From Iodidimonas nitroreducens (GTDB lineage: Bacteria > Pseudomonadota > Alphaproteobacteria > Sphingomonadales > Rhodothalassiaceae): a stretch of 64,000 nt of DNA. Shown in pieces: positions 1 through 64,000 of the stretch. Position 1 is the first letter of the stretch, and the number at the start of each line of letters is the position of its first letter. A model generated the notes under the pieces. That model made no database searches. It was not told where the DNA came from and saw nothing but the letters and a program-made list of their open reading frames with translations. The stretch spans positions 124,001 to 188,000 of the forward strand of contig BAYV01000009.1 in NCBI GenBank assembly GCA_000710935.1, given 5' to 3'. The position numbers and the translations under genes are program-made.

Positions 1-1
1 C

Positions 2-565
2 ATGAACCATGATCAGATTCTCGACGATATTCTCCGCCGCGAAGGGGGCTTTGTGGATGATCCGGATGATCCCGGTGGCCCCACAAATCTTGGGATCACC
101 TTAAAAACACTGAGCGATTGGCGACAGGCCCCGGCCACTATTGATGATTTGCAGGCCTTGAGCCGGGATGAGGCCAAACAGATTTATGCGGCCCGCTATA
201 TCAAAGACCCGGGGCTGGACCGTCTGCCCCCGGCTGTGCAACCTATTTTAATCGATGCTGCCATTCATATGGGGCCAAGCGAGGCCATCCGGCTTTTGCA
301 AAGGGTGCTGAATGCGGTGAGCGGCCCCGCCATCGCGGAAGATGGCCTGATGGGCCCCTTGAGCCGGACGCGGGCGCAATCGGAATATGAACGCCTTGGC
401 CCGGCCTTTCTGGCAAGCCTGCTTGAAGAGCGCCGCCGTTTTTATTTTCGCCTCACCGCCCGACGCCCGGTTCTGGCAAAATTTTTGCGAGGATGGCTCA
501 ACAGATTGGCCGATTTCAACGTTGAAAAGAGCCTGTTGAACTCTCGCGAAAGGGGGCTGGCCTGA
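2..565 (+). CDS. GH108-type N-acetylmuramidase (GTA/phage endolysin)
   Basis: Peptidoglycan hydrolase of 187 residues. The N-terminus shows the glycoside hydrolase 108 signature: REGGF with its presumed catalytic Glu around residue 15, followed by DPGGPTNLGIT. A second half (about residues 95-170) resembles the peptidoglycan-binding part of the same family. There is no signal peptide, so export would need a holin, and the next gene encodes one, its ATG overlapping this stop (TGATG). In the Rhodobacter GTA, an endolysin and holin of these two families form a lysis pair encoded apart from the main GTA cluster; the match here is by family and order. The start lies at the window edge, so an upstream start cannot be excluded. 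Confidence 0.85.
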   Translation: MNHDQILDDILRREGGFVDDPDDPGGPTNLGITLKTLSDWRQAPATIDDLQALSRDEAKQIYAARYIKDPGLDRLPPAVQPILIDAAIHMGPSEAIRLLQRVLNAVSGPAIAEDGLMGPLSRTRAQSEYERLGPAFLASLLEERRRFYFRLTARRPVLAKFLRGWLNRLADFNVEKSLLNSRERGLA

Positions 566-975
566 TGCCCCTGCCCCTCATCACCGGGCTTGCCGATAAA
601 CTATTCGGCATTGTTGACAGCCTTGTCACCGACAAGGATCAGGCCGCCCTTTTAAAACACGAGCTCGACATGACCTTGTCAAAGCTCAATCTGGCGCAAA
701 TGGCTGTCAATGCTGAGGAAGCCAGGCACGCCTCGTTGTTTGTGGCGGGCTGGCGGCCTTTCATCGGCTGGGTGTGTGGCGCGGCTTTGGCATGGGAGTT
801 CATCGGCGCGCCGGTGGGGCAATGGGCGCTCACCGCAGCCGGTCTGGAACTGACCTATGCCCTGCCCCAAGTGGCATCGGGCGATTTGATGGAGTTGGTT
901 CTGGCGATGCTGGGCCTTGCAGGCTTGCGCAGCTATGAAAAGCGCGCGGGTGTTTCCCGAACCCGGATCAGATGA
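565..975 (+). CDS. GTA-type 3TM holin family protein
   Basis: Small 136-residue membrane protein matching the GTA_holin_3TM type: a soluble amphipathic N-terminus (about residues 1-50, including KDQAALLKHELD), the WRPFIGWVCGAALAWEF segment typical of the family, and further hydrophobic stretches around residues 85-105 and 108-125. It would form inner-membrane lesions that let the upstream endolysin reach peptidoglycan. The start codon shares one base with the endolysin stop, and AGGGGG lies just upstream, implying translational coupling. A bidirectional terminator follows. It could also be a phage remnant rather than a working GTA gene. Confidence 0.8.
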   Translation: MPLPLITGLADKLFGIVDSLVTDKDQAALLKHELDMTLSKLNLAQMAVNAEEARHASLFVAGWRPFIGWVCGAALAWEFIGAPVGQWALTAAGLELTYALPQVASGDLMELVLAMLGLAGLRSYEKRAGVSRTRIR

Positions 976-990
976 TCAGTGCCAAATAAA

Positions 991-1026
991 AAAGGATGCG
1001 GCTTTCACACCGCATCCTTTTTCTGA
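991..1026. terminator. Bidirectional terminator between holin and eno
   Basis: An 11-bp perfect stem AAAGGATGCGG/CCGCATCCTTT (991-1001 with 1010-1020) with an 8-nt loop. T-rich tails occur on both strands, so it can end the lysis pair on the plus strand and eno on the minus strand. Confidence 0.85.
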
Positions 1027-1054
1027 GCTTAACCTAACAAGCCCCTGTTTTTAA

Positions 1055-2377
<1,323 letters not shown>

Positions 2378-2428
2378 CTATCCCTACTCTGTTCAGGGCC
2401 TTTCGGGCAACTGCCTTGGCCACATGTT

Positions 2429-3292
2429 CTAAAGATTAAAGGCCGATTTCGCTGCTTTCGAGATCAATTTTCGTTCAGACGGATCAAGATCTTCATGGGT
2501 GGCTTCGGTGATGCCAAATCCGGCTTCAGCGGGCAGCAAAAAGCGCCTTTGCCCCGGCCCGATGATTTCCGGGATGATGGTAATGATCGGGGTTCGGCGC
2601 GCCTGCTGCATGGCTTCGGCCACCGTTTGGGCCCGCGATAGCTTCATCAGATTGAGCCGGGTGGGAAACATCAGGGGCCGTGTGCCCTGTTCCCATGCCT
2701 TGAGCAGATCCTGGGGCCGCCACCAATCAAGGTGAATATTTTCAATGCCATCCGATGATGGCCTTTGGCCTATGGGTGCGGGTGCCAGATAAAAGCGGGT
2801 ATCAAAGCGTTTTGGCGATAATTCCGGGGTGATCCAATGGGCAAAGGGCACCAGTTCATCGGGCCGAAACAAAAGTCCCGCCCGCCGAGCAAAAGCCGAT
2901 AATGTCAACCCCCCACCCTGCAAGGCATGGCGGTAGCGCTGGGCCAGATGCTGGCGTTTCACCTCGCTCAAACGCCCGGATTGCAGCCGGGCGCGCAAAA
3001 GGCCGGTTTCTTCAAAAAGCTCACGCAGGGCGGCCAGGCGAAAGGCATCATAAGGGCCCAAACGCCGGGCGCTTTTCCCTGCTGGGCGCTCGATATGCCT
3101 GATGAGGGCGGCGCTGGCATCGCCACGATCCACCCGCCCACCGGGGAATACCATCATCCCGCTGGCAAAGCGCATGGCACGGCTGCGCTCCACCATCAGA
3201 ACCTCAAGCCCAGCAATCCCATCGCGCACCAGTAAAAGCGATGCCGCCGGGGCCGCGCGCACAGGCTTGAAACCATGGGCCATAAGGCTCAT
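2429..3292 (-). CDS. Nudix hydrolase with split Nudix box
   Basis: 287-residue hydrolase of the Nudix superfamily, which cleaves nucleoside diphosphates linked to another moiety. The core REUxEExGU part of the Nudix box is clear (AALRELFEETGLL, about residues 87-99) and is preceded by FPGGRVDRGD. About 35 residues separate the GG from the RELFEE helix, longer than the canonical box, as in the NUDT19-like group that includes acyl-CoA diphosphatases. The substrate cannot be read from sequence. The start overlaps the dnaE stop (ATGA), so the two are probably cotranscribed. An internal ATG at 3283 is an alternative start. Confidence 0.8.
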   Translation of the reverse strand: MSLMAHGFKPVRAAPAASLLLVRDGIAGLEVLMVERSRAMRFASGMMVFPGGRVDRGDASAALIRHIERPAGKSARRLGPYDAFRLAALRELFEETGLLRARLQSGRLSEVKRQHLAQRYRHALQGGGLTLSAFARRAGLLFRPDELVPFAHWITPELSPKRFDTRFYLAPAPIGQRPSSDGIENIHLDWWRPQDLLKAWEQGTRPLMFPTRLNLMKLSRAQTVAEAMQQARRTPIITIIPEIIGPGQRRFLLPAEAGFGITEATHEDLDPSERKLISKAAKSAFNL

Positions 3293-6200
3293 GCGTTCAC
3301 CGCTTCCAAAACGCCATCAAGGCCTCCGAGGGCATCGATAAGAGCCGGGGTGACACGATAATATCCCGCCAGATCGATGGTGACATCCCCACCCCCGCTC
3401 AAAGGGACGATCAGGCTGATCCGGCCGCGACCCCCTTTGAAATGATCGGTCTGGCTTTTGATCTCCGGTAAAGGGCGGGCATCGCTGATCACGATATCGA
3501 GGACGGATTCCACCTGTTCGGCAATGGTTTCCAGCGAGATGATGGATTTCGCCGATAATCTGACCGCATCATCATCGGGCCGCCTGCGCACCTCGACATC
3601 AAGAACGACAGGGGCACCCTTTTCAGCCAGAATCCGGGCATTATCCAAGCCATCTTCAAACACCATCACCTCGAACCCGCCCGAAGCATCAGACAGGACA
3701 AACACCCCGAAGGGCCGGTTTTTAACCCGCGATCTCCGCTCTCCATAGCTTTCGATGGCCCCGGCCATCTTAACGGTCATGCCCGCATAATCGGGGCCGG
3801 AGGTGACTTCGGCGGCAGATTTCACCCGATAATGATGCAAGATGGTGGCATAGCTATCCAAAGGATGCGCCGACAGATAAAACCCCACCGCCGAAAGCTC
3901 TTTGGCCAGCAAGGTGGCGCTATCCCATGGCTTTACAGTGGGAAGCTTGGGGCGCTGATCAAGATCGGGGCTGCCATCCGCAGCCGCAAACAGGCTGGTC
4001 TGATTGCTTTTTTTCATCGCCATGGTGGCCTGGGCATGACGCATCAGAAAATCCGATGCCTCAACGATCCGCGCCCGATTGGATTCCAAGCCATCAAAAG
4101 CCCCGGCGGCGGCCAGATGATCGATCTGTCGACGATTGATCAGGCTGGGGTCCAAACGTTCGGCAAAATCATAAAGATCCGCATAAGGGCCATGGGCCGT
4201 GCGCTCGGCAATGATCTGCTCCATCGCCTTTTCCCCCACACCCTTGATGGCCGCCAAAGCATAGCGAATGCATAAGCCTGCTTTGGGATCACCGGCGGCA
4301 GGCGGTGGTGTATCCTTTTCCATTGGGGCCTTTTCCACCCGGAAATGAACGGCAGAGGCATTGACATCGGGGCGCAGCAGATCAATGCCCATTTTCACGA
4401 GTTCTTTTTTGAACATCCCAAGCTTGTCGGTATTGTTCATATCAAGGGTCATGGTAGCGGCCATGAACTCAACCGGAAAATTCGCCTTCAGATAGGCTGT
4501 GTGATAGGCGACAAGGGCATAAGCGGCGGCATGGGATTTATTGAACCCATAGCCTGCGAATTTTGCCAGAAGGTCGAAAATTTCATGGGCCTTTTCATCC
4601 GGCACAGCTTTTTCACGCGCGCCGCTGATGAAACGATCCCGCTGCTTATCCATTTCCGCAGCGATTTTCTTGCCCATCGCCCGGCGCAGCAGATCGGCTT
4701 CGCCCAGGCTATAGCCCGCCATCACCTGGGCGATCTGCATCACCTGTTCCTGATAGATCGCAATGCCATAGGTTTCTTCCAGAATATGGGCGATCATCGC
4801 ATGGGGATAGATCACCGCCTCCTTGCCATGCTTGCGGCTGATATAGGTGGGGATATTTTCCATAGGCCCAGGGCGATAAAGCGCCACGATAGCGATGATA
4901 TCCTCGAATTTATCGGGCTTCAGCCCCTTCAGCATCGCCCGCATCCCGGTCGATTCAAGCTGGAACACACCTGCGGTATCGCCATCGGCCAAAAGCGCGA
5001 AGGTTTTGGGATCATCAAGGGGCAAAGACGACAGATCGATGCGGATCCCCCGTTCGGCAATATAATGGATGGCATAATCAAGAACGGTAAGGGTTTTGAG
5101 CCCCAGAAAATCGAATTTCACAAGCCCCGCCTGTTCCACCCATTTCATATTGAATTGGGTGACCGGCATGGGCGAACGGGGATCGCGATAAAGCGGCACC
5201 AGTTCATCAAGGGGGCGATCGCCGATCACCACCCCGGCGGCATGGGTGGAGGCATGGCGATAAAGACCTTCAAGCTGCAAAGCCCGGTCGATCACCTGTG
5301 CAGTCAGGGGATCTTCGCGCCGGGCTTCCCGCAGGCGGGCCTCACCCGCAATCGCTTCGGCCAGGGTTTTGGGATCGGCGGGATTGTTCGGCACCAGCTT
5401 GCACAAACGATCGGTCACCGGATAGGGCTGTTGCATCACCCGGCCCACATCGCGCAAAACTGCCCGCGCCTGTAATTTCCCAAAGGTGATGATCTGGGCC
5501 ACCTGATCAAAGCCGTATTTATCCTGAACATAGCGGATGACTTTTTCCCGCTTGTCCTGACAGAAATCGACATCGAAATCGGGCATGGAAACCCGTTCGG
5601 GATTGAGAAACCGCTCAAACAGCAAGGAAAAACGCAAGGGATCAAGATCGGTGATCCGCAAAGCCCAGGCCACCAAAGACCCGGCCCCCGATCCACGCCC
5701 CGGCCCCACCGGAATGCCATGATTCTTCGCCCATTTGATGAAATCGGAAACGATCAGAAAATAGCCCGGAAAGCCCATATCATTGATGACGCCAAGCTCA
5801 TAATTCAGACGTTCATGATAGGGCTTTGCCTTTTCCAATTGAGCGGCTTCATTGTCTTGTGCGAGATAGACCGCCTGATCGAGCCGCTCCAGCAGGCCCG
5901 CTTGCGCCTCATTGCGCAAGAGTTCGGCCTCAGAAAGGCCCGTATGGGAAGCAAAATTGGGCAGGATCGGCGCCACAATATCAAGCTTATAAGCGCAGCG
6001 CTTGGCGATGATCAGGCTATTGTCGATGGCTTCGGGCAGATCGGCAAATAAAGCCCGCATCCGGGCCGCCGATTTAAAACCATGCTCGGGCGTCAGCCGC
6101 CGCCGTTCGGGTGTCTCGACATAGGTGCCTTGGGCAATGCACAAAAGCGCATCATGGGCTTCATACATTTTTTCATCGGGAAAAAAGCATTGATTGGTGG

Positions 6201-6819
6201 CGATCAGCGGAAGATCGCGGGCATAGGCCTGATCCAGAAAAACAGGCTCGGTCGTCTTTTCCTGGGGCAGGCCATGGCGTTGCAGCTCGATATAAAGGCG
6301 GCCGGGAAAAAGCCCTGTCAGATCATCAAGAAGGGCATTGGCTTTATCCATCTGGCCATCATGGATCAAATGGCCTAAGGGTCCAAAAGCGCCGCCGGTA
6401 AAGGCGATCAGGCCATCGCTGCGGCCCGGTTCCTTCAAGGCTTCAAGGGTGATATGGGCCGGTTCATAGCCATCGCTTTCCAGATGCGCTTTTGATACCA
6501 GCTTCATCAGATTGCCATAGCCGATCTTGTTTTTCGCCAATAAAACAATGGATTGTGGATCGGGTTTGCGGCCATTGGACGGCCCCGCCTGATAGGGATT
6601 GAGCAGCGGTAAGGTCACCCCGATGATCGGCTGCACACCGGCAGCGGCCATGGTTTGAGAAAATTCAAGGGCACCGAATAAATTGGCGGTATCGGTGATG
6701 GCCACAGCAGGCATCCCCTCAGCCTTGCACAAGCTGGCCAAATCCTTGATATGGATCGCCCCTTCCAGCAGGGAATAGGCCGAATGCACTCTTAAATGAA
6801 CGAAATCCGCACAGGCCAT
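3289..6819 (-). CDS. dnaE: DNA polymerase III alpha subunit
   Basis: Catalytic subunit of the replicative polymerase. It begins with the PHP domain (HLRVHSAYSLLEGA near the N-terminus), then the C-family polymerase core with the PDFDVDF catalytic Asp motif and the preceding GPGRGSGAGSLVAW loop, the GYGFNKSHAAAYA region, helix-hairpin-helix and a C-terminal OB-fold region. I choose ATG at 6819 (1176 residues) because AAAGGCGGG sits upstream; the in-frame TTG at 6849 lies inside the preceding DUF1761 gene. The Nudix gene overlaps its stop codon. Length and motifs are normal for a Gram-negative DnaE1. Confidence 0.96.
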   Translation of the reverse strand: MACADFVHLRVHSAYSLLEGAIHIKDLASLCKAEGMPAVAITDTANLFGALEFSQTMAAAGVQPIIGVTLPLLNPYQAGPSNGRKPDPQSIVLLAKNKIGYGNLMKLVSKAHLESDGYEPAHITLEALKEPGRSDGLIAFTGGAFGPLGHLIHDGQMDKANALLDDLTGLFPGRLYIELQRHGLPQEKTTEPVFLDQAYARDLPLIATNQCFFPDEKMYEAHDALLCIAQGTYVETPERRRLTPEHGFKSAARMRALFADLPEAIDNSLIIAKRCAYKLDIVAPILPNFASHTGLSEAELLRNEAQAGLLERLDQAVYLAQDNEAAQLEKAKPYHERLNYELGVINDMGFPGYFLIVSDFIKWAKNHGIPVGPGRGSGAGSLVAWALRITDLDPLRFSLLFERFLNPERVSMPDFDVDFCQDKREKVIRYVQDKYGFDQVAQIITFGKLQARAVLRDVGRVMQQPYPVTDRLCKLVPNNPADPKTLAEAIAGEARLREARREDPLTAQVIDRALQLEGLYRHASTHAAGVVIGDRPLDELVPLYRDPRSPMPVTQFNMKWVEQAGLVKFDFLGLKTLTVLDYAIHYIAERGIRIDLSSLPLDDPKTFALLADGDTAGVFQLESTGMRAMLKGLKPDKFEDIIAIVALYRPGPMENIPTYISRKHGKEAVIYPHAMIAHILEETYGIAIYQEQVMQIAQVMAGYSLGEADLLRRAMGKKIAAEMDKQRDRFISGAREKAVPDEKAHEIFDLLAKFAGYGFNKSHAAAYALVAYHTAYLKANFPVEFMAATMTLDMNNTDKLGMFKKELVKMGIDLLRPDVNASAVHFRVEKAPMEKDTPPPAAGDPKAGLCIRYALAAIKGVGEKAMEQIIAERTAHGPYADLYDFAERLDPSLINRRQIDHLAAAGAFDGLESNRARIVEASDFLMRHAQATMAMKKSNQTSLFAAADGSPDLDQRPKLPTVKPWDSATLLAKELSAVGFYLSAHPLDSYATILHHYRVKSAAEVTSGPDYAGMTVKMAGAIESYGERRSRVKNRPFGVFVLSDASGGFEVMVFEDGLDNARILAEKGAPVVLDVEVRRRPDDDAVRLSAKSIISLETIAEQVESVLDIVISDARPLPEIKSQTDHFKGGRGRISLIVPLSGGGDVTIDLAGYYRVTPALIDALGGLDGVLEAVNA

Positions 6820-6835
6820 CAGCTTCAACCCGCCT

Positions 6836-7246
6836 TTATTTCCAGCCAACGATCACGGCACCCATGATCATCATCGCCAGCACCGGCATGCCTTCATTGA
6901 TGGCAAAAAGCCGGATCGATCTATTTTCAAACACATAAACCGGTAAAGCCGCAGGCACCGAAATCATCAGGCTGACAAAAAGCCCCATCAGCGCCCCCAT
7001 AAACCAATGGGTGATCCCCAGCAAATGCGCCAGCAAAGCCAGCCCCAAAGCCAGAATGAGCGCCGCCAAAAACGCATAGAGCAAGGCCGGAAACATCCCG
7101 CGCTGCTCGATATCTTCGGCACCAAAGCGGTTCTCATCCATCCAGCGCCGCCCCAAAGCCAGCGGCGAATACCACATCGCAGCCACCCCCATATAGATGA
7201 TCGCCGCAATGGCAATGGCCGGATAATTTAATTGAAACAAGATCAT
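6836..7246 (-). CDS. DUF1761 family membrane protein
   Basis: About 136 residues with four predicted membrane segments. It has the DUF1761 pattern: an N-terminal helix ending in GVAAMWYSPLALGRRWM, a second helix rich in Ala/Leu (ALLYAFLAALILALGLAL), then a third and a fourth near the C-terminus (VLAMMIMGAVIVGW). Function is unknown. I favour ATG at 7246, with GGGAG just upstream, over the TTG at 7267. It lies between lolD and dnaE on the same strand, 17 nt ahead of dnaE, so the two may share a transcript. Confidence 0.75.
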   Translation of the reverse strand: MILFQLNYPAIAIAAIIYMGVAAMWYSPLALGRRWMDENRFGAEDIEQRGMFPALLYAFLAALILALGLALLAHLLGITHWFMGALMGLFVSLMISVPAALPVYVFENRSIRLFAINEGMPVLAMMIMGAVIVGWK

Positions 7247-7342
7247 GATGGATGCTCCCACTTGCAAAAGGATGGTTCTTTATACGCGCTGGGGCTACAC
7301 AAGAGAAGGAAAACACAAAACCCTTCGCTTGCATTCGGGGCA

Positions 7343-8020
7343 TCAATCCGTGATCAAACGCCCTTCACGCAGGGTAAGAATGCGATCCATCCGCCCGGCC
7401 AGACCGGGATTATGGGTTGCCACCAAAGCCGCCAATCCCTGTTCCCGGGCAACATCCACCAATTCGTTCATTACCCGCCCGGCGGTCGATTCATCCAGAT
7501 TGCCGGTGGGTTCATCGGCCAGCAAAACCGCCGGTTTATTGGCCAAGGCGCGGGCGATGGCCACACGCTGCTGCTCGCCGCCCGAAAGCTGCCCGGGGCG
7601 GTGATGCAAACGATCCGCCAAGCCTAAGCGGCTGAGACTTTCGGTTGCCCGGGCTTCGGCCTGCGGCTTGGGCACCCCGGCAATGGTGAGGGGCATGGCG
7701 ACATTTTCAAGGGCGGAAAATTCCGGCAAAAGATGATGAAACTGATAGACAAAGCCCAGCTTTCCAAGCCGTAGCTTCGTGCGCTCCCGCTCGGATGCGG
7801 CGGCGCAGGGCGTGCCTTCGATCCACACTTCGCCCGAGGTGGGGCGTTCCAGCAAGCCCGCGCTGTGCAAAAGGGTGGATTTGCCGGCCCCGCTCTGCCC
7901 CATCAGCCCAACGATCTCACCGGGTTCGACAGACAGGCTGACATCATGCAGAACCTCAAGGCTGCGCGGCCCCTGACGATAGATTTTTGTGAGCGCGACG
8001 ATGGCGATGGCGGCGGTCAT
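7343..8020 (-). CDS. lolD: Lipoprotein-releasing ABC transporter ATPase
   Basis: 225-residue ATPase that powers release of outer-membrane lipoproteins from the inner membrane to the LolA chaperone. Walker A is GQSGAGKST, the signature is LSGGEQQRVAIARAL, and Walker B VLLADEPTGNLD follows directly. The family of MacB/FtsE/LolD-type ATPases shares these motifs; the LolD assignment rests on the adjacent lolC, whose stop codon it overlaps (ATGA). GAGG precedes the ATG within the end of lolC. Confidence 0.93.
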   Translation of the reverse strand: MTAAIAIVALTKIYRQGPRSLEVLHDVSLSVEPGEIVGLMGQSGAGKSTLLHSAGLLERPTSGEVWIEGTPCAAASERERTKLRLGKLGFVYQFHHLLPEFSALENVAMPLTIAGVPKPQAEARATESLSRLGLADRLHHRPGQLSGGEQQRVAIARALANKPAVLLADEPTGNLDESTAGRVMNELVDVAREQGLAALVATHNPGLAGRMDRILTLREGRLITD

Positions 8021-9261
8021 TCATACCTCAAAACATCAACGGGATCGAGACGCGCCGCCCGCAAGGACGGGGGCAAGGTGGCGAGAAAAGACAGTATCAG
8101 CGCCATGGAAACGATGATCACCACTTCCACAGGATCGACGAGCGCCGGAATTTCCGACAGGAACCGCACCTCGGCATTCCACAGATCGGTTCCCGTGAAG
8201 GCTTCGAGCACAGATTTGATCGCCTCGATATTGAGGCAGAACAGCACCCCGATAATGACCCCCAAAGCCGTGCCCACCACCCCCACGCTCGCGCCCGATA
8301 TGATGAAAATCCGCATGATCGAACCCTGGCTCGCCCCCATGGTGCGCAGGATCGCCACATCCCGGGCCTTGTCTTTCACCAGCATGATCAGGCTGGAAAT
8401 GATATTGAAGGCCGCCACCACGATGATCAGGGTGAGGATCAAAAACATCACATTGCGCTCCACATCAAGCGCCGACACAAGGCTTTGATTGGTTTGCCGC
8501 CAAGTGGTCACATAGCTCATCGCGCCTGCCGCCTGATCGATGGGGGCAAGATAGCGCTCCACATCTTCAGGACGTTCCACCATCACCTCGATATTGGTGA
8601 CCGCATTGCCATAGCGAAAAAATGTCTGGGCTTCGGCTAAGGGCATGCCGATAAACAGATTATCAAAATCATAGATCCCCACATCAAGGGTGGCCGCCAC
8701 CTCAAAGGCGATCCCCCGGGGCAAGGAGCCAAAGGGCGTGGCGGTAAAGCTTGGGGCGATCAGCGTCACTTCGTCACCGGCATCAACGCCTAAGCTGCGG
8801 GCCAGACGATAGCCCATGACGATGGTGCGTTCAAAATCAAGACGCTGCAAATTTCCGCTGCGAATGGTCATGCCATCGAGCTTCGAGAAATCGAGGTCTT
8901 CATCAGGCAGGCCGCGCACAAAAGCGCCCGAAGCCCGGCCATCCTTGATCGCCATCACCTGTGCATGAATATAGGGCGAGGCTGATACCACCCCATCCAC
9001 CTTGCGAATGGCTGCGCTGATGGCCCCATAATCAACGATTTCATTGGCCACGCCGGAAACGATGACATGGCCATTAAAGCCCAGAAGCTTCGAGACCAAT
9101 TCGGCACGAAAGCCATTCATCACCGACATCACGATGATCAGGGTCGCCACCCCCAGCATGATCCCCAAAAAAGAGAAAATGGCAATCAGCGAGATAAACC
9201 CATCCGAACGGCGTGCGCGCAGATAGCGCATCGCCACCGACCATTCAAAGCGCGAAATCAA
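8017..9261 (-). CDS. lolC: Lipoprotein-releasing system permease LolC/LolE
   Basis: 414-residue inner-membrane permease partner of LolD. It has an N-terminal cytoplasmic tail with RYLRARRSDGFIS, a first membrane helix (SLIAIFSFLGIMLGVATLIIV), the MSVMNGFRAEL motif of LolC/E, a large periplasmic domain (about residues 50-265), and three C-terminal helices in the FtsX-like domain. A single gene rather than separate lolC and lolE is usual in alphaproteobacteria. The TTG at 9261 has AAGGATGA upstream and gives the usual N-terminal length; ATG at 9231 would remove ten residues. It lies 6 nt after proS and overlaps lolD. Confidence 0.92.
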   Translation of the reverse strand: MISRFEWSVAMRYLRARRSDGFISLIAIFSFLGIMLGVATLIIVMSVMNGFRAELVSKLLGFNGHVIVSGVANEIVDYGAISAAIRKVDGVVSASPYIHAQVMAIKDGRASGAFVRGLPDEDLDFSKLDGMTIRSGNLQRLDFERTIVMGYRLARSLGVDAGDEVTLIAPSFTATPFGSLPRGIAFEVAATLDVGIYDFDNLFIGMPLAEAQTFFRYGNAVTNIEVMVERPEDVERYLAPIDQAAGAMSYVTTWRQTNQSLVSALDVERNVMFLILTLIIVVAAFNIISSLIMLVKDKARDVAILRTMGASQGSIMRIFIISGASVGVVGTALGVIIGVLFCLNIEAIKSVLEAFTGTDLWNAEVRFLSEIPALVDPVEVVIIVSMALILSFLATLPPSLRAARLDPVDVLRYE

Positions 9262-9267
9262 AAGACT

Positions 9268-10593
9268 TCATCCTTTTCCACCCGCCAGCTTGGCAAAAGC
9301 GGCTTCGGCTGTCAGTTCTTCGCGTTCGCCGGTGGCCCGGTTTTTCAGTTCCACTACCCCGGCTTTCAGCCCGCGCGGCCCCAGCATCACCTGCCATGGC
9401 AAACCGATCAGATCCATCTTGGCGAATTTGCCACCCGCCCGTTCGGCGCTATCATCATAAAGAACATCAACACCCGCGCGGCCCAGCTTGTCATAAAGAT
9501 CATCGCAGGCGGCAGCGCAGGCCGGATCATCGCCGCGCAGATTAATCAGTCCCACCCGCCAAGGGGCCACGCTTTCAGGCCAGATGATGCCATTATCATC
9601 ATGGCTGGCTTCGATGATCGCCCCCACCAGCCTTGATACCCCAATGCCATAAGAGCCCATATGCACGGTGATCTTCTCGCCATCCGCGCCCTGCACCACA
9701 GCCCCCATGGGTTCAGAATATTTGGTGCCGAAATAGAAAATATGGCCCACCTCGATCCCCCGACCGGTCATGAGCATATGATCAGCAGGCACATTCTGGC
9801 CTTTGGGATCATGCATTTCCTCGGTCGCGGCATAAAGGCTGGTCCAATGATCGACGATGGGCTGCAGATCGCCATCATAATCAATGTCTTCGCCTGGAAT
9901 TTCAAAGCGGTTGAAAGCATGATCATAAAAAACCGCACTTTCCCCGGTGGGGGCCAGCACGATGAATTCATGGCTCAGATCGCCACCAATAGGGCCGGTA
10001 TCGGCGCGCATGGGGATGGCCCGCACGCCAAGGCGGGCAAAGGTGCGCAGATAGGCGACAAACATCCGGTTATAGGAACGCCGCGCCGCCGCCTCATCCA
10101 GATCGAAGGAATAATTATCCTTCATCAGAAATTCACGACCCCGCATGACCCCGAAACGCGGGCGGATTTCATCGCGGAATTTCCACTGGATCTGATAAAG
10201 ATTGCGCGGCAGATCCTTATAGCTTTTGATCGAATTGCGGAAAATATCGGTCACCTGCTCTTCATGGGTGGGACCAAAAAGCATTTCCCGCTCATGGCGA
10301 TCAACGATCCGCAACATTTCAGGGCCATAGGCATCATAGCGGCCCGATTGCCGCCACAAATCAGCCTGCTGCACGCTGGGCATCAGCACTTCCTGAGCGC
10401 CGGCGCGATCCTGTTCTTCGCGCACGATCCGTTCCACATTGCGAAGCACCCGCAACCCCATGGGCAGCCAGCTATAGATCCCGGCCGCCGCCTGACGGAT
10501 CATGCCGCTTCGCAACATAAGCCGGTGGGAAATGATTTGGGCTTCAGCCGGCGTTTCTTTCATTACCGGCAGAAAAAGTTTTGACAGGCGCAT
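9268..10593 (-). CDS. proS: Prolyl-tRNA synthetase (short form)
   Basis: Class II aminoacyl-tRNA synthetase that charges tRNA-Pro. Visible are the motif 1 region [21 protein letters not shown], the [10 protein letters not shown] motif, motif 2 [16 protein letters not shown], the [16 protein letters not shown] region and a C-terminal anticodon-binding domain. At 441 residues it lacks the roughly 180-residue editing insertion of the E. coli enzyme, as is usual in alphaproteobacteria. ATG at 10593 starts the family-conserved MRLSKLFLP; the longer in-frame extension to 10728 is not family-like. It heads a proS-lolC-lolD block. Confidence 0.95.
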
Positions 10594-10754
10594 GAGCAGC
10601 GAATCTTTCTGACATAAAGTGTGGAAGGCAACCGATAACGGTTTATCTTCCTTTTGCCAAACACAATGGACCCAAGGCAAATGCATTCTGATGCGCAATG
10701 ACGCAATATCCGAATAAAAATGTGGCATATCGGCAACAGCGACTGAAAAGATGG

Positions 10755-10925
10755 GCCATCAATCGGCTTTTCGGGTCCGAGACAGGTGACAGGGCAAGGC
10801 CTGCTGCGTAACGTTCATCTCGTCGCGTAAGAGGCTTTTAAAAGCTGCGGCGCGGACCAAGTTCAGGGAGGGGAAAACTCTGAATATGAAAATAAAGTCG
10901 CCACCAGAAGGCTGACAGTTTTACG
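10755..10925 (+). ncRNA. ssrS: Candidate 6S RNA
   Basis: An orfless stretch that can fold like 6S RNA, the RNA-polymerase-binding regulator. A closing stem TCGGCTTTT (10763-10771) pairs, with G-U pairs, to GAAGGCTGA (10907-10915). An inner stem GGTCCG (10774-10779) pairs to CGGACC (10853-10858). A side hairpin TTCAG/CTGAA (10862-10866 with 10880-10884) sits where 6S RNAs carry a small hairpin in the 3' arm of the central bubble. The segment GAGGCTTTTAAAAGCTGCG resembles the E. coli 6S apical region as I remember it. A plus-strand terminator follows 20 nt later. Ends are approximate; a covariance-model search would decide. Confidence 0.5.
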
Positions 10926-10945
10926 GTTTCACAGCCGGATATAAT

Positions 10946-10979
10946 AAAGACAGGGTCATGTGATGATCCTGTCTTTTTT
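10946..10979 (+). terminator. Plus-strand terminator with no protein gene upstream
   Basis: Stem AAAGACAGG with CCTGTCTTT (10946-10954 with 10968-10976), extended inward by a TCAT/ATGA pairing, then a T run. The tail favours the plus strand, where no protein gene precedes it; it fits the candidate 6S RNA. On the minus strand it could weakly end the TonB receptor transcript. Confidence 0.75.
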
Positions 10980-11101
10980 TATGGCTATTATCCTTCAGGC
11001 ATTTGCCTGACTTTTCGCATGTCATCAGATCTTATTGCTTTGAAGGGGCAGATATTTCATGCCCCTTCACGAGCAAAACGATGTTGCAAAAACGACTGGC
11101 T

Positions 11102-13426
11102 CTAGAAATTGGCCCGCAATTCAACACCCCATAAGGGCGGCGGATTGATAAAGCCGGTCAGATTATTGAAATCAATGCCTCCGCGCAGGAATGTTTGATC
11201 CGTGATATTGCGACCATAAAGCGCAAAATCAAAGCGACCATCATTCAACTTCGCCCCCATGCGCACGCCACCAACAGCATTGGTGCCATTGCTGAATTCC
11301 TGCGAATTATAGAGGAAGAAATTGGATTTCGTGGTCAGCGCCCAATCGGTGAACAGATAAAACTCATGGGATTCACCAAAGGGGATGCCGTAACGGGCTG
11401 TCCAATTAGCAATCCAGCGCGGCGCATTCGGAAGACGGTTTCCATCAATGGAAATCAGGCCATCGACAATTGGATTATCGATGACACAGGTCTGCGGACA
11501 AACCCCATTAATCCCGCCCGGAAAGGGAACACGAATATCGGGATCATTGATCTTGGTGAAATTATAGCTCATGCCTGCGGTCAGCCTCAAAGCCGAGGTC
11601 ACAGCCCATTCCGCATCCATTTCAAAGCCCCGACCATCCGAATCCTGTGCATTCAAAAGCCGGGCCGTATTGACATCGCCACCAACCGCCGTGAGCTGCT
11701 GATCATCCATATCATAATTGAAGGCCGATACATTGAGCCGCAGGCGATTATCAAACAATTCGGTTTTGAAACCAGCCTCAATAGATAGAATTGTTTCAGA
11801 GTCAGCCACCGTGATATCATCTGCAAAGGTAATGCGACCTTGTATGGAAGGCGCGCGAAAGCTCCGGGCAATCCGGCTATAAACTGTGGTATTGCTGCTT
11901 AGATCATAATTGACACTGGCATCCCAACTGATCACCTCATCACTTGTGGAGCGAAAACTTAAAGGCAGGGGGCCAGGACCGCCCAAAGTTCTTTCCGCCT
12001 GAAAATCCTTATCTTCCTCGGTATAGCGAACGCCACCGGCCACCGTCAGTCTGGGGGTCAGATGAATATCGACCGAACCAAAAATCCCCCAGGCTTCGGT
12101 TTGCTGTCTTTGGCTGGCAGCCCCATTCAGAGCGTTATTGTTCAAGGTGTCGAAGCCGAAATTATTGATCCTGATATCATCCGAGAAATAGAAAAAACCG
12201 GCTTGGAAATCAAAGATCCCAAGACCTTCGCCGGCAACTCTGAATTCCTGTGTCCATTGATCAAGATCAGGCACATCCGAGCCTGAAGCCGAAGGAAAGG
12301 GGATGAAACCGGGTCCGAAATTCCCTTCGCCCAAAAATGCAGCACCAAAACCGCCATCAATGTCCCCGCGCCCGATCGGTTTGCTGGCATTTTCGAAGCC
12401 GGTAATCGATGTGAAGGTCAAGGGCCCCCGCACATAATCCATGCTCAGGCTAGCGCCCCTTAAATCCAGCCCCTGATCATTTTCGCCGTCCTGGAAAACC
12501 TGATCCCGCCGAAACCCGTCCACAAAGCCCCCGCCGGGCGCGATGATATTGGCCCGGAAGATTTCTGAATCGCCATCAAAGCTGCGGGCGTGAAAATTCA
12601 GCAAGGCAGAAAAATTTTCTGTAGGCGTGTAGAGAAACTGCACCCGGCCGCCAATATCGTTCAAACGGCCCAATTCCAAAGTATTGGCAGGCGCATTTTC
12701 CGCCAGATTATCAATATAATCATCCTGATGCTGTAATCGCCCGGAAACGCGCGCCGCCAAAACACCATCAATGATCGAGCCACCCATGGCGCCTTCAAAT
12801 TGGAAGCTGTTGAACCGTCCATAACTGGCCAAGGCATAGGCATCGAATTCATGGGTTGGTTTGCGGGTTTCGATTTTTACGATCCCAGCCGGTGTGTTGC
12901 GTCCGAAAAGCGTACCTTGCGGCCCGCGCAAAACTTCGATCCGCTCGATATCGAACATCATCTGACTTTTGAGCAGGACATTTTCTTTCACAACGCCATC
13001 GACATAAATCCCAACCGGCTGTGAAGCATTCAGATCAAAATCTGTATTGCCAAGACCGCGAATATAAAAACGCGGCATGATATTCCCATTCGAGCCTTCG
13101 GCATTGAGACTGGGAACACGCCCGGCCAAATCGCGAATATCTGAACCCGGTGATGTTAAAACATCCAAAGCATCACCGCCAAATGTTGCCACCGATGATG
13201 GAACATCACGCAAAGATTGTGTGCGCTTTTGTGCCGTCACCATAATTTCTTCAAGAACCAGAGATCCCTCTCGTGAAGAGTTCTGTTCAGACTGCGTAGT
13301 CCTTGATTCATCAGACTGTAAAGTTTCAGCTATTGAAAAAGATGGACAACTGATTATAAATATTGAGAATAAATTTCTTGAAAAACGAGAGTATAGCTTA
13401 GGAGTTTTTGTCTGTTGATTTGGCAT
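11102..13426 (-). CDS. TonB-dependent outer-membrane receptor
   Basis: Outer-membrane beta-barrel receptor of about 774 residues that imports a ligand with TonB energy. It has a signal peptide (LFSIFIISCPSFSIAE), a TonB-box-like EEIMVTAQKR after the mature N-terminus, a plug domain (about residues 75-185, with DVPSSVATF and VLRGPQGTLFGRNTPAG) and a long barrel ending in an aromatic residue (ELRANF). The ligand is not predictable; the plug style is that of the many receptors of sphingomonad-like and related bacteria. ATG at 13426 has AAGGAAAGG upstream; an in-frame GTG at 13453 has none. The gene's 5' end and upstream 150 bp are much more AT-rich than the neighbours, and it splits DUF1467 from proS, suggesting insertion. 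Confidence 0.9.
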   Translation of the reverse strand: MPNQQTKTPKLYSRFSRNLFSIFIISCPSFSIAETLQSDESRTTQSEQNSSREGSLVLEEIMVTAQKRTQSLRDVPSSVATFGGDALDVLTSPGSDIRDLAGRVPSLNAEGSNGNIMPRFYIRGLGNTDFDLNASQPVGIYVDGVVKENVLLKSQMMFDIERIEVLRGPQGTLFGRNTPAGIVKIETRKPTHEFDAYALASYGRFNSFQFEGAMGGSIIDGVLAARVSGRLQHQDDYIDNLAENAPANTLELGRLNDIGGRVQFLYTPTENFSALLNFHARSFDGDSEIFRANIIAPGGGFVDGFRRDQVFQDGENDQGLDLRGASLSMDYVRGPLTFTSITGFENASKPIGRGDIDGGFGAAFLGEGNFGPGFIPFPSASGSDVPDLDQWTQEFRVAGEGLGIFDFQAGFFYFSDDIRINNFGFDTLNNNALNGAASQRQQTEAWGIFGSVDIHLTPRLTVAGGVRYTEEDKDFQAERTLGGPGPLPLSFRSTSDEVISWDASVNYDLSSNTTVYSRIARSFRAPSIQGRITFADDITVADSETILSIEAGFKTELFDNRLRLNVSAFNYDMDDQQLTAVGGDVNTARLLNAQDSDGRGFEMDAEWAVTSALRLTAGMSYNFTKINDPDIRVPFPGGINGVCPQTCVIDNPIVDGLISIDGNRLPNAPRWIANWTARYGIPFGESHEFYLFTDWALTTKSNFFLYNSQEFSNGTNAVGGVRMGAKLNDGRFDFALYGRNITDQTFLRGGIDFNNLTGFINPPPLWGVELRANF

Positions 13427-13600
13427 TTTTGTAGACCTTTCCTTCCTGAACACATCAGAAATTCCATTACTACAAGATAATTTGGTGTTTAACCAGAATT
13501 ACCGAATTAAATTTTTAAGGCAAAACGCTGACGATTATATTTATTTCCAAACAATCATTAAAATATTTAAAGTAGTAAAAACAACAAACAGAGCAGGCCC

Positions 13601-13822
13601 TTAGGCGATAAATATATAAAAAAACACCCACAAAATCGCGGCGATGATGCTTGCAGCCCCGGCTTTTCGCCAGATCATCGGGCGCACGGGGGCGCTTCCC
13701 GGGGTTCCGGGGATCGTGTCATCGGTCGATTCATCTTGTGATGTGACGCCGATAGGCAGGGCCATGAAAAAAACCAGCCACCACAGCACAAGATAAACCA
13801 TTATTCCCGTTACATAAGACAT
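13601..13822 (-). CDS. DUF1467 family protein
   Basis: 73-residue membrane protein with two helices: TGIMVYLVLWWLVFFMALPIG at the N-terminus and AASIIAAILWVFFYIFIA at the C-terminus, separated by an acidic then basic loop. The pattern WWLVFFMALPIGV is that of DUF1467, a small family found in alphaproteobacteria, commonly beside methylmalonyl-CoA epimerase and RNase J as here. Function unknown. It follows mce by 12 nt on the same strand. Confidence 0.85.
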   Translation of the reverse strand: MSYVTGIMVYLVLWWLVFFMALPIGVTSQDESTDDTIPGTPGSAPVRPMIWRKAGAASIIAAILWVFFYIFIA

Positions 13823-13834
13823 GCTTGATCCAGA

Positions 13835-14242
13835 TCAGACCTGTTCGATTTCAACCAGAGTTCCGTTGAAATCCTTCGGGTGCAAAAAAAGCACCGGCTT
13901 GCCATGGGCCCCGATCTTTGGCTCATCATCACCCAATATCCGCAAGCCATCCGCCAAGAGCCGATCCCGGGCGGCATAGATATCATCCACCTCATAGCAC
14001 AGATGATGAATACCCCCGGCAGGATTGCGCTCCAGAAATTTGGCCACCGGGCTATTTTCGCCCAGGGGATGCAGAAATTCGATCTTGCTATTGGGCAGTT
14101 CAACGAAAACCGTGGTCACCCCATGATCGGGCTGATCTTTGGGCGATGACACCTCGGCCCCCAATGTATCGCGATAAAGCTTTGTGGCCGCCTCAAGATC
14201 AGGAACCACGATCGCCACATGATTAAGCCGTCCGATCATCAT
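13835..14242 (-). CDS. mce: Methylmalonyl-CoA epimerase
   Basis: 135-residue glyoxalase-fold enzyme that interconverts (R)- and (S)-methylmalonyl-CoA in propionate metabolism. Two beta-alpha-beta-beta-beta modules are visible: LNHVAIVVPDLEAATKLYRD at the start, with the first metal-ligand His8, and GGIHHLCYEVDDI in the middle, with the second His, ending in a Glu-containing strand GTLVEIEQV. These fit the metal-binding sites of the family. It lies between rnj and the DUF1467 gene on the same strand. Confidence 0.9.
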   Translation of the reverse strand: MMIGRLNHVAIVVPDLEAATKLYRDTLGAEVSSPKDQPDHGVTTVFVELPNSKIEFLHPLGENSPVAKFLERNPAGGIHHLCYEVDDIYAARDRLLADGLRILGDDEPKIGAHGKPVLFLHPKDFNGTLVEIEQV

Positions 14243-14276
14243 CTGTGCCTTTCGGTGAAGCTATGGATAAAAGCCG

Positions 14277-15941
14277 TCATAAGGGCTCATCATCAAAGCG
14301 GATCACCCGCACGTCAACCTGCGGATTTTTACCGGTTTTGATCCGCAGAAAACGCCGTGCAGCGATACGGGCGCTTTCCGCCACAGTTTTTTCCAGCAGC
14401 ATTTCCCGGCTCGATAAATTCGTCAGGGCCTGATCGATTTCATCGAGCAGATCGCTTTCAAGGGCACCCCCCGGCTCCATTCCCGCAACGCCTTGGGCGA
14501 TGATCTCGGGATCACCCAACAAGCTGCCATCATCTTCCTGCAGAATGACAAGGCTGACGAAACCGTTTTCCATCAAGCGCCGACGCGCATGGATGGCTTC
14601 ATGGTTCACCGCTATCACAGCCTTCCCATCAAGCACCAAACGCCCGGCGGGAGCCTGATCCACCAAAGCCAAAGGCCCCGGCGCCAGACGAATGATATCG
14701 CCATTTTTGGGGGCCAATGCGTGGGGCACGCCCAAAGATTTGGCAAAGGCCGCATGATGCTTCAAATGCCGGGCTTCGCCATGCACGGGGATGGCGATCT
14801 GTGGCTTGATCCAGCCATACATCCGTTCCAGTTCCGGCCGTCCGGGATGGCCCGAGACATGAATATCGGCATCCCGCTCGGTGATCACATCCACATCCAA
14901 AAGCGCCAGTTTATTCATCAGAAAACCCAGAACGCGCTCATTGCCGGGGATGATTTTGGATGAGAAAATCACTGTATCCCCTGCCGCGAGAGAAAGATTG
15001 CGATGATCGCCCGCCGCAATGCGTGCCAAAGCAGCTCGGGGCTCGCCCTGCCCGCCGGTGCATAAAATCAGCACTTCATTGCGGGGCAAAGACGATGCCT
15101 TGTCCTCGGGCACCGTTTCCGGCCAATCGGGGAGATAGCCGGTTTTCCGCGCCGCCTCGACGATCCGATGCATGGAGCGACCAGCCAGAACGATCTTGCG
15201 ACCATGTTTTTGCGCTACCTCCGCCACGGTTTTCAGCCGCGCCGCATTCGAAGCAAAGGTGGTGATCACCACCCGGCCTTCCAGCGTGCCAACCAGCTCG
15301 ATCAGCGCCGTGCGAACACCTTCTTCCGATCCCGATTGGCGGCTGTTAAACACATTGGTGCTATCGCCGATCATCGCCAGAATGCCGCCATCCCCCATCA
15401 GGCCCAGATCGGCCTCTGATGTGGGGCTGCCGATCTGCGGCACATCATCCAGTTTCCAATCACCGGTATGAAAAATCGTCCCATGAGGGGTTTCAATTTT
15501 CAGCCCATGGCCTTCGGGGATGGAATGGGCCAAAGGCACATAGGTCACCTTGAAACAGCCAGCTTCCAACGTGCCCCCCACCGGAATGACATGCAATGTC
15601 ACCTCATTAAGAAGACCGGCTTCGGCCAGTTTTCCCCGCACCAGTTCGGCGGTAAAGGGGGTGGCATAGATCGGGCAACGCAAGCGCTCCCACAAATAAG
15701 GAACGGCGCCGATATGATCTTCATGACCATGGGTCAGCACCAAAGCCACCAGATCATCGCGGCGATCCTCGATAAAGCCGGGATCAGGAAACACCAGATC
15801 GATGCCGGGCAACCTGTCATCGCCAAAGGTCATCCCGCAATCAACCATCAACCATTGGCCATTGCACCCGAACAAATTCATGTTCATGCCAATCTCGCCC
15901 GATCCGCCCAAGGGGCAGAACACAAGATCGTCGTCTTTCAT
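14277..15941 (-). CDS. rnj: Ribonuclease J
   Basis: Metallo-beta-lactamase/beta-CASP ribonuclease of about 554 residues with 5'-3' exonuclease and endonuclease activity in RNA maturation and decay. The zinc motif HGHEDH lies in VLTHGHEDHIGAVPYLW; the second His region is HTGDWKLDD, and the beta-CASP motifs GDSTN, TFASNAARL, GGQGEPRAAL and HVSGHPGRPEL follow. I prefer ATG at 15941, where MKDDDLVFCPLGGSGEIG matches the family start; in-frame ATG at 15956 and TTG at 15971 would overlap or abut the coaX stop. The gene sits in the coaX-rnj-mce block downstream of complex I. Confidence 0.92.
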   Translation of the reverse strand: MKDDDLVFCPLGGSGEIGMNMNLFGCNGQWLMVDCGMTFGDDRLPGIDLVFPDPGFIEDRRDDLVALVLTHGHEDHIGAVPYLWERLRCPIYATPFTAELVRGKLAEAGLLNEVTLHVIPVGGTLEAGCFKVTYVPLAHSIPEGHGLKIETPHGTIFHTGDWKLDDVPQIGSPTSEADLGLMGDGGILAMIGDSTNVFNSRQSGSEEGVRTALIELVGTLEGRVVITTFASNAARLKTVAEVAQKHGRKIVLAGRSMHRIVEAARKTGYLPDWPETVPEDKASSLPRNEVLILCTGGQGEPRAALARIAAGDHRNLSLAAGDTVIFSSKIIPGNERVLGFLMNKLALLDVDVITERDADIHVSGHPGRPELERMYGWIKPQIAIPVHGEARHLKHHAAFAKSLGVPHALAPKNGDIIRLAPGPLALVDQAPAGRLVLDGKAVIAVNHEAIHARRRLMENGFVSLVILQEDDGSLLGDPEIIAQGVAGMEPGGALESDLLDEIDQALTNLSSREMLLEKTVAESARIAARRFLRIKTGKNPQVDVRVIRFDDEPL

Positions 15942-15967
15942 GCCTTCAAATGTCATCAGAAAAAATC

Positions 15968-16771
15968 TCAATCCTCATCCGGTACCGGGGTGCATTTATG
16001 TTGGTTTTTTATAAACAACAGCCGCATGCCCGCAATTGTCAGATCATGGTCCACTTGATCGATGCTTTTCGCCCGACCGTAAAATATCTTTGCCAAGCCG
16101 CCCGTGGCGATCACCTTCATATCGGTGGCATGCTCAGCACGCAGGCGCTCATTGATGCCATCAACCAAACCCACATAGCCCCAGAATACGCCCGATTGCA
16201 TGGCCTCCAGGGTGGAACGACCTGTTACCCGGTCACTCAGCGGGGCTTCAACGGCAATACGCGGCAATTTGGCGGCGGCTTCATGCAGAGCCTTCAGGGA
16301 TAAATTAATCCCGGGGCTGATCACCCCGCCAAGATAGGCCCCATCGCCCCCAATCACATCAAATGTGGTGGCTGTGCCGAAATCCACAATCACTAAAGGC
16401 CCGCCATAGATATGATCGGCCGCGACCGCATTCACCAATCTGTCGGCGCCCACTTCCTGTGGATTATGGACCCGCACATCGACGCCTAAATCAACATTGG
16501 GATCGCCCACCACCAACGGATCGCATTGAAAATAGCGCCGGCACAACAAAACCAGATTGAGCTTGCCCTGCGGCACCACAGTCGCAATCACCGCGCCCTG
16601 AATATCGGAGACCGACATTTCAGACAGTTTCAAAAGGGCTGAAATCCAGACCATATATTCATCGGCAGTTCGCTTTTCATCGGTAGAAATGCGCCATTTG
16701 CGGATGATCGCGTCGCCATCCAGAAGGGCGAAAACGGTATTGGTATTGCCTTGATCGATCGCTAGTAGCAC
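15968..16771 (-). CDS. coaX: Type III pantothenate kinase
   Basis: 267-residue kinase for the first step of coenzyme A synthesis. The N-terminal phosphate loop LLAIDQGNTNTVFALLD, the central GADRLVNAVAADHIYGGPLVIVDFGTATTFDVI and the GGVISPGINLSLKALHEAAAKLP motif are typical of CoaX, which is unrelated in fold to CoaA. The start is GTG, with the birA stop only 3 nt upstream. It leads directly into rnj. Confidence 0.93.
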   Translation of the reverse strand: MLLAIDQGNTNTVFALLDGDAIIRKWRISTDEKRTADEYMVWISALLKLSEMSVSDIQGAVIATVVPQGKLNLVLLCRRYFQCDPLVVGDPNVDLGVDVRVHNPQEVGADRLVNAVAADHIYGGPLVIVDFGTATTFDVIGGDGAYLGGVISPGINLSLKALHEAAAKLPRIAVEAPLSDRVTGRSTLEAMQSGVFWGYVGLVDGINERLRAEHATDMKVIATGGLAKIFYGRAKSIDQVDHDLTIAGMRLLFIKNQHKCTPVPDED

Positions 16772-16774
16772 GGC

Positions 16775-17587
16775 TCACGCCCCCTTTAGCGCCGGAAACA
16801 CATCACCGGCGGTTATTCTGATCATCCCCTCATGCGGATCTGCCGCCTGCCCCTCCAATCCCAAAGATCGGGGGCGCAGCAAAAGCGCACCATCATCGGC
16901 CAAGCCGCAAAAACGCCCGCGCAATTCATTCTCTTCAAGGCGCACCACGATATCCGATCCCAAGCCGGTTGCGCGGGCCAGCCAGTCTTCCCGGATCGGG
17001 GCGAACCCTTCTTCTTCCCATTGGGCCACCCGGATTTGAGTCGAACGGCTCAGGGCCTTCAGCATATCCAATCGATCGATGGCAAGCCCGGTTGCCTTTT
17101 GCAAAGAAATAGCCGGACGTTCGCTATCATCAGGGGCGTGCAAAAGATTGACGCCCAACCCCATGACCACCCAATCCTGTTCGCTTTCCAGCAAAATCCC
17201 GGCTAGCTTTGCGCCATCGAGCAGCAGATCATTGGGCCATTTACAGAATAAACGACCCGACAAGGATTCAAAGACATGGGTCAGCGCATCATGAAGTGCA
17301 AGGGCCGCTACGAAAGACAACTGCGCCCTTTGCGATAAAGGCCGCACCGGACGATAGAGCAAGGAGGCAAATAAATTGCCATCTTTCGAAACCCATTGCC
17401 GCCCGCGCCGCCCGCGCCCTTTTTCCTGCACCCGGGCACAAATCCACAAAGGGCCCTGCGCGCCGTTCATGGCCCGCCTGCGGGCTTCATCATTGGTGCT
17501 ATCCACCTGATCAAGCCAAAGGCACGGCACCCCGCCGCCAAGAGCTATCATGCCGCTTGGCGCATTAGAAAAGCGATTGCGCTGCAA
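16775..17587 (-). CDS. birA: Biotin--[acetyl-CoA-carboxylase] ligase
   Basis: 270-residue enzyme that attaches biotin to the carboxyl carrier protein, here probably the AccB encoded at 49891-50391. The catalytic-domain motifs are DQVDSTNDEARR, the biotinyl-AMP loop KGRGRRGRQWVS, LFCKWPNDLLLDGAKLAGILLE and VVMGLGVNL. There is no N-terminal winged-helix DNA-binding domain, so it should be a ligase without the repressor role of E. coli BirA. The start at 17587 overlaps the end of nuoN by 23 nt; ATG at 17551 would avoid the overlap. Confidence 0.92.
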   Translation of the reverse strand: MQRNRFSNAPSGMIALGGGVPCLWLDQVDSTNDEARRRAMNGAQGPLWICARVQEKGRGRRGRQWVSKDGNLFASLLYRPVRPLSQRAQLSFVAALALHDALTHVFESLSGRLFCKWPNDLLLDGAKLAGILLESEQDWVVMGLGVNLLHAPDDSERPAISLQKATGLAIDRLDMLKALSRSTQIRVAQWEEEGFAPIREDWLARATGLGSDIVVRLEENELRGRFCGLADDGALLLRPRSLGLEGQAADPHEGMIRITAGDVFPALKGA

Positions 17588-18998
17588 CCCCGGCCGCTAC
17601 GGTCAAAGGCCAGATCAGCACAAGATGCAAGGGGGAATTGAGCGCCGCCGAAACAAAGCCTACAGTGGCAATCCCACGGTCTTTCAATGGTTCGATCGTT
17701 TCATTGGGCTCGTCGAAATACATCAGCTTTACGATCCGCAGATAATAGACCGCGCCCACCGTGGATGTGACAAAGCCCACCACAGCCAGCCAATAGAGCC
17801 CGGCATTAACCACCGCCAGAAACACATAAAGCTTGGCGAAAAAACCCGCCAATAAAGGAATGCCGGCCATGCTGAACATCAAGATGGCCATGGCGGCAGC
17901 CAGAGCCGGGCGCGATTTTGCAAGACCCGCCAGATCTGCGATATCTTCGGTCAGGCCATCCTTGCGGCGCATTGACAAGATCAGGGCAAAGGTGCCCGCC
18001 GTCATCACCATATAGATCGCCATATACACAAGCACCCCCTGCACCCCATCGATGGTGCCGGTGGCAAGGCCAGTGAGGGCATAGCCCATATGGGCAATCG
18101 AGCTATAGGCCATCAGCCGCTTGATATTGGTTTGCATCAGGGCCGCAAAAGCCCCCAAAACCATCGAGGCCACAGAAAGCGCAATCACCACCTGCTGCCA
18201 TTGATCAACCAGATCGGGAAAGGGCACGATCAGCGCACGGATGAACAAAGCCATCGCCGCCACCTTGGGCGCAATCCCGAAAAAGGCGGTGACGGGCGTG
18301 GGCGCACCTTCATAAACATCAGGCGTCCACATATGGAAGGGCACCGCAGAGACCTTGAAAGCCAGCCCGGAAATGAGAAAGACAATCCCAAAAATCAGGC
18401 CGATGGCATTGGCCCCATCCCCTGCCCCATAAGCGGCGATGGCTTCAAATGACGTGCTCCCCGAAAAGCCATAGATCAAAGAAATGCCATAGAGCATCAG
18501 GCCGGAACTGAGGGCACCCAGAACAAAATATTTCAATCCAGCTTCCGAAGAGCGCAGCTTATCGCGATTGAAGGCGGCAAGGATATAAAGAGACAGGCTT
18601 TGCAGTTCCAGACCAATATAAAGGGACAGCAGATCATTGGCCGAGACCATCATCATCATGCCCAGAACCGCCAGCACGATCAGAACGGGATATTCAAAAC
18701 GCGCAATCCCCCGTTCCCGCAGATATTGGCCGGAAAGGCCAAGGGCAAAAATGGCTCCGGTCAAAATCACGGTTTTCATGAACAGGGCAAAATCATCGGT
18801 GATGAAAAGCCCGCCAAAAGCCGTCACCCGGCCCGAGGATGTGGCGATCATGGTAATGAACGCGGCCAAAAACAAACCGGAGGCCAGCCAGTTTAAAAGC
18901 CCAAAGCTTTTATCTTGATTGAAGACACCGATCATCAAAAGCCCCATGGCCCCCAAAGCGAGGATCAGTTCCGGCAGAACAGTTAGAACGTCTGGCAT
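17565..18998 (-). CDS. nuoN: NADH-quinone oxidoreductase subunit N
   Basis: Antiporter-like membrane subunit of complex I, 477 residues with about 14 hydrophobic segments. Characteristic are the conserved charged positions within helices (for example LYIGLELQSLSLYILAAF and FKVSAVPFHMWTPDVYEGAPTPVTAFF) and the conserved SSIAHMGYALTG segment. It is the last gene of the nuo operon before birA. AAAGGA lies 12 nt before the ATG. Confidence 0.96.
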   Translation of the reverse strand: MPDVLTVLPELILALGAMGLLMIGVFNQDKSFGLLNWLASGLFLAAFITMIATSSGRVTAFGGLFITDDFALFMKTVILTGAIFALGLSGQYLRERGIARFEYPVLIVLAVLGMMMMVSANDLLSLYIGLELQSLSLYILAAFNRDKLRSSEAGLKYFVLGALSSGLMLYGISLIYGFSGSTSFEAIAAYGAGDGANAIGLIFGIVFLISGLAFKVSAVPFHMWTPDVYEGAPTPVTAFFGIAPKVAAMALFIRALIVPFPDLVDQWQQVVIALSVASMVLGAFAALMQTNIKRLMAYSSIAHMGYALTGLATGTIDGVQGVLVYMAIYMVMTAGTFALILSMRRKDGLTEDIADLAGLAKSRPALAAAMAILMFSMAGIPLLAGFFAKLYVFLAVVNAGLYWLAVVGFVTSTVGAVYYLRIVKLMYFDEPNETIEPLKDRGIATVGFVSAALNSPLHLVLIWPLTVAAGVAAQSLF

Positions 18999-19013
18999 GT
19001 CTCAATCAGTCCT

Positions 19014-20552
19014 TTATTGGTCATCAAGGGCAGGTTCGGCAGCCTGTGCATCAAGGGGATCGGCAATCGGAGCCGCAATCGAGACCTGATGCGCACGCAA
19101 AAGCGCCTCGACCGAAGGATTGATCACATCAAGAAAAGGCTTCGGATAAAAACCCATCCACAAAACAACGGCAATCAGCGGCACGAAAATCGCAATTTCC
19201 CGCCCATTCAAATCCCGCAATGCTTTCAGATCTTCCTTGAGGAGAGCACCAAAAAAGATCCTGCGATAAAGATAAAGCATATAGGCGGCGGCCAGAATAA
19301 CCCCCAAAGCCGCGACGAAGGCAACCCGGCTATCGGCCAGATAAGCCCCGGTGAGTGCGAGGAATTCCCCCACAAAGCCGCTGGTCCCCGGCAAGCCGAC
19401 TGAGGCCATGGCAAAGATCATGAACACCAGCGCATATTTCGGCATGATATTGACGAGGCCGCCATAGCGCGAAATCTCCCGCGTGTGGAGGCGATCATAA
19501 ACCACGCCCACGCATAAGAATAAGGCAGCGGAAACCACGCCATGGCTGAGCATCTGGAAAATACCCCCCTCAACCCCCTGTGGATTAAGGGCGAAAATCC
19601 CGATGGTCACAAAGCCCATATGGGCAATCGAGCTATAGGCAATCAGCTTTTTCATATCTTCTTGCACTAAGGCCACGAGCGAGGTGTAGACCACCGCCAC
19701 CATCGAGAGGCCAAAGACCAGCCACATCAATGTTTCAGAGGCTTCGGGGAACATGGGGATGGAAAAACGCAAGAAACCATAGCCGCCCATCTTCAGCATC
19801 ACCCCGGCCAGAATGACCGAACCCGCTGTGGGCGCTTCCACATGGGCATCGGGCAGCCAGGTGTGGACCGGCCACATGGGCATCTTCACCGCAAAAGACG
19901 CAAAGAACGCCAGCCAAAGCCATGTTTGCACATGCACCGGGAAATCGGCATCGAGCAAAGTGGGGATATCGGCTGTACCGGCATCCAGATACATCCACAA
20001 GATAGCCACCAGCATCAAAAGCGAGCCCAAAAGGGTATAGAGGAAGAATTTAAACGAGGCATAAATGCGCCGCACACCCCCCCAAACCCCAATGATCAGG
20101 AACATCGGGATCAGGCCGCCTTCAAAGAAAATATAGAACAGGAAAACATCAAGGGCGCTGAACACACCGATCATCAAGGTTTCCATGACCAGAAAGGCGA
20201 TCATATAATCCTTGACCCGGCGGGTAACCGATTGCCAGCTTGCCAGAATGCACAAAGGCATCAGGAAGGCCGTCAAAACGATAAACAGCATGGAAATGCC
20301 ATCCACACCCAGCTTGTAGCGGATGGACTCTCCGATCCAGGCATGGTCTTCAACAAGCTGAAAGCCAGCTTCGCCCACGTCGAACATGATCCACATGATG
20401 ACCGCGAGCAATAGCTCGGCCAATGTGGTGAACATGGCAACATAGCGGATATTCTGTTTTACCTGATCACTCTCGCCACGAATGGAGAGGATCAAAAGCG
20501 CGCCAAAAAGTGGAACAAGCAATAGCGCGGTCAGGATGGGCCAATCCGCCAT
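19014..20552 (-). CDS. nuoM: NADH-quinone oxidoreductase subunit M
   Basis: 512-residue proton-pumping antiporter-like subunit. It carries the family segments [46 protein letters not shown] and [17 protein letters not shown]. It follows nuoL by 3 nt, with GGAGGG at the end of nuoL serving as ribosome site, and precedes nuoN by 15 nt. The C-terminal tail after the last helix is acidic and Ala-rich. Confidence 0.96.
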
Positions 20553-20555
20553 ACC

Positions 20556-22493
20556 TTAAAACCCTCCCCCGGTCAGGACAAAATAGGTGATAACGAGCGC
20601 AATGCCGATCAGCATCGCGAAGGCATAGTGATAAACATAGCCCGATTGCAGAACCCGTACGCGGCGGGCGGCTGCCATCACTTGCGCGGCGATGCCATCA
20701 GGCCCCAATCCATCGATGGTTTTCTGATCCCCCCTCACCCACAGGAAACGGCCGATCCAAAAGGCCGGGCGGATGAAAATCCGATCATAAAGCTCATCGA
20801 AATACCATTTATTGAGCAGGAACTGATAGGCCGCCGGGAATGTTCTGGCCATTGCTGCGGGCAAGCCGGGCTTTGCGATATAAAAAAGGAAAGAAAGCGC
20901 AAAACCCAAAGCCATCATGCCGGTTGGCAGCCATTTGATCCAGCTTGCGATATGATGGGCTTCATCCATCACATCGCCTTCGCCAGCCACGAGCGATCCC
21001 GCCCAGAAAGCCAATCGCCCCTCGCCAATAAAGGCATCGGAAAAGACCACACCGGCAATCACCGCACCAACCGCCAAGATGGCCAGAGGCACCCACATCA
21101 CAGCCGGGCTTTCATGCACATGGCTCAGGGTTTTCTCGTCGGCACGAGGCGTGCCATGAAAGGTCATGAACACCAGCCGCCAGCTATAAAAACTGGTCAT
21201 GAAGGCGGCAATAACGGTCATCAAAAAGCCAAAGCTGGCCGCCGGATTATGGGTCGCGAAAGCGGATTCGATGATCATATCCTTGGAAAAGAACCCGGCT
21301 GTATAGGGAAACCCGGTGAGCGCCAGCGTGCCCACCATCATCATCAGATAGGTGAGCGGGACCATCTTCGATAAGCCCCCCATCTTGCGCATATCCTGCT
21401 CATCGGACATGGCATGAATGACGGAACCCGCACCCAAAAACAGCAGAGCCTTGAAAAAGGCATGGGTGAACAGATGGAAAATAGCCGCTCCATAGGCGGA
21501 CGCCCCGATAGCGACGAACATATATCCAAGCTGCGAGCAGGTGGAATAAGCAATCACGCGCTTGATATCATTCTGCACAAGACCAACCGACGCCGCGAAA
21601 AAGGCCGTTGCCCCGCCAATGATCATGATCAAAGTGAGCGCGCCGGGCGCCAGTTCCAAAAGAGGCGACATCCGGGCCATCAGAAAGACCCCGGCGGTGA
21701 CCATGGTCGCAGCATGAATGAGGGCGGAAACGGGCGTTGGCCCCTCCATCGCATCGGGCAGCCATGTATGCAAAAACAACTGCGCCGATTTCCCCATCGC
21801 CCCCACAAACAAAAGCACCGCAATGGTGGTGAGGGCATGCACATCCATCCCTAAAAAGACAAAGCGCGCATCTGCAAAGCCTTCAAGAGATTGGAAAATA
21901 TCTTCGAAAATCACAGACCCGGTGAGCAGAAAAAGGGCGAAAATGCCTAGGCTGAAACCAAAATCCCCCACCCGATTGACCACGAAAGCCTTGATCGCAG
22001 CGGCATTGGCACTGGGTTTTTTGAACCAGAAACCGATCAAAAGATAAGAGGCAAGGCCCACCCCTTCCCAGCCAAAGAACATCTGCACCAGATTATCACT
22101 GGTCACCAGCATCAGCATCGCAAAGGTAAAGAGCGAGAGATAGGCAAAAAAGCGGGCGCGATGGGGATCATGGCTCATATAGCCAATGGAATACCAGTGC
22201 ACCAGCGCCGACACCGTATTGACCACCACCAGCATCACCGCTGTCAGGCTATCGATATAAAGCGTCCAATCAAAGCTGAGGCTGCCCGAGCGCACCCATT
22301 CCAGCACAAGAATGCGATATTGATTATGATCAAAGGCAACATCCTTCAGCACAAAAGCCGAGAGAATGGCGGATAAGGTGACAAGGCCCGTCGTCACAGC
22401 CATGGCGCCGCGATCCCCGATCTGTTTGGCAAACAGACCGGCGATCAGGAAGCCCAGCAAGGGGCCGAAAACAATGATATGAAATTGAGACAT
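20556..22493 (-). CDS. nuoL: NADH-quinone oxidoreductase subunit L
   Basis: 645-residue distal antiporter-like subunit, the largest membrane subunit of complex I, with the long lateral helix region at the C-terminus. Recognisable segments include [56 protein letters not shown]-type sequence (quoted in part) and [15 protein letters not shown]. It begins 5 nt after nuoK. Length and order are as in other alphaproteobacteria. Confidence 0.96.
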
Positions 22494-22498
22494 CTGGT

Positions 22499-22807
22499 TC
22501 AGCCTTGCATCTGGTTGATCTGCTCAACCGCGATGGTTCCGCGATTACGGAAATACACAACGAGAATGGCCAATCCGATGGCCGCTTCCGCAGCCGCGAC
22601 CGTCAGCACGAACATGGCGAAAACCTGCCCGGTGAGGTCATTCAGATAGGAAGAAAAAGCAACGAGATTGATGTTCACCGCCAACAGCATCAATTCAATC
22701 GACATCAAAATGATGATGACGTTCTTTTTGTTGAGGAAAATTCCGAAGATCCCCAGCGTGAACAAAATCGCCGCAACCGTGAGAAAATGGCCGAGACCGA
22801 TCTCCAT
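22499..22807 (-). CDS. nuoK: NADH-quinone oxidoreductase subunit K
   Basis: 102-residue membrane subunit with three helices. The conserved glutamates within helices 2 and 3 are visible in [15 protein letters not shown] and [14 protein letters not shown]; these take part in proton translocation in the family. The ribosome site AGAAGGA precedes the ATG. It lies between nuoJ and nuoL. Confidence 0.95.
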
Positions 22808-22849
22808 GAATACGTCCTTCTCCAGTGTTGTCCGAATGGCAGATGAGGA

Positions 22850-23458
22850 TCAGATGCCCTCGCCCACATTCACTTTTTTGATCTCGATGGTATCCTTAGA
22901 ATTTCTGCGGTTTTGCGCCGATATATCCTGACGCTTCACCCCGGACCGACTGCGCAGGGTGAGCACGATGGCACCGATCATCGCCACCAGCAGCACCAGA
23001 CCGGACGCCTGAAACACATAAAGATACCGGGTATAGAGAACAGAGCCCAAAGCAGCCGTATTGGTAAGATCGGGATCAGCCGTCAAAGCCGGGGTGGCAT
23101 CGATGGCCGGTGTCAGTTGCCAGGCCCCCACAACCATCAGAAGTTCAACCAGCAGGATCAAACCCACCAGCGTGCCGACGGGCAGATATTGCAAGAAACC
23201 CTCGCGCAGCTCGACATAATTGATATCAAGCATCATCACCACGAAAAGGAACAAAACGGCCACCGCGCCCACATAAACGATCAACAGGATCATTGCCAGA
23301 AACTCGGCCCCCAAAAGCAGGAACAAAGCCGCAGCATTGAAAAAGGCCAGGATCAAAAACAAAACCGAATGCACGGGATTGCGTGAAGAAATGACCATGA
23401 ACCCCGATAAAACCGTGATCGAAGCAAACAGATAAAACGCCAGAGCGGTCAAACTCAT
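22850..23458 (-). CDS. nuoJ: NADH-quinone oxidoreductase subunit J
   Basis: About 202 residues with five helices; the conserved FFNAAALFLLLGAEFLAMILLIVYVGAVAVLFLFVVMML region (quoted as landmarks only: FFNAAALFLLLG, EFLAMILLIVYVGA) is the pi-bulge helix area of NuoJ. I choose ATG at 23458 (MSLTALAFYLF) with GGGGGA upstream; longer forms to 23500 add sequence not typical of the family. A 119-nt gap separates it from nuoI, unusually long for this operon, and a 29-codon reading frame in that gap ends by overlapping this start. Confidence 0.93.
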   Translation of the reverse strand: MSLTALAFYLFASITVLSGFMVISSRNPVHSVLFLILAFFNAAALFLLLGAEFLAMILLIVYVGAVAVLFLFVVMMLDINYVELREGFLQYLPVGTLVGLILLVELLMVVGAWQLTPAIDATPALTADPDLTNTAALGSVLYTRYLYVFQASGLVLLVAMIGAIVLTLRSRSGVKRQDISAQNRRNSKDTIEIKKVNVGEGI

Positions 23459-23544
23459 TGCCATGTCCCCCGCGTTTTTTCCAAAGTCTGGATGGTGCAC
23501 ATCTCGCGCCCCCTGATGATCAGCATATGTGGCTTCATTCTCAT
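23455..23544 (-). CDS. Possible 29-residue leader ORF before nuoJ
   Basis: A 29-codon frame starting MRMKPHMLIIRGREM fills most of the nuoI-nuoJ gap. Its TGA overlaps the nuoJ ATG (ATGA), the arrangement used for translational coupling. No clear ribosome site is present and I know no homologue; chance is a serious alternative. A GGCCC/GGGCC hairpin lies just upstream of it. Confidence 0.2.
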   Translation of the reverse strand: MRMKPHMLIIRGREMCTIQTLEKTRGTWQ

Positions 23545-23577
23545 GAGTTTGGCCCCGAACGGGCCGTGGATCGTTTC

Positions 23578-24069
23578 CTAACGATAAGGCGCATCCTGCG
23601 CAAGGTTCGCGGCAATCTCGCGTTCCCAGCGGTCGCCATTATCAAGAAGTTTTGTTTTGTCGTATAAAAGCTCTTCACGGGTTTCCGCCGCAAATTCAAA
23701 GTTCGGCCCCTCAACGATGGCATCCACCGGGCAGGCTTCCTGACACAATCCGCAATAGATACACTTCACCATATCGATATCATAGCGAGTGGTACGCCGA
23801 GAGCCATCTTCGCGCGGCTCGGCTTCGATGGTAATCGCCAAAGCAGGGCAGATGGCTTCGCATAATTTGCAGGCGATGCACCGTTCCTCGCCATTGGGAT
23901 AGCGTCTGAGCGCATGCTCACCCCGAAAACGAGCCGAAAGCCGACCTTTTTCATAAGGATAATTGATAGTTGTTTTGGGCTTCCACATATAGCTGAAGGT
24001 CAGCCCCATGGCCTTAACGAATTCCCATAAAAGGAAGCTGCGCGCCGTTCTGTCCAGAAAGGCAATCAT
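23578..24069 (-). CDS. nuoI: NADH-quinone oxidoreductase subunit I
   Basis: 163-residue ferredoxin-like subunit carrying clusters N6a and N6b. Both four-cysteine motifs are intact: [12 protein letters not shown] and [12 protein letters not shown]. The N-terminal amphipathic segment and the [19 protein letters not shown] stretch are typical. GGCGGGTAAG lies before the ATG. It sits between nuoH and nuoJ. Confidence 0.96.
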
Positions 24070-24086
24070 GATCTTACCCGCCTCTC

Positions 24087-25115
24087 TTAATTACCAATAT
24101 AGCCAAATGCCATGCCCCAGCCGGTGTAGAAAACCACCGCCGCCAAAGACAAAGGCAAAAACACTTTCCAGCCCAGCCGCATGAGCTGATCATAGCGATA
24201 GCGCGGCACCGTTGCTTTCACCCAGGCAAAGATGAAGAAGAAGAAGCAGATCTTGCCGATCATCCACAGCGGGCCGGGAATGAAATCAAGGGCCGAAATG
24301 GGCGCATACCATCCACCGAAAAAGAGCACGGAGGTGAGCGCGCACATCAGCAGAATATTGCCATATTCCCCCAGCCAGAACAGCGCGAAGGCCATCGAGC
24401 TGTATTCCACCTGATAACCGGCCACCAATTCCGCTTCGGCTTCGGGCAGATCGAAAGGCGGACGATTGGTTTCCGCCATAGCCGAAATCAGAAAGATCAC
24501 GAACATTGGGAAAAACCAGATGAAATGCCATTGCCATAAGCCGCCAGCCTGATTTTCGACGATGGCCGAAAGATTGGTAGACCCCGCATAGCTGATCAAA
24601 GTGACCAGAACAAAACCCATCGAGACTTCGTAAGAAACCATCTGCGCCGCCGAACGCAGCCCGCCCAGGAAGGCATAGCGGGAATTCGAGGCCCAGCCCG
24701 ACATGATAATCCCATAAACCCCCAAAGAGGAAATGGCAAAGATAAATAAAATCCCCACATTGATATCCGCCAGAACCGCCCCGACATCCCAAGGGATAAC
24801 CGCCCAGCCGATCAGGGCCAGAACAAAGGTAAGCATCGGCGCCAGAATGAAGATGCCCTTGTTCGCCCCCGAGGGCACAACGGTTTCCTTGATGAATAGC
24901 TTCAGACCATCAGCAAAGCTTTGGAAAAGGCCGAACGGCCCCACCACATTCGGACCCCGGCGCAACTGCATTGCCGCCCAGATCTTGCGATCCGCATAAA
25001 CCGCAAAGGCAACGCCAAGAAGGAGCGGGGCGACAATCGCCAAAATCCATGTGACGATGGAAAAAAACCAGGCAGCATCCGTGCCACCATAAATGCCGGC
25101 GAGCCATTCAACCAT
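24087..25115 (-). CDS. nuoH: NADH-quinone oxidoreductase subunit H
   Basis: 342-residue membrane subunit that helps form the quinone site. It has about eight helices and the signature motifs [20 protein letters not shown] and [20 protein letters not shown], plus the acidic cytoplasmic loop E-channel residues. Its start overlaps the end of nuoG by 8 nt, which indicates coupling. Confidence 0.96.
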
Positions 25116-27165
25116 GGGTACCCGTCGCCTCCATTTTCTGACGTTTCACCGCACTGCACTCGGCCATCGTTTTTGATGCCCGCGCAATCGGATTGCTTTG
25201 ATAGAAATCGATGTATTTCAGTGGAATAGGCCCTCGGGCCACCGCCCCATCAGAGCCAAAATCACCCCATTGGGCCTGCGGACGCACATCCACATCAGCC
25301 AGATGCGGCAAGGCTTCATAAAGCGCGGAATGCAGGTCATTAATGCTGTCGAACGGCAAAGGCGCAGGCCCGATTTCCGCCGAAAGGGCACGGAAAATCG
25401 TCCAATCCTCGCGCGCCTGCCCGGGCGGGAAGACGGCCCGGTTCGCCAATTGCACCCGCCCTTCCAGATTGAGATAATGCCCCGGCTTTTCCGTATAGGC
25501 CGCCGCCGGCAAAATCACATCCGCCTGCTGCACGCCATGATCGCCATGGCTGCCGATATAAACGGTGAAGCAATCGGCAAGGCGTGATGGATTGATTTCA
25601 TCCGCCCCCAGCAAAAACACAGCCTTCAATGCCCCGGAGGCAGCATCAGCCAAAATGCCTTCAACGCCACCATCACACACAAGGCCCAAATCCAAAGCAC
25701 CCACCCGCGCAGCGGCGCTGTGAAGAACATTAAAGCCGTTCCAATCCAGCGACATGAGGCCAAATTTCTCGGCAATATCATGACCAGCCTTCAAAATCGC
25801 CGCACCATCCGGGCGCGCCAGGGCCTGCTCGCCCAAAATGATCATCGGTCGATCCGCTGCCGCCAGTTTTTTGGCAACCGGATGCTTGCCCGCCAAAATA
25901 TCGCTTAAAATAGCGGCATCATCGCCAAGCTGCTCAACCGCATAGGTTTGATCAAGGGCCGGGCCGATATTGGCAACTTTCAAGCCGCGATGCCGGGTGG
26001 CCTTTAAAATCCGGGCATTCAAAATGGCTGCTTCATGGCGCGGATTGGCCCCGACAAGCAGGCAGAAATCCGCTTCCTCGATCCCCGCAATGCCGGTATT
26101 GAAGAGATAGGATGCCCGCTGGCGAATATCATAGGCGGCACCATTCTGGCGGCATTCAATCCGGCTGGAGCCAAGATTTTTGAGCAGTTCGCGGAAGGCG
26201 TAGGTACCTTCAAGCTCATTGAGATCGCCCACCAATCCGGCAATCCGGCTGCCATCAAGACCCGAAATACCATCCTTGATCGCGGCAAAGGCTTCCGCCC
26301 AGCTGGCTTCCACCAGCTTGCCATCGCGCTTCACATAAGGACGATCGAGCCGCCCTTTCAAAAGGCCATCACAGGCAAAGCGGGTTTTATCCGAAATCCA
26401 TTCTTCATTCACATCATCATGATTGCGAGGCAAAATCCGCATCACATCGCGTCCCCGTGCATCAATCCGGATATTCGAGCCCACCGCATCCATAACATCA
26501 ATGGATTCGGTCTTGATCAATTCCCAGGGCCGGGCATTAAAAGCATAAGGCTTTGATGTGAGGGCACCCACCGGGCACAGATCGATCACATTGCCCTGCA
26601 ATTCGCTTTCCATTGCCTGCTCAAGATAGGTGGTGATCTGCATATTCTCACCACGATAAATCGCCCCGATTTCGGTGACGCCCGCAACCTCTTCAGAAAA
26701 GCGGATGCAGCGGGTGCAATGGATACAGCGGGTCATGATGGTTTTGACCAGCGGCCCCATATTCTTTTCGGTCACGGCGCGCTTATTTTCATCATAGCGC
26801 TTTGCCCCACGGCCATAAGCCATGGTTTCATCCTGCAGATCACATTCGCCGCCCTGATCGCAGATCGGGCAATCCAGCGGATGATTGATCAGCAGAAATT
26901 CCAGCACGCCTTCGCGGGCTTTTTTCACCATGGGGGTATCGGTACGCACCTCTTGCCCATCGGCGGCAGGCAAAGCGCAGGATGCCTGTGGTTTGGGTGG
27001 TCCGGGTTTGACCTCGACAAGGCACATGCGGCAATTTCCGGCGACCGAAAGACGCTCGTGATAGCAAAAGCGCGGAATTTCAACGCCCGCTTCCTCGCAC
27101 GCCTGCAAAATCGTCGAGCCGGGCGCAACCTCGATTTCCTTGCCGTTGATTGTCAGCTTTGGCAT
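25108..27165 (-). CDS. nuoG: NADH-quinone oxidoreductase subunit G
   Basis: 685-residue iron-sulfur subunit of the peripheral arm. An N-terminal [2Fe-2S] domain ([19 protein letters not shown]) is followed by the His-Cys3 cluster region ([18 protein letters not shown]), a further four-Cys 4Fe-4S site ([16 protein letters not shown]) and a molybdopterin-oxidoreductase-like domain that has lost its cofactor. Length matches the mitochondrial/alphaproteobacterial 75-kDa subunit rather than the longer E. coli form. AAGGTGAG precedes the ATG. Confidence 0.96.
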
Positions 27166-27230
27166 TCGCGTCTCACCTTAACAGTTTCTCTTGGGTCGAG
27201 CCTATCGGGGGGTCGAACCCAACAAGGTCT

Positions 27231-28526
27231 TCATTCGGCAGCTTCGGTCACCTGACGACCATGATAAACATCGATCCGGCGTTCCACCTCATCGCGGAAA
27301 TGGCGCATCAGCCCCTGAATGGGCCAGGCTGCCGCATCGCCCAAGGCGCAGATGGTATGGCCTTCGACCTGCTTTGAAACATCGAGCAGCATGTCGATCT
27401 CTTCTTTTTCCGCCTTACCCAGCACCAGCCGTTCCATCACCCGCCACATCCAGCCGGTTCCTTCGCGGCAGGGTGTGCATTGGCCACAGGATTCATGCTT
27501 GTAGAAATAGCTGAGCCGGGCAATGGCCTTCACGATATCGGTGGATTTATCCATCACGATCACCGCCGCCGTTCCCAAGCCCGATTGCACTTCTTTGAGG
27601 GAGTCGAAATCCATCAAAACCGTATCGCAGATGGATTTGGGCAAAAGCGGCACCGATGAACCGCCAGGGATGACGGCCAGAAGATTATCCCACCCTCCCC
27701 GCACACCACCGGCATGTTTCTCGATCAGTTCCCGCATGGGAATGCTCATTTCCTCTTCCACATTGCACGGCGTATTCACATGGCCGGAAATGCAGAAAAT
27801 CTTGGTACCCGTATTATTGGGCCGCCCAAAACCGGAAAACCAGCTTGCCCCCCGGCGCAAAATGGTGGGAGCAACCGCAATCGATTCCACATTATTCACG
27901 GTGGTGGGGCAACCAAACACACCCACATTGGCGGGGAATGGCGGCTTCAGACGGGGCTGGCCCTTTTTGCCCTCAAGACTTTCGATGAGAGCCGTTTCCT
28001 CGCCACAAATATAGGCGCCGGCCCCACGATGCACATACACATCATAAGCATAGCCCGAACCGCAGGCATTGCTGCCCAAAAAGCCCTTTTCATAGGCCTG
28101 CGCCACGGCCTGCTCCAGCCGTTCGGCCTCGAGAACATATTCCCCGCGAATATAAATATAGGCCGCCCGCGCCCGCATGGCATAGCCCGCCAGCAAAGCC
28201 CCTTCAATCAGCTTATGGGGATCATGACGCATGATTTCGCGGTCTTTGCAGGTGCCGGGCTCGGATTCATCAGCATTGATCACCAGATAGCTTGGGCGAC
28301 CATCCTTGCTTTCCTTGGGCATGAACGACCATTTCAGCCCGGTGGGAAAGCCTGCCCCCCCCCGCCCCCGCAAGCCGGATTCTTTCATCTCGCCGATGAT
28401 CCAATCCTGACCCTTGGCCATGATCTCTTTCGTGCCATCCCAATCACCACGGCTGATGGCCCCATCGATATCCCAAGGCTGGAAGCCATAAAGATTGGTG
28501 AAGATGCGGTCCTGATCTTTCAGCAT
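27231..28526 (-). CDS. nuoF: NADH-quinone oxidoreductase subunit F
   Basis: 431-residue NADH- and FMN-binding subunit. The FMN/NADH motif [32 protein letters not shown] and the cluster N3 motif [13 protein letters not shown] are present. ATG at 28526 gives [14 protein letters not shown], the family start, and AAGGAG lies across the end of nuoE; the longer frame to 28610 runs into nuoE. It is followed 65 nt later by nuoG. Confidence 0.96.
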
Positions 28527-28530
28527 CGCC

Positions 28531-29142
28531 TCACTCCTTATCCGCTGCGGCGGGAACCATATCGCGCAAAACCAAAGGACCCCCTTCAGGGGCAGAGGCC
28601 TGACGCCCATTTTGCGGACCCGGTGGCGGCACTTCGCCCCGTTTCAGGGCCTTTAAAATCGCGGTCATGCGGTCATAGTCGAGATCTTCATAAAAATCAT
28701 CATTGATCTGGACCATCGGGGCATTGCAGCAGGCCCCCAGACATTCCACCTCGGTGAGATGAAACAGCATATCATCCGTGCTTTTGCCCTTTTCCAGCCC
28801 CATATCCTTGCAGGCCCGCATCACCTCATCCGATCCCCGCAGCCAGCACGGCGTGGTGCCGCAAAGCTGCACATGATAACGGCCAATGGGCTTTAGGTTG
28901 AACATAGTGTAAAAAGTGGCCACCTCAATCACTTGAATCCTGGGCAAGGACAGGATTTCCGCGATTTTTTCAACCGCCTCACTGCTCACCCAGCCGCCAT
29001 TCTGTGCCTGCGCCAGATAGAGCAAGGGCATCACAGCCGATCTTTGACGACCATCAGGATATTTCGCCAGAATGGTCTTGATTTTTTCCTGATTCTCATC
29101 GGAAAAATTGAACGCTCCACCGCTTTCAATGACGTTTAGCAT
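28531..29142 (-). CDS. nuoE: NADH-quinone oxidoreductase subunit E
   Basis: 203-residue thioredoxin-fold subunit holding [2Fe-2S] cluster N1a. The four ligands appear as CGTTPCW and [10 protein letters not shown]. The N-terminus ([18 protein letters not shown]) is conserved. A short Pro/Gly-rich tail follows the domain. GGAAGG lies upstream, at the end of nuoD. Confidence 0.95.
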
Positions 29143-29157
29143 CTCGTCTACCCTTCC

Positions 29158-30342
29158 TCAGCGGTCAACTTCACCGAACACGATATCGATCGAGCCCAGA
29201 ACCGCTGGCACATCCGCCAGCATATGACCTTCAAGCATCATGTCCATGGCCTGCAAATGAGCGAAACCGGGCGCCCGGATCTTGCAGCGATAGGGCTTGT
29301 TCTTACCATCGGACACCAGATAGACCCCAAATTCCCCCTTCGGCGCCTCCACTGCGGCATAAACCTCACCAGCGGGGATTTTATAGCCTTCGGTATAAAG
29401 CTTGAAATGGTGAATCAGGGCTTCCATCGATTGTTTCATCTCGGCCCGACGCGGCGGCGCAATCTTGCGATCCTCGGTTAAAACCTCACCGGCAGGCATC
29501 TCGTGAATGCACTGACGCATGATTTTCAAGGATTGCCGCATTTCTTCGACCCGCAAGATGAAACGATCATAACAATCGCCATGCTTGCCCACGGGAATAT
29601 CGAAATCCATGCGATCATAAACATCATAAGGCTGCGATTTGCGCAGATCCCACGCCAATCCGGTTGAGCGCAGCATCGGGCCGGACATTCCCCAATCAAG
29701 GGCCTGTTCCTGGCTCACCACACCGATATCCACATTACGCTGCTTGAAAATCCGATTATCCACCAGAAGCGTTTCCATATCGGCGATAACCCGTGGGAAA
29801 GTCTCGGTCCATTTCCAGATATCGTCGATCAGATCGGGCGGCAGATCCTGATGCACCCCGCCGGGGCGGAAATATTTGGCGTGCATCCGCGACCCCGAAG
29901 CCCGCTCATAAAATTCGCATAAGGTCTCGCGCTCCTCAAAGCCCCACAGGATCGGCGTGAGGGCCCCCACATCCATGGCATGGGTGGTTAGATTGAGGAT
30001 ATGGTTCATGATCCGGGTCAATTCCGCATAAAGCACGCGGATATATTGGCCCCGGATCGGCACATCGATCCCCAGCGCCTTTTCGATGGCCAGAGCATAA
30101 GCATGCTCCTGATTCATCGGCGCGGCATAATCAAGCCGATCAAAATAGCCGATGGCCTGCAAATAGGTTTTATGCTCGATCAGCTTTTCGGTGCCCCGAT
30201 GCAGCAGGCCGATATGGGGATCGGTCCGCGCGACAACCTCACCGTCAAGCTCAAGAATCAGACGCAAAACCCCATGCGCCGCAGGATGTTGTGGCCCGAA
30301 ATTAAGGTGATAGTTCTTGATCTGGCGATCATTTTGCATCAT
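29158..30342 (-). CDS. nuoD: NADH-quinone oxidoreductase subunit D
   Basis: 394-residue 49-kDa subunit that forms the quinone pocket with NuoB. It begins with [19 protein letters not shown], whose His and the later Tyr of the pocket are conserved, and contains [12 protein letters not shown] and the C-terminal DIVFGEVDR. Separate nuoC and nuoD genes are usual in alphaproteobacteria. The start overlaps the nuoC stop (ATGATG with TGA), with AAGGGAGG upstream. Confidence 0.96.
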
Positions 30343-30971
30343 GCGCCTCCCTTTTCAGCGCCATCCGCCTTTTCATCGCCGGGAAGCACCGCGCGCGCGC
30401 CTTCCCATGGGCTGAGAAAATCGAAATTGCGAAATTCCTGGGCGAGCTTCACGGGCTCATAAACGACACGCTTTTGATCTTCGTCATAGCGCAGTTCAAC
30501 ATAGCCGCTGAGGGGGAAATCCTTGCGCAAAGGATGCCCCTGGAAGCCATAATCCGTGAGGATGCGCCGCAAATCGGGATGGCCCGAAACCAGAACGCCA
30601 TACATATCCCACAATTCCCGTTCAAACCAATTGGCAGCCGAGAAAACTGAAACCACCGACGGGACAGGCGTCCGTTCATCGGCTTCGACCTTGATCCGAA
30701 CCCGTTGATTGAGATGCATCGACAGCAAATGATAAACCACATCAAAGCGCATGGCACGCTGGGGCCAATCAACCCCGCAGATATCGACCAGAATACGGAA
30801 TTTACAATCGGTATCATCGCGCAGATAGGTCAGAACCTTGACGATCTGATCCGTTCTTGCCGTCACTGTCAGCTCGTCATTGGCGATGGTATAACCCGTC
30901 ACCTCATTTTTGAGCGCTGTCTCGATATGTTTGCCAAGCTGTTCAAGCGCCGTGGCCGTCATGATCATCAT
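30339..30971 (-). CDS. nuoC: NADH-quinone oxidoreductase subunit C
   Basis: 210-residue 30-kDa subunit of the peripheral arm. The signature [26 protein letters not shown] and [17 protein letters not shown] are present. Three nearby ATGs (30971, 30968, 30962) make the exact start uncertain. The C-terminal tail is short and acidic. It overlaps nuoD by 4 nt. Confidence 0.95.
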
Positions 30972-31047
30972 CCGTTCATTGATATCGCGTTCATCATCCG
31001 CGCCGCAAAGGCCTTGATCGGTCGGGCACCCAAGGCCCCATCAAAGC

Positions 31048-31599
31048 CTAGCGGTGCAAGGTGCCGGTGCGACGAATTTTCCGTTGAAGCTGAAGGATTC
31101 CATAAAGCAGCGCTTCCGCCGTTGGCGGGCATCCCGGCACATAGATATCCACCGGAACGATGCGATCACAGCCCCGCACCACAGAATAGCTATAGTGATA
31201 ATAGCCGCCGCCATTGGCGCAGGATCCCATGGAAATAACATAGCGCGGCTCTGACATCTGATCATAAACCTTGCGCATGGCCGGTGCCATTTTATTGCAA
31301 AGGGTGCCGGCCACAATCATCACATCGGATTGCCGGGGAGAGGCACGCGGCGCCGCGCCAAAACGCTCCAGATCATAGCGCGGCATATTGGTGTGCATCA
31401 TCTCGACGGCGCAACAGGCAAGGCCAAAGGTCATCCACCACAGGCTGCCAGTACGGGCCCAATTGATCAGATCATCGGCTTTGGCGACCAGAAAACCCTT
31501 GTCCGTCAGTTCAGACCGAACATCCTTGAAAAAGGCATCATCTGCGGGGGCGGCAAGACCTTGTGCAGGCACAACCGATCCTTGGCTCTCTACTCCCAT
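31048..31599 (-). CDS. nuoB: NADH-quinone oxidoreductase subunit B
   Basis: 183-residue subunit that carries cluster N2 next to the quinone. The tandem-cysteine motif [10 protein letters not shown] and the later [20 protein letters not shown] and [11 protein letters not shown] ligands are intact. ATG at 31599 has AAGGGG upstream and overlaps the nuoA stop by a few bases; an ATG at 31620 is also in frame but lies within nuoA. A 76-nt gap follows to nuoC. Confidence 0.95.
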
Positions 31600-31955
31600 T
31601 CCAAAGCCCCTTTCTTCCATTCATAGATGAACCCGACGGTCAAAATCCCTAAGAATCCCATCATCGACCAGAAGCCATAAAGGCCAATATCCCCAAGCGC
31701 CACCGCCCAGGGAAACAGAAACGCCACTTCCAGATCGAAAATGATGAAGAGGATCGCAACGAGATAAAAACGCACGTCAAATTGTGAGCGCGAATCCGAA
31801 AAAGGAGCAAAGCCCGATTCATAAGCCGAAAGCTTTTCACCATCGGGATGCTGTTCCGCAAGGAACCATGCAGCGCCCACGAAAATAACCGAAAAAGCGA
31901 TGGCCACGCCCAAAAAGATGAGGATTGGCAGATAGTTCAACAAATAGGTTTCCAC
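31590..31955 (-). CDS. nuoA: NADH-quinone oxidoreductase subunit A
   Basis: 121-residue three-helix membrane subunit and first gene of the 14-gene operon. The conserved [39 protein letters not shown] region is represented by the landmarks YESGFAPF and [15 protein letters not shown] prefer a GTG start at 31955 ([10 protein letters not shown]), with GGAG 7 nt upstream, over the TTG at 31979. The operon promoter must lie between here and the tRNA-Asp genes at 32243. Confidence 0.94.
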
Positions 31956-32242
31956 GGAACGCTCCGTAAAGAGATCCAAATAGCCTCAGGCTTTAGCAGT
32001 ATACCCAAGGCCCTTTGGTTTGAAGACAAGACCGCATCATGAAAGACGCGACGGTTGCGCTATAGCAAAGATGGGGCCGATTTCAAAGCCCGGCATATGC
32101 ATAAAGGCATGTGAGGATCATAAAAAGAACAATCGACAGTCTTTGGGCCATTTGTCGCATCATTGTGAACAGACAGTTCTGAGAACAATTCGCAATTATA
32201 ATGGTAATATTGAGCGGAATGACCAAAATATAAATGGAAAAA

Positions 32243-32319
32243 TGGCGGGAGTGACGGGACTTGAACCCGCGGCCTCTGGCGTGACAGGCCAGCGCTCTAA
32301 CCAACTGAGCTACACCCCC
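32243..32319 (-). tRNA. tRNA-Asp (GTC)
   Basis: 77-nt cloverleaf: acceptor GGGGGTG with CACTCCC, D-arm starting TAGCTCAGTTGG, anticodon GTC between CTGGC and GCCAG stems, T-arm GGGTTCAAGTCCC, discriminator G and an encoded CCA. Identical to the copy at 32378-32454. Confidence 0.97.
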
Positions 32320-32377
32320 GCAATCGCGAAAGTCCGCGCCCTGTTTATCAGGAAAGACAAACAGCATCAACGACGAC

Positions 32378-32454
32378 TGGCGGGAGTGACGGGACTTGAA
32401 CCCGCGGCCTCTGGCGTGACAGGCCAGCGCTCTAACCAACTGAGCTACACCCCC
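32378..32454 (-). tRNA. tRNA-Asp (GTC), second identical copy
   Basis: Same 77-nt sequence as the copy at 32243-32319, 58 nt away in the same direction; the spacer is unrelated. Probably one transcript processed to two tRNAs. Confidence 0.97.
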
Positions 32455-32887
32455 GTTATCGCGTCGTGGCCGTTGAAATAGGCGGGGAATTGATCCCTGT
32501 CAACGCAAATATCGCCTTCTTTTTCCAAATAAACTCTGATCGAGACGTCAGAGGCAGAATTCCTATCCTCCAAACAAGATGACCCTGCCCCATTCGCAAA
32601 AACACCCGATCAAATCGTAAATTTAGTGTCAAAAAAACAACAATCCATCATATTTAACCAGCCCGGCATGGGCAAATCTTGCATTCACTGCAAGAAAAGC
32701 TTAACAAGCTTTCAGTTTCTTGGTTGGGGAGGAGCACCTTTTCACGATCCGGTTTGCAGGCGGCTGAGGCTTTGAGAACAATCACTGAAGCATCTGGCTT
32801 CAGATACCATATCCTTCTTCATGAGCCGATAATGGCCGGTTGAAGGACAAGATGGTCTCAAATATGACCGGACAAAGGTTGCTCAAA
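32455..32887. other. 433-bp intergenic region with inverted repeats
   Basis: No reading frame of note. It must hold the promoter for the minus-strand tRNA-Asp pair. AAAGCTT-aac-AAGCTTT (32696-32712) is an inverted repeat of operator shape, and CTGAAGC/GCTTCAG (32785-32791 with 32797-32803) forms a 7-bp hairpin without a T tail. A short plus-strand RNA ending at the terminator at 32888 is possible but unproven. Confidence 0.4.
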
Positions 32888-32928
32888 AAGGCGGAGGGAT
32901 GCAGGGGCATGTCTCCGCCTTATTTTTT
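32888..32928. terminator. Terminator at the end of the small membrane-protein gene
   Basis: AAGGCGGAG (32888-32896) pairs with CTCCGCCTT (32913-32921). The minus-strand tail has five T and ends the gene whose stop is at 32927; the plus-strand tail is ATTTTTT, so it can work in both directions. Confidence 0.75.
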
Positions 32929-33388
32929 AAGCGCGTGCCTTTAAAAACGTAAAGGCAAGGGCAAAGATCAGCGCCGAGATCAGCATCCCCGAAATCAGCA
33001 GGCCGGTCATTTTATCAAGGGCCATGGGGAGCAAATCCGGCAGGCTGGCGGCCAGGGCTGCCACGACCCCCACCAGGATGGCAGGCCGGCGGTGCATCAG
33101 GCGAAAGACGGCGAATGGCAACAGCAATTCCACCAACGCCGCCACAAGCCACAGGAAGCCCCAGCTCTGCTCGAACCAGGCCGCCACATATTGCGGCGTT
33201 TGCACCATGAAAACGATAATATCCATGGATTGCCGCACGGCTGTTCCCAATGGGACCTGATTGCCATAAATCAGCCCCAGCCAAAAGCCGATGCCATTGA
33301 CCGCCAGAATGATCAAAAGACTGAACAGGCCCAAGCGCATCATCGAAGCGCCTTTGGCGGTGCGGCTCATTTTTGGTATTGCATCCAT
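32927..33388 (-). CDS. Unknown four-helix membrane protein
   Basis: 153 residues, or about 137 from the ATG at 33340 (MRLGLFSLLII). Four hydrophobic segments are visible, around residues 18-41 (LGLFSLLIILAVNGIGFWLGLIY), 74-94 (WGFLWLVAALVELLLPFAVF), 101-122 and 128-150, and a basic turn MHRRPA lies between the second and third. I recognise no family. It stands alone between tRNA genes and has its own terminator, so it is likely monocistronic. Confidence 0.6.
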   Translation of the reverse strand: MDAIPKMSRTAKGASMMRLGLFSLLIILAVNGIGFWLGLIYGNQVPLGTAVRQSMDIIVFMVQTPQYVAAWFEQSWGFLWLVAALVELLLPFAVFRLMHRRPAILVGVVAALAASLPDLLPMALDKMTGLLISGMLISALIFALAFTFLKARA

Positions 33389-33538
33389 GAAATATCCCCT
33401 CGTGATCTGTGATTTTTGGCCGAATGGCGTACGCCCCTACTATAGGGATGGGCCGCCCATGGCAAAGACACAGAAAGGTGAGGAGAGCCCAACGCCAACC
33501 AGGGTCAGAATTTCATGAACGCTGCTTGTTGAAAGCGA

Positions 33539-33614
33539 TGGTGGGCGGTGACAGTCTCGAACTGCCGACCCTCTCGGTGTAAACGAGATGCTCTACCAAC
33601 TGAGCTAACCGCCC
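33539..33614 (-). tRNA. tRNA-Val (TAC)
   Basis: 76-nt cloverleaf with acceptor GGGCGGT/ACCGCCC, TAGCTCAGTTGG D-arm, anticodon TAC between CTCG and CGAG stems, T-arm with CAGTTCGAGACTG, discriminator A and encoded CCA. Confidence 0.97.
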
Positions 33615-33690
33615 CGATCCATGGATCAGTTCATCGCTGATGACGTGCATAGCGCCGGATGATCCATAAGACAAGAGCTGATGCACATAA

Positions 33691-33726
33691 AAAACGGCCG
33701 CTCACATTGCTGCAAACGGCCGTTTT
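33691..33726 (-). terminator. hup terminator
   Basis: AAAACGGCCG (33691-33700) pairs with CGGCCGTTTT (33717-33726); on the minus strand the stem is followed by a run of T, 30 nt after the HU stop codon. Confidence 0.85.
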
Positions 33727-33757
33727 CGGATTCAAATCCCCTTTGAACGGGATCCGA

Positions 33758-34030
33758 TCAGTTCACCGCATCCTTCAGCTGTTTACCAGCTTTGAATTTG
33801 GGTTGTTTGGACGCAGCAATGGCAATCGGTTCACCCGTGCGTGGGTTACGGCCCTGCGACGCAGCGCGATGTGCAATCGAGAAGGTACCGAATCCGACCA
33901 GACGGACTTCGTCACCCTTGGACAGGGCACCGGAGATGCTGGAAAAAACGGCGTCGACGGCTTTCGTCGCATCCGCTTTCGAAATATCGGCCGCCTCAGC
34001 GACATTCGCGATCAGTTCGTTCTTATTCAA
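33758..34030 (-). CDS. hup: DNA-binding protein HU
   Basis: 90-residue histone-like nucleoid protein that bends and compacts DNA as a dimer. It starts [18 protein letters not shown] and has the dimer-core [14 protein letters not shown] and the DNA-arm motif [11 protein letters not shown]. Lies directly downstream of lon, as in many proteobacteria, but has its own terminator and lon's terminator lies between them, so separate transcription is likely. Confidence 0.95.
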
Positions 34031-34116
34031 GGTTTACCCCCTCGTTGCTGTTGTGAGGTTCCTCCGTGAGTCAGCGAGACGGAGTTTAATGCGGCCTTGG
34101 AAGGCCTGTCAAAAAG

Positions 34117-34145
34117 AAAACCGCAGGAGTCTGCGGTTTTCCACA
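34117..34145 (-). terminator. lon terminator
   Basis: Perfect 10-bp stem AAAACCGCAG/CTGCGGTTTT (34117-34126 with 34131-34140) with a GAGT loop, and a T-rich tail on the minus strand after the lon stop. Confidence 0.8.
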
Positions 34146-34187
34146 AGTTAAATAAAGAAAGAGAGGCGATCACGCCATATTTCTGTC

Positions 34188-36596
34188 TTAATGGGTCACG
34201 GTGGCTTCCGGATGCTGCTCTGCATCATCAGAAGCTACGGCTTTGATCGCATTGGCTTTTTCTTCATCCTCATCGGTCCACTCAATGGGAACGAGGGGGC
34301 GAATGAGCGCCGCACGCAAAACTTCATCCACATGCGACACCGGCATGATTTTCAACCCTTTTTTGACGTTATCCGGGATTTCCGCCAGGTCTTTTTCATT
34401 TTCAGCCGGAATCAGCACAGTCTTGATCCCTGCCCGCAAAGCCGCCAAAAGCTTTTCCTTCAGGCCACCAATCGGCAACACCCGGCCCCGCAAGGTCACT
34501 TCGCCGGTCATGGCGATATCGCGACGCACGGCAATGCCGGTCAACACCGATACGATCGATGTCACCATCGCCACACCGGCCGATGGCCCGTCCTTGGGCG
34601 TGGCCCCTTCGGGCACATGCACATGGATGTCGCTTTTTTCAAAAACCGTTGGCTTCACGCCATAGCTGGCCGCCCGGCTATGCACAAAAGACCGCGCCGC
34701 CTGAATCGATTCCTGCATCACCGAGCCAAGCTTGCCCGTGGTGAGTATCCGACCCTTGCCTCGAGTGGTCACGGCCTCGATAGAGAGGATTTCGCCGCCC
34801 ACCTCGGTCCAGGCAAGGCCCGTGGTCAAGCCAACCTGATCTTCGACTTCTGCCTGGCCATAGCGATAGCGCTTGATCCCGGCATAATTGCCGACATTCT
34901 GCGCCGTGACCTGAACCCGCTTGCGCTTGCCTTCAACGATTTCCTTCACCGCCTTGCGCATCAAGCGGGCCAGCATGCGTTCCAAACTCCGCACCCCGGC
35001 TTCACGGGTATAATAGCGGATCAGATCCCGCAAAGCGCCATCGGAAATCGACCATTCCGCCCGCCTCAGACCATGATCCTTCACTTGTTTGGGGATCAGA
35101 TGGCGCTTGGCGATTTCGAGCTTTTCATCTTCAGTATAGCCCGAAAGATGAATGATTTCCATGCGATCAAGCAAGGGCTGCGGCATGCTCAGGCTATTGG
35201 CCGTGGTCACGAACATCACATCCGACAGATCATAATCCACTTCCAGATAATGATCATTGAAATGCGAATTCTGCTCGGGATCAAGCACTTCAAGCAGGGC
35301 CGAGGCCGGATCGCCCCGGAAATCCTGCCCCATCTTGTCGATTTCATCGAGCAGGAACAAAGGATTGGCCGAGCCGGCCTTTTTCATATTCTGCATCACC
35401 TTACCGGGCATGGACCCGATATAGGTGCGGCGATGACCGCGAATTTCGGCCTCATCCCGCACACCGCCCAGGCTGAAGCGAATGAAATTCCGCCCTGTGG
35501 CTTTGGCGATGGAGCGGCCTAGAGAGGTTTTGCCCACGCCCGGCGGGCCCACAAGGCACAGAATTGGCCCCTTGATCTTATTGGCGCGCTGCAAAACGGC
35601 CAGATATTCAACGATCCGTTCCTTCACCTTATCCAGACCATAATGATCTGCATCAAGGATCTGTTCAGACCAGCCGATATCCTTCTTCACCCGTGTGCGC
35701 TTGCCCCAGGGCATGCCCAGAACCCAATCGAGATAATTGCGCACCACTGTCGCTTCCGCCGACATGGGGCTCATGGATTTGAGCTTTTTCAGTTCGGAAA
35801 TGCACTTTTCCCGCGCTTCCTTGCTCAGCTTGGTTTCAGCGATCCGCTTTTCCAGATCGGCCGTTTCCTCACGGCTTTCATCGGTTTCGCCCAGTTCCTT
35901 CTGGATCGCCTTCAATTGTTCATTGAGATAATATTCGCGCTGGGTCTTTTCCATCTGGCGCTTGACCCGGCCACGGATTTTTTTCTCGACCTGCAAGACG
36001 CCAATCTCGCCTTCCATGAAGGCATAGACCTTTTCCAGCCGATCTGTGATCGCATGGGTAGATAAAAGATCCTGCTTATCGGCAATCTTCAAAGCCAGAT
36101 GCGATGCCACCGTATCGGCAAGCTTTGAGGGATCATCGATCTGATTGGCGGACACCAGAACTTCGGGGGCGATTTTTTTGTTCAATTTGACATAATGTTC
36201 AAATTGCGAAATCACCGACCGCTTGAGCGCCTGCAATTCTTTTTCATTGCCGGGCACTTCTTCCACATCTTCGATGCTGGCTTCAAAAAACTCTTCATTA
36301 TCGACAAAGCGCGTGATCCTGGCCCGGCCCGAGCCTTCGACCAGCACTTTGACCGTACCATCCGGCAGGCGCAGCAATTGCAGCACATTCGCCAATGTGC
36401 CCATTTCATAGATATCATCTGCCGATGGATCGTCTTCTCCGGCATTTTTCTGGGAGACAAGCAAAATGGGCCTGTCATCCTTCATGACCTCTTCAAGGGC
36501 GCGAACGCTTTTCTCGCGGCCCACAAACAAAGGCACGATCATGTGCGGGAATACAACGATGTCTCGCAAAGGCAGGACAGGATAGGTCTTGTCCAT
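34188..36596 (-). CDS. lon: ATP-dependent protease La (Lon)
   Basis: 802-residue cytoplasmic AAA+ protease that degrades misfolded and regulatory proteins. It has an N-terminal substrate domain ([23 protein letters not shown]), the Walker [10 protein letters not shown] and Walker [12 protein letters not shown], and a C-terminal protease domain with the catalytic dyad Ser672 in [11 protein letters not shown] and Lys715 in GGLKEKL. The C-terminal 30 residues are an acidic, His-ending tail. A heat-shock-like promoter lies about 100 nt upstream. Downstream of clpX on the same strand. Confidence 0.97.
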
Positions 36597-36691
36597 GCAA
36601 TGGTTCCGATCTTGTTAAAAACCTGATTTCAATGGACGCCTGCGCCACAAAATCAATGATGAACACAGGCTAGCCAAAGGACTTATCTTTG

Positions 36692-36719
36692 AAATAGCGA
36701 TCCTGCCCAACCTTTCAAG
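36692..36719 (-). promoter_or_regulatory. Candidate sigma-32 (RpoH) promoter for lon
   Basis: On the minus strand CTTGAAA is followed, 18 nt after CTTG, by CTATTT. This matches the alphaproteobacterial RpoH pattern (CTTG, 17-18 nt, CYTATTT). It lies about 95 nt before lon, a classical heat-shock gene. A second CTTGAAAG lies 20 nt further upstream. Confidence 0.5.
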
Positions 36720-36748
36720 ACCTGTGAGTGTCTTTCAAGGATTGGGGA

Positions 36749-38014
36749 TCAGGCAGAGGTCCCCGCTTCGTCACGACGCTCGGCATAAATGAATAACGGC
36801 TTGGCGCCTGATGTCACCACATCGCCATTGATCACCACTTCCTCCACCCCTTCGAGCGAGGGAAGATCAAACATCGTCTCGAGCAGGATATCTTCCATAA
36901 TCGAGCGCAAACCGCGTGCCCCCGTTTTCCGGGCGATGGCACGCTTTGCCACACTGCGGCAGGCATCATCGGTAAAGGTGAGGGCCACATCTTCCATTTC
37001 AAACAAACGCTGATACTGCTTTAAAAGCGCGTTTTTCGGTGTGGAGAGGATTTCGATGAGGGCATCCTCATCCAGATCCTCAAGGGTGGCAATCACGGGA
37101 ACACGGCCAACGAATTCAGGAATCAAACCAAATTTCAACAGATCTTCCGGCTCTGCATGCATCAGCAATTCACCGACCGAACGATCTTCAGGGGAGGAAA
37201 CCTTGGCCCCGAAGCCCATCGATTTGCCCTGCATCCGGGATGAAACGATCCGATCAAGACCGGCGAAAGCGCCGCCGCAGATGAACAGGATATTGGTGGT
37301 ATCCACCTGCAGGAATTCCTGCTGCGGATGCTTCCTGCCCCCTTGGGGTGGCACGCTGGCAACCGTGCCTTCCATGATCTTCAGCAGCGCCTGCTGCACA
37401 CCTTCCCCCGAAACATCGCGGGTGATGGATGGATTGTCGGATTTGCGGCTGATCTTATCCACTTCATCGATATAAACGATGCCGCGCTGCGCCCGCTCCA
37501 CATTATAATCGGCGGATTGCAAAAGTTTCAGGATGATATTTTCAACATCCTCACCCACATAGCCCGCTTCCGTCAGCGTGGTGGCATCGGCCATGGTAAA
37601 GGGCACATCCAGAATACGCGCCAAAGTCTGGGCCAGCAGGGTTTTGCCACAACCCGTGGGCCCTACCAGCAGGATATTGGATTTCGACAATTCCACATCC
37701 GAACTTTTGGCGGCATGGTTCAGGCGCTTATAATGATTATGCACGGCCACAGAAAGAACGCGCTTGGCCTTGGGCTGACCGATCACATAATCATTGAGCA
37801 CATCCAGAATTTCTTGTGGGGTTGGCACCCCATCACTGGATTTGGCAATGCCCGATTTACTTTCTTCACGGATGATATCCGTACACAACTCAACGCATTC
37901 ATCACAGATGAAAACCGTTGGCCCTGCAATCAGCTTACGCACCTCATGCTGGCTCTTCCCACAGAAAGAACAGTACAAGGTATTTTTGGAATCTCCGCCA
38001 CTCAATTTCGTCAT
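36749..38014 (-). CDS. clpX: ATP-dependent Clp protease ATP-binding subunit ClpX
   Basis: 421-residue unfoldase that feeds substrates to ClpP. The N-terminal zinc domain has Cys15, Cys18, Cys37 and Cys40 (CSFC, CDEC); Walker A is GPTGCGKT, Walker [11 protein letters not shown], and the ClpP-binding loop region and the C-terminal small domain follow ([14 protein letters not shown]). It lies 218 nt downstream of clpP, in the tig-clpP-clpX-lon order. Confidence 0.97.
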
Positions 38015-38232
38015 CAGACTTCCTTAAGTCTCCATTTGAACCATCATCGTAGAACAGCCCGTGACCGTGCAGCAACAGCTTTTCTGCTCAATCAACCATC
38101 GCAGCCTTCTTGGGTTCTCAATCTGGTTCTCGTCGGCAAAAAACAGGCCCCATATCAACACATTCTAAACGAACATTTCTTGCTGTAGGCTTAAAATGGC
38201 ATCAACTGCCAATCATGAAGATGAAAACCGCC

Positions 38233-38859
38233 TCATTTATCCGGATCATCAGGCCGTTTGAGCAAGACTTCATCAACGATCCCCCAATCCTTGGCTTCTT
38301 CAGCGCTCATCCAGCGATCGCGATCAAGAGCTTTTTCAACCTCATCGAGGGTCTGGCCGGTATGGGTCACATAGATATTGTTTAAACGCTCGCGCAATTT
38401 GATAATTTCGCGGGCTTGAATTTCAATATCTGTGGCCTGCCCCCGAAACCCGCCGGATGGCTGATGCACCATCACCCGGGCATTGGGCAAACAATAACGC
38501 ATGCCTTTTTCACCGGCACACATCAAAAGCGAACCCATGGAGGCCGCCTGACCGATACACAAGGTTGCAACCTTTGGACGAATATACTGCATCGTATCAT
38601 AAATGGCGAGGCCGGAACTGACCACCCCACCGGGGGAATTGATATAAAATGAGATGTCTTTTTTCGGATTATCCGCTTCCAGATAGAGAAGCTGGGCAAC
38701 GATCAGGCTGGAAATATTATCTTCAACCTGCCCGGTAAGAAAAATAATCCGTTCTTTCAACAGACGGGAATAAATATCAAAAGCCCGTTCGCCACGATTC
38801 GTCTGCTCCACCACCATCGGCACGAGCTGACTTGTGAACTGATCCACGATATCGACCAT
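38233..38859 (-). CDS. clpP: ATP-dependent Clp protease proteolytic subunit
   Basis: 208-residue serine peptidase forming the tetradecameric chamber of ClpXP. Catalytic Ser107 lies in GQAASMGS and His132 in VMVHQPSGG; the hydrophobic-pocket and axial segments ([33 protein letters not shown]) are conserved. A terminator separates it from tig upstream, so it probably has its own promoter within 38860-38920. Confidence 0.97.
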
Positions 38860-38923
38860 ATGCGCTAAACTCCCGTCGTCCTGATCATCAAAAACTAAAT
38901 ATCACGCAGTATTGCGAGTTAAA

Positions 38924-38958
38924 AAGGCCGCGGCAAGCCCATGTGCTCCCGCGGCCTT
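38924..38958 (-). terminator. tig terminator
   Basis: Perfect 10-bp stem AAGGCCGCGG/CCGCGGCCTT (38924-38933 with 38949-38958); the minus-strand tail is TTTTTAAC. Ends tig before clpP. Confidence 0.8.
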
Positions 38959-38988
38959 CATTCTGCATCAAAAAGCAGATGGCAAGGC

Positions 38989-40551
38989 TCAGGCGCCTGC
39001 ATCATCCTTTGCCGAAGCCGCCTTTTTAGGGGCTGCTTTCTTTGCCGCTGCTTTTTTGGCTGGTGCTTTCTTGGTCGCCGGCTCTTTGGCTTGGGTCTTT
39101 TCCCCGTCATCAGCGGATTTCGCCGCCGATTTCTTTGACCCGGCTTTTTTTTCGGAAGCCTTTTTGCCAGCCGCCTTTTTACCGTTATCGGCTTCTTCGG
39201 CTTCGGCCTCTTCTTCCTCGCGAACGGCTTTACGCAGATCTTCAAGGCTCATTTCAATGTCATCGAGATCAGCCATTTCGAGAATGAAATCAACCACTTT
39301 ATCTTCGTATAAAGGGGCCCGAAGCTGCGCCAAAGCCTGCTCATTCTTGGTATAGAATTCAAAGACTTCGCGTTCCTGACCGGGATAACGACGGGCTTCT
39401 TCAGCCACGCGGCGCATCAGCTCATCCCGATTGATCTCGATCTTATTGGCCATCCCCAATTCGGAAAGCAACAGACCCAAGCGCACCCGACGTTCCGCAA
39501 TATCGCGATAATCCTTGCGATCCTCTTCGCTTTCCGGCTCATCCTGGCCGGCCAGATCTTCTTCGGTTGCTTCACCGCTCATGATGGCATCGCGTTTGAT
39601 CTGGCCCCAGATATCGCGATATTCAAGATCGACCATGCCCTGGGGCACGGCAAAATCATAAGCATCAGCAAGCTTATCGAGCAAAGCCCGCTTGACCTTC
39701 GCCCGGCTCAGGGCCTTTGCTTCCTGCTCAAGCTGGGTTTTCAAGGCGTCTTTCAAGGCATCAAGCCCTTCAAGGCCGAAATTCTTGGCAAAATCATCGT
39801 CGATTTTGGCCTCGGCAGGCTTTTTCACCTCTTTGACCGAAACCTTGAACTGCGCCGGCTTGCCCGACAGATCATCGCGGCCATAATTCTCCGGGAAGGT
39901 GACATCGACTGTCAGATCATCACCGGCTTTCGCGCCCGCAAGCTGATCTTCAAAGCCGGGAATGAACTGGCCCGAGCCAAGCTCAAGCTGCACATCATCG
40001 CCCTTCCCGCCTTCAAATTCCGTGCCTTCAACCGAGCCGACAAAATCGATGATCACTGCATCACCGGTTTTTGCCTTATAGGTTTTGGCGGCGGCTTCAA
40101 AGCTTTTCGATTGCCCGGCCAGGGTTTGGAGGGCGGCATCGATATCGGCATCGGATGGGCTGGCCACCAGACGATCCAAGGCAGGTGCCTTGAAATCCGA
40201 AGTATCGACATCGGGCAGGATTTCCGCCGAAACGGTAAAATCAAAGCCCGCATCCGCTTCCACATCACCCACCTTGATGCTGGGTTGAAGGGCTGGCCTG
40301 ATCTTGCGCTCGCGGAACAAGGCATCGGTGCTTTCCCGCACCGTTTCCTCGATCGCCTGCCCACGGGCAGCCTCCCCATGCAGCTTTTTCAAAAGCGCCA
40401 AGGGTGTTTTGCCGGGGCGGAAGCCCTTCATCCGCACTTTGGTGCGCAGATCATCCAATATTTTCTGAACCCGCTGGTCGAGATCGGTCTTTTCAACCGT
40501 GATCTTATATTCCCGCGATAGTCCTTCAGTCTTTATTTCATCGATTTGCAT
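38989..40551 (-). CDS. tig: Trigger factor with long Lys/Ala-rich tail
   Basis: Ribosome-bound chaperone and peptidyl-prolyl isomerase. The N-terminal ribosome-binding domain includes the FRPGKTPLALLKK signature, the FKBP-like PPIase domain lies around residues 150-245 (VIIDFVGSVEGTEFEGG), and the helical C-domain runs to about residue 445. At 520 residues it is longer than usual (about 430-450): the last 75 or so residues are a run of AAGKKA, KKAPAKKAAAKKA and Asp/Glu-rich spacers, like a histone-H1 or nucleic-acid-binding tail. First gene of the tig-clpP-clpX-lon block. Confidence 0.95.
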   Translation of the reverse strand: MQIDEIKTEGLSREYKITVEKTDLDQRVQKILDDLRTKVRMKGFRPGKTPLALLKKLHGEAARGQAIEETVRESTDALFRERKIRPALQPSIKVGDVEADAGFDFTVSAEILPDVDTSDFKAPALDRLVASPSDADIDAALQTLAGQSKSFEAAAKTYKAKTGDAVIIDFVGSVEGTEFEGGKGDDVQLELGSGQFIPGFEDQLAGAKAGDDLTVDVTFPENYGRDDLSGKPAQFKVSVKEVKKPAEAKIDDDFAKNFGLEGLDALKDALKTQLEQEAKALSRAKVKRALLDKLADAYDFAVPQGMVDLEYRDIWGQIKRDAIMSGEATEEDLAGQDEPESEEDRKDYRDIAERRVRLGLLLSELGMANKIEINRDELMRRVAEEARRYPGQEREVFEFYTKNEQALAQLRAPLYEDKVVDFILEMADLDDIEMSLEDLRKAVREEEEAEAEEADNGKKAAGKKASEKKAGSKKSAAKSADDGEKTQAKEPATKKAPAKKAAAKKAAPKKAASAKDDAGA

Positions 40552-40593
40552 GCGCTCACTCGTGGCCTATGGGTGACCATCTCACTTGTCTAA

Positions 40594-40680
40594 TGGTGCG
40601 GGCGAAGGGACTTGAACCCCCACGTCCTCTCGGACACCAGAACCTAAATCTGGCGCGTCTACCAGTTCCGCCACGCCCGC
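40594..40680 (-). tRNA. tRNA-Leu (TAG)
   Basis: 87-nt class II tRNA: acceptor GCGGGCG/CGCCCGC, anticodon TAG between CCAGA and TCTGG stems, a long variable arm GTGTCCGAGAGGACGT, T-arm GGGTTCAAGTCCC, discriminator A and encoded CCA. Confidence 0.97.
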
Positions 40681-40919
40681 TGGTGAAAACTCATCGCTTC
40701 ATACCCGTTAAATCCCGGAGCACAAAACGCTTTCGCATCCCGACCGGCGCATTTGCGTTCCGTAAACGCATGCGCCCTTGGAAAGCTTTCACATCAAACG
40801 CACTGGCCGGTGCGGCAGATTGGCGCTTCCTTAGCACAGGCTGTTCAGGAAAAACCAGCCCGATTCCATAAACGCGATAAACTGATTGCAGGCATCCCCC
40901 CAGATCAGCGCTGGAAAGG

Positions 40920-42563
40920 CTATGATCGCGGCCCGCCTGGCCTTGGAAATTGCGCATCCAGATCCCGCATCACTTTGGGCAAAGCAGCAATCAGATCCCC
41001 GGCAATCATGCCCCGGCCTGCGGGCAAAGCCGCCGCCCCATGCAGCCAAACGGCAGAGCAGGCGGCTTCAAAAGCCGGCATGCCCTGCGCCATCAGGCCC
41101 GCGATGAACCCGGCCAACACATCGCCCGAACCCGCAGTGGCAAGCCAGGGTGGCGCATTGGCATTGATCACCACCCGGCCATCGGGGGCCGCGATCACGC
41201 TATCAGCCCCTTTATGCACGATCACCGCCCCGCTTTTTTGGGCCGCCTCAAGACTGCGCTTTAATTTCGACTCAATAGCCCCGTCCGAATCCGCAGAATC
41301 GGGTGCCGGGGTGGGCCCGAAAAGCCGGGCAAATTCTCCGCCATGGGGGGTCATCACCACCTCTTCGGCCCGGCTGCCGATCATCGCAAAAAGGGCTTCG
41401 GGATCATCGGCAAAGCTTGAAAGGCCATCGGCATCGAGCACGCATGGCTTTGCGGTAGCCAAAGCATCCGCCACTTTTTGCCGTGTATCGGGATGCAGCC
41501 CCAGCCCCGGCCCCAAAGCCAGAACCGTGCGCCGGGGATCATCCATGAAGGCACGATAGCCAGCGCGATCCTTGAACGGGGCCACCATCACCTCCATCAG
41601 GCTGGCGGCTTGAATGGGATAGCTTTCCTTAGGGGTGATGAGGGTAACGGCACCGGCACCAGCGCGAAGGGCGGCGCTGGCGGTCAGCCGTGCCGCCCCG
41701 GTAAAAGGCGGGCCTCCGCTCATCACAAGGGCATGGCCACGCTGATATTTATGGCCATCAGGGGCAAGCTGCGGCCAATGATCGGCCCATAAAGCCGGGT
41801 GATTCTCATAAACCATGGGCTGAATAGCATCGAGAACGCTGTCCGGAATACCGATCTGGCGAACCACCAGTTGCCCGCATTTTTGTCGCCCCGGCATCAG
41901 CAGATGGCCCGGCTTCTTGCGAAAAAAACTGACCGTGAGATCCGCATCGAAAACCAGCCCCAAAGGCTGCCCGCTATCGCCCGATAGCCCCGAAGGCACA
42001 TCCACCGCCACATGATAGGCCCGCGACCTATTGGCAGCGGCGATCAGATCGGCGGCAGCCCCATCCACCGGTCGGCTAAGCCCCGCCCCGAAAAGGGCAT
42101 CGATGATGAGGTCATACGCCCCCAAAATATCGGAATCGACCAGATTGGGATCAAAAACCGCCCATGCGCCCTTATAAAGGGCGGCCATCGCAGCGGCATC
42201 CCCCCGCAATTCTTGGGGATCGACCAAAGACAGCACCTTCACGTCCATCCCGGCGGCCAAAAGAGCACGCGCCGCCACCCAGCCATCCCCGCCATTATTC
42301 CCCGGTCCGGCGAGAACCAAAGCTCGGCCGCCCTTCATCTGACCGTCCTTCATGTGAGCCAAAGCTTCTTCGGCAACGCAGCGCCCCGCCGCTTCCATCA
42401 GGTTCAGGCCCGATGTGCCGAGGCGGATCGCCGCCTGATCGGCTTTGGCCATTTGCGCACAGCTCAATAGTATCCGCAGGCTTTTATCCTGCTGATGGGA
42501 ACGCGCAGCATCCACAATGCGGCCGCTGGATTTTTGATTATGGATCAAAGGCCCTGCCCCCAT
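40920..42563 (-). CDS. nnr: Bifunctional NAD(P)HX epimerase/dehydratase
   Basis: Repairs hydrated NADH and NADPH. The N-terminal YjeF epimerase domain has MAKADQAAIRLGTSGLNLMEAAG, GPGNNGGDGWVAARAL and DALFGAGLSRPVDG; the C-terminal ribokinase-like ADP/ATP-dependent dehydratase domain has GPGLGLHP, TPHGGEFARLFG, HKGADSVIA and GSGDVLAGFIAGLMAQG. The open frame continues upstream to 42770, but that part is translated tRNA-His, so the start is nearer; ATG 42563 gives 547 residues, while GTG at 42515 and ATG at 42452 are alternatives. No strong ribosome site discriminates. Confidence 0.9.
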   Translation of the reverse strand: MGAGPLIHNQKSSGRIVDAARSHQQDKSLRILLSCAQMAKADQAAIRLGTSGLNLMEAAGRCVAEEALAHMKDGQMKGGRALVLAGPGNNGGDGWVAARALLAAGMDVKVLSLVDPQELRGDAAAMAALYKGAWAVFDPNLVDSDILGAYDLIIDALFGAGLSRPVDGAAADLIAAANRSRAYHVAVDVPSGLSGDSGQPLGLVFDADLTVSFFRKKPGHLLMPGRQKCGQLVVRQIGIPDSVLDAIQPMVYENHPALWADHWPQLAPDGHKYQRGHALVMSGGPPFTGAARLTASAALRAGAGAVTLITPKESYPIQAASLMEVMVAPFKDRAGYRAFMDDPRRTVLALGPGLGLHPDTRQKVADALATAKPCVLDADGLSSFADDPEALFAMIGSRAEEVVMTPHGGEFARLFGPTPAPDSADSDGAIESKLKRSLEAAQKSGAVIVHKGADSVIAAPDGRVVINANAPPWLATAGSGDVLAGFIAGLMAQGMPAFEAACSAVWLHGAAALPAGRGMIAGDLIAALPKVMRDLDAQFPRPGGPRS

Positions 42564-42621
42564 GCTTTGTTTCACAGGGTTGAGTATGATACAAAGGCTC
42601 AAGCCGGAAAAGGGCAGATGG

Positions 42622-42699
42622 TGGGGCGAACGACGGGACTTGAACCCGCAACCTCCTGGACCACAACCAGGCGCTCTAACCAATTGAGCTACGCCCGCC
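42622..42699 (-). tRNA. tRNA-His (GTG)
   Basis: 78 nt including the extra G at position -1, which faces discriminator C as tRNA-His requires. Acceptor GCGGGCG/CGTTCGC, anticodon GTG between CCTGG and CCAGG stems, T-arm GGGTTCAAGTCCC and encoded CCA. Confidence 0.96.
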
Positions 42700-42948
42700 A
42701 TCATTGGGAAGGCGCTCGTCATACCGGGGAATATGCCGCCAGTCAAGAAGCCCGGAGCGGCTAATTGCATGAGAATGCATTTTTCAAATTGGGATCGCCC
42801 TGCCGGGCTTCAAATCCTATCAGCACGCAGGACTCACCATACGGCAAAACTGATTAAAAAATAGGCATGTGCTTTAATAAAAGGCATGAAACCCTTGGGG
42901 CATGGCGCTGAACCGCCCAAAATCGGGCCTTTCCCGGGATCAATAAAT

Positions 42949-42964
42949 TGGCATGATCATTGCT
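42949..42964 (+). promoter_or_regulatory. Sigma-54 promoter before glnB
   Basis: TGGCATGATCATTGCT matches the -24/-12 consensus TGGCACG-N4-TTGCW at every fixed position except C to T at the sixth, with the correct GG-GC spacing. It lies about 100 nt upstream of glnB, the expected place for NtrC-activated nitrogen control. Confidence 0.75.
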
Positions 42965-43050
42965 AGGTTACGCATAGTGCCAAAAACGGGGACACTTATG
43001 TGTTCGAACCTGAACCAACCCGATTGATCAACCAGATAAAGCTCGTGTGA

Positions 43051-43401
<351 letters not shown>

Positions 43402-43458
43402 TCCATCCCCCCGATCCCCTTTCCAATCCACCCTTTTGAGAAGAAGCAGAGACATATC

Positions 43459-44883
43459 ATGCCAAAATATCTGAATATGACCGCGGCCGACCTTTTAAAG
43501 CTGTGCAAGGATGAAGATCTCACCTGGATCGACCTGCGCTTTACCGATCCGCGCGGAACCTGGCATCATCTGACCATGGATTCCTCTTTCATGGATGAAG
43601 AAACCCTGGAAGAAGGCCTGATGTTTGATGGATCTTCCATTGCAGGCTGGAAAGCGATCAATGAATCCGACATGGTTTTAAAGCCCGATCTAAGCCATGT
43701 GACCACCGATCCCTTCACCGCGCAGGGCACCGCCATCGTTTATTGCGATATTTTAGAGCCCGGCACCGGCCAATCTTATGAGCGCGATCCCCGCTCCACC
43801 GCCAAGCGTGCAGAGGAATATCTAAAATTCACCGGCATTGGCGATACCGTTTTCATCGGCCCCGAGCCGGAATTCTTCGTGTTCGATGATGTGCGGTTCA
43901 AGGTCGATTATTCCGGTGCCATGTATCAGCTTGATGATATCGAAGGCCCCTATAATTCCGCCAAGGTCTATCCTGAAGGCAATCAGGGCCATCGCCCCCG
44001 GGTGAAAGGCGGCTATTTCCCCGCTGGTCCGGTCGATTCTGCCTTCGATATGCGCGGTGAAATGGTCACGATCCTGCGCGAACTGGGCGTGAACATGGAC
44101 AAGCACCATCATGAAGTGGCCGCCAGCCAGCATGAACTGGGCATGACCTTTGGCAAGCTCACGGAAATCGCCGATAAAATTCAGCTTTATAAATATGTTG
44201 TGCGTCAGGTCGCGCATTCTTATGGCAAAACCGCCACCTTCATGCCCAAGCCGGTGAAAGATGATAATGGCTCGGGGATGCACGTCCATCAATCCATCTG
44301 GAAAGATGGCAAGCCGCTTTTTGCCGGTTCCGGCTATGCCGATCTTTCGGATATGGCCCTTTATTATATTGGCGGCATCATCAAACATGCCAAAGCCATC
44401 AATGCCTTCACCAATCCATCGACCAATAGCTACAAGCGCCTGACACCGGGCTTTGAAGCGCCGGTGCTGCTTGCCTATTCCGCGCGCAACCGTTCGGCAT
44501 CCTGCCGGATTCCCTATGGATCAAGCCCCAAGGCAAAGCGTGTGGAAGTGCGCTTCCCCGATCCGACCGCCAATCCCTATCTCGCTTTTTCGGCCATGCT
44601 GATGGCGGGGATCGATGGAATCGAAAACAAAATCCATCCCGGCGATGCCATGGACAAGGATCTTTATGCCCTGCCTCCCGAAGAGCTGACCAATGTGCCC
44701 ACCGTGGCCCGTTCTTTGCGTGAAGCACTGGAATCCCTGCAATCGGATAGCGATTTCCTGCGAAAGGGCGATGTGTTCACCCAGGATCAGATCGATGCCT
44801 ATATCCATCTAAAATTTGAAGAGGTCACGCGCTTTGAATTGGCGCCACACCCCATCGAATTCGATATGTATTACAGCGCCTGA
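43459..44883 (+). CDS. glnA: Glutamine synthetase type I
   Basis: 474-residue dodecameric enzyme that makes glutamine from glutamate and ammonia. Visible are [18 protein letters not shown], the metal/glutamate-binding [52 protein letters not shown] and the adenylylation site Tyr403 in [10 protein letters not shown], so activity should be controlled by GlnE adenylylation. It is 57 nt after glnB on the same strand, probably cotranscribed from the sigma-54 promoter, and ends in a strong terminator. Confidence 0.97.
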
Positions 44884-44920
44884 TAGAAAGTCAGGACCTA
44901 GGGTCAGAACCTTAAAAAGC

Positions 44921-44963
44921 ACCCTGCGGCTGGGACCAAAACCCTTAGCCGCAGGGTTTTTTT
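44921..44963 (+). terminator. glnA terminator
   Basis: 11-bp stem ACCCTGCGGCT/AGCCGCAGGGT (44921-44931 with 44947-44957) followed by seven T. Confidence 0.9.
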
Positions 44964-45037
44964 ATGGGATCTGGCCTGCTTATAAAGATGGCCAGAAATA
45001 GGCTGAAAAATTCACGCGAGCCATCAGCAAAAAATGA

Positions 45038-45115
45038 TAAAAAAAAGCCGGAAGTCTATAAAGACCCCCGGCTCAAGTCGGATCCTTTGGGGAGGATCGC
45101 CTCACGAAGAGGCTG
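45038..45115 (-). ncRNA. Candidate three-hairpin small RNA with CCUCCCC loop
   Basis: Minus-strand unit of about 75 nt with no convincing reading frame. In order it has a hairpin GCCTC/GAGGC with loop TTCGT, then GATCCT/AGGATC whose loop and stem edge expose CCUCCCC (an anti-Shine-Dalgarno-like motif), then a terminator. A promoter-like pair lies immediately upstream: TTGCAA (45149-45144) and CAATAT (45126-45121) with a 17-nt spacer, placing a start near 45113. Several alphaproteobacterial small RNA families use CCUCC-containing loops to block ribosome sites; the resemblance is inferred from memory and structure, not a search. Confidence 0.5.
45039..45073 (-). terminator. Terminator of the candidate small RNA
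   Basis: On the minus strand AGCCGG...CCGGCT outer stem (45068-45073 with 45046-45051) and an inner GTCT/AGAC pairing, followed by eight T. No protein gene on this strand accounts for it. Confidence 0.85.
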
Positions 45116-45420
45116 AAGATATATTGCATCGCAATAATCAATTTTGCAACGCAAAAATGCAGTTGATCAAAAAATAATTTTCCTACCAGACTTAATGATT
45201 TGTTTATAAAATATAAATTTTTCAAAAGCTGGGCCTTGATATGCATTTCAAAAACGTGCTTTTTGGCCTGATTCATGGCTGAAAAACCACGCACTTCACC
45301 CCCTATTCGCCCCGCAAATTCGTTATCTGGAACACAATATGCTGCGGGCGAATAAAAACCTATTGAGAACATCCAATATTAAGAAATGCGAAAGGCACAA
45401 AGCCTAAAATCAAGCCTGGA
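45116..45420. other. AT-rich intergenic stretch
   Basis: 305 bp without a credible gene. The part from about 45150 to 45240 is AT-rich and probably carries the promoter of the minus-strand small RNA. A minus-strand frame 45073-45372 exists but runs through the whole small RNA and has no family resemblance. Nothing else is apparent. Confidence 0.5.
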
Positions 45421-46017
45421 ATGACCCATAAAGACCACAGCATGCCCAGCCACAAATCATCGATAGATCCGGCTGTATCCCAGCCTGCACCGCTGACCGC
45501 CCGTCAATCGGCCTTAAAGCCGCATCTGGCGGCGGCCAATATTGATGAGCGATCTTTTTTGGCAACGGATTATCTTAATCATTACAATGAGGTGGTGATG
45601 CTTCTTGAGATGGCACCTGATATGCCGGACATGCTTGAAGATGCCGCCGATTGGACCCCCAAAAGCTATCAGCAGCATTTCGCCGATAGCGGTTTTGCCG
45701 ACAAGGCTTTGGCGATCGAAGCCTATGACCATGCGCCCGGCGCCTGCCGTCTGCTTTTCGATACGCTGCGCCTGAAGCTCGATGCCCTTTTGCTGCAAAC
45801 GGTGGGCGATGTCGTGATGCTGGGTGATGATGCAAAGGCCATTGCCCGCCATCTGGAAGAGCCCTTAAAAGAAGCACAAAATCTATTATCCGCCCTTAAT
45901 GGGGTGATCCACGGCAAGATCGAACAGCCCAGTTGCAGCCCTGCACAAGAGGAGAAGGGCGATCAGATCGAAAGCACCGCCGCCAGCCAGGCGGATATCG
46001 ATGCCCTGTTCGATTAG
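45421..46017 (+). CDS. Unknown protein with SQADIDALFD tail
   Basis: 198 residues, no membrane segment or signal peptide. The central 130 residues look helical and structured, with NHYNEVVMLLEMAPDMP, WTPKSYQQHFADSGFADK and a second helical half (LKLDALLLQTVGDVVMLGDD). The C-terminus is a flexible acidic/Gln linker that ends exactly in SQADIDALFD. That ending resembles the SQxEIDALL peptide of FliM/FliN-type proteins, which in FliM binds phospho-CheY; whether it means anything here is inference. I think I have seen similar proteins in alphaproteobacteria but cannot name a family. An ATG at 45442 is an alternative start. parE follows on the same strand after 106 nt. Confidence 0.65.
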   Translation: MTHKDHSMPSHKSSIDPAVSQPAPLTARQSALKPHLAAANIDERSFLATDYLNHYNEVVMLLEMAPDMPDMLEDAADWTPKSYQQHFADSGFADKALAIEAYDHAPGACRLLFDTLRLKLDALLLQTVGDVVMLGDDAKAIARHLEEPLKEAQNLLSALNGVIHGKIEQPSCSPAQEEKGDQIESTAASQADIDALFD

Positions 46018-46123
46018 GCGCGAATTTCCAAGAGTCTATAAGATGTGGTTGCCATCCCCCCCCTGATACCGCCTATATAATGGGCTTCATCATTCGCGTT
46101 TTCAGTTGAGAGTAAACGGCCCC

Positions 46124-48109
46124 ATGGCTGATCTGTTTCAAGACGTATCGCATACCCCATCCACTTATTCGGCTCAGGATATCGAAGTTCTTGAAGGTTT
46201 GGAGCCGGTGCGCCAGCGCCCGGGGATGTATATCGGCGGAACCGATGAACGCGCCCTGCACCATCTGGTGGCTGAAGTCATCGATAATTCGATGGATGAA
46301 GCCGTGGCCGGTCATGCCAATCGCATCGATGTTGAGATGCGCGATGATGGCAGCATCATCATTGGCGATAATGGGCGGGGCATCCCGGTGGATGAACATC
46401 CGAAATTTGCCCCCAAATCGGCTTTGGAGGTGATCCTCACCACCCTGCATTCCGGTGGCAAGTTCAAGGAAGGGGCCTATGCCACATCGGGCGGGCTGCA
46501 TGGCGTGGGCATTTCGGTGGTGAATGCCCTGTCTGCGCATCTTGAGATCGAAGTGGCCCGCGAACGCACCCTTTATCGCCAGAGCTATGCCCGGGGGAAG
46601 GCCCTTGGCCCGCTGGAATGCCTTGGCCCGGTGCAAAATCGCCGGGGCACGCGGGTGTGCTTCATCCCCGATCCCGATATTTTTGGCGAAAAAGCCGCCC
46701 TCAAAGCCGCCCGAGTTTATAAGCTGGTGCGCTCGAAAGCTTATCTGTTTCGTGGTGTGGAAATCCGCTGGCGCTGCACTGAGGCCCTGATCGAAAAAGG
46801 AGACGACACGCCGCGCGAAGATACTTTGCATTTCCCCGGTGGGCTGGCCGATTTTCTGGGCGAAAGCCTGAAAGGCCGGACAATGGCCACAGAAACGCTT
46901 TTTGCCGGGATCGCGCAATTTCCCGATCAGGCCGGCAAAGTGGAATGGGCGATAGGCTGGCCGGAATTTGGCGATGGCCAGCTTTCCACCTATTGCAATA
47001 CCGTGCCCACCCCCCAGGGTGGATCCCATGAAGCCGGGCTGCGGATGGCGGTGCTGAAAGCCGTGCGCGCCTATGGCGAGATGACCGGCAATAAACGTGC
47101 CGCCCAGCTTGTGGCAGACGATGTTTTCACGAATGCAGCCGCGATGCTGTCGGTCTTTATTAAAAATCCGCAATTCCAGGGCCAGACCAAGGAAAAGCTC
47201 TCAAGCCCCGAAGCCACGCGATTGGTGGATAACGCCGTGCGCGATAGTTTCGATCACTGGCTGGCCGAACAGCCCGAGCGCGGTCAGGCGCTTTTAAGCT
47301 GGTCCATCGAACGCATGGATGAACGCCTGCGCCGCCGCGCCGAACGCGAAGTGAAGCGCGCGTCTTATACCTCGAAGCGCCGCCTGCGCCTGCCCGGCAA
47401 GCTGACGGATTGTTCGCAGGATAAAGCCGAGGGCACGGAAATCTATATCGTTGAAGGCGATAGCGCCGGAGGCTCGGCAAAGCAGGCCCGGGATCGTAAA
47501 ACGCAGGCCGTTTTGCCCATCCGGGGAAAAATCCTGAATGTGGCCAGTGCCACCGCCCAGAAAATCGCTGCGAATCAGGAAGTGAAGGACCTGACCCTGG
47601 CCTTGGGCTGCGGCGTGCGGGATCATTATAATGGCGATGCCCTGCGCTATGAAAAGGTCATCATCATGTGCGATGCCGATGTGGATGGGGCCCATATCGC
47701 CACCCTTTTGATGACCTTCTTCTTTCAGGAAATGCCGCAATTGGTGCGGGATGGCAGGCTTTATCTGGCCCAGCCGCCGCTTTACCGGCTGGCGAAGGGC
47801 GGGATCGTGCATTATGCCCGCGATGATGCCCATAAAGATGCGCTGATGGCCTCGGTTTTTGCCGGAAAAACGAAGGTCGAGGTGTCGCGTTTCAAGGGCT
47901 TAGGCGAAATGCCCCCCGCCCAATTGCGCGATACCACGATGGCGCGCGCCAGCCGCACGCTTTTGCGGGTCACTTTGCCCCAGCCGGGTGAAGGCTATCG
48001 GGTGATTGCCGATCTGGTGGGCCGATTGATGGGCAAGCGACCCGAGGATCGCTTTGCCTTCATTCAGGATCATGCCGAATTTGTGGATAAAAATGCGCTG
48101 GATGTTTGA
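46124..48109 (+). CDS. parE: DNA topoisomerase IV subunit B
   Basis: 661-residue ATPase subunit of the decatenating topoisomerase. The GHKL ATP site is seen in EVIDNSMDEAVAG, DNGRGIPVDEHP and GLHGVGISVVNALS; the TOPRIM domain has EGDSAGGSAKQARDRKTQAV and MCDADVDGAHI. Domain lengths and the opening IEVLEGLEPVRQRPGMYIGG favour ParE over GyrB. ATG at 46124 follows TTG at 46106; neither has a strong ribosome site. Confidence 0.94.
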   Translation: MADLFQDVSHTPSTYSAQDIEVLEGLEPVRQRPGMYIGGTDERALHHLVAEVIDNSMDEAVAGHANRIDVEMRDDGSIIIGDNGRGIPVDEHPKFAPKSALEVILTTLHSGGKFKEGAYATSGGLHGVGISVVNALSAHLEIEVARERTLYRQSYARGKALGPLECLGPVQNRRGTRVCFIPDPDIFGEKAALKAARVYKLVRSKAYLFRGVEIRWRCTEALIEKGDDTPREDTLHFPGGLADFLGESLKGRTMATETLFAGIAQFPDQAGKVEWAIGWPEFGDGQLSTYCNTVPTPQGGSHEAGLRMAVLKAVRAYGEMTGNKRAAQLVADDVFTNAAAMLSVFIKNPQFQGQTKEKLSSPEATRLVDNAVRDSFDHWLAEQPERGQALLSWSIERMDERLRRRAEREVKRASYTSKRRLRLPGKLTDCSQDKAEGTEIYIVEGDSAGGSAKQARDRKTQAVLPIRGKILNVASATAQKIAANQEVKDLTLALGCGVRDHYNGDALRYEKVIIMCDADVDGAHIATLLMTFFFQEMPQLVRDGRLYLAQPPLYRLAKGGIVHYARDDAHKDALMASVFAGKTKVEVSRFKGLGEMPPAQLRDTTMARASRTLLRVTLPQPGEGYRVIADLVGRLMGKRPEDRFAFIQDHAEFVDKNALDV

Positions 48110-48136
48110 AACCCGGCGCTGCAAATCCGCTCGCGA

Positions 48137-49159
48137 TCAGATCAGGCCGGATAAGGGGCTTGAGGGATCGGCATAGCGTTTTTTCGGCATTCGCCCGGCC
48201 AGATAGGCATCGCGCCCGGCTATCACCGCATGGCGCATGGCCCGCGCCATGCGGATGGGATCTTTGGCTTCGGCGATGGCAGTATTCATCAAAACCCCAT
48301 CACAGCCCAATTCCATAGCAATGGCCGCATCCGATGCCGTGCCCACCCCCGCATCCACCAGAACCGGCACGCGGGATTGCTCAACGATCAAGCGGATATT
48401 GACCGGGTTCTGGATGCCCAAACCCGAGCCGATGGGCGCCCCCAATGGCATGATCGCCACACAGCCCATGGCATCCAATTCGCGGGCAAAAAGGGGATCA
48501 TCGCTGGTATAAACCATCACCTTGAAACCCTCGTCGATCAGCACCTTTGCTGCCGCAAGGGTTTCGCGCATATCGGGATAAAGAGTGGCCTTATCCCCTA
48601 AAACCTCAAGCTTCACCAGATCCCAGCCCCCGGCTTCACGCGCCAGACGCAAGGTGCGCACCGCATCATCCGCCGTAAAACAGCCCGCCGTATTGGGCAG
48701 ATAGGTTATGCTTTTGGGGTCGAGATAATCGGTCAGCATCGGCTGCGAGGGATCAGACAAATTGACCCGGCGCACCGCAACAGTGACGATTTCCGCCCCT
48801 GATGCCTTCACCGCCTCGGCCGTTTGGGCAAAATCACGATATTTTCCGGTGCCCACGATCAGCCGCGAGCGATAACGCACCCCGGCAACGACCAACGGCT
48901 CATCAATAAAGCTCTGATCCTCTCCGCCGCCCACGAAATGCACAATTTCAAGCCTGTCGCCATGGGCAATATCAACCGCGCCATAGGTGGATCGGGGCAC
49001 GATCTGACGATTGCGTTCCAAAGCCACTTTCTGCGGGTCCAAAGATAAGCTTTGCAAAAGCGTTTGCGCCGTCATCGGCCCTTCAAAAGACCGCTCTTCG
49101 CCATTGATCGAAACAATAATCACAGATACACCCGTATTTGAAAAAACGCGCCGGTTCAT
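48137..49159 (-). CDS. thiG: Fused ThiS-ThiG thiazole synthase
   Basis: About 340 residues in two modules. The first (about 75 residues, from [15 protein letters not shown] to HFVGGGED) is a ThiS-like sulfur carrier whose terminal GG is now internal. The second is ThiG, a TIM-barrel that makes the thiazole of thiamine: [54 protein letters not shown] and the phosphate-binding [12 protein letters not shown]. Starts at ATG 49159 or GTG 49123 are both possible; longer frames are not family-like. No TPP riboswitch is recognisable upstream. It converges on parE. Confidence 0.9.
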
Positions 49160-49338
49160 TCTGGTGGCTCTATATGAAACGCGCGAGCAAACCGAAATGA
49201 ACAACGCTTCAACCCTTCCCCTGAAATAATGCAAGGCCCGCTCTATTTCAAAGGCTAATCATAAGGAAAAGAAGCCCAAAGCGCTTTTCTGCATGCTTTT
49301 GTCGGTTTATACGCCTAAAACAAAGGGGATAAGATACG

Positions 49339-49398
49339 ATGCCTTATATTAAGGCTCACGCCTTGCCTCAAAATGCCACCGCCCATCACGTCGTATAA
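49339..49398 (+). CDS. Possible 19-residue leader ORF before aroQ
   Basis: ATG-to-TAA frame of 19 codons (starting MPYIKAHALPQ) with AAAGGGG about 10 nt upstream, the best ribosome site between thiG and aroQ. The peptide has no run of one amino acid that would suggest attenuation, and I know no homologue. It could equally be chance. Confidence 0.25.
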   Translation: MPYIKAHALPQNATAHHVV

Positions 49399-49433
49399 AA
49401 GACCTGCGAACCAAAGACCGGAATTGCCCTTCT

Positions 49434-49883
49434 ATGCTCCATATCCATGTTTTAAACGGCCCCAATCTCAATCTTCTCGGCACGCGTGAGCCGCATATCT
49501 ATGGCGCCGAAACGCTCGATGATGTTGAACAAAAGCTGGTCGCTTACGGCAAGGAGCATGATATCAGCTTCACCATGCGGCAAAGCAATCATGAAGGCCA
49601 ATTGATTGATTGGCTGCATGAGGCCCGCACGAAAGCCGATGGGGTCATCATCAATCCCGGGGGGCTGACCCATAGTTCGATTTCTCTGGCCGATGCCGTG
49701 GCAGCGATTGCCATCCCGGTGGTCGAGGTTCATTTAAGCAATATCTTCGCCCGTGAGAGCTTTCGCGCCCATTCCACGATCAGTGCCGTTGCCACCGGCA
49801 TCTTGACCGGCTTTGGCACCACAGGCTATCTGATGGCAGCCCATGCGCTTGCTGCCCATTTATCCCGCACCGAAAAAGGATGA
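49434..49883 (+). CDS. aroQ: 3-Dehydroquinate dehydratase, type II
   Basis: 149-residue dodecameric enzyme of the shikimate pathway. Conserved: HVLNGPNLNLLGTREPHIYG with the active-site Tyr on the mobile loop, RQSNHEGQLIDWLHEA, INPGGLTHSSISL, and VEVHLSNIFARESFRAHS with the catalytic His. It is immediately followed by accB (7 nt), the common aroQ-accB-accC arrangement. Confidence 0.96.
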   Translation: MLHIHVLNGPNLNLLGTREPHIYGAETLDDVEQKLVAYGKEHDISFTMRQSNHEGQLIDWLHEARTKADGVIINPGGLTHSSISLADAVAAIAIPVVEVHLSNIFARESFRAHSTISAVATGILTGFGTTGYLMAAHALAAHLSRTEKG

Positions 49884-49890
49884 GACGTTC

Positions 49891-50391
49891 ATGTCAAAGC
49901 TGAAAGATGCCAGGGATTTGATCCGGGAATTGGCGGATCTCCTTCAGTCATCAAACCTAAGTGAAATCGAGGTGGAAGACGAAGACATCCGCATACGGGT
50001 GGGGCGTCAATACCCAACACAAACCGTGATGCAGGCCGCCGTTCCGTCCTCTTATGGCCCGTCTCAGGCCCCGGCCACATCCGAACCCGCATCCGCTGCA
50101 TCTGCCCAAGGGTCTGGATCAGGATCTGCAGCCGCCGCACCGAGCCTTGAAAATCATCCCGGCATGGTGCCTTCGCCCATGGTTGGCACGGTTTATCTAT
50201 CGCCCGAACCGGGGGCACCGGCCTTTTTCAAGGTTGGCGATAGCGTCAATGAAGGGGATACACTGCTGATCGTGGAAGCGATGAAGGTGATGAACCCCAT
50301 CGCGGCCCCACGATCCGGGAAAATTCTCCATATTCTGGTCTCTGATTCCCAACCGGTCGAATATGGCGAGCCACTTTTGATTCTCGAATAA
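49891..50391 (+). CDS. accB: Acetyl-CoA carboxylase biotin carboxyl carrier protein
   Basis: 166-residue BCCP that carries carboxybiotin between AccC and the transferase in the first step of fatty-acid synthesis. The biotinyl Lys132 lies in EAMKVMN; the C-terminal beta-sandwich (PSPMVGTVYLSPEPGAP) has the thumb segment typical of AccB. Residues about 45-90 are a flexible Ala/Pro/Ser linker. ATG at 49891 has AAGGAT upstream; a longer frame to 49843 overlaps aroQ. BirA, encoded at 16775-17587, is the likely modifying enzyme. Confidence 0.95.
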   Translation: MSKLKDARDLIRELADLLQSSNLSEIEVEDEDIRIRVGRQYPTQTVMQAAVPSSYGPSQAPATSEPASAASAQGSGSGSAAAAPSLENHPGMVPSPMVGTVYLSPEPGAPAFFKVGDSVNEGDTLLIVEAMKVMNPIAAPRSGKILHILVSDSQPVEYGEPLLILE

Positions 50392-50406
50392 AGGGTGGCA
50401 TTTGCA

Positions 50407-51765
50407 ATGTTCCAAAAAATTCTGATCGCCAATCGCGGCGAAATCGCCCTTCGCATCCATCGCGCCTGTCAGGAAATGGGCATCAAAACGGTGGCCATTC
50501 ATTCCACCGCTGATGCCAGCGCCATGCATGTGCGCCTGGCCGACGAATCCGTGTGTATCGGCCCGCCATCCTCAACGGATAGCTATCTCAATATTCCGGC
50601 CATCATCGCCGCCGCCGAGATCACGGGGGCGGAAGCCATTCATCCGGGCTATGGATTTTTATCGGAAAATGCCCGTTTTGCCGATATCGTTGAAGAGCAT
50701 AATCTCACCTTCATCGGCCCCACCGCCGAGCATATCCGCACCATGGGCGACAAGATCGCCGCCAAAGATACCATGAAGCGCCTGGGCGTTCCTGTGGTTC
50801 CCGGCTCGGATGGGGGCATCACCGATGATGAAACCGCCTTTAAAATTTCCGATAGCATCGGCTATCCGGTGATCGTCAAGGCCGCTGCAGGCGGTGGCGG
50901 ACGCGGGATGAAGGTCGCCCAATCACGATCAGCTTTATCGGGTGCCCTGACCGCTGCGCGCACCGAAGCCCGGGCGGCTTTTGGCGATGATGCGGTTTAT
51001 ATCGAAAAATATCTCGGCCATCCGCGCCATATCGAAATTCAGGTTTTAGGCGATGGGCGCGGGCATGTGCTGCATTTAGGCGAACGCGATTGTTCCTTGC
51101 AGCGCCGTCATCAAAAAATTCTCGAAGAATCCCCCTCGCCCGTGATCAGCCTTGCCCAAAGAAATGCCATTGGAGAGCGCTGCGCCAAAGCCCTTGCGGA
51201 TATCAAATATCGCGGTGCCGGGACCATCGAATTTCTCTATGAAGATGGCGAATTCTTTTTCATCGAAATGAATACGCGCCTACAGGTCGAACATCCGGTC
51301 ACGGAAATGGTCACCGGGATCGATCTGGTCCGCGAACAGATCCGGGTGGCAGCGGGCGAAGATCTGCGCTTTGCCCAAGGCGACATCACCCTGCGCGGCC
51401 ATGCCATCGAATGCCGGATCAATGCCGAGGACCCCGCCAATTTTGCACCTTCCCCCGGCACCGTTACCGATTATCATGCCCCTGGCGGTTTGGATGTTCG
51501 GGTGGATTCGGCCCTTTATGCGGGTTATCGCATCCCCCCTTATTATGATAGCCTGATCGCCAAGCTGATTGTGCGCGGTGAAAATCGTGAAGATTGCCTG
51601 ATGCGCCTGCGCCGCGCCCTTGAGGAATATGTGATCGCCGGGGTTAAAACATCGATCCCGCTGCATAAATTGCTGGTTGATAATCCGGATTTTCAAAGTG
51701 GAGACTATAATATCCACTGGCTGGAAAAATTTCTGAAATCACGGGCGGATCAGGGGCTTTCATAA
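50407..51765 (+). CDS. accC: Biotin carboxylase subunit of acetyl-CoA carboxylase
   Basis: 452-residue ATP-grasp enzyme that carboxylates biotin on Acc[22 protein letters not shown], the glycine-rich [12 protein letters not shown] loop, [26 protein letters not shown] and [11 protein letters not shown] are all present. ATG at 50407 gives the family start [14 protein letters not shown]; a GTG 12 nt upstream is an alternative. It lies 15 nt after accB. Confidence 0.97.
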
Positions 51766-51786
51766 AAGGCATCGGATGATAAACCC

Positions 51787-52437
51787 ATGGCGCGGCTAAC
51801 CCCGGAATTATTGCTACGCGCTTATGCCTGCGGGCTTTTCCCTATGGCAGAAAGCCAGACAGCCAGCGATATTTTCTGGGTTGATCCTGAAAATCGCGGG
51901 ATATTGCCGCTCTCATCCTTTCATATATCGCGCAGCCTGAAACGGGTGGTGCGCAAGGATCTGTTTGATGTGCGGATCAATACCGCCTTTCGCGATGTGA
52001 TGATCGGCTGCGCCAGCCCGGCCCCTGATCGGGCCGATACCTGGATCAATGAGCAGATCCTTGCCCATTATTGCCGCCTTCATGAAATGGGCGCCGCCCA
52101 TAGTGTGGAATGCTGGCAGGATGGCCAGTTGGTTGGCGGGCTTTATGGGGTGGATCTGGCGGGGGCCTTTTTTGGCGAAAGCATGTTTCACCGGGTGACC
52201 GATGCCAGCAAAGTGGCCATGGTGCATCTGGTTGCCCGGCTCAAATATGGCGGCTATCAATTGCTTGATACCCAATTTGTAACCGAGCATCTGCAACAAT
52301 TCGGGGCCCGGGAAATCAACCGGGATGCCTATCATGAGCTTTTGAAATCAGCCTTGCGCGTTCAAGGGGATTTTTATTCACTGCCGGAAGGATTGTCGGG
52401 GGAAAGGGTTTTGCACGCCATCACCCACACATCATAA
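51787..52437 (+). CDS. aat: Leucyl/phenylalanyl-tRNA--protein transferase
   Basis: 216-residue enzyme that adds Leu or Phe to proteins with N-terminal Arg or Lys, marking them for ClpAP (N-end rule). Conserved: [51 protein letters not shown]-type sequence (landmarks [11 protein letters not shown] and HSVECW), [20 protein letters not shown] and [17 protein letters not shown]. The 3' end overlaps the convergent DUF2155 gene by 64 nt. Probably the last gene of aroQ-accB-accC-aat. Confidence 0.95.
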
Positions 52438-52874
52438 ACCGGATGCTCGAGCGCATGAAGGCCGGGGCTTGAGGCCATCATCCATCCGGTAAACAGACGA
52501 TTCCTGTTGTCGTCGATCATTTCATCGATTTCCAGAAAAGCAAAGGTTTCCGGCTGTTCTTCAGGTGGTCGGGATTGGCAATGGCGGGATGTGATGATCA
52601 GGCTGCCAAATTCCACCGGCTCATCTTCAGGGAGCTCAAGCTCGGTGATGCGCGCGGTAACCTTATCCATGGCGCGGGCAATGGTAATGGTTTTCACGCC
52701 GTCCTCTGGCTGATCTCTATCCTGTCCAGATAAAGGCTGATTGCTTTGCCCTATCGCGCCCTGCCCCATTATGGCCTGCGCCGATAATGGCGGGATCAAC
52801 AAAGCACCCGAAAACACAAGGGCTAAAAAGAAGCCAACCGCAAGGGATAAGGGCAAGATGCGGCCTCTCATCAT
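52374..52874 (-). CDS. DUF2155 family protein (exported)
   Basis: About 166 residues with an N-terminal signal-like helix ([20 protein letters not shown]), a Gln/Asp-rich linker and a C-terminal DUF2155 domain from [20 protein letters not shown] through [19 protein letters not shown] to [27 protein letters not shown] (landmarks only). Function unknown; presumed periplasmic. Its place between aat and mlaD-NDUFA12 is common in alphaproteobacteria. ATGs at 52874 and 52871 lie after the mlaD stop with AAAGGG upstream. Confidence 0.8.
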
Positions 52875-52890
52875 CAGCCGGCCAAGCCCT

Positions 52891-53352
52891 TTATTCCTCG
52901 CTGCTGCTTGCCGGATCGCCACTATAGACCGCCTTGGAAATCAGGCCAAACAGATCAATCGGCCCTTGGGTATCATAGACTTCTTCACCGTCAGACAGAT
53001 ATTCATCAAGCCCGCCCGGCTGCAATTCAACATAGGTATCACCCAAAAGCCCATCAGAGGTGATTTTGGCAAAGCTGTCGGTCGAAATTTCAAGGGATTT
53101 ATCAACCGTGAAGCGCACCACGGCCTGATAGCTCTGAGGATCAAGGCGCTGCCCGGTCACGGTGCCGATCTTAATCCCGGAAATCCGCACATCCGCCCCG
53201 AGGGATAAGCCGCCCACCCGATCAAAACGGGCCTGCAATTCATAGCCCGAGGCACTGCCCACATTCGTTGTGGTATAGGCGATATATAAAAACGCCCCGG
53301 CAACCGCCAGAACCACAGCCCCAATCATGGATTCAACGAGATTACCACCCAC
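52891..53352 (-). CDS. mlaD: MlaD family lipid-transport substrate-binding protein
   Basis: About 153 residues: a single N-terminal membrane anchor (MIGAVVLAVAGAFLYIAY) and an MCE domain (YELQARFDRVGGLSLGADVRISGIKIGTV, landmarks only, through the SDGLLGDTYVELQPGG strand). MlaD hexamers carry phospholipids between the membranes. The GTG at 53352, with GGGAG upstream, gives the family start MGGNLVES; longer frames lack support. The other mla genes are not in this window. Confidence 0.88.
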   Translation of the reverse strand: MGGNLVESMIGAVVLAVAGAFLYIAYTTTNVGSASGYELQARFDRVGGLSLGADVRISGIKIGTVTGQRLDPQSYQAVVRFTVDKSLEISTDSFAKITSDGLLGDTYVELQPGGLDEYLSDGEEVYDTQGPIDLFGLISKAVYSGDPASSSEE

Positions 53353-53442
53353 GCCAGTCTCCCATCCCAAATTCAGCCGAAACAACCGCCAAAAGAACCA
53401 TAGTCTGTTTCATTCTCGCATTAATTATCAATTGGGCCGCCT

Positions 53443-53823
53443 TCAATTGGGCCGCCAAGGCTCATAATCGCCCGTGGCCCGGTCGCGCCCGGTGGTTTTT
53501 TTCAGGCTGCCCGGGGGCGCATAAGCCGCATCCGAACCCGTGAGATTGGGACGATGGGGCTTTTCCCAGGGCTTTGGCACATAGTGGCTTTGATCGGGCA
53601 GATCATTGGTGGTGCGGTGCAGCCAGCGGTGCCATTCCGGCGGCACGCGCGAGGCTTCGACCTCACCTTTATAAATGACCCAGCGGCGATCCCCTTGCCG
53701 CGCCTTATAATAGATATTGCCATCCTGATCCTCGCCCACACGCTCGCCTTTGCGGGCGGTAAAAAGCGCGGTGCCGATGGTTGCCCCATTCCACCAGGTG
53801 AATAGCTTTTGAAACACAGTCAT
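53443..53823 (-). CDS. NDUFA12-family NADH dehydrogenase accessory subunit
   Basis: 126-residue relative of the mitochondrial complex I accessory subunit NDUFA12 (B17.2). Conserved: FTWWNGATIGTALFTARKGE, VGEDQDGNIYYKAR, RWVIYKGEVEASRVPPEWHRWLH (in part) and the C-terminal PWEKPHRPNLTGS. The subunit is found in alphaproteobacteria but not in E. coli, and suits the nuo operon at 17.5-32 kb. It heads the NDUFA12-mlaD-DUF2155 set. Confidence 0.93.
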   Translation of the reverse strand: MTVFQKLFTWWNGATIGTALFTARKGERVGEDQDGNIYYKARQGDRRWVIYKGEVEASRVPPEWHRWLHRTTNDLPDQSHYVPKPWEKPHRPNLTGSDAAYAPPGSLKKTTGRDRATGDYEPWRPN

Positions 53824-54217
53824 CTTGCGATCTCGTCCCTTGTGTCATCGCTATGGATCGGCTGCAAAGCATCGACCCGAAAAACGCCGGGACTATGGCA
53901 AGTTCAGGCCAAAAGGTCCAGCGCTAGATCATCCATTGTCATGCAGCATAATCCCATTCCTCATGAATGGCGATCAAAGCTGCGCGAGTGAGTTTGGGAG
54001 TCGGCAAAATGGGGGACTTCCAGGCCCCCCCTGTCAATAAAACAATTGTAGAAAGATCGCTTGCGACTCCCATGATTCAGACTAAACTTGGTGTCTGCTT
54101 GGATGGACATGCCCATATCTATGGTCATCGGCTTGCTGATAGCCGCATGTTTTTGCATGTCGGACAGGACCAAAAGCACAGATTTTATAAACGTTACAAT
54201 AAGGCCAGGGGGAAGAC
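53824..54217. other. 394-bp structured region upstream of nrdJ
   Basis: No credible gene. Two nested foldable blocks occur. Block 1: TGGGAGTCG (53995-54003) pairs perfectly with CGACTCCCA (54064-54072) and encloses a GGGGG/CCCCC hairpin and the palindrome ACAATTGT. Block 2: GACATGC (54106-54112) pairs with GCATGTC (54155-54161) around a CGGCT/AGCCG hairpin (54129-54145). No cobalamin riboswitch consensus is visible. It may be a regulatory leader of nrdJ. Confidence 0.45.
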
Positions 54218-57200
54218 ATGCGTTTTGAGCGTCGATTCACGAAAGATGGGCAATCACCTTATGATGGGCTCATATTTCGTCAGGCCGTGAGTGAGATTCG
54301 CAATCCCGATGGGACCATCGTTTTTCAGATGAATGCGGTGGATGTGCCCGCGGCATGGTCGCAGGTGGCCACCGACATCATTGCGCAGAAATATTTCCGC
54401 AAGGCCGGTATTCCGGCGGTTTTAAAGCCGGTCGAAGAAAATGGCGTCCCCTCATGGCTATGGCGTCGTGTGGCGGATGAAGAGGCCCTCAAGGCTCTGC
54501 CCAAAGACAAGCGCTATGGCGCAGAAACCAGTGCCCGCCAGGTTTTCGACCGGATGGCCGGCGCCTGGACCTATTGGGGCTGGAAAGGCGGCTATTTCCA
54601 CGCCGAGGACGATGCGCGGGTTTTCTATGATGAAATGCGCCTGATGCTTGCCCGCCAGATGGCCGCCCCCAATTCCCCGCAGTGGTTCAATACCGGTCTG
54701 CATTGGGCCTATGGAATCGATGGCCCCAGCCAGGGCCATTTTTATATCGACCCCGAAACCGAAACGCTGGTGCGCTCTAAAAGTGCTTATGAGCATCCCC
54801 AGCCCCATGCCTGCTTCATCCAAAGCGTGTCTGATGATCTCGTCAATGAAGGCGGCATCATGGATTTATGGACGCGGGAAGCCAGGCTTTTCAAATATGG
54901 TTCCGGGACCGGATCGAATTTTTCCCATATTCGCGGCGAAAAAGAATCGCTTTCGGGCGGCGGCCAATCTTCAGGTTTGATGAGCTTTTTGAAAATCGGT
55001 GATCGGGCCGCAGGAGCGATCAAATCGGGCGGCACCACCCGCCGGGCTGCGAAAATGGTGGTGGTGGATGCCGATCACCCTGATATCGAAGCCTTCATAA
55101 GCTGGAAAGTGATTGAAGAACAAAAGGTTGCGGCCCTTGTTTCCGGCTCCAAATTATGCGAGATGCATCTCAACCGGATCATCGAGGCCTGCCATGCGGC
55201 CCGCGATGCCTTAAGCGATGAAGCCTTCGAGCCCAGGAAAAATCAGGACCTGAAGCGCGAAATTCTCGCCAGTCGCAAGGCCATGATCCCGGAAAACTAT
55301 GTGCAGCGGGTGATTCAGTTTGCGCGCCAGGGCTATCGCCGCCTTGATTTCCACACCTATAACACCGATTGGGATTCCGAAGCCTATGTGACCGTATCGG
55401 GCCAGAATTCCAATAATTCCATCCGTGTTACCGATGCCTTCATGCGCGCCGTGAAAGCGGGCAGCGATTGGGATCTGATCAAACGCACCGATGGATCGGT
55501 GGCTAAAACCCTCAATGCCGCCGAATTATGGGATCAGGTGGCCTATGCCGCATGGTCTTGCGCTGATCCCGGCATTCAATTTCACAGCACGATCAATGAT
55601 TGGCACACCTGCCCCGCATCGGGGGATATCCGGGCGTCCAATCCTTGTTCGGAATATATGTTCCTTGATGATACGGCGTGCAATCTGGCATCGCTCAATC
55701 TCATGCAATTCCGTCTCGAAGGCGGCGATTTCGATGTCGAGAATTTTGAACATGCCGTTCGCATGTGGACATTGGTGCTCGAAATCTCGGTGCTGATGGC
55801 TCAATTTCCCTCGGAAAAAATCGCCGAACTGAGCTATCGCTATCGCACCCTTGGGCTGGGCTATGCCAATATCGGCGGGCTTTTGATGTCATTGGGCCTG
55901 CCTTATGACAGCGATGAAGGCCGCGCCTTATGCGGTGCCATCACCGCCCTGATGACCGGCACATCTTACGCCACTTCGGCGGAAATCGCGTCTGAGCTTG
56001 GCCCCTTCCCCGGCTATGCGGATAATGCCGATCATATGCTGCGGGTGATCCGCAATCATCGGCGGGCGGCCTGGGGCGAAGATGATGGCTATGAAGGGCT
56101 GAAAACGCGCCCGGTGCCTTTGGACATCGAATGTTGTCAGGATCAGGCTTTGGCGGTGGCCGCCGGGGCGGCCTGGGATCGGGCGCTGGAACTGGGCGAA
56201 ATGCACGGCTATCGCAATGCCCAATCAACAGTGATCGCCCCCACCGGCACCATCGGGCTGGTGATGGATTGCGATACCACCGGAATCGAGCCGGATTTTG
56301 CCCTCGTCAAATTCAAAAAACTGGCGGGTGGTGGCTATTTCAAGATCATCAACCGGATCGTGCCGCAAGCGCTTGATGTTCTGGGTTATGAAGCGGATGA
56401 AGTCCGCGATATCATCAATTATGCGGTGGGCCATGGCACCCTCGCTCAGGCCCCGCATATCAATCATGATCGCCTGAAAGAGCGGCATTTCGCGCAGGTG
56501 CAGATCGATGCCATCGAAGAAGGGCTGAAAAGCTGTTTTGATATCCGCTTTGTTTTCAATCGCTGGACTTTGGGTGATGCTTTTTGCAAGGACGTGCTGG
56601 GCTTCAGCGATGCACAGCTTGCCGATATCAGCTTTGATATGCTCCGCGAGCTGGGCTTCAGCCGGGCGGAAGTGGATGAGTGCAATCTTTATGTTTGCGG
56701 CGCCATGACCCTTGAAGGCGCCCCGCATCTGCGCAAGGAACATCTGCCGGTTTTCGATTGTGCAAGCCCCTGCGGACGGATCGGCAAGCGTTCCTTATCG
56801 TGGGAAAGCCATATCCGCATGATGGCCGTGGCCCAGCCTTTTGTTTCTGGCGCGATTTCCAAAACCATCAATATGCCCAATCTGGCTTCGGTCGAAGATT
56901 GTAAGCGGGCTTATGAGCTGAGCTGGTCTTTGGGCCTCAAAGCCAATGCCCTTTATCGCGATGGCTCGAAATTGTCCCAGCCTTTGTCGGGCTCCCTCCT
57001 CAATGAAGAGGATCTGGAAGATCTGCTCGATGATCAGGTGCCCTTGGGTGAAAAGGCGCATAAAGTGGCGGAACGCATCGTGGAGCGGATTATTGAGCGC
57101 GAAGCGCCAAAAACCCGCCGCAAGCTTCCGCATCGCCGCAAGGGCTATACCCAAAAAGCCGTTGTGGGCGGCCATAAGGTTTATTTGCGTACCGGCGAAT

Positions 57201-57880
57201 ATGATGATGGCGAAGTTGGCGAAATTTTCATCGATATGCATAAGGAAGGGGCGGCCTTCCGGTCTTTGATGAATAATTTTGCCATCGCTATTTCCATTGG
57301 CCTGCAATATGGCGTGCCTTTGGAAGAATTTGTCGATGCCTTTACCTTCACGCGATTCGAGCCTTTCGGCCGCGTGGAAGGCAATGATGCCATCAAGATG
57401 TCAACGTCGATCCTTGATTATATCTTCCGCGAACTGGCCGTTTCCTATCTTGGCCGTAACGATCTGGCCCATGTGGAGCCTGATGATATGCGCCATGATA
57501 CCTTGGGCGATGGCATCAATGAAAAGCTGCCTGAAGCTGGCACTTTGGCTGCCTATCAGGCTTCCGAAGCCCTTGATAAAGTGCTGGGGCTGGCATCGAA
57601 CGGCTATGTGCGCTCCAATCTTTATGTGCTGAATACCCAAAACAGCAGCACAGCTCCGGCCAAAAGCCCAACGCAGCCTTCATCTGTGGGGCTGATGGCG
57701 GTAACGGAAGACATTTCAAGAGAAGTGAAAACGGAAACAACAACCTATAGTCGCCGCGCCGAAGCCCGGATGAAGGGCTATGAGGGCGATGCCTGCGGGG
57801 AATGTGGCAATTTCACCCTCGTGCGCAATGGCACCTGCCTGAAATGTAATACCTGTGGCGGCACCAGCGGCTGTTCCTAA
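54218..57880 (+). CDS. nrdJ: Adenosylcobalamin-dependent ribonucleotide reductase (class II)
   Basis: 1220-residue monomer-type enzyme that reduces ribonucleotides with a B12-derived radical, in or without oxygen. It has the conserved N-terminal part ([24 protein letters not shown], in part), the substrate-site region ([19 protein letters not shown]), catalytic-cysteine strands ([23 protein letters not shown], in part), the [18 protein letters not shown] loop, and a C-terminal zinc-finger-like tail with CGECGNF and [11 protein letters not shown], which holds the redox-active cysteines. The ribosome site GGGGGAAG is strong. It is a monocistronic gene ending in a terminator. Confidence 0.95.
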
Positions 57881-57925
57881 GTTTAGGGACAGAACCCTAA
57901 TTGTTTCAATCTGAAACAAAACAAG

Positions 57926-57953
57926 GAGAGATCTTCGGGTCTCTCTTTTTTTT
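57926..57953 (+). terminator. nrdJ terminator
   Basis: GAGAGATC/GGTCTCTC stem closed on a UUCG tetraloop, followed by eight T; begins 45 nt after the nrdJ stop. Confidence 0.9.
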
Positions 57954-58032
57954 GATCTGATTTGGGAAAAATTAAGTCCTATCTTTAAGAAATCTTTAGG
58001 GGCGAAGGTGGAAGCTGATCCCCGCTCGCCTC

Positions 58033-59853
58033 ATGAAGAAAATATTTGAGGGCCAGCCCAGAAAACGGGATCTGCAAATAATGGATGGACATATGCTGGG
58101 GATCGAAAGCGACCGCCTGAAAACGGCAGAAGCCAAAGAGATCGATCCACTCGCCCTTCTCGATCATCTGAACCTCGGGGTTCTGGTTTGCGAGATCGAT
58201 ACCGACCATGGCTGCCTCATCCTGACCGCCAATAAAAGCGCGCAGAATTTGATCCTGATCGATTCAAACCTTGTGAACCAGGCCGATCCCGGGTCTGCGG
58301 CGCTGGCAAAATCGATGACTCTTGATGATATTCCGGTTCTGGAATTTGGCGAACCGCTTTTGAGTGAATTTCATCGCGCCCTGCGCCTTCAGCGACCCGT
58401 TCAATATGAATGGCAGATCGAGTCAATCGATAGCACCAAAACCTATAGCTGCAATATCACCCCTTTGGATCAAAGTGGTGTGGCTAAGCCCAGAATTTTA
58501 TGCACCCTCACCGACAAAACCACGGAAAAAAGGGCACAAGCCAATCTACTTCATCATGCCTTGCATGATCATCTCACTGGCCTGCCCAATCGCAGCCACT
58601 TTCTCAATCGTCTTGAAGATGAAGTGGCGCGTTGTAAAAATGAGGAAGGCCGTTCTTGTGCCGTGCTCATGCTTAATGTGGATCGCTTTCAGCTGATCAA
58701 TGAAGGCTTTGGCCATCCTGCTGGCGATGCATTTCTGATTGAAATCGCCGATTCCCTTAGGGCCTGCCTGCGCAATTCTGATCTTTTGGCGCGCTTTAAT
58801 GGCGATGAATTTGCCATTCTCATCGACGATATTCAAAGCCTTGATGATGCAACCGGCCTTGCCAAACGCATTCACGAGATGATGGCGGCTCCGCGCAAAA
58901 TTGCCGGTGTCGATGCTTATATGTCAGTCGGCATCGGGATAACCACCAGCGAAATCAGCCATAAACATGCCGAAGATATGATCCGGGATGCCGATGTTTC
59001 CATGCACCGGGCGAAAAAACGCGGTCCGTCTAAAACCATTGTTTTTGCCGCTGAAACCAATGCCGTTCGGACCGGCCAGATCCAGCTTGAAACAGATCTG
59101 CGTCATGCCATCGAAAATGGCGATCTGGAACTCCATTATCAGCCGATCATCGATCTGGAAAATGGCAATAGCATCGCTTTTGAAGCCCTCACCCGCTGGC
59201 ATCATCCCATCCACGGCCCTGTGTCTCCGGCTCGGTTCATTCCGATGGCCGAAGAGAGTGGGCTTATCCTGCCTTTGGGCCGATGGGCCATGATGGAAGC
59301 CTGCCAGCAATTGGCCGCCTGGCAAAAAAGCATCAAAAATACGCAGAATATCTATGTCAATGTGAATATGTCTGCGGTGCAGCTTTTGGAGGATGATATT
59401 TCCCGCACCGTGGCGCATTGCTTGGCGCAATCAGGTATTGAAGGCCGAAATCTGCGCCTTGAAATCACCGAAAGCGCCCTTGTGGCCAATCCTGAATTCA
59501 CAGCCCGTTGCCTTCATGAAATCAAGGAACTCGGCCCCACCCTTGCTTTGGATGATTTTGGCACGGGTTATTCATCGCTCAATTATCTCAATAGCTTTCC
59601 TATCGATTGTATCAAGATCGACCAATCCTTTGTGGGTCAGGTTGATCGCGATGAACAATCATCGAAAATCATTCGCATCATCACTATGCTGGCCGATACC
59701 CTGCGCATGTCGGTGGTTGCCGAAGGCATAGAAACCAGCGAACAGCACGTGATGATGCGCTCTTTGGGGTGCCGCTATGGCCAGGGCTATCTGTTTTCAC
59801 GCCCCCTGCCCAAGGATGACGCAACAGCCCATTTGCGAAAGCAATTCAAATAA
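58033..59853 (+). CDS. PAS-GGDEF-EAL cyclic-di-GMP protein
   Basis: 606 residues, no membrane segment. A PAS-like sensor fold occupies about residues 40-165, then a GGDEF domain (LTGLPNRSHFLNRL; active-site loop ARFNGDEFAIL) and an EAL domain. The loop reads NGDEF rather than GGDEF, so cyclase activity may be weak or lost. The EAL domain keeps the phosphodiesterase residues: FEALTRW, VNVNMSAVQL, LEITESAL, DDFGTGYSSLNYL, IKIDQSFVG and AEGIET. It most likely lowers cyclic-di-GMP under control of the PAS part. ATG at 58033 or internal ATGs (58081, 58093) could be the start. Confidence 0.9.
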   Translation: MKKIFEGQPRKRDLQIMDGHMLGIESDRLKTAEAKEIDPLALLDHLNLGVLVCEIDTDHGCLILTANKSAQNLILIDSNLVNQADPGSAALAKSMTLDDIPVLEFGEPLLSEFHRALRLQRPVQYEWQIESIDSTKTYSCNITPLDQSGVAKPRILCTLTDKTTEKRAQANLLHHALHDHLTGLPNRSHFLNRLEDEVARCKNEEGRSCAVLMLNVDRFQLINEGFGHPAGDAFLIEIADSLRACLRNSDLLARFNGDEFAILIDDIQSLDDATGLAKRIHEMMAAPRKIAGVDAYMSVGIGITTSEISHKHAEDMIRDADVSMHRAKKRGPSKTIVFAAETNAVRTGQIQLETDLRHAIENGDLELHYQPIIDLENGNSIAFEALTRWHHPIHGPVSPARFIPMAEESGLILPLGRWAMMEACQQLAAWQKSIKNTQNIYVNVNMSAVQLLEDDISRTVAHCLAQSGIEGRNLRLEITESALVANPEFTARCLHEIKELGPTLALDDFGTGYSSLNYLNSFPIDCIKIDQSFVGQVDRDEQSSKIIRIITMLADTLRMSVVAEGIETSEQHVMMRSLGCRYGQGYLFSRPLPKDDATAHLRKQFK

Positions 59854-59883
59854 TAGAAACCAATTTGGCAATAGATAACAGTT

Positions 59884-59921
59884 TGGTGCGGCAAGGGCTT
59901 GAACCCTGGCCATGATGACCG
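59884..59921 (-). other. tRNA-3'-half-like fragment
   Basis: On the minus strand a T-arm-like CAGGGTTCAAGCCCTTG is followed by GCCGCACCA, that is acceptor strand, discriminator A and CCA. No complete cloverleaf can be drawn with the upstream sequence: only a partial acceptor match (GCGG) occurs and a D-arm is missing. This looks like a tRNA 3' end copy of the kind left at integration sites. Confidence 0.45.
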
Positions 59922-59969
59922 ACATAATGGACCTTGAGTTGACCGCAGATAATCTCAAGGAGATGTGCC

Positions 59970-60749
59970 GTGGCCCAGGACCAAAACCCCAAAGATCTTT
60001 CTTCAACGACAGAAGATCCCAACGCGCCAAAGCCCGCCTCCGCCTCCGCCTCCGACTCCACCCCAAAAACATCTGAGACATCTGACAAACCAACACCGAC
60101 GGCACAAGCTAAAGAAACGGCGTCAGCCCCCGCTTCGCCCGCGAAAAAAACGACGAGCCCGACACGTCCGGCCAAATCTGCAAGCTCAAGGGCCAAACCA
60201 TCCACCAAGGCGAAAACGGCCAAAAAGCCGGCGTCCCGCTCCACCACAACAAAGAAACCCGCAGCAAAATCGGCATCTGCTGCAAAAGCGGCTCCGAAAA
60301 CCGCAGCAGTTCAAACCCAAAGCCCGCCAAAAACCGCCAATCCTCAGACAGCCAATCCTCAGACAGCCAATGATGGGGCAGCCAATCATGGCCCTGCGGC
60401 CGCAGATAGCCCCCAAAATGACGAGCAAAGACACAGCCAGCCTCCAATGGATCATGAAAAGACCTTTCATCTCGATTGGCTGTGGCGGGCTTTGGCCGTG
60501 CTCTCTTTTGGGTTCATATCCTATATTCTGCTGGTTCTGGCTTGGGTTCTGGCCGCCGTGCAATATGGGGTCATCATCATCAGAGGTGAGAAAAATCAGC
60601 CGCTTTCAAATCTGATGCAGCATCTCAATGCCTATCTGTCCCAAATCCTGGGCTATCTTGGCGGCGACACAAAGGCCACTGACCTGCCTTTTCCTTTCAG
60701 CGATTTACCCACGAAGTCCGAGGCTGATAACGATCAATCTCAAGGTTAA
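59970..60749 (+). CDS. DUF4389-domain membrane protein with low-complexity N-terminus
   Basis: 259 residues. The first 165 are low-complexity Ala/Lys/Pro/Thr/Ser sequence (for example SSRAKPSTKAKTAKKPASRS) with a tandem QTANP repeat near residues 120-140. The C-terminal 80 residues are a DUF4389-type domain: a long helix FISYILLVLAWVLAAVQYGVI followed by an amphipathic HLNAYLSQILGYLGG and the LPFPFSDLP ending. Function unknown. The GTG start has AAGGAG 7 nt upstream. The charge and repeat pattern suggest a disordered cytoplasmic tail. Confidence 0.75.
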   Translation: MAQDQNPKDLSSTTEDPNAPKPASASASDSTPKTSETSDKPTPTAQAKETASAPASPAKKTTSPTRPAKSASSRAKPSTKAKTAKKPASRSTTTKKPAAKSASAAKAAPKTAAVQTQSPPKTANPQTANPQTANDGAANHGPAAADSPQNDEQRHSQPPMDHEKTFHLDWLWRALAVLSFGFISYILLVLAWVLAAVQYGVIIIRGEKNQPLSNLMQHLNAYLSQILGYLGGDTKATDLPFPFSDLPTKSEADNDQSQG

Positions 60750-60843
60750 AACCCTTCAGTCCAGAATAAGGGCAGAATAAGGCATGAAAAGCCAGCCATG
60801 ACGAGAGGTACTATAGCCTCCCGTTTCATAGGCTTATTCGTCT

Positions 60844-61242
60844 TCAGTCGCTCACGGTCAGCGCCTTGAAAAACATGCGGCAGCTGGTGATCCCGTTTTT
60901 ATCGGCGGCATAAGTTTCCGAACATTCAAATTGCAATTCGATCAGAGCATGTCCCGGAATGGGAAAATCTGCATCATGCAGTCTTTCAATCACCAAAGCC
61001 GCCAGCGCCCGTATTGATAGCTGCTGTTCATCCGCCTTAAGCTCTAAAATCAGCCTGTGTTCTTCTCCGTCAAATGTGGCGGAATGCCAAGCATGAGATG
61101 TTCCCGCCCCCATTGTGATCGTGGCTGGCTTTGTCGCGCCCCTATCCGGACCTTTGATATCCGCCACAGCTTTAATCTTCTGATCCCCCTCCAATGCTTT
61201 CACCAATGCACGGTGGAGTCCCCATGATGCGTCCGCTTTCAT
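60844..61242 (-). CDS. DUF3168 protein (phage/GTA tail completion type)
   Basis: About 132 residues from ATG 61242, which has AAGGAG 9 nt upstream. The pattern (ASWGLHRALVKAL, then PATITMGAGTSHAW, then DGEEHRLILELKADE, then ALVIERLHDADFPIPGHALIEL and a C-terminal FFKAL strand) is that of DUF3168, found in phages and in the Rhodobacter GTA capsid cluster as a tail or head-tail completion protein. It stands alone here, with no other structural genes within the window. A terminator lies only 27 nt before its start. Confidence 0.75.
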   Translation of the reverse strand: MKADASWGLHRALVKALEGDQKIKAVADIKGPDRGATKPATITMGAGTSHAWHSATFDGEEHRLILELKADEQQLSIRALAALVIERLHDADFPIPGHALIELQFECSETYAADKNGITSCRMFFKALTVSD

Positions 61243-61268
61243 CCAGCCTGCTCCTTGCTTATGCACAT

Positions 61269-61297
61269 AAAAAAAGCCGATGCAGTGTCGCATCGGC
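61269..61297 (-). terminator. Terminator in the leader of the DUF3168 gene
   Basis: Perfect 8-bp stem GCCGATGC/GCATCGGC (61276-61283 with 61290-61297), loop AGTGTC, seven T on the minus strand. It lies between a likely promoter (TTGACA at 61353-61348) and the DUF3168 start, and is preceded by a hairpin AAATCCA/TGGATTT (61301-61319). Confidence 0.8.
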
Positions 61298-61322
61298 GGA
61301 AATCCACTATCTGGATTTATCC

Positions 61323-61353
61323 ATATTGGTACATTTATTCTGTTAGTTGTCAA
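61323..61353 (-). promoter_or_regulatory. Candidate minus-strand promoter
   Basis: Exact -35 hexamer TTGACA (61353-61348) with CAATAT (61328-61323) after a 19-nt spacer on the minus strand. A start near 61316 would produce the hairpin-terminator leader and, if read through, the DUF3168 gene. The spacing is a little long. Confidence 0.35.
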
Positions 61354-61638
61354 GCTTTTGGATTATTCAATTTGCAATAAATACGCCATACAGCCTTAAG
61401 TTGTTAAGTGGGATGGCCTTATTCCTGTGGTAACATTCTGCTTTGAGTAATTAATAAATGTATTTATTACAATAAGTTATTATAATTACCCTACGTGATT
61501 AAATGACAATACCAACGATGACCAAAAGCCGCCACGGGCTCTGACAAATTTATGGATCATATAAAAAAGAGGAATAATCCGTTATGAAAAAGGATTTTTC
61601 CTATTGCCAAGACAAGAACAAGCGAATAGGCTGCCCCC
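61354..61638. other. AT-rich region with palindrome upstream of the S24 repressor
   Basis: 285 bp without a gene; much of it is AT-rich. It contains the perfect inverted repeat TAATAAAT-GT-ATTTATTA (61452-61469), of operator size, plus looser repeats to its right (61472-61490). The divergent S24 repressor start lies at 61639, so this is a plausible autoregulatory site. Confidence 0.45.
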
Positions 61639-62325
61639 ATGATGAATGATGATTATGAAGACCTCACCGCACGACAAAGGCTGGATGCCCTGATCTCTCA
61701 GGCACCGGGGGAAAGCTATGCCTCGGTTTCGGCGCTGATCGGGCGCAATCATTCCTATATCCAGCAATATATCCGGCGCGGCCAACCCCGGCGATTGCAG
61801 GAAGCTGATCGCCGCAAAATCGCCGATCATTTCAATGTTGCGGAATATGAATTGGGGGGACCGCGTGAAGGTCGCGATCACCCTCTCGGATTTTTCGAGG
61901 CCGAGCCCTCAAATCTGATTTTCGTCCGCCGCTATGATGTGCGGGCCAGCGCCGGGCATGGGTCTTTGGTGGATCAGGAATTATCCAATGGCGAAGTGCC
62001 TTTTCAGGCTGCTCATCTCAAAACCCTCACCCCAACCCCCCATGATCGCCTGTCGGTACTGTCGGTGAAGGGGGATTCGATGTATCCCACCTTGGCCGAT
62101 GGCGATGATATTCTGGTGGATCAGGATGAGCGGCAGCCCCATCGCGATGCCATTTATGTGCTGCGGCTTGAAGATGCGCTTCAGGTGAAGCGGGTCTCGG
62201 TCAATCCCATCACCGGCCGGCTGACCATCAAAAGCGATAATCCGCTTTATGAAAGCTGGCCCGATTGCGATCCCCGCCGCACCGATATTCTGGGCCGGGT
62301 GGTATGGGTTGGGCGCAGGCTATAA
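61639..62325 (+). CDS. S24 peptidase-type transcriptional regulator (LexA/CI-like)
   Basis: 228 residues. The N-terminal 70 form a helix-turn-helix domain (SYASVSALIGRNHSYIQQYIRRGQPRRL, in part). The C-terminal S24 domain has an Ala-Gly in RASAGHGSL that fits a self-cleavage site, the Ser of VKGDSMYPTLADGD and the Lys of LQVKRVSVNP as dyad, so DNA-damage-induced autocleavage is likely. Similar regulators occur both as prophage repressors and as chromosomal genes in alphaproteobacteria. ATG at 61639 or 61642. The neighbouring DUF3168 gene favours a phage or GTA link, but this is inference. Confidence 0.85.
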   Translation: MMNDDYEDLTARQRLDALISQAPGESYASVSALIGRNHSYIQQYIRRGQPRRLQEADRRKIADHFNVAEYELGGPREGRDHPLGFFEAEPSNLIFVRRYDVRASAGHGSLVDQELSNGEVPFQAAHLKTLTPTPHDRLSVLSVKGDSMYPTLADGDDILVDQDERQPHRDAIYVLRLEDALQVKRVSVNPITGRLTIKSDNPLYESWPDCDPRRTDILGRVVWVGRRL

Positions 62326-62342
62326 ATCGTCTGCCCACCCCT

Positions 62343-63347
62343 TCAGGGCTGTGCTTTTTCCAGCCCCAATAATCCCCGCATCAAAACCCCGCGATTGGCA
62401 AAATCGGTAAAAAACCCATCCACCCCCAGCCCCAAAATCGCTTCATATTCCTGCGCCGGGTTTTCAAAAAGGGGCAAAAGCTGATCATCGCGCAGGGTCC
62501 ATGGATGGACCAACAGCCCCAATTGATGGGCGCGCTGCACAAAGCCTGTATCCTTGCCATCAGCATCGATCAGCAAAGCCTTGGATGGCCCCACCCCATG
62601 GGCAAAGTCCGCGGCTTGGGCCAAAGAAACAGACGGTGTCAGGCTATCGGCTTGCGGGACGATCTCGGATTTCGGGAACACCAGCATGATCCGGCGCAGG
62701 GTGCTTTGGTTTTTCAAATCGCGCAAAATGCCCGGCTCAAAGGATTGGATGAACACCGGCGCGCTTTCATCCACATAGCCGTGCCGTTTCAGGCTTTGCA
62801 GAAGGGGCGCAATGAAATCAAGGCCGATGGATTTGAAATGCTCCGGGTGTTTGGTTTCAGGATAAACCCCGATCTGCTTGCCCCCCGCCGCTTCATGATC
62901 AGCCACAAGGGCGAGGATTTCATCAAAGGTGGGGATTTCAAACCGATCATCAAATGCCTTTGATCGCCCCGGAAAAGCCTGTCGCGCCCGCAAGGTCTTG
63001 ATCTCGGCCAAGGTAAAATCCTCGACATACCAATCCGCACGGCCATCAAGGGTTTTTCGCCGGTTGGCAAATTCGGGGTGATCGGCAATATCGGTGGAGC
63101 CAGAAAGATAATAATCATGGCGGGCAATGAGGATGCCATCTTTGGTCAAAACCAGATCCGGCTCGATGAAATCGGCCCCCATCTCCATCGCCAGCTTATA
63201 GCCTTCCAGCGTATGTTCAGGCACATAGCCCGAAGCGCCGCGATGGGCGATGACGACCGGGCGTTCCCCCGATAAGGTGGGATAGGGCCAGGATAAAGCG
63301 GGCGATGCGCTCATCAGAAAAATCCCCATGAAAATAAGCCTGAACAT
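62343..63347 (-). CDS. glpQ: Glycerophosphodiester phosphodiesterase
   Basis: 334-residue periplasmic enzyme that hydrolyses glycerophosphodiesters to glycerol-3-phosphate and an alcohol. It has a signal peptide (LIFMGIFLMSASPALSW) and the GDPD fold: VIAHRGASGYVPEHTLEGY with the catalytic His, GADFIEPDLVLTKDGILIARHD with metal-binding Glu and Asp and the second His, and VYPETKHPEHF. Close to the S24 regulator (convergent, 17 nt apart). The ribosome site is GGAGAGAG. Confidence 0.93.
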   Translation of the reverse strand: MFRLIFMGIFLMSASPALSWPYPTLSGERPVVIAHRGASGYVPEHTLEGYKLAMEMGADFIEPDLVLTKDGILIARHDYYLSGSTDIADHPEFANRRKTLDGRADWYVEDFTLAEIKTLRARQAFPGRSKAFDDRFEIPTFDEILALVADHEAAGGKQIGVYPETKHPEHFKSIGLDFIAPLLQSLKRHGYVDESAPVFIQSFEPGILRDLKNQSTLRRIMLVFPKSEIVPQADSLTPSVSLAQAADFAHGVGPSKALLIDADGKDTGFVQRAHQLGLLVHPWTLRDDQLLPLFENPAQEYEAILGLGVDGFFTDFANRGVLMRGLLGLEKAQP

Positions 63348-63393
63348 GCGTCTCTCTCCTTATGCCCCGATCAGGAAACCGGGTGCAATCCAA

Positions 63394-64000
63394 CTATGAT
63401 CCCAACTCTATCCGATGTCTTTCGCGATTGATCTGCCGTGCTTTTAAAACAGCGGGAACACTGATCAGTGCCCATAAGGCGCATCCCAAAAACAGCACAG
63501 AAAAGCTTATCCCGAGATCGAGCAAAAACCCCATTAAAGCTGGCGACAAAGAGGTGGAAAAAACCATCAGGCTGCTGGTCAGCGCCCGAATGGAGCCCAG
63601 ATGCCCCAGGCCATAAAGCTCTGCCCACACGGCAGTGGCACAGGGATAAAACAGGCCCGTGGTCAAGCCGGCCATGGCCATGAAGATATAAATCACACTC
63701 ATATGATCGGATAGGGCAATCACAAACAGCCCCAATCCATAAGGCAGCATGGCATAAACCAGCACATCAAAAGCACTGGTGCGATCCACTAATCTGCCCG
63801 CCAGCAGAATACCGAAAACGGTGGTGAGGGCATAAAGGCTGAAGGCCGCAGCAAAAAGCGGCAGGCTCCAGCCTTTCGCCTCGATCAGCGGAATTTGCAG
63901 AAAGAAAACGCCGGTATTGATGAAAGGTGGGGCAATCATCGCCACCAAAAGCAGATAAAAAGCCCGATCCCGGATGGCTTCACCCCGCGTCCAGCTTGTG
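63394..64000 (-). CDS. MFS transporter, C-terminal part (cut by window edge)
   Basis: The open frame runs from the window edge, beginning TSWTRGEAIRDRAFYLLL, to the stop at 63394: about 201 residues that make up the second six-helix half of a major facilitator transporter. Six hydrophobic segments are visible, with the GRLVDR cytoplasmic loop motif between the second and third. The substrate is unknown. The start lies beyond 64000. It follows glpQ in the upstream sense on the same strand, 46 nt away. Confidence 0.85.
   Translation of the reverse strand, partial: TSWTRGEAIRDRAFYLLLVAMIAPPFINTGVFFLQIPLIEAKGWSLPLFAAAFSLYALTTVFGILLAGRLVDRTSAFDVLVYAMLPYGLGLFVIALSDHMSVIYIFMAMAGLTTGLFYPCATAVWAELYGLGHLGSIRALTSSLMVFSTSLSPALMGFLLDLGISFSVLFLGCALWALISVPAVLKARQINRERHRIELGS

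Follow-up and report, generated by a model that had tools for sequence, protein, structure and literature searches.

The αR8 RNAs (suhB/MmgR, RF00519), which include SisA-D of Caulobacter and the 77-nt MmgR of Sinorhizobium meliloti, are built from a hairpin, a CCUCCC anti-Shine-Dalgarno (anti-SD) core and a terminator. The sections cited here of one report define the family by a single-stranded 10-mer, UUUCCUCCCU, lying 3' of a weak hairpin, by a Rho-independent terminator and by a main copy beside an N-formylglutamate amidohydrolase gene, with paralogues elsewhere; they describe repression of CCNA_03574 by SisA through the 10-mer, backed by paired mutations, and state that no direct base-pairing target of MmgR is known (PMC12559287). 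In the cited part of a second report, PhaR represses the S. meliloti mmgR gene, which carries a site for it, and the phaP1 and phaP2 promoters have two PhaR sites flanking the -35 element (PMC12542648). As far as the cited portions of this literature go, MmgR is the sole small RNA (sRNA) under PhaR control. Anti-SD hairpins are also found in αr14/NfeR1, an sRNA linked to nitrogen metabolism that, in the description excerpted here, has three hairpins, each with an unpaired CCUCCUCCC, and is controlled by LsrB/NtrC. An sRNA of Enterobacteriaceae tied to glnA is, by the excerpted account, released from the 3' UTR of the glnA mRNA, on the same strand (PMC9731577).

Here we analysed a stretch of 64,000 nucleotides (the window) from Iodidimonas nitroreducens, whose 3.08-Mb genome is divided into 108 contigs and whose genus forms its own order, Iodidimonadales, in the NCBI taxonomy. 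The minus strand of the window, at about 45117..45040, almost certainly holds a real, conserved and unannotated sRNA gene. What is new is a pair of putative PhaR-type dyads in the promoter of this conserved, glnA-linked sRNA. A literature search by title and opening lines of the abstract, with most subscription papers outside its reach, returned no description of this RNA. A reading of the window's letters (the original prediction) had proposed the sRNA itself; it overlooked the two dyads, the conserved position between glnA and parE, and a separate MmgR in the genome.

Results

A predicted sRNA gene between glnA and parE

The predicted sRNA (45040..45117, minus strand) is about 77 nt long, with both ends predicted. 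The compact, independent noncoding unit proposed in the original prediction could be read directly, and its promoter and RNA are kept in relatives. Two promoter-like hexamers 17 nt apart, TTGCAA (45149..45144) and CAATAT (45126..45121, the -10 hexamer, identified by sequence and alignment), were located where they had been proposed. A scan with the E. coli consensus did not list this pair, the hexamers being weak by the E. coli rule, and returned one chance-level pair that starts inside the terminator. The transcript would contain, near its start, the GCCTC/GAGGC hairpin of the original prediction (hairpin 1, GCCTC-TTCGT-GAGGC, 45099..45113, minus strand) and end with the strong terminator and its eight T (45039..45074, minus strand; 13-pair stem at 45074..45045 plus T8).

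Between these elements lies hairpin 2 (GATCCT-CCCCAA-AGGATC, 45081..45098, minus strand; core AUCCUCCCCAAAGGAU), which had been described as presenting CCUCCCC. The motif is there (45095..45089) and is conserved, but its CCU is paired in the stem (unpaired probability 0.00-0.09), and the loop exposes only CCCCAA. A 76-nt fold had an energy of -38.1 kcal/mol (z -4.58), and none of 200 shuffled sequences folded as well. A terminator scan over 546 nt found one terminator against a shuffle mean of 0.9. Since such single-sequence scans do not set the promoter and terminator apart from chance, the reality of the sRNA rests on its conservation.

Concerning neighbouring genes, glnB-glnA lie on one side of the sRNA gene, and hyp198 followed by parE on the other. 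The glnA gene (43459..44883, plus strand; TIGR00653, 653 bits) is convergent with the sRNA gene and, by eye, is followed by its own terminator (about 44921..44966). hyp198 (45421..46017, plus strand) encodes a hypothetical protein of 198 aa with no match in a search of Pfam and NCBIfam profiles; in some of the relatives, homologues with 33-63% identity occupy the same place, with the sRNA gene on one side and parE on the other. The gene for topoisomerase IV subunit B, parE (46106..48109, plus strand, opposite the sRNA), scored 761 bits against TIGR01055, above the cut-off. Both glnA and parE are kept as neighbours in relatives.

As the original prediction had it, the terminator is not explained by a protein gene: we found no gene that owns it and none directly upstream on the minus strand. 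The locus is also unannotated as an RNA, as a search of the whole 64-kb window with Rfam release 15 at gathering scores gave five tRNAs and no other family. A mechanically called open reading frame of 99 aa (45073..45372, minus strand) overlaps the sRNA gene. It had no Pfam match above the cut-off, and its matches in relatives (E up to 0.3) span 9-27 residues over the sRNA promoter and start, with short matches in two different frames in I. muriae. The transcript itself contains two short frames, a GUG frame of 10 codons and a UUG frame of 6, and lacks AUG.

Conservation of the gene

BLASTN with a 141-bp query against 60 genomes, our own included, gave matches at E < 1e-3 in 4 of the 59 others, and weak matches in genomes G006 and G004 proved by sequence to be true copies. 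Because BLASTN alone reached 4/59 relatives, a covariance model was needed. In five of the first six relatives (L009-L013) glnA adjoins the sRNA; in the sixth (L020, genome G004) the 1.5 kb fetched to each side contained neither glnA nor parE. In the alignment of the seven sequences, judged by eye, the region from about -40 through the start and the RNA was kept, and the region farther upstream was not.

A covariance model (R1) was built from the seven sequences and applied to 396 genomes of the GTDB order, which we took to be Sphingomonadales and which included Sphingosinicella-type genomes. At E 0.01, 171 genomes had matches. Some weak R1 loci are a terminator without the core (by eye, at least 7 of the 23 loci L075-L097, namely L084, L089-L092, L094 and L096), so only strong or syntenic matches were used. 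A scan with a core pattern added 69 matching stretches, 42 of them linked to glnA or parE at a distance of up to 2 kb and 27 unlinked; the latter comprise 18 that by record title belong to other groups such as Pseudomonas, Clostridia and Rhodobacteraceae, one beside hyp198 (L125) and 8 of sphingomonad or other alphaproteobacterial type. Where a linked locus has parE nearby, the sRNA points away from it in 39 of 39 cases. Genera with linked loci include Sphingosinicella, Polymorphobacter, Sandarakinorhabdus, Pacificimonas, Hankyongella, Glacieibacterium, Rhodothalassium and Iodidimonas.

R1 aligned 45 of 46 loci into a model-biased alignment (A4), the unmatched one (L103) being a stretch that ends inside the terminator. 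The covariation score of A4 was 0.436 against 0.138 after shuffling (0/500 as high), and 13 pairs showed double changes against 9.3 (1/500). The share of cells that pair was 86.6% (68.9% shuffled), and sliding the structure by 1-3 columns reduced it to 36-61%. The double changes lie in the terminator (10 of 11 modelled pairs) and hairpin 1 (3 of 5), where compensatory changes bear out the stem conservation that the original prediction had set as a test; covariation is absent from hairpin 2 (0 of 5 pairs), whose sole support is that AUCCU and AGGAU can pair with either loop length. When the alignment was folded unaided, the terminator alone was predicted. Of the 45 rows, 44 contain the core AUCCUCCCCAA(A)GGAU unchanged, and in these the loop measures 5 nt (39 rows) or 6 nt (5 rows). 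This invariance is partly circular, as 36 rows came from a pattern that contains the core and the preceding GGC, fixing three bases of hairpin 1 as well, and it is informative only in the 9 other rows, 8 of which have the core. The promoter and the terminator lay outside the search pattern, and our assessment of the gene rests on these two and on its position.

The window sRNA scored 85.8 bits with R1 and 64.5 bits with R2, a model of the 45 sequences, its own sequence being part of both models. At E up to 1e-4, R2 matched 42 of the 396 order genomes, and 18 reached at least 50 bits, among them our own and several contributors to the model. Across the class, R2 matched 2 of 385 genomes, which were our own and one at 37.4 bits in which the core was not detected. 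A genome of the same genus (G001) had no match to R1 or R2. As far as these searches tell, with strict filters that lose weak matches, the gene appears to be patchy and confined to the order.

PhaR-type dyads in the promoter

The promoter contains two dyads 20 bp apart. The distal one, TTGCGTTGCAA (45144..45154, minus strand), overlaps the -35 hexamer TTGCAA and has a counterpart in part of the relatives; the proximal one, TTGCGATGCAA (45124..45134, minus strand), overlaps the -10 hexamer. We scored the window with a PhaR matrix built on 16 S. meliloti sites that the part of the source used lists as bound efficiently (PMC12542648). The distal dyad ranked first in the 64-kb window (18.8 bits) and the proximal dyad third (14.5 bits). 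One of 20 simulated 64-kb windows had a maximum above 18.8 bits; a single site of this score is weak evidence, and it is therefore the pair within one promoter that carries weight. The 9-mer cores of both dyads match TGCRNYGCA, and a search of all 3.08 Mb of the genome for the exact string TGCRNYGCA-N11-TGCRNYGCA gave one occurrence, at the sRNA promoter. Measured against the 21-mer Sinorhizobium consensus given in the cited part of its source, WNWD2NYGCRNYGCRNH2WNW (PMC12542648), the distal dyad has two mismatches and the proximal dyad one, all at the ends. For Bradyrhizobium, the excerpted report gives the PhaR site as TGCRNYGCASMA (PMC6201568); its SMA extension, compared by eye on either strand, is unmatched in both dyads.

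The genome encodes PhaR (TIGR01848, 158.9 bits; cut-off 109.45). Beside phaR lie genes for an acetyl-CoA acetyltransferase, an acetoacetyl-CoA reductase and a PhaC-like protein, the last of 386 aa and below the PhaC cut-offs. The two phasin-family genes (PF09361) served as a positive control for the matrix in this genome, and both have sites upstream, one gene at 26.1 and 22.2 bits and the other at 27.8 bits. PhaR is present in 358 of the 396 order genomes, so its co-occurrence with the sRNA says little. Among the 18 genomes with a strong sRNA match it was found in 16, and was not seen in G006 and G018, both fragmented.

Upstream of the core, a PhaR site of at least 10 bits was present in all 42 loci linked to glnA or parE, and one of at least 15 bits in 32. 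These loci are related and do not count as 42 independent events. The same threshold was reached by 3 of the 27 other pattern matches (L104, L125 and L133), and of the eight sphingomonad-type copies away from glnA and parE, two have a PhaR site. When the distance was counted from the model match in A4, an upstream site was found in 37 of 45 rows, compared with 1 of 45 for reversed upstream sequences and a mean of 0.18 of 45 for shuffled ones. In seven of the eight rows below 10 bits the model match begins inside the 21-nt site, which counted from the core scores 10.6-17.2 bits; L075 has the RNA and no PhaR site (-1.3 bits).

The 80 nt downstream, taken as a control, were not neutral, since 14 of the 45 stretches carried a site that reached 10 bits. 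Nine of these 14 (L099, L113, L142, L156 and L166 among them) have the dyad at a fixed 54-56 nt past the model match, which we interpret as a possible further PhaR-type site. In L100, L130 and L144 a slightly nearer downstream dyad precedes a reading frame whose start looks, by eye, like a signal peptide.

Comparison with known sRNAs

Among Rfam families, αR8 came closest to the sRNA below threshold (22.2 bits against a gathering score of 41; E 0.0056 in 106 nt), and we do not assign the sRNA to this family. It shares with MmgR and the αR8 RNAs the succession of hairpin, CCUCCC core and Rho-independent terminator. In contrast to those RNAs, the single-stranded 10-mer is absent: the core is AUCCUCCCCA, lies within a hairpin of its own and has its CCU paired, and the gene occupies another locus. 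No N-formylglutamate amidohydrolase gene is adjacent, the direct neighbours being glnA and hyp198, then parE; this is a weak test, because family paralogues also lie elsewhere. We therefore regard the sRNA as MmgR-like and outside αR8.

A separate MmgR is encoded elsewhere in the same genome (60.1 bits). Unlike the sRNA with its two dyads, this MmgR has no PhaR site (the best score is -3.8 bits over roughly 100 nt upstream and 5.7 bits over the 3-kb locus). A PhaR site of at least 10 bits was found in one (L049) of 30 fetched MmgR loci, our own included. In the reverse search, with E 0.05 as the limit, R2 matched 25 of these 30 loci at 18-36 bits. The second-best R2 match in the window (33689..33751, minus strand; 23.1 bits), situated upstream of tRNA-Val, looks by eye like the terminator that follows an HU-like gene. 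Because R2 gives this score to an ordinary-looking terminator, the mutual scores of the sRNA and MmgR may reflect terminator shape; distant homology between the two is a possible reading of the sequences.

Other described RNAs were compared as well. With αr14/NfeR1 the sRNA would share an anti-SD hairpin and a link to nitrogen metabolism, to judge from the partial account of the former; it has one CCUCCCC and no CCUCCUCCC, and does not belong there. With SorX (RF02784) it shares CCUCCC followed by a GC-rich terminator. SorX is derived from a 3' UTR. At E up to 10 the window region was unlisted for RF02784 (gathering score 46.6), and membership was rejected; the Rhodothalassium copy (L010) reached 37.7 bits against the same cut-off. 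The glnA-linked RNA of Enterobacteriaceae, which we take to be GlnZ, is described in its excerpted account as part of the glnA 3' UTR on the same strand, whereas the sRNA lies on the opposite strand with a predicted promoter of its own.

Similar elements were observed at other loci. In L079, L085 and L097 (family f6), a TTCCTCCCCAAGGAA hairpin and a terminator, resembling hairpin 2 and the terminator of the sRNA, directly follow the stop codon of amtB (PF00909 ammonium transporter in 3/3); such a hairpin is possibly a 3' UTR-derived relative of the sRNA, as judged from its sequence. Eleven loci of the same family (L241-L244 and L246-L252) contain a second sRNA-like type, GCCTTT(C/T)AGGC-ATCCTCTCCC-terminator or close to it, and three of them have an upstream PhaR-type site that reaches 10 bits (L246, 20.2; L249, 14.6; L250, 15.2). 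In L131, L134, L138, L150 and L157, which are of Sphingosinicella type, the core and terminator occur at another locus with a GTTGCAATTCCTGCAAC-like palindrome upstream, and no upstream match to the PhaR matrix reached 10 bits.

Discussion

A proposed mode of action

Taking these results together, we favour, with some reserve, the explanation that the gene encodes an MmgR-like, trans-acting sRNA controlled by PhaR (AniA), whose CCUCCCC hairpin pairs with ribosome-binding sites. Within it, PhaR control of the promoter is quite probable on the sequence of the dyads, and anti-SD action in trans, argued from the conserved core and the precedents, is fairly likely. Transcription, the binding of PhaR and its sign, Hfq and the targets are the parts that we infer. 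PhaR, a repressor titrated by PHB granules, would sit on both dyads, overlapping the -35 and -10 elements, and block the promoter. As PHB builds up, PhaR would be captured, as with the phasin genes of S. meliloti, and the sRNA of about 77 nt would be made. Hairpin 1 and the U-rich terminator would stabilize it, probably with Hfq, for which the U-rich terminator tail is the one Hfq-type trait seen. The CCUCCCC of hairpin 2, starting from the exposed CCCC(A), would then pair with G-rich ribosome-binding sites and lower translation, as SisA does. A precedent for the promoter is S. meliloti mmgR with its PhaR site and PhaR repression, as far as the cited part of that work goes; the sRNA promoter has PhaR-type dyads, and PhaR control is predicted.

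A crude duplex calculation was applied to 98 leaders that had been picked mechanically and whose starts are approximate; some are surely not genes. The phaA leader is absent, as a longer antisense frame displaced it. The leaders of phaB, phaC and phaR ranked 6, 27 and 46 of the 98 (top leader, -31.3). The two phasin leaders ranked 85 and 89 and look poor as targets, and glnB, glnA, hyp198 and parE paired weakly (-8 to -13 kcal/mol).

Alternative explanations

Because the dyads overlap the -35 and -10 elements, their conservation could be that of the promoter. One could accordingly accept the conserved sRNA, attribute the dyads to another regulator or to the plain core promoter, and seek a nitrogen-related function via glnA. 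The conserved position beside glnA would fit such a function, as would the similar CCUCCCC hairpins after amtB in three Sphingomonadaceae-type loci and TGC-N11-GCA, the NtrC motif in the NfeR1 promoter according to the portion of the literature cited. We consider this unlikely, since the palindromes fit the PhaR matrix beyond the hexamers, the same matrix marks the phasin promoters of this genome, and the TGC-N3-GCA spacing within the palindromes is that of PhaR sites in the cited part of the source. Far less probable is that the region consists of a terminator with chance hairpins, where transcription from upstream ends and no separate sRNA is made. The near-chance simple promoter and terminator scans and the ability of R2 to pick plain terminators would suit that reading; against it, no gene was found directly upstream on the same strand, promoter and hairpin 1 are kept together with the terminator, and the parE-linked copies point away from parE without exception.

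A further alternative concerns descent and is compatible with PhaR-controlled anti-SD action: the sRNA may be a diverged paralogue or an outlying member of αR8. Its standing as the best sub-threshold family, the R2 matches to most MmgR loci, the shared layout and the PhaR site of S. meliloti mmgR, reported in the cited part of PMC12542648, speak for it. Set against these are a score below 41, the missing UUUCCUCCCU, the placement of the core in its own hairpin, the 60.1-bit MmgR elsewhere in the genome, and the 23.1 bits that R2 gives to an ordinary-looking terminator, since terminator shape can yield mutual scores of that order. On balance we find such descent possible but doubtful.

Implications

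The finding may link carbon storage (PHB) to gene control in environmental bacteria of the genera Sphingosinicella, Polymorphobacter, Sandarakinorhabdus, Iodidimonas and Rhodothalassium. The gene offers a compact and directly testable promoter and seed, and the covariance model now covers sequences in the window that fell below every cut-off of Rfam release 15. An RNA that carries PhaR dyads and scores below the cut-off of the MmgR family would, as a second case, suggest that connecting anti-SD RNAs to the PHB sensor is a recurrent design. We tentatively raise the idea that in this order the PHB sensor acts through a second, separately evolving sRNA that has replaced MmgR, with the amtB hairpins as a parallel nitrogen branch. 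PhaR sites, absent from 29 of the 30 MmgR promoters, would then be found on the glnA-linked gene in their place, and one RNA would relay the state of carbon storage to the translation of nitrogen and carbon genes.
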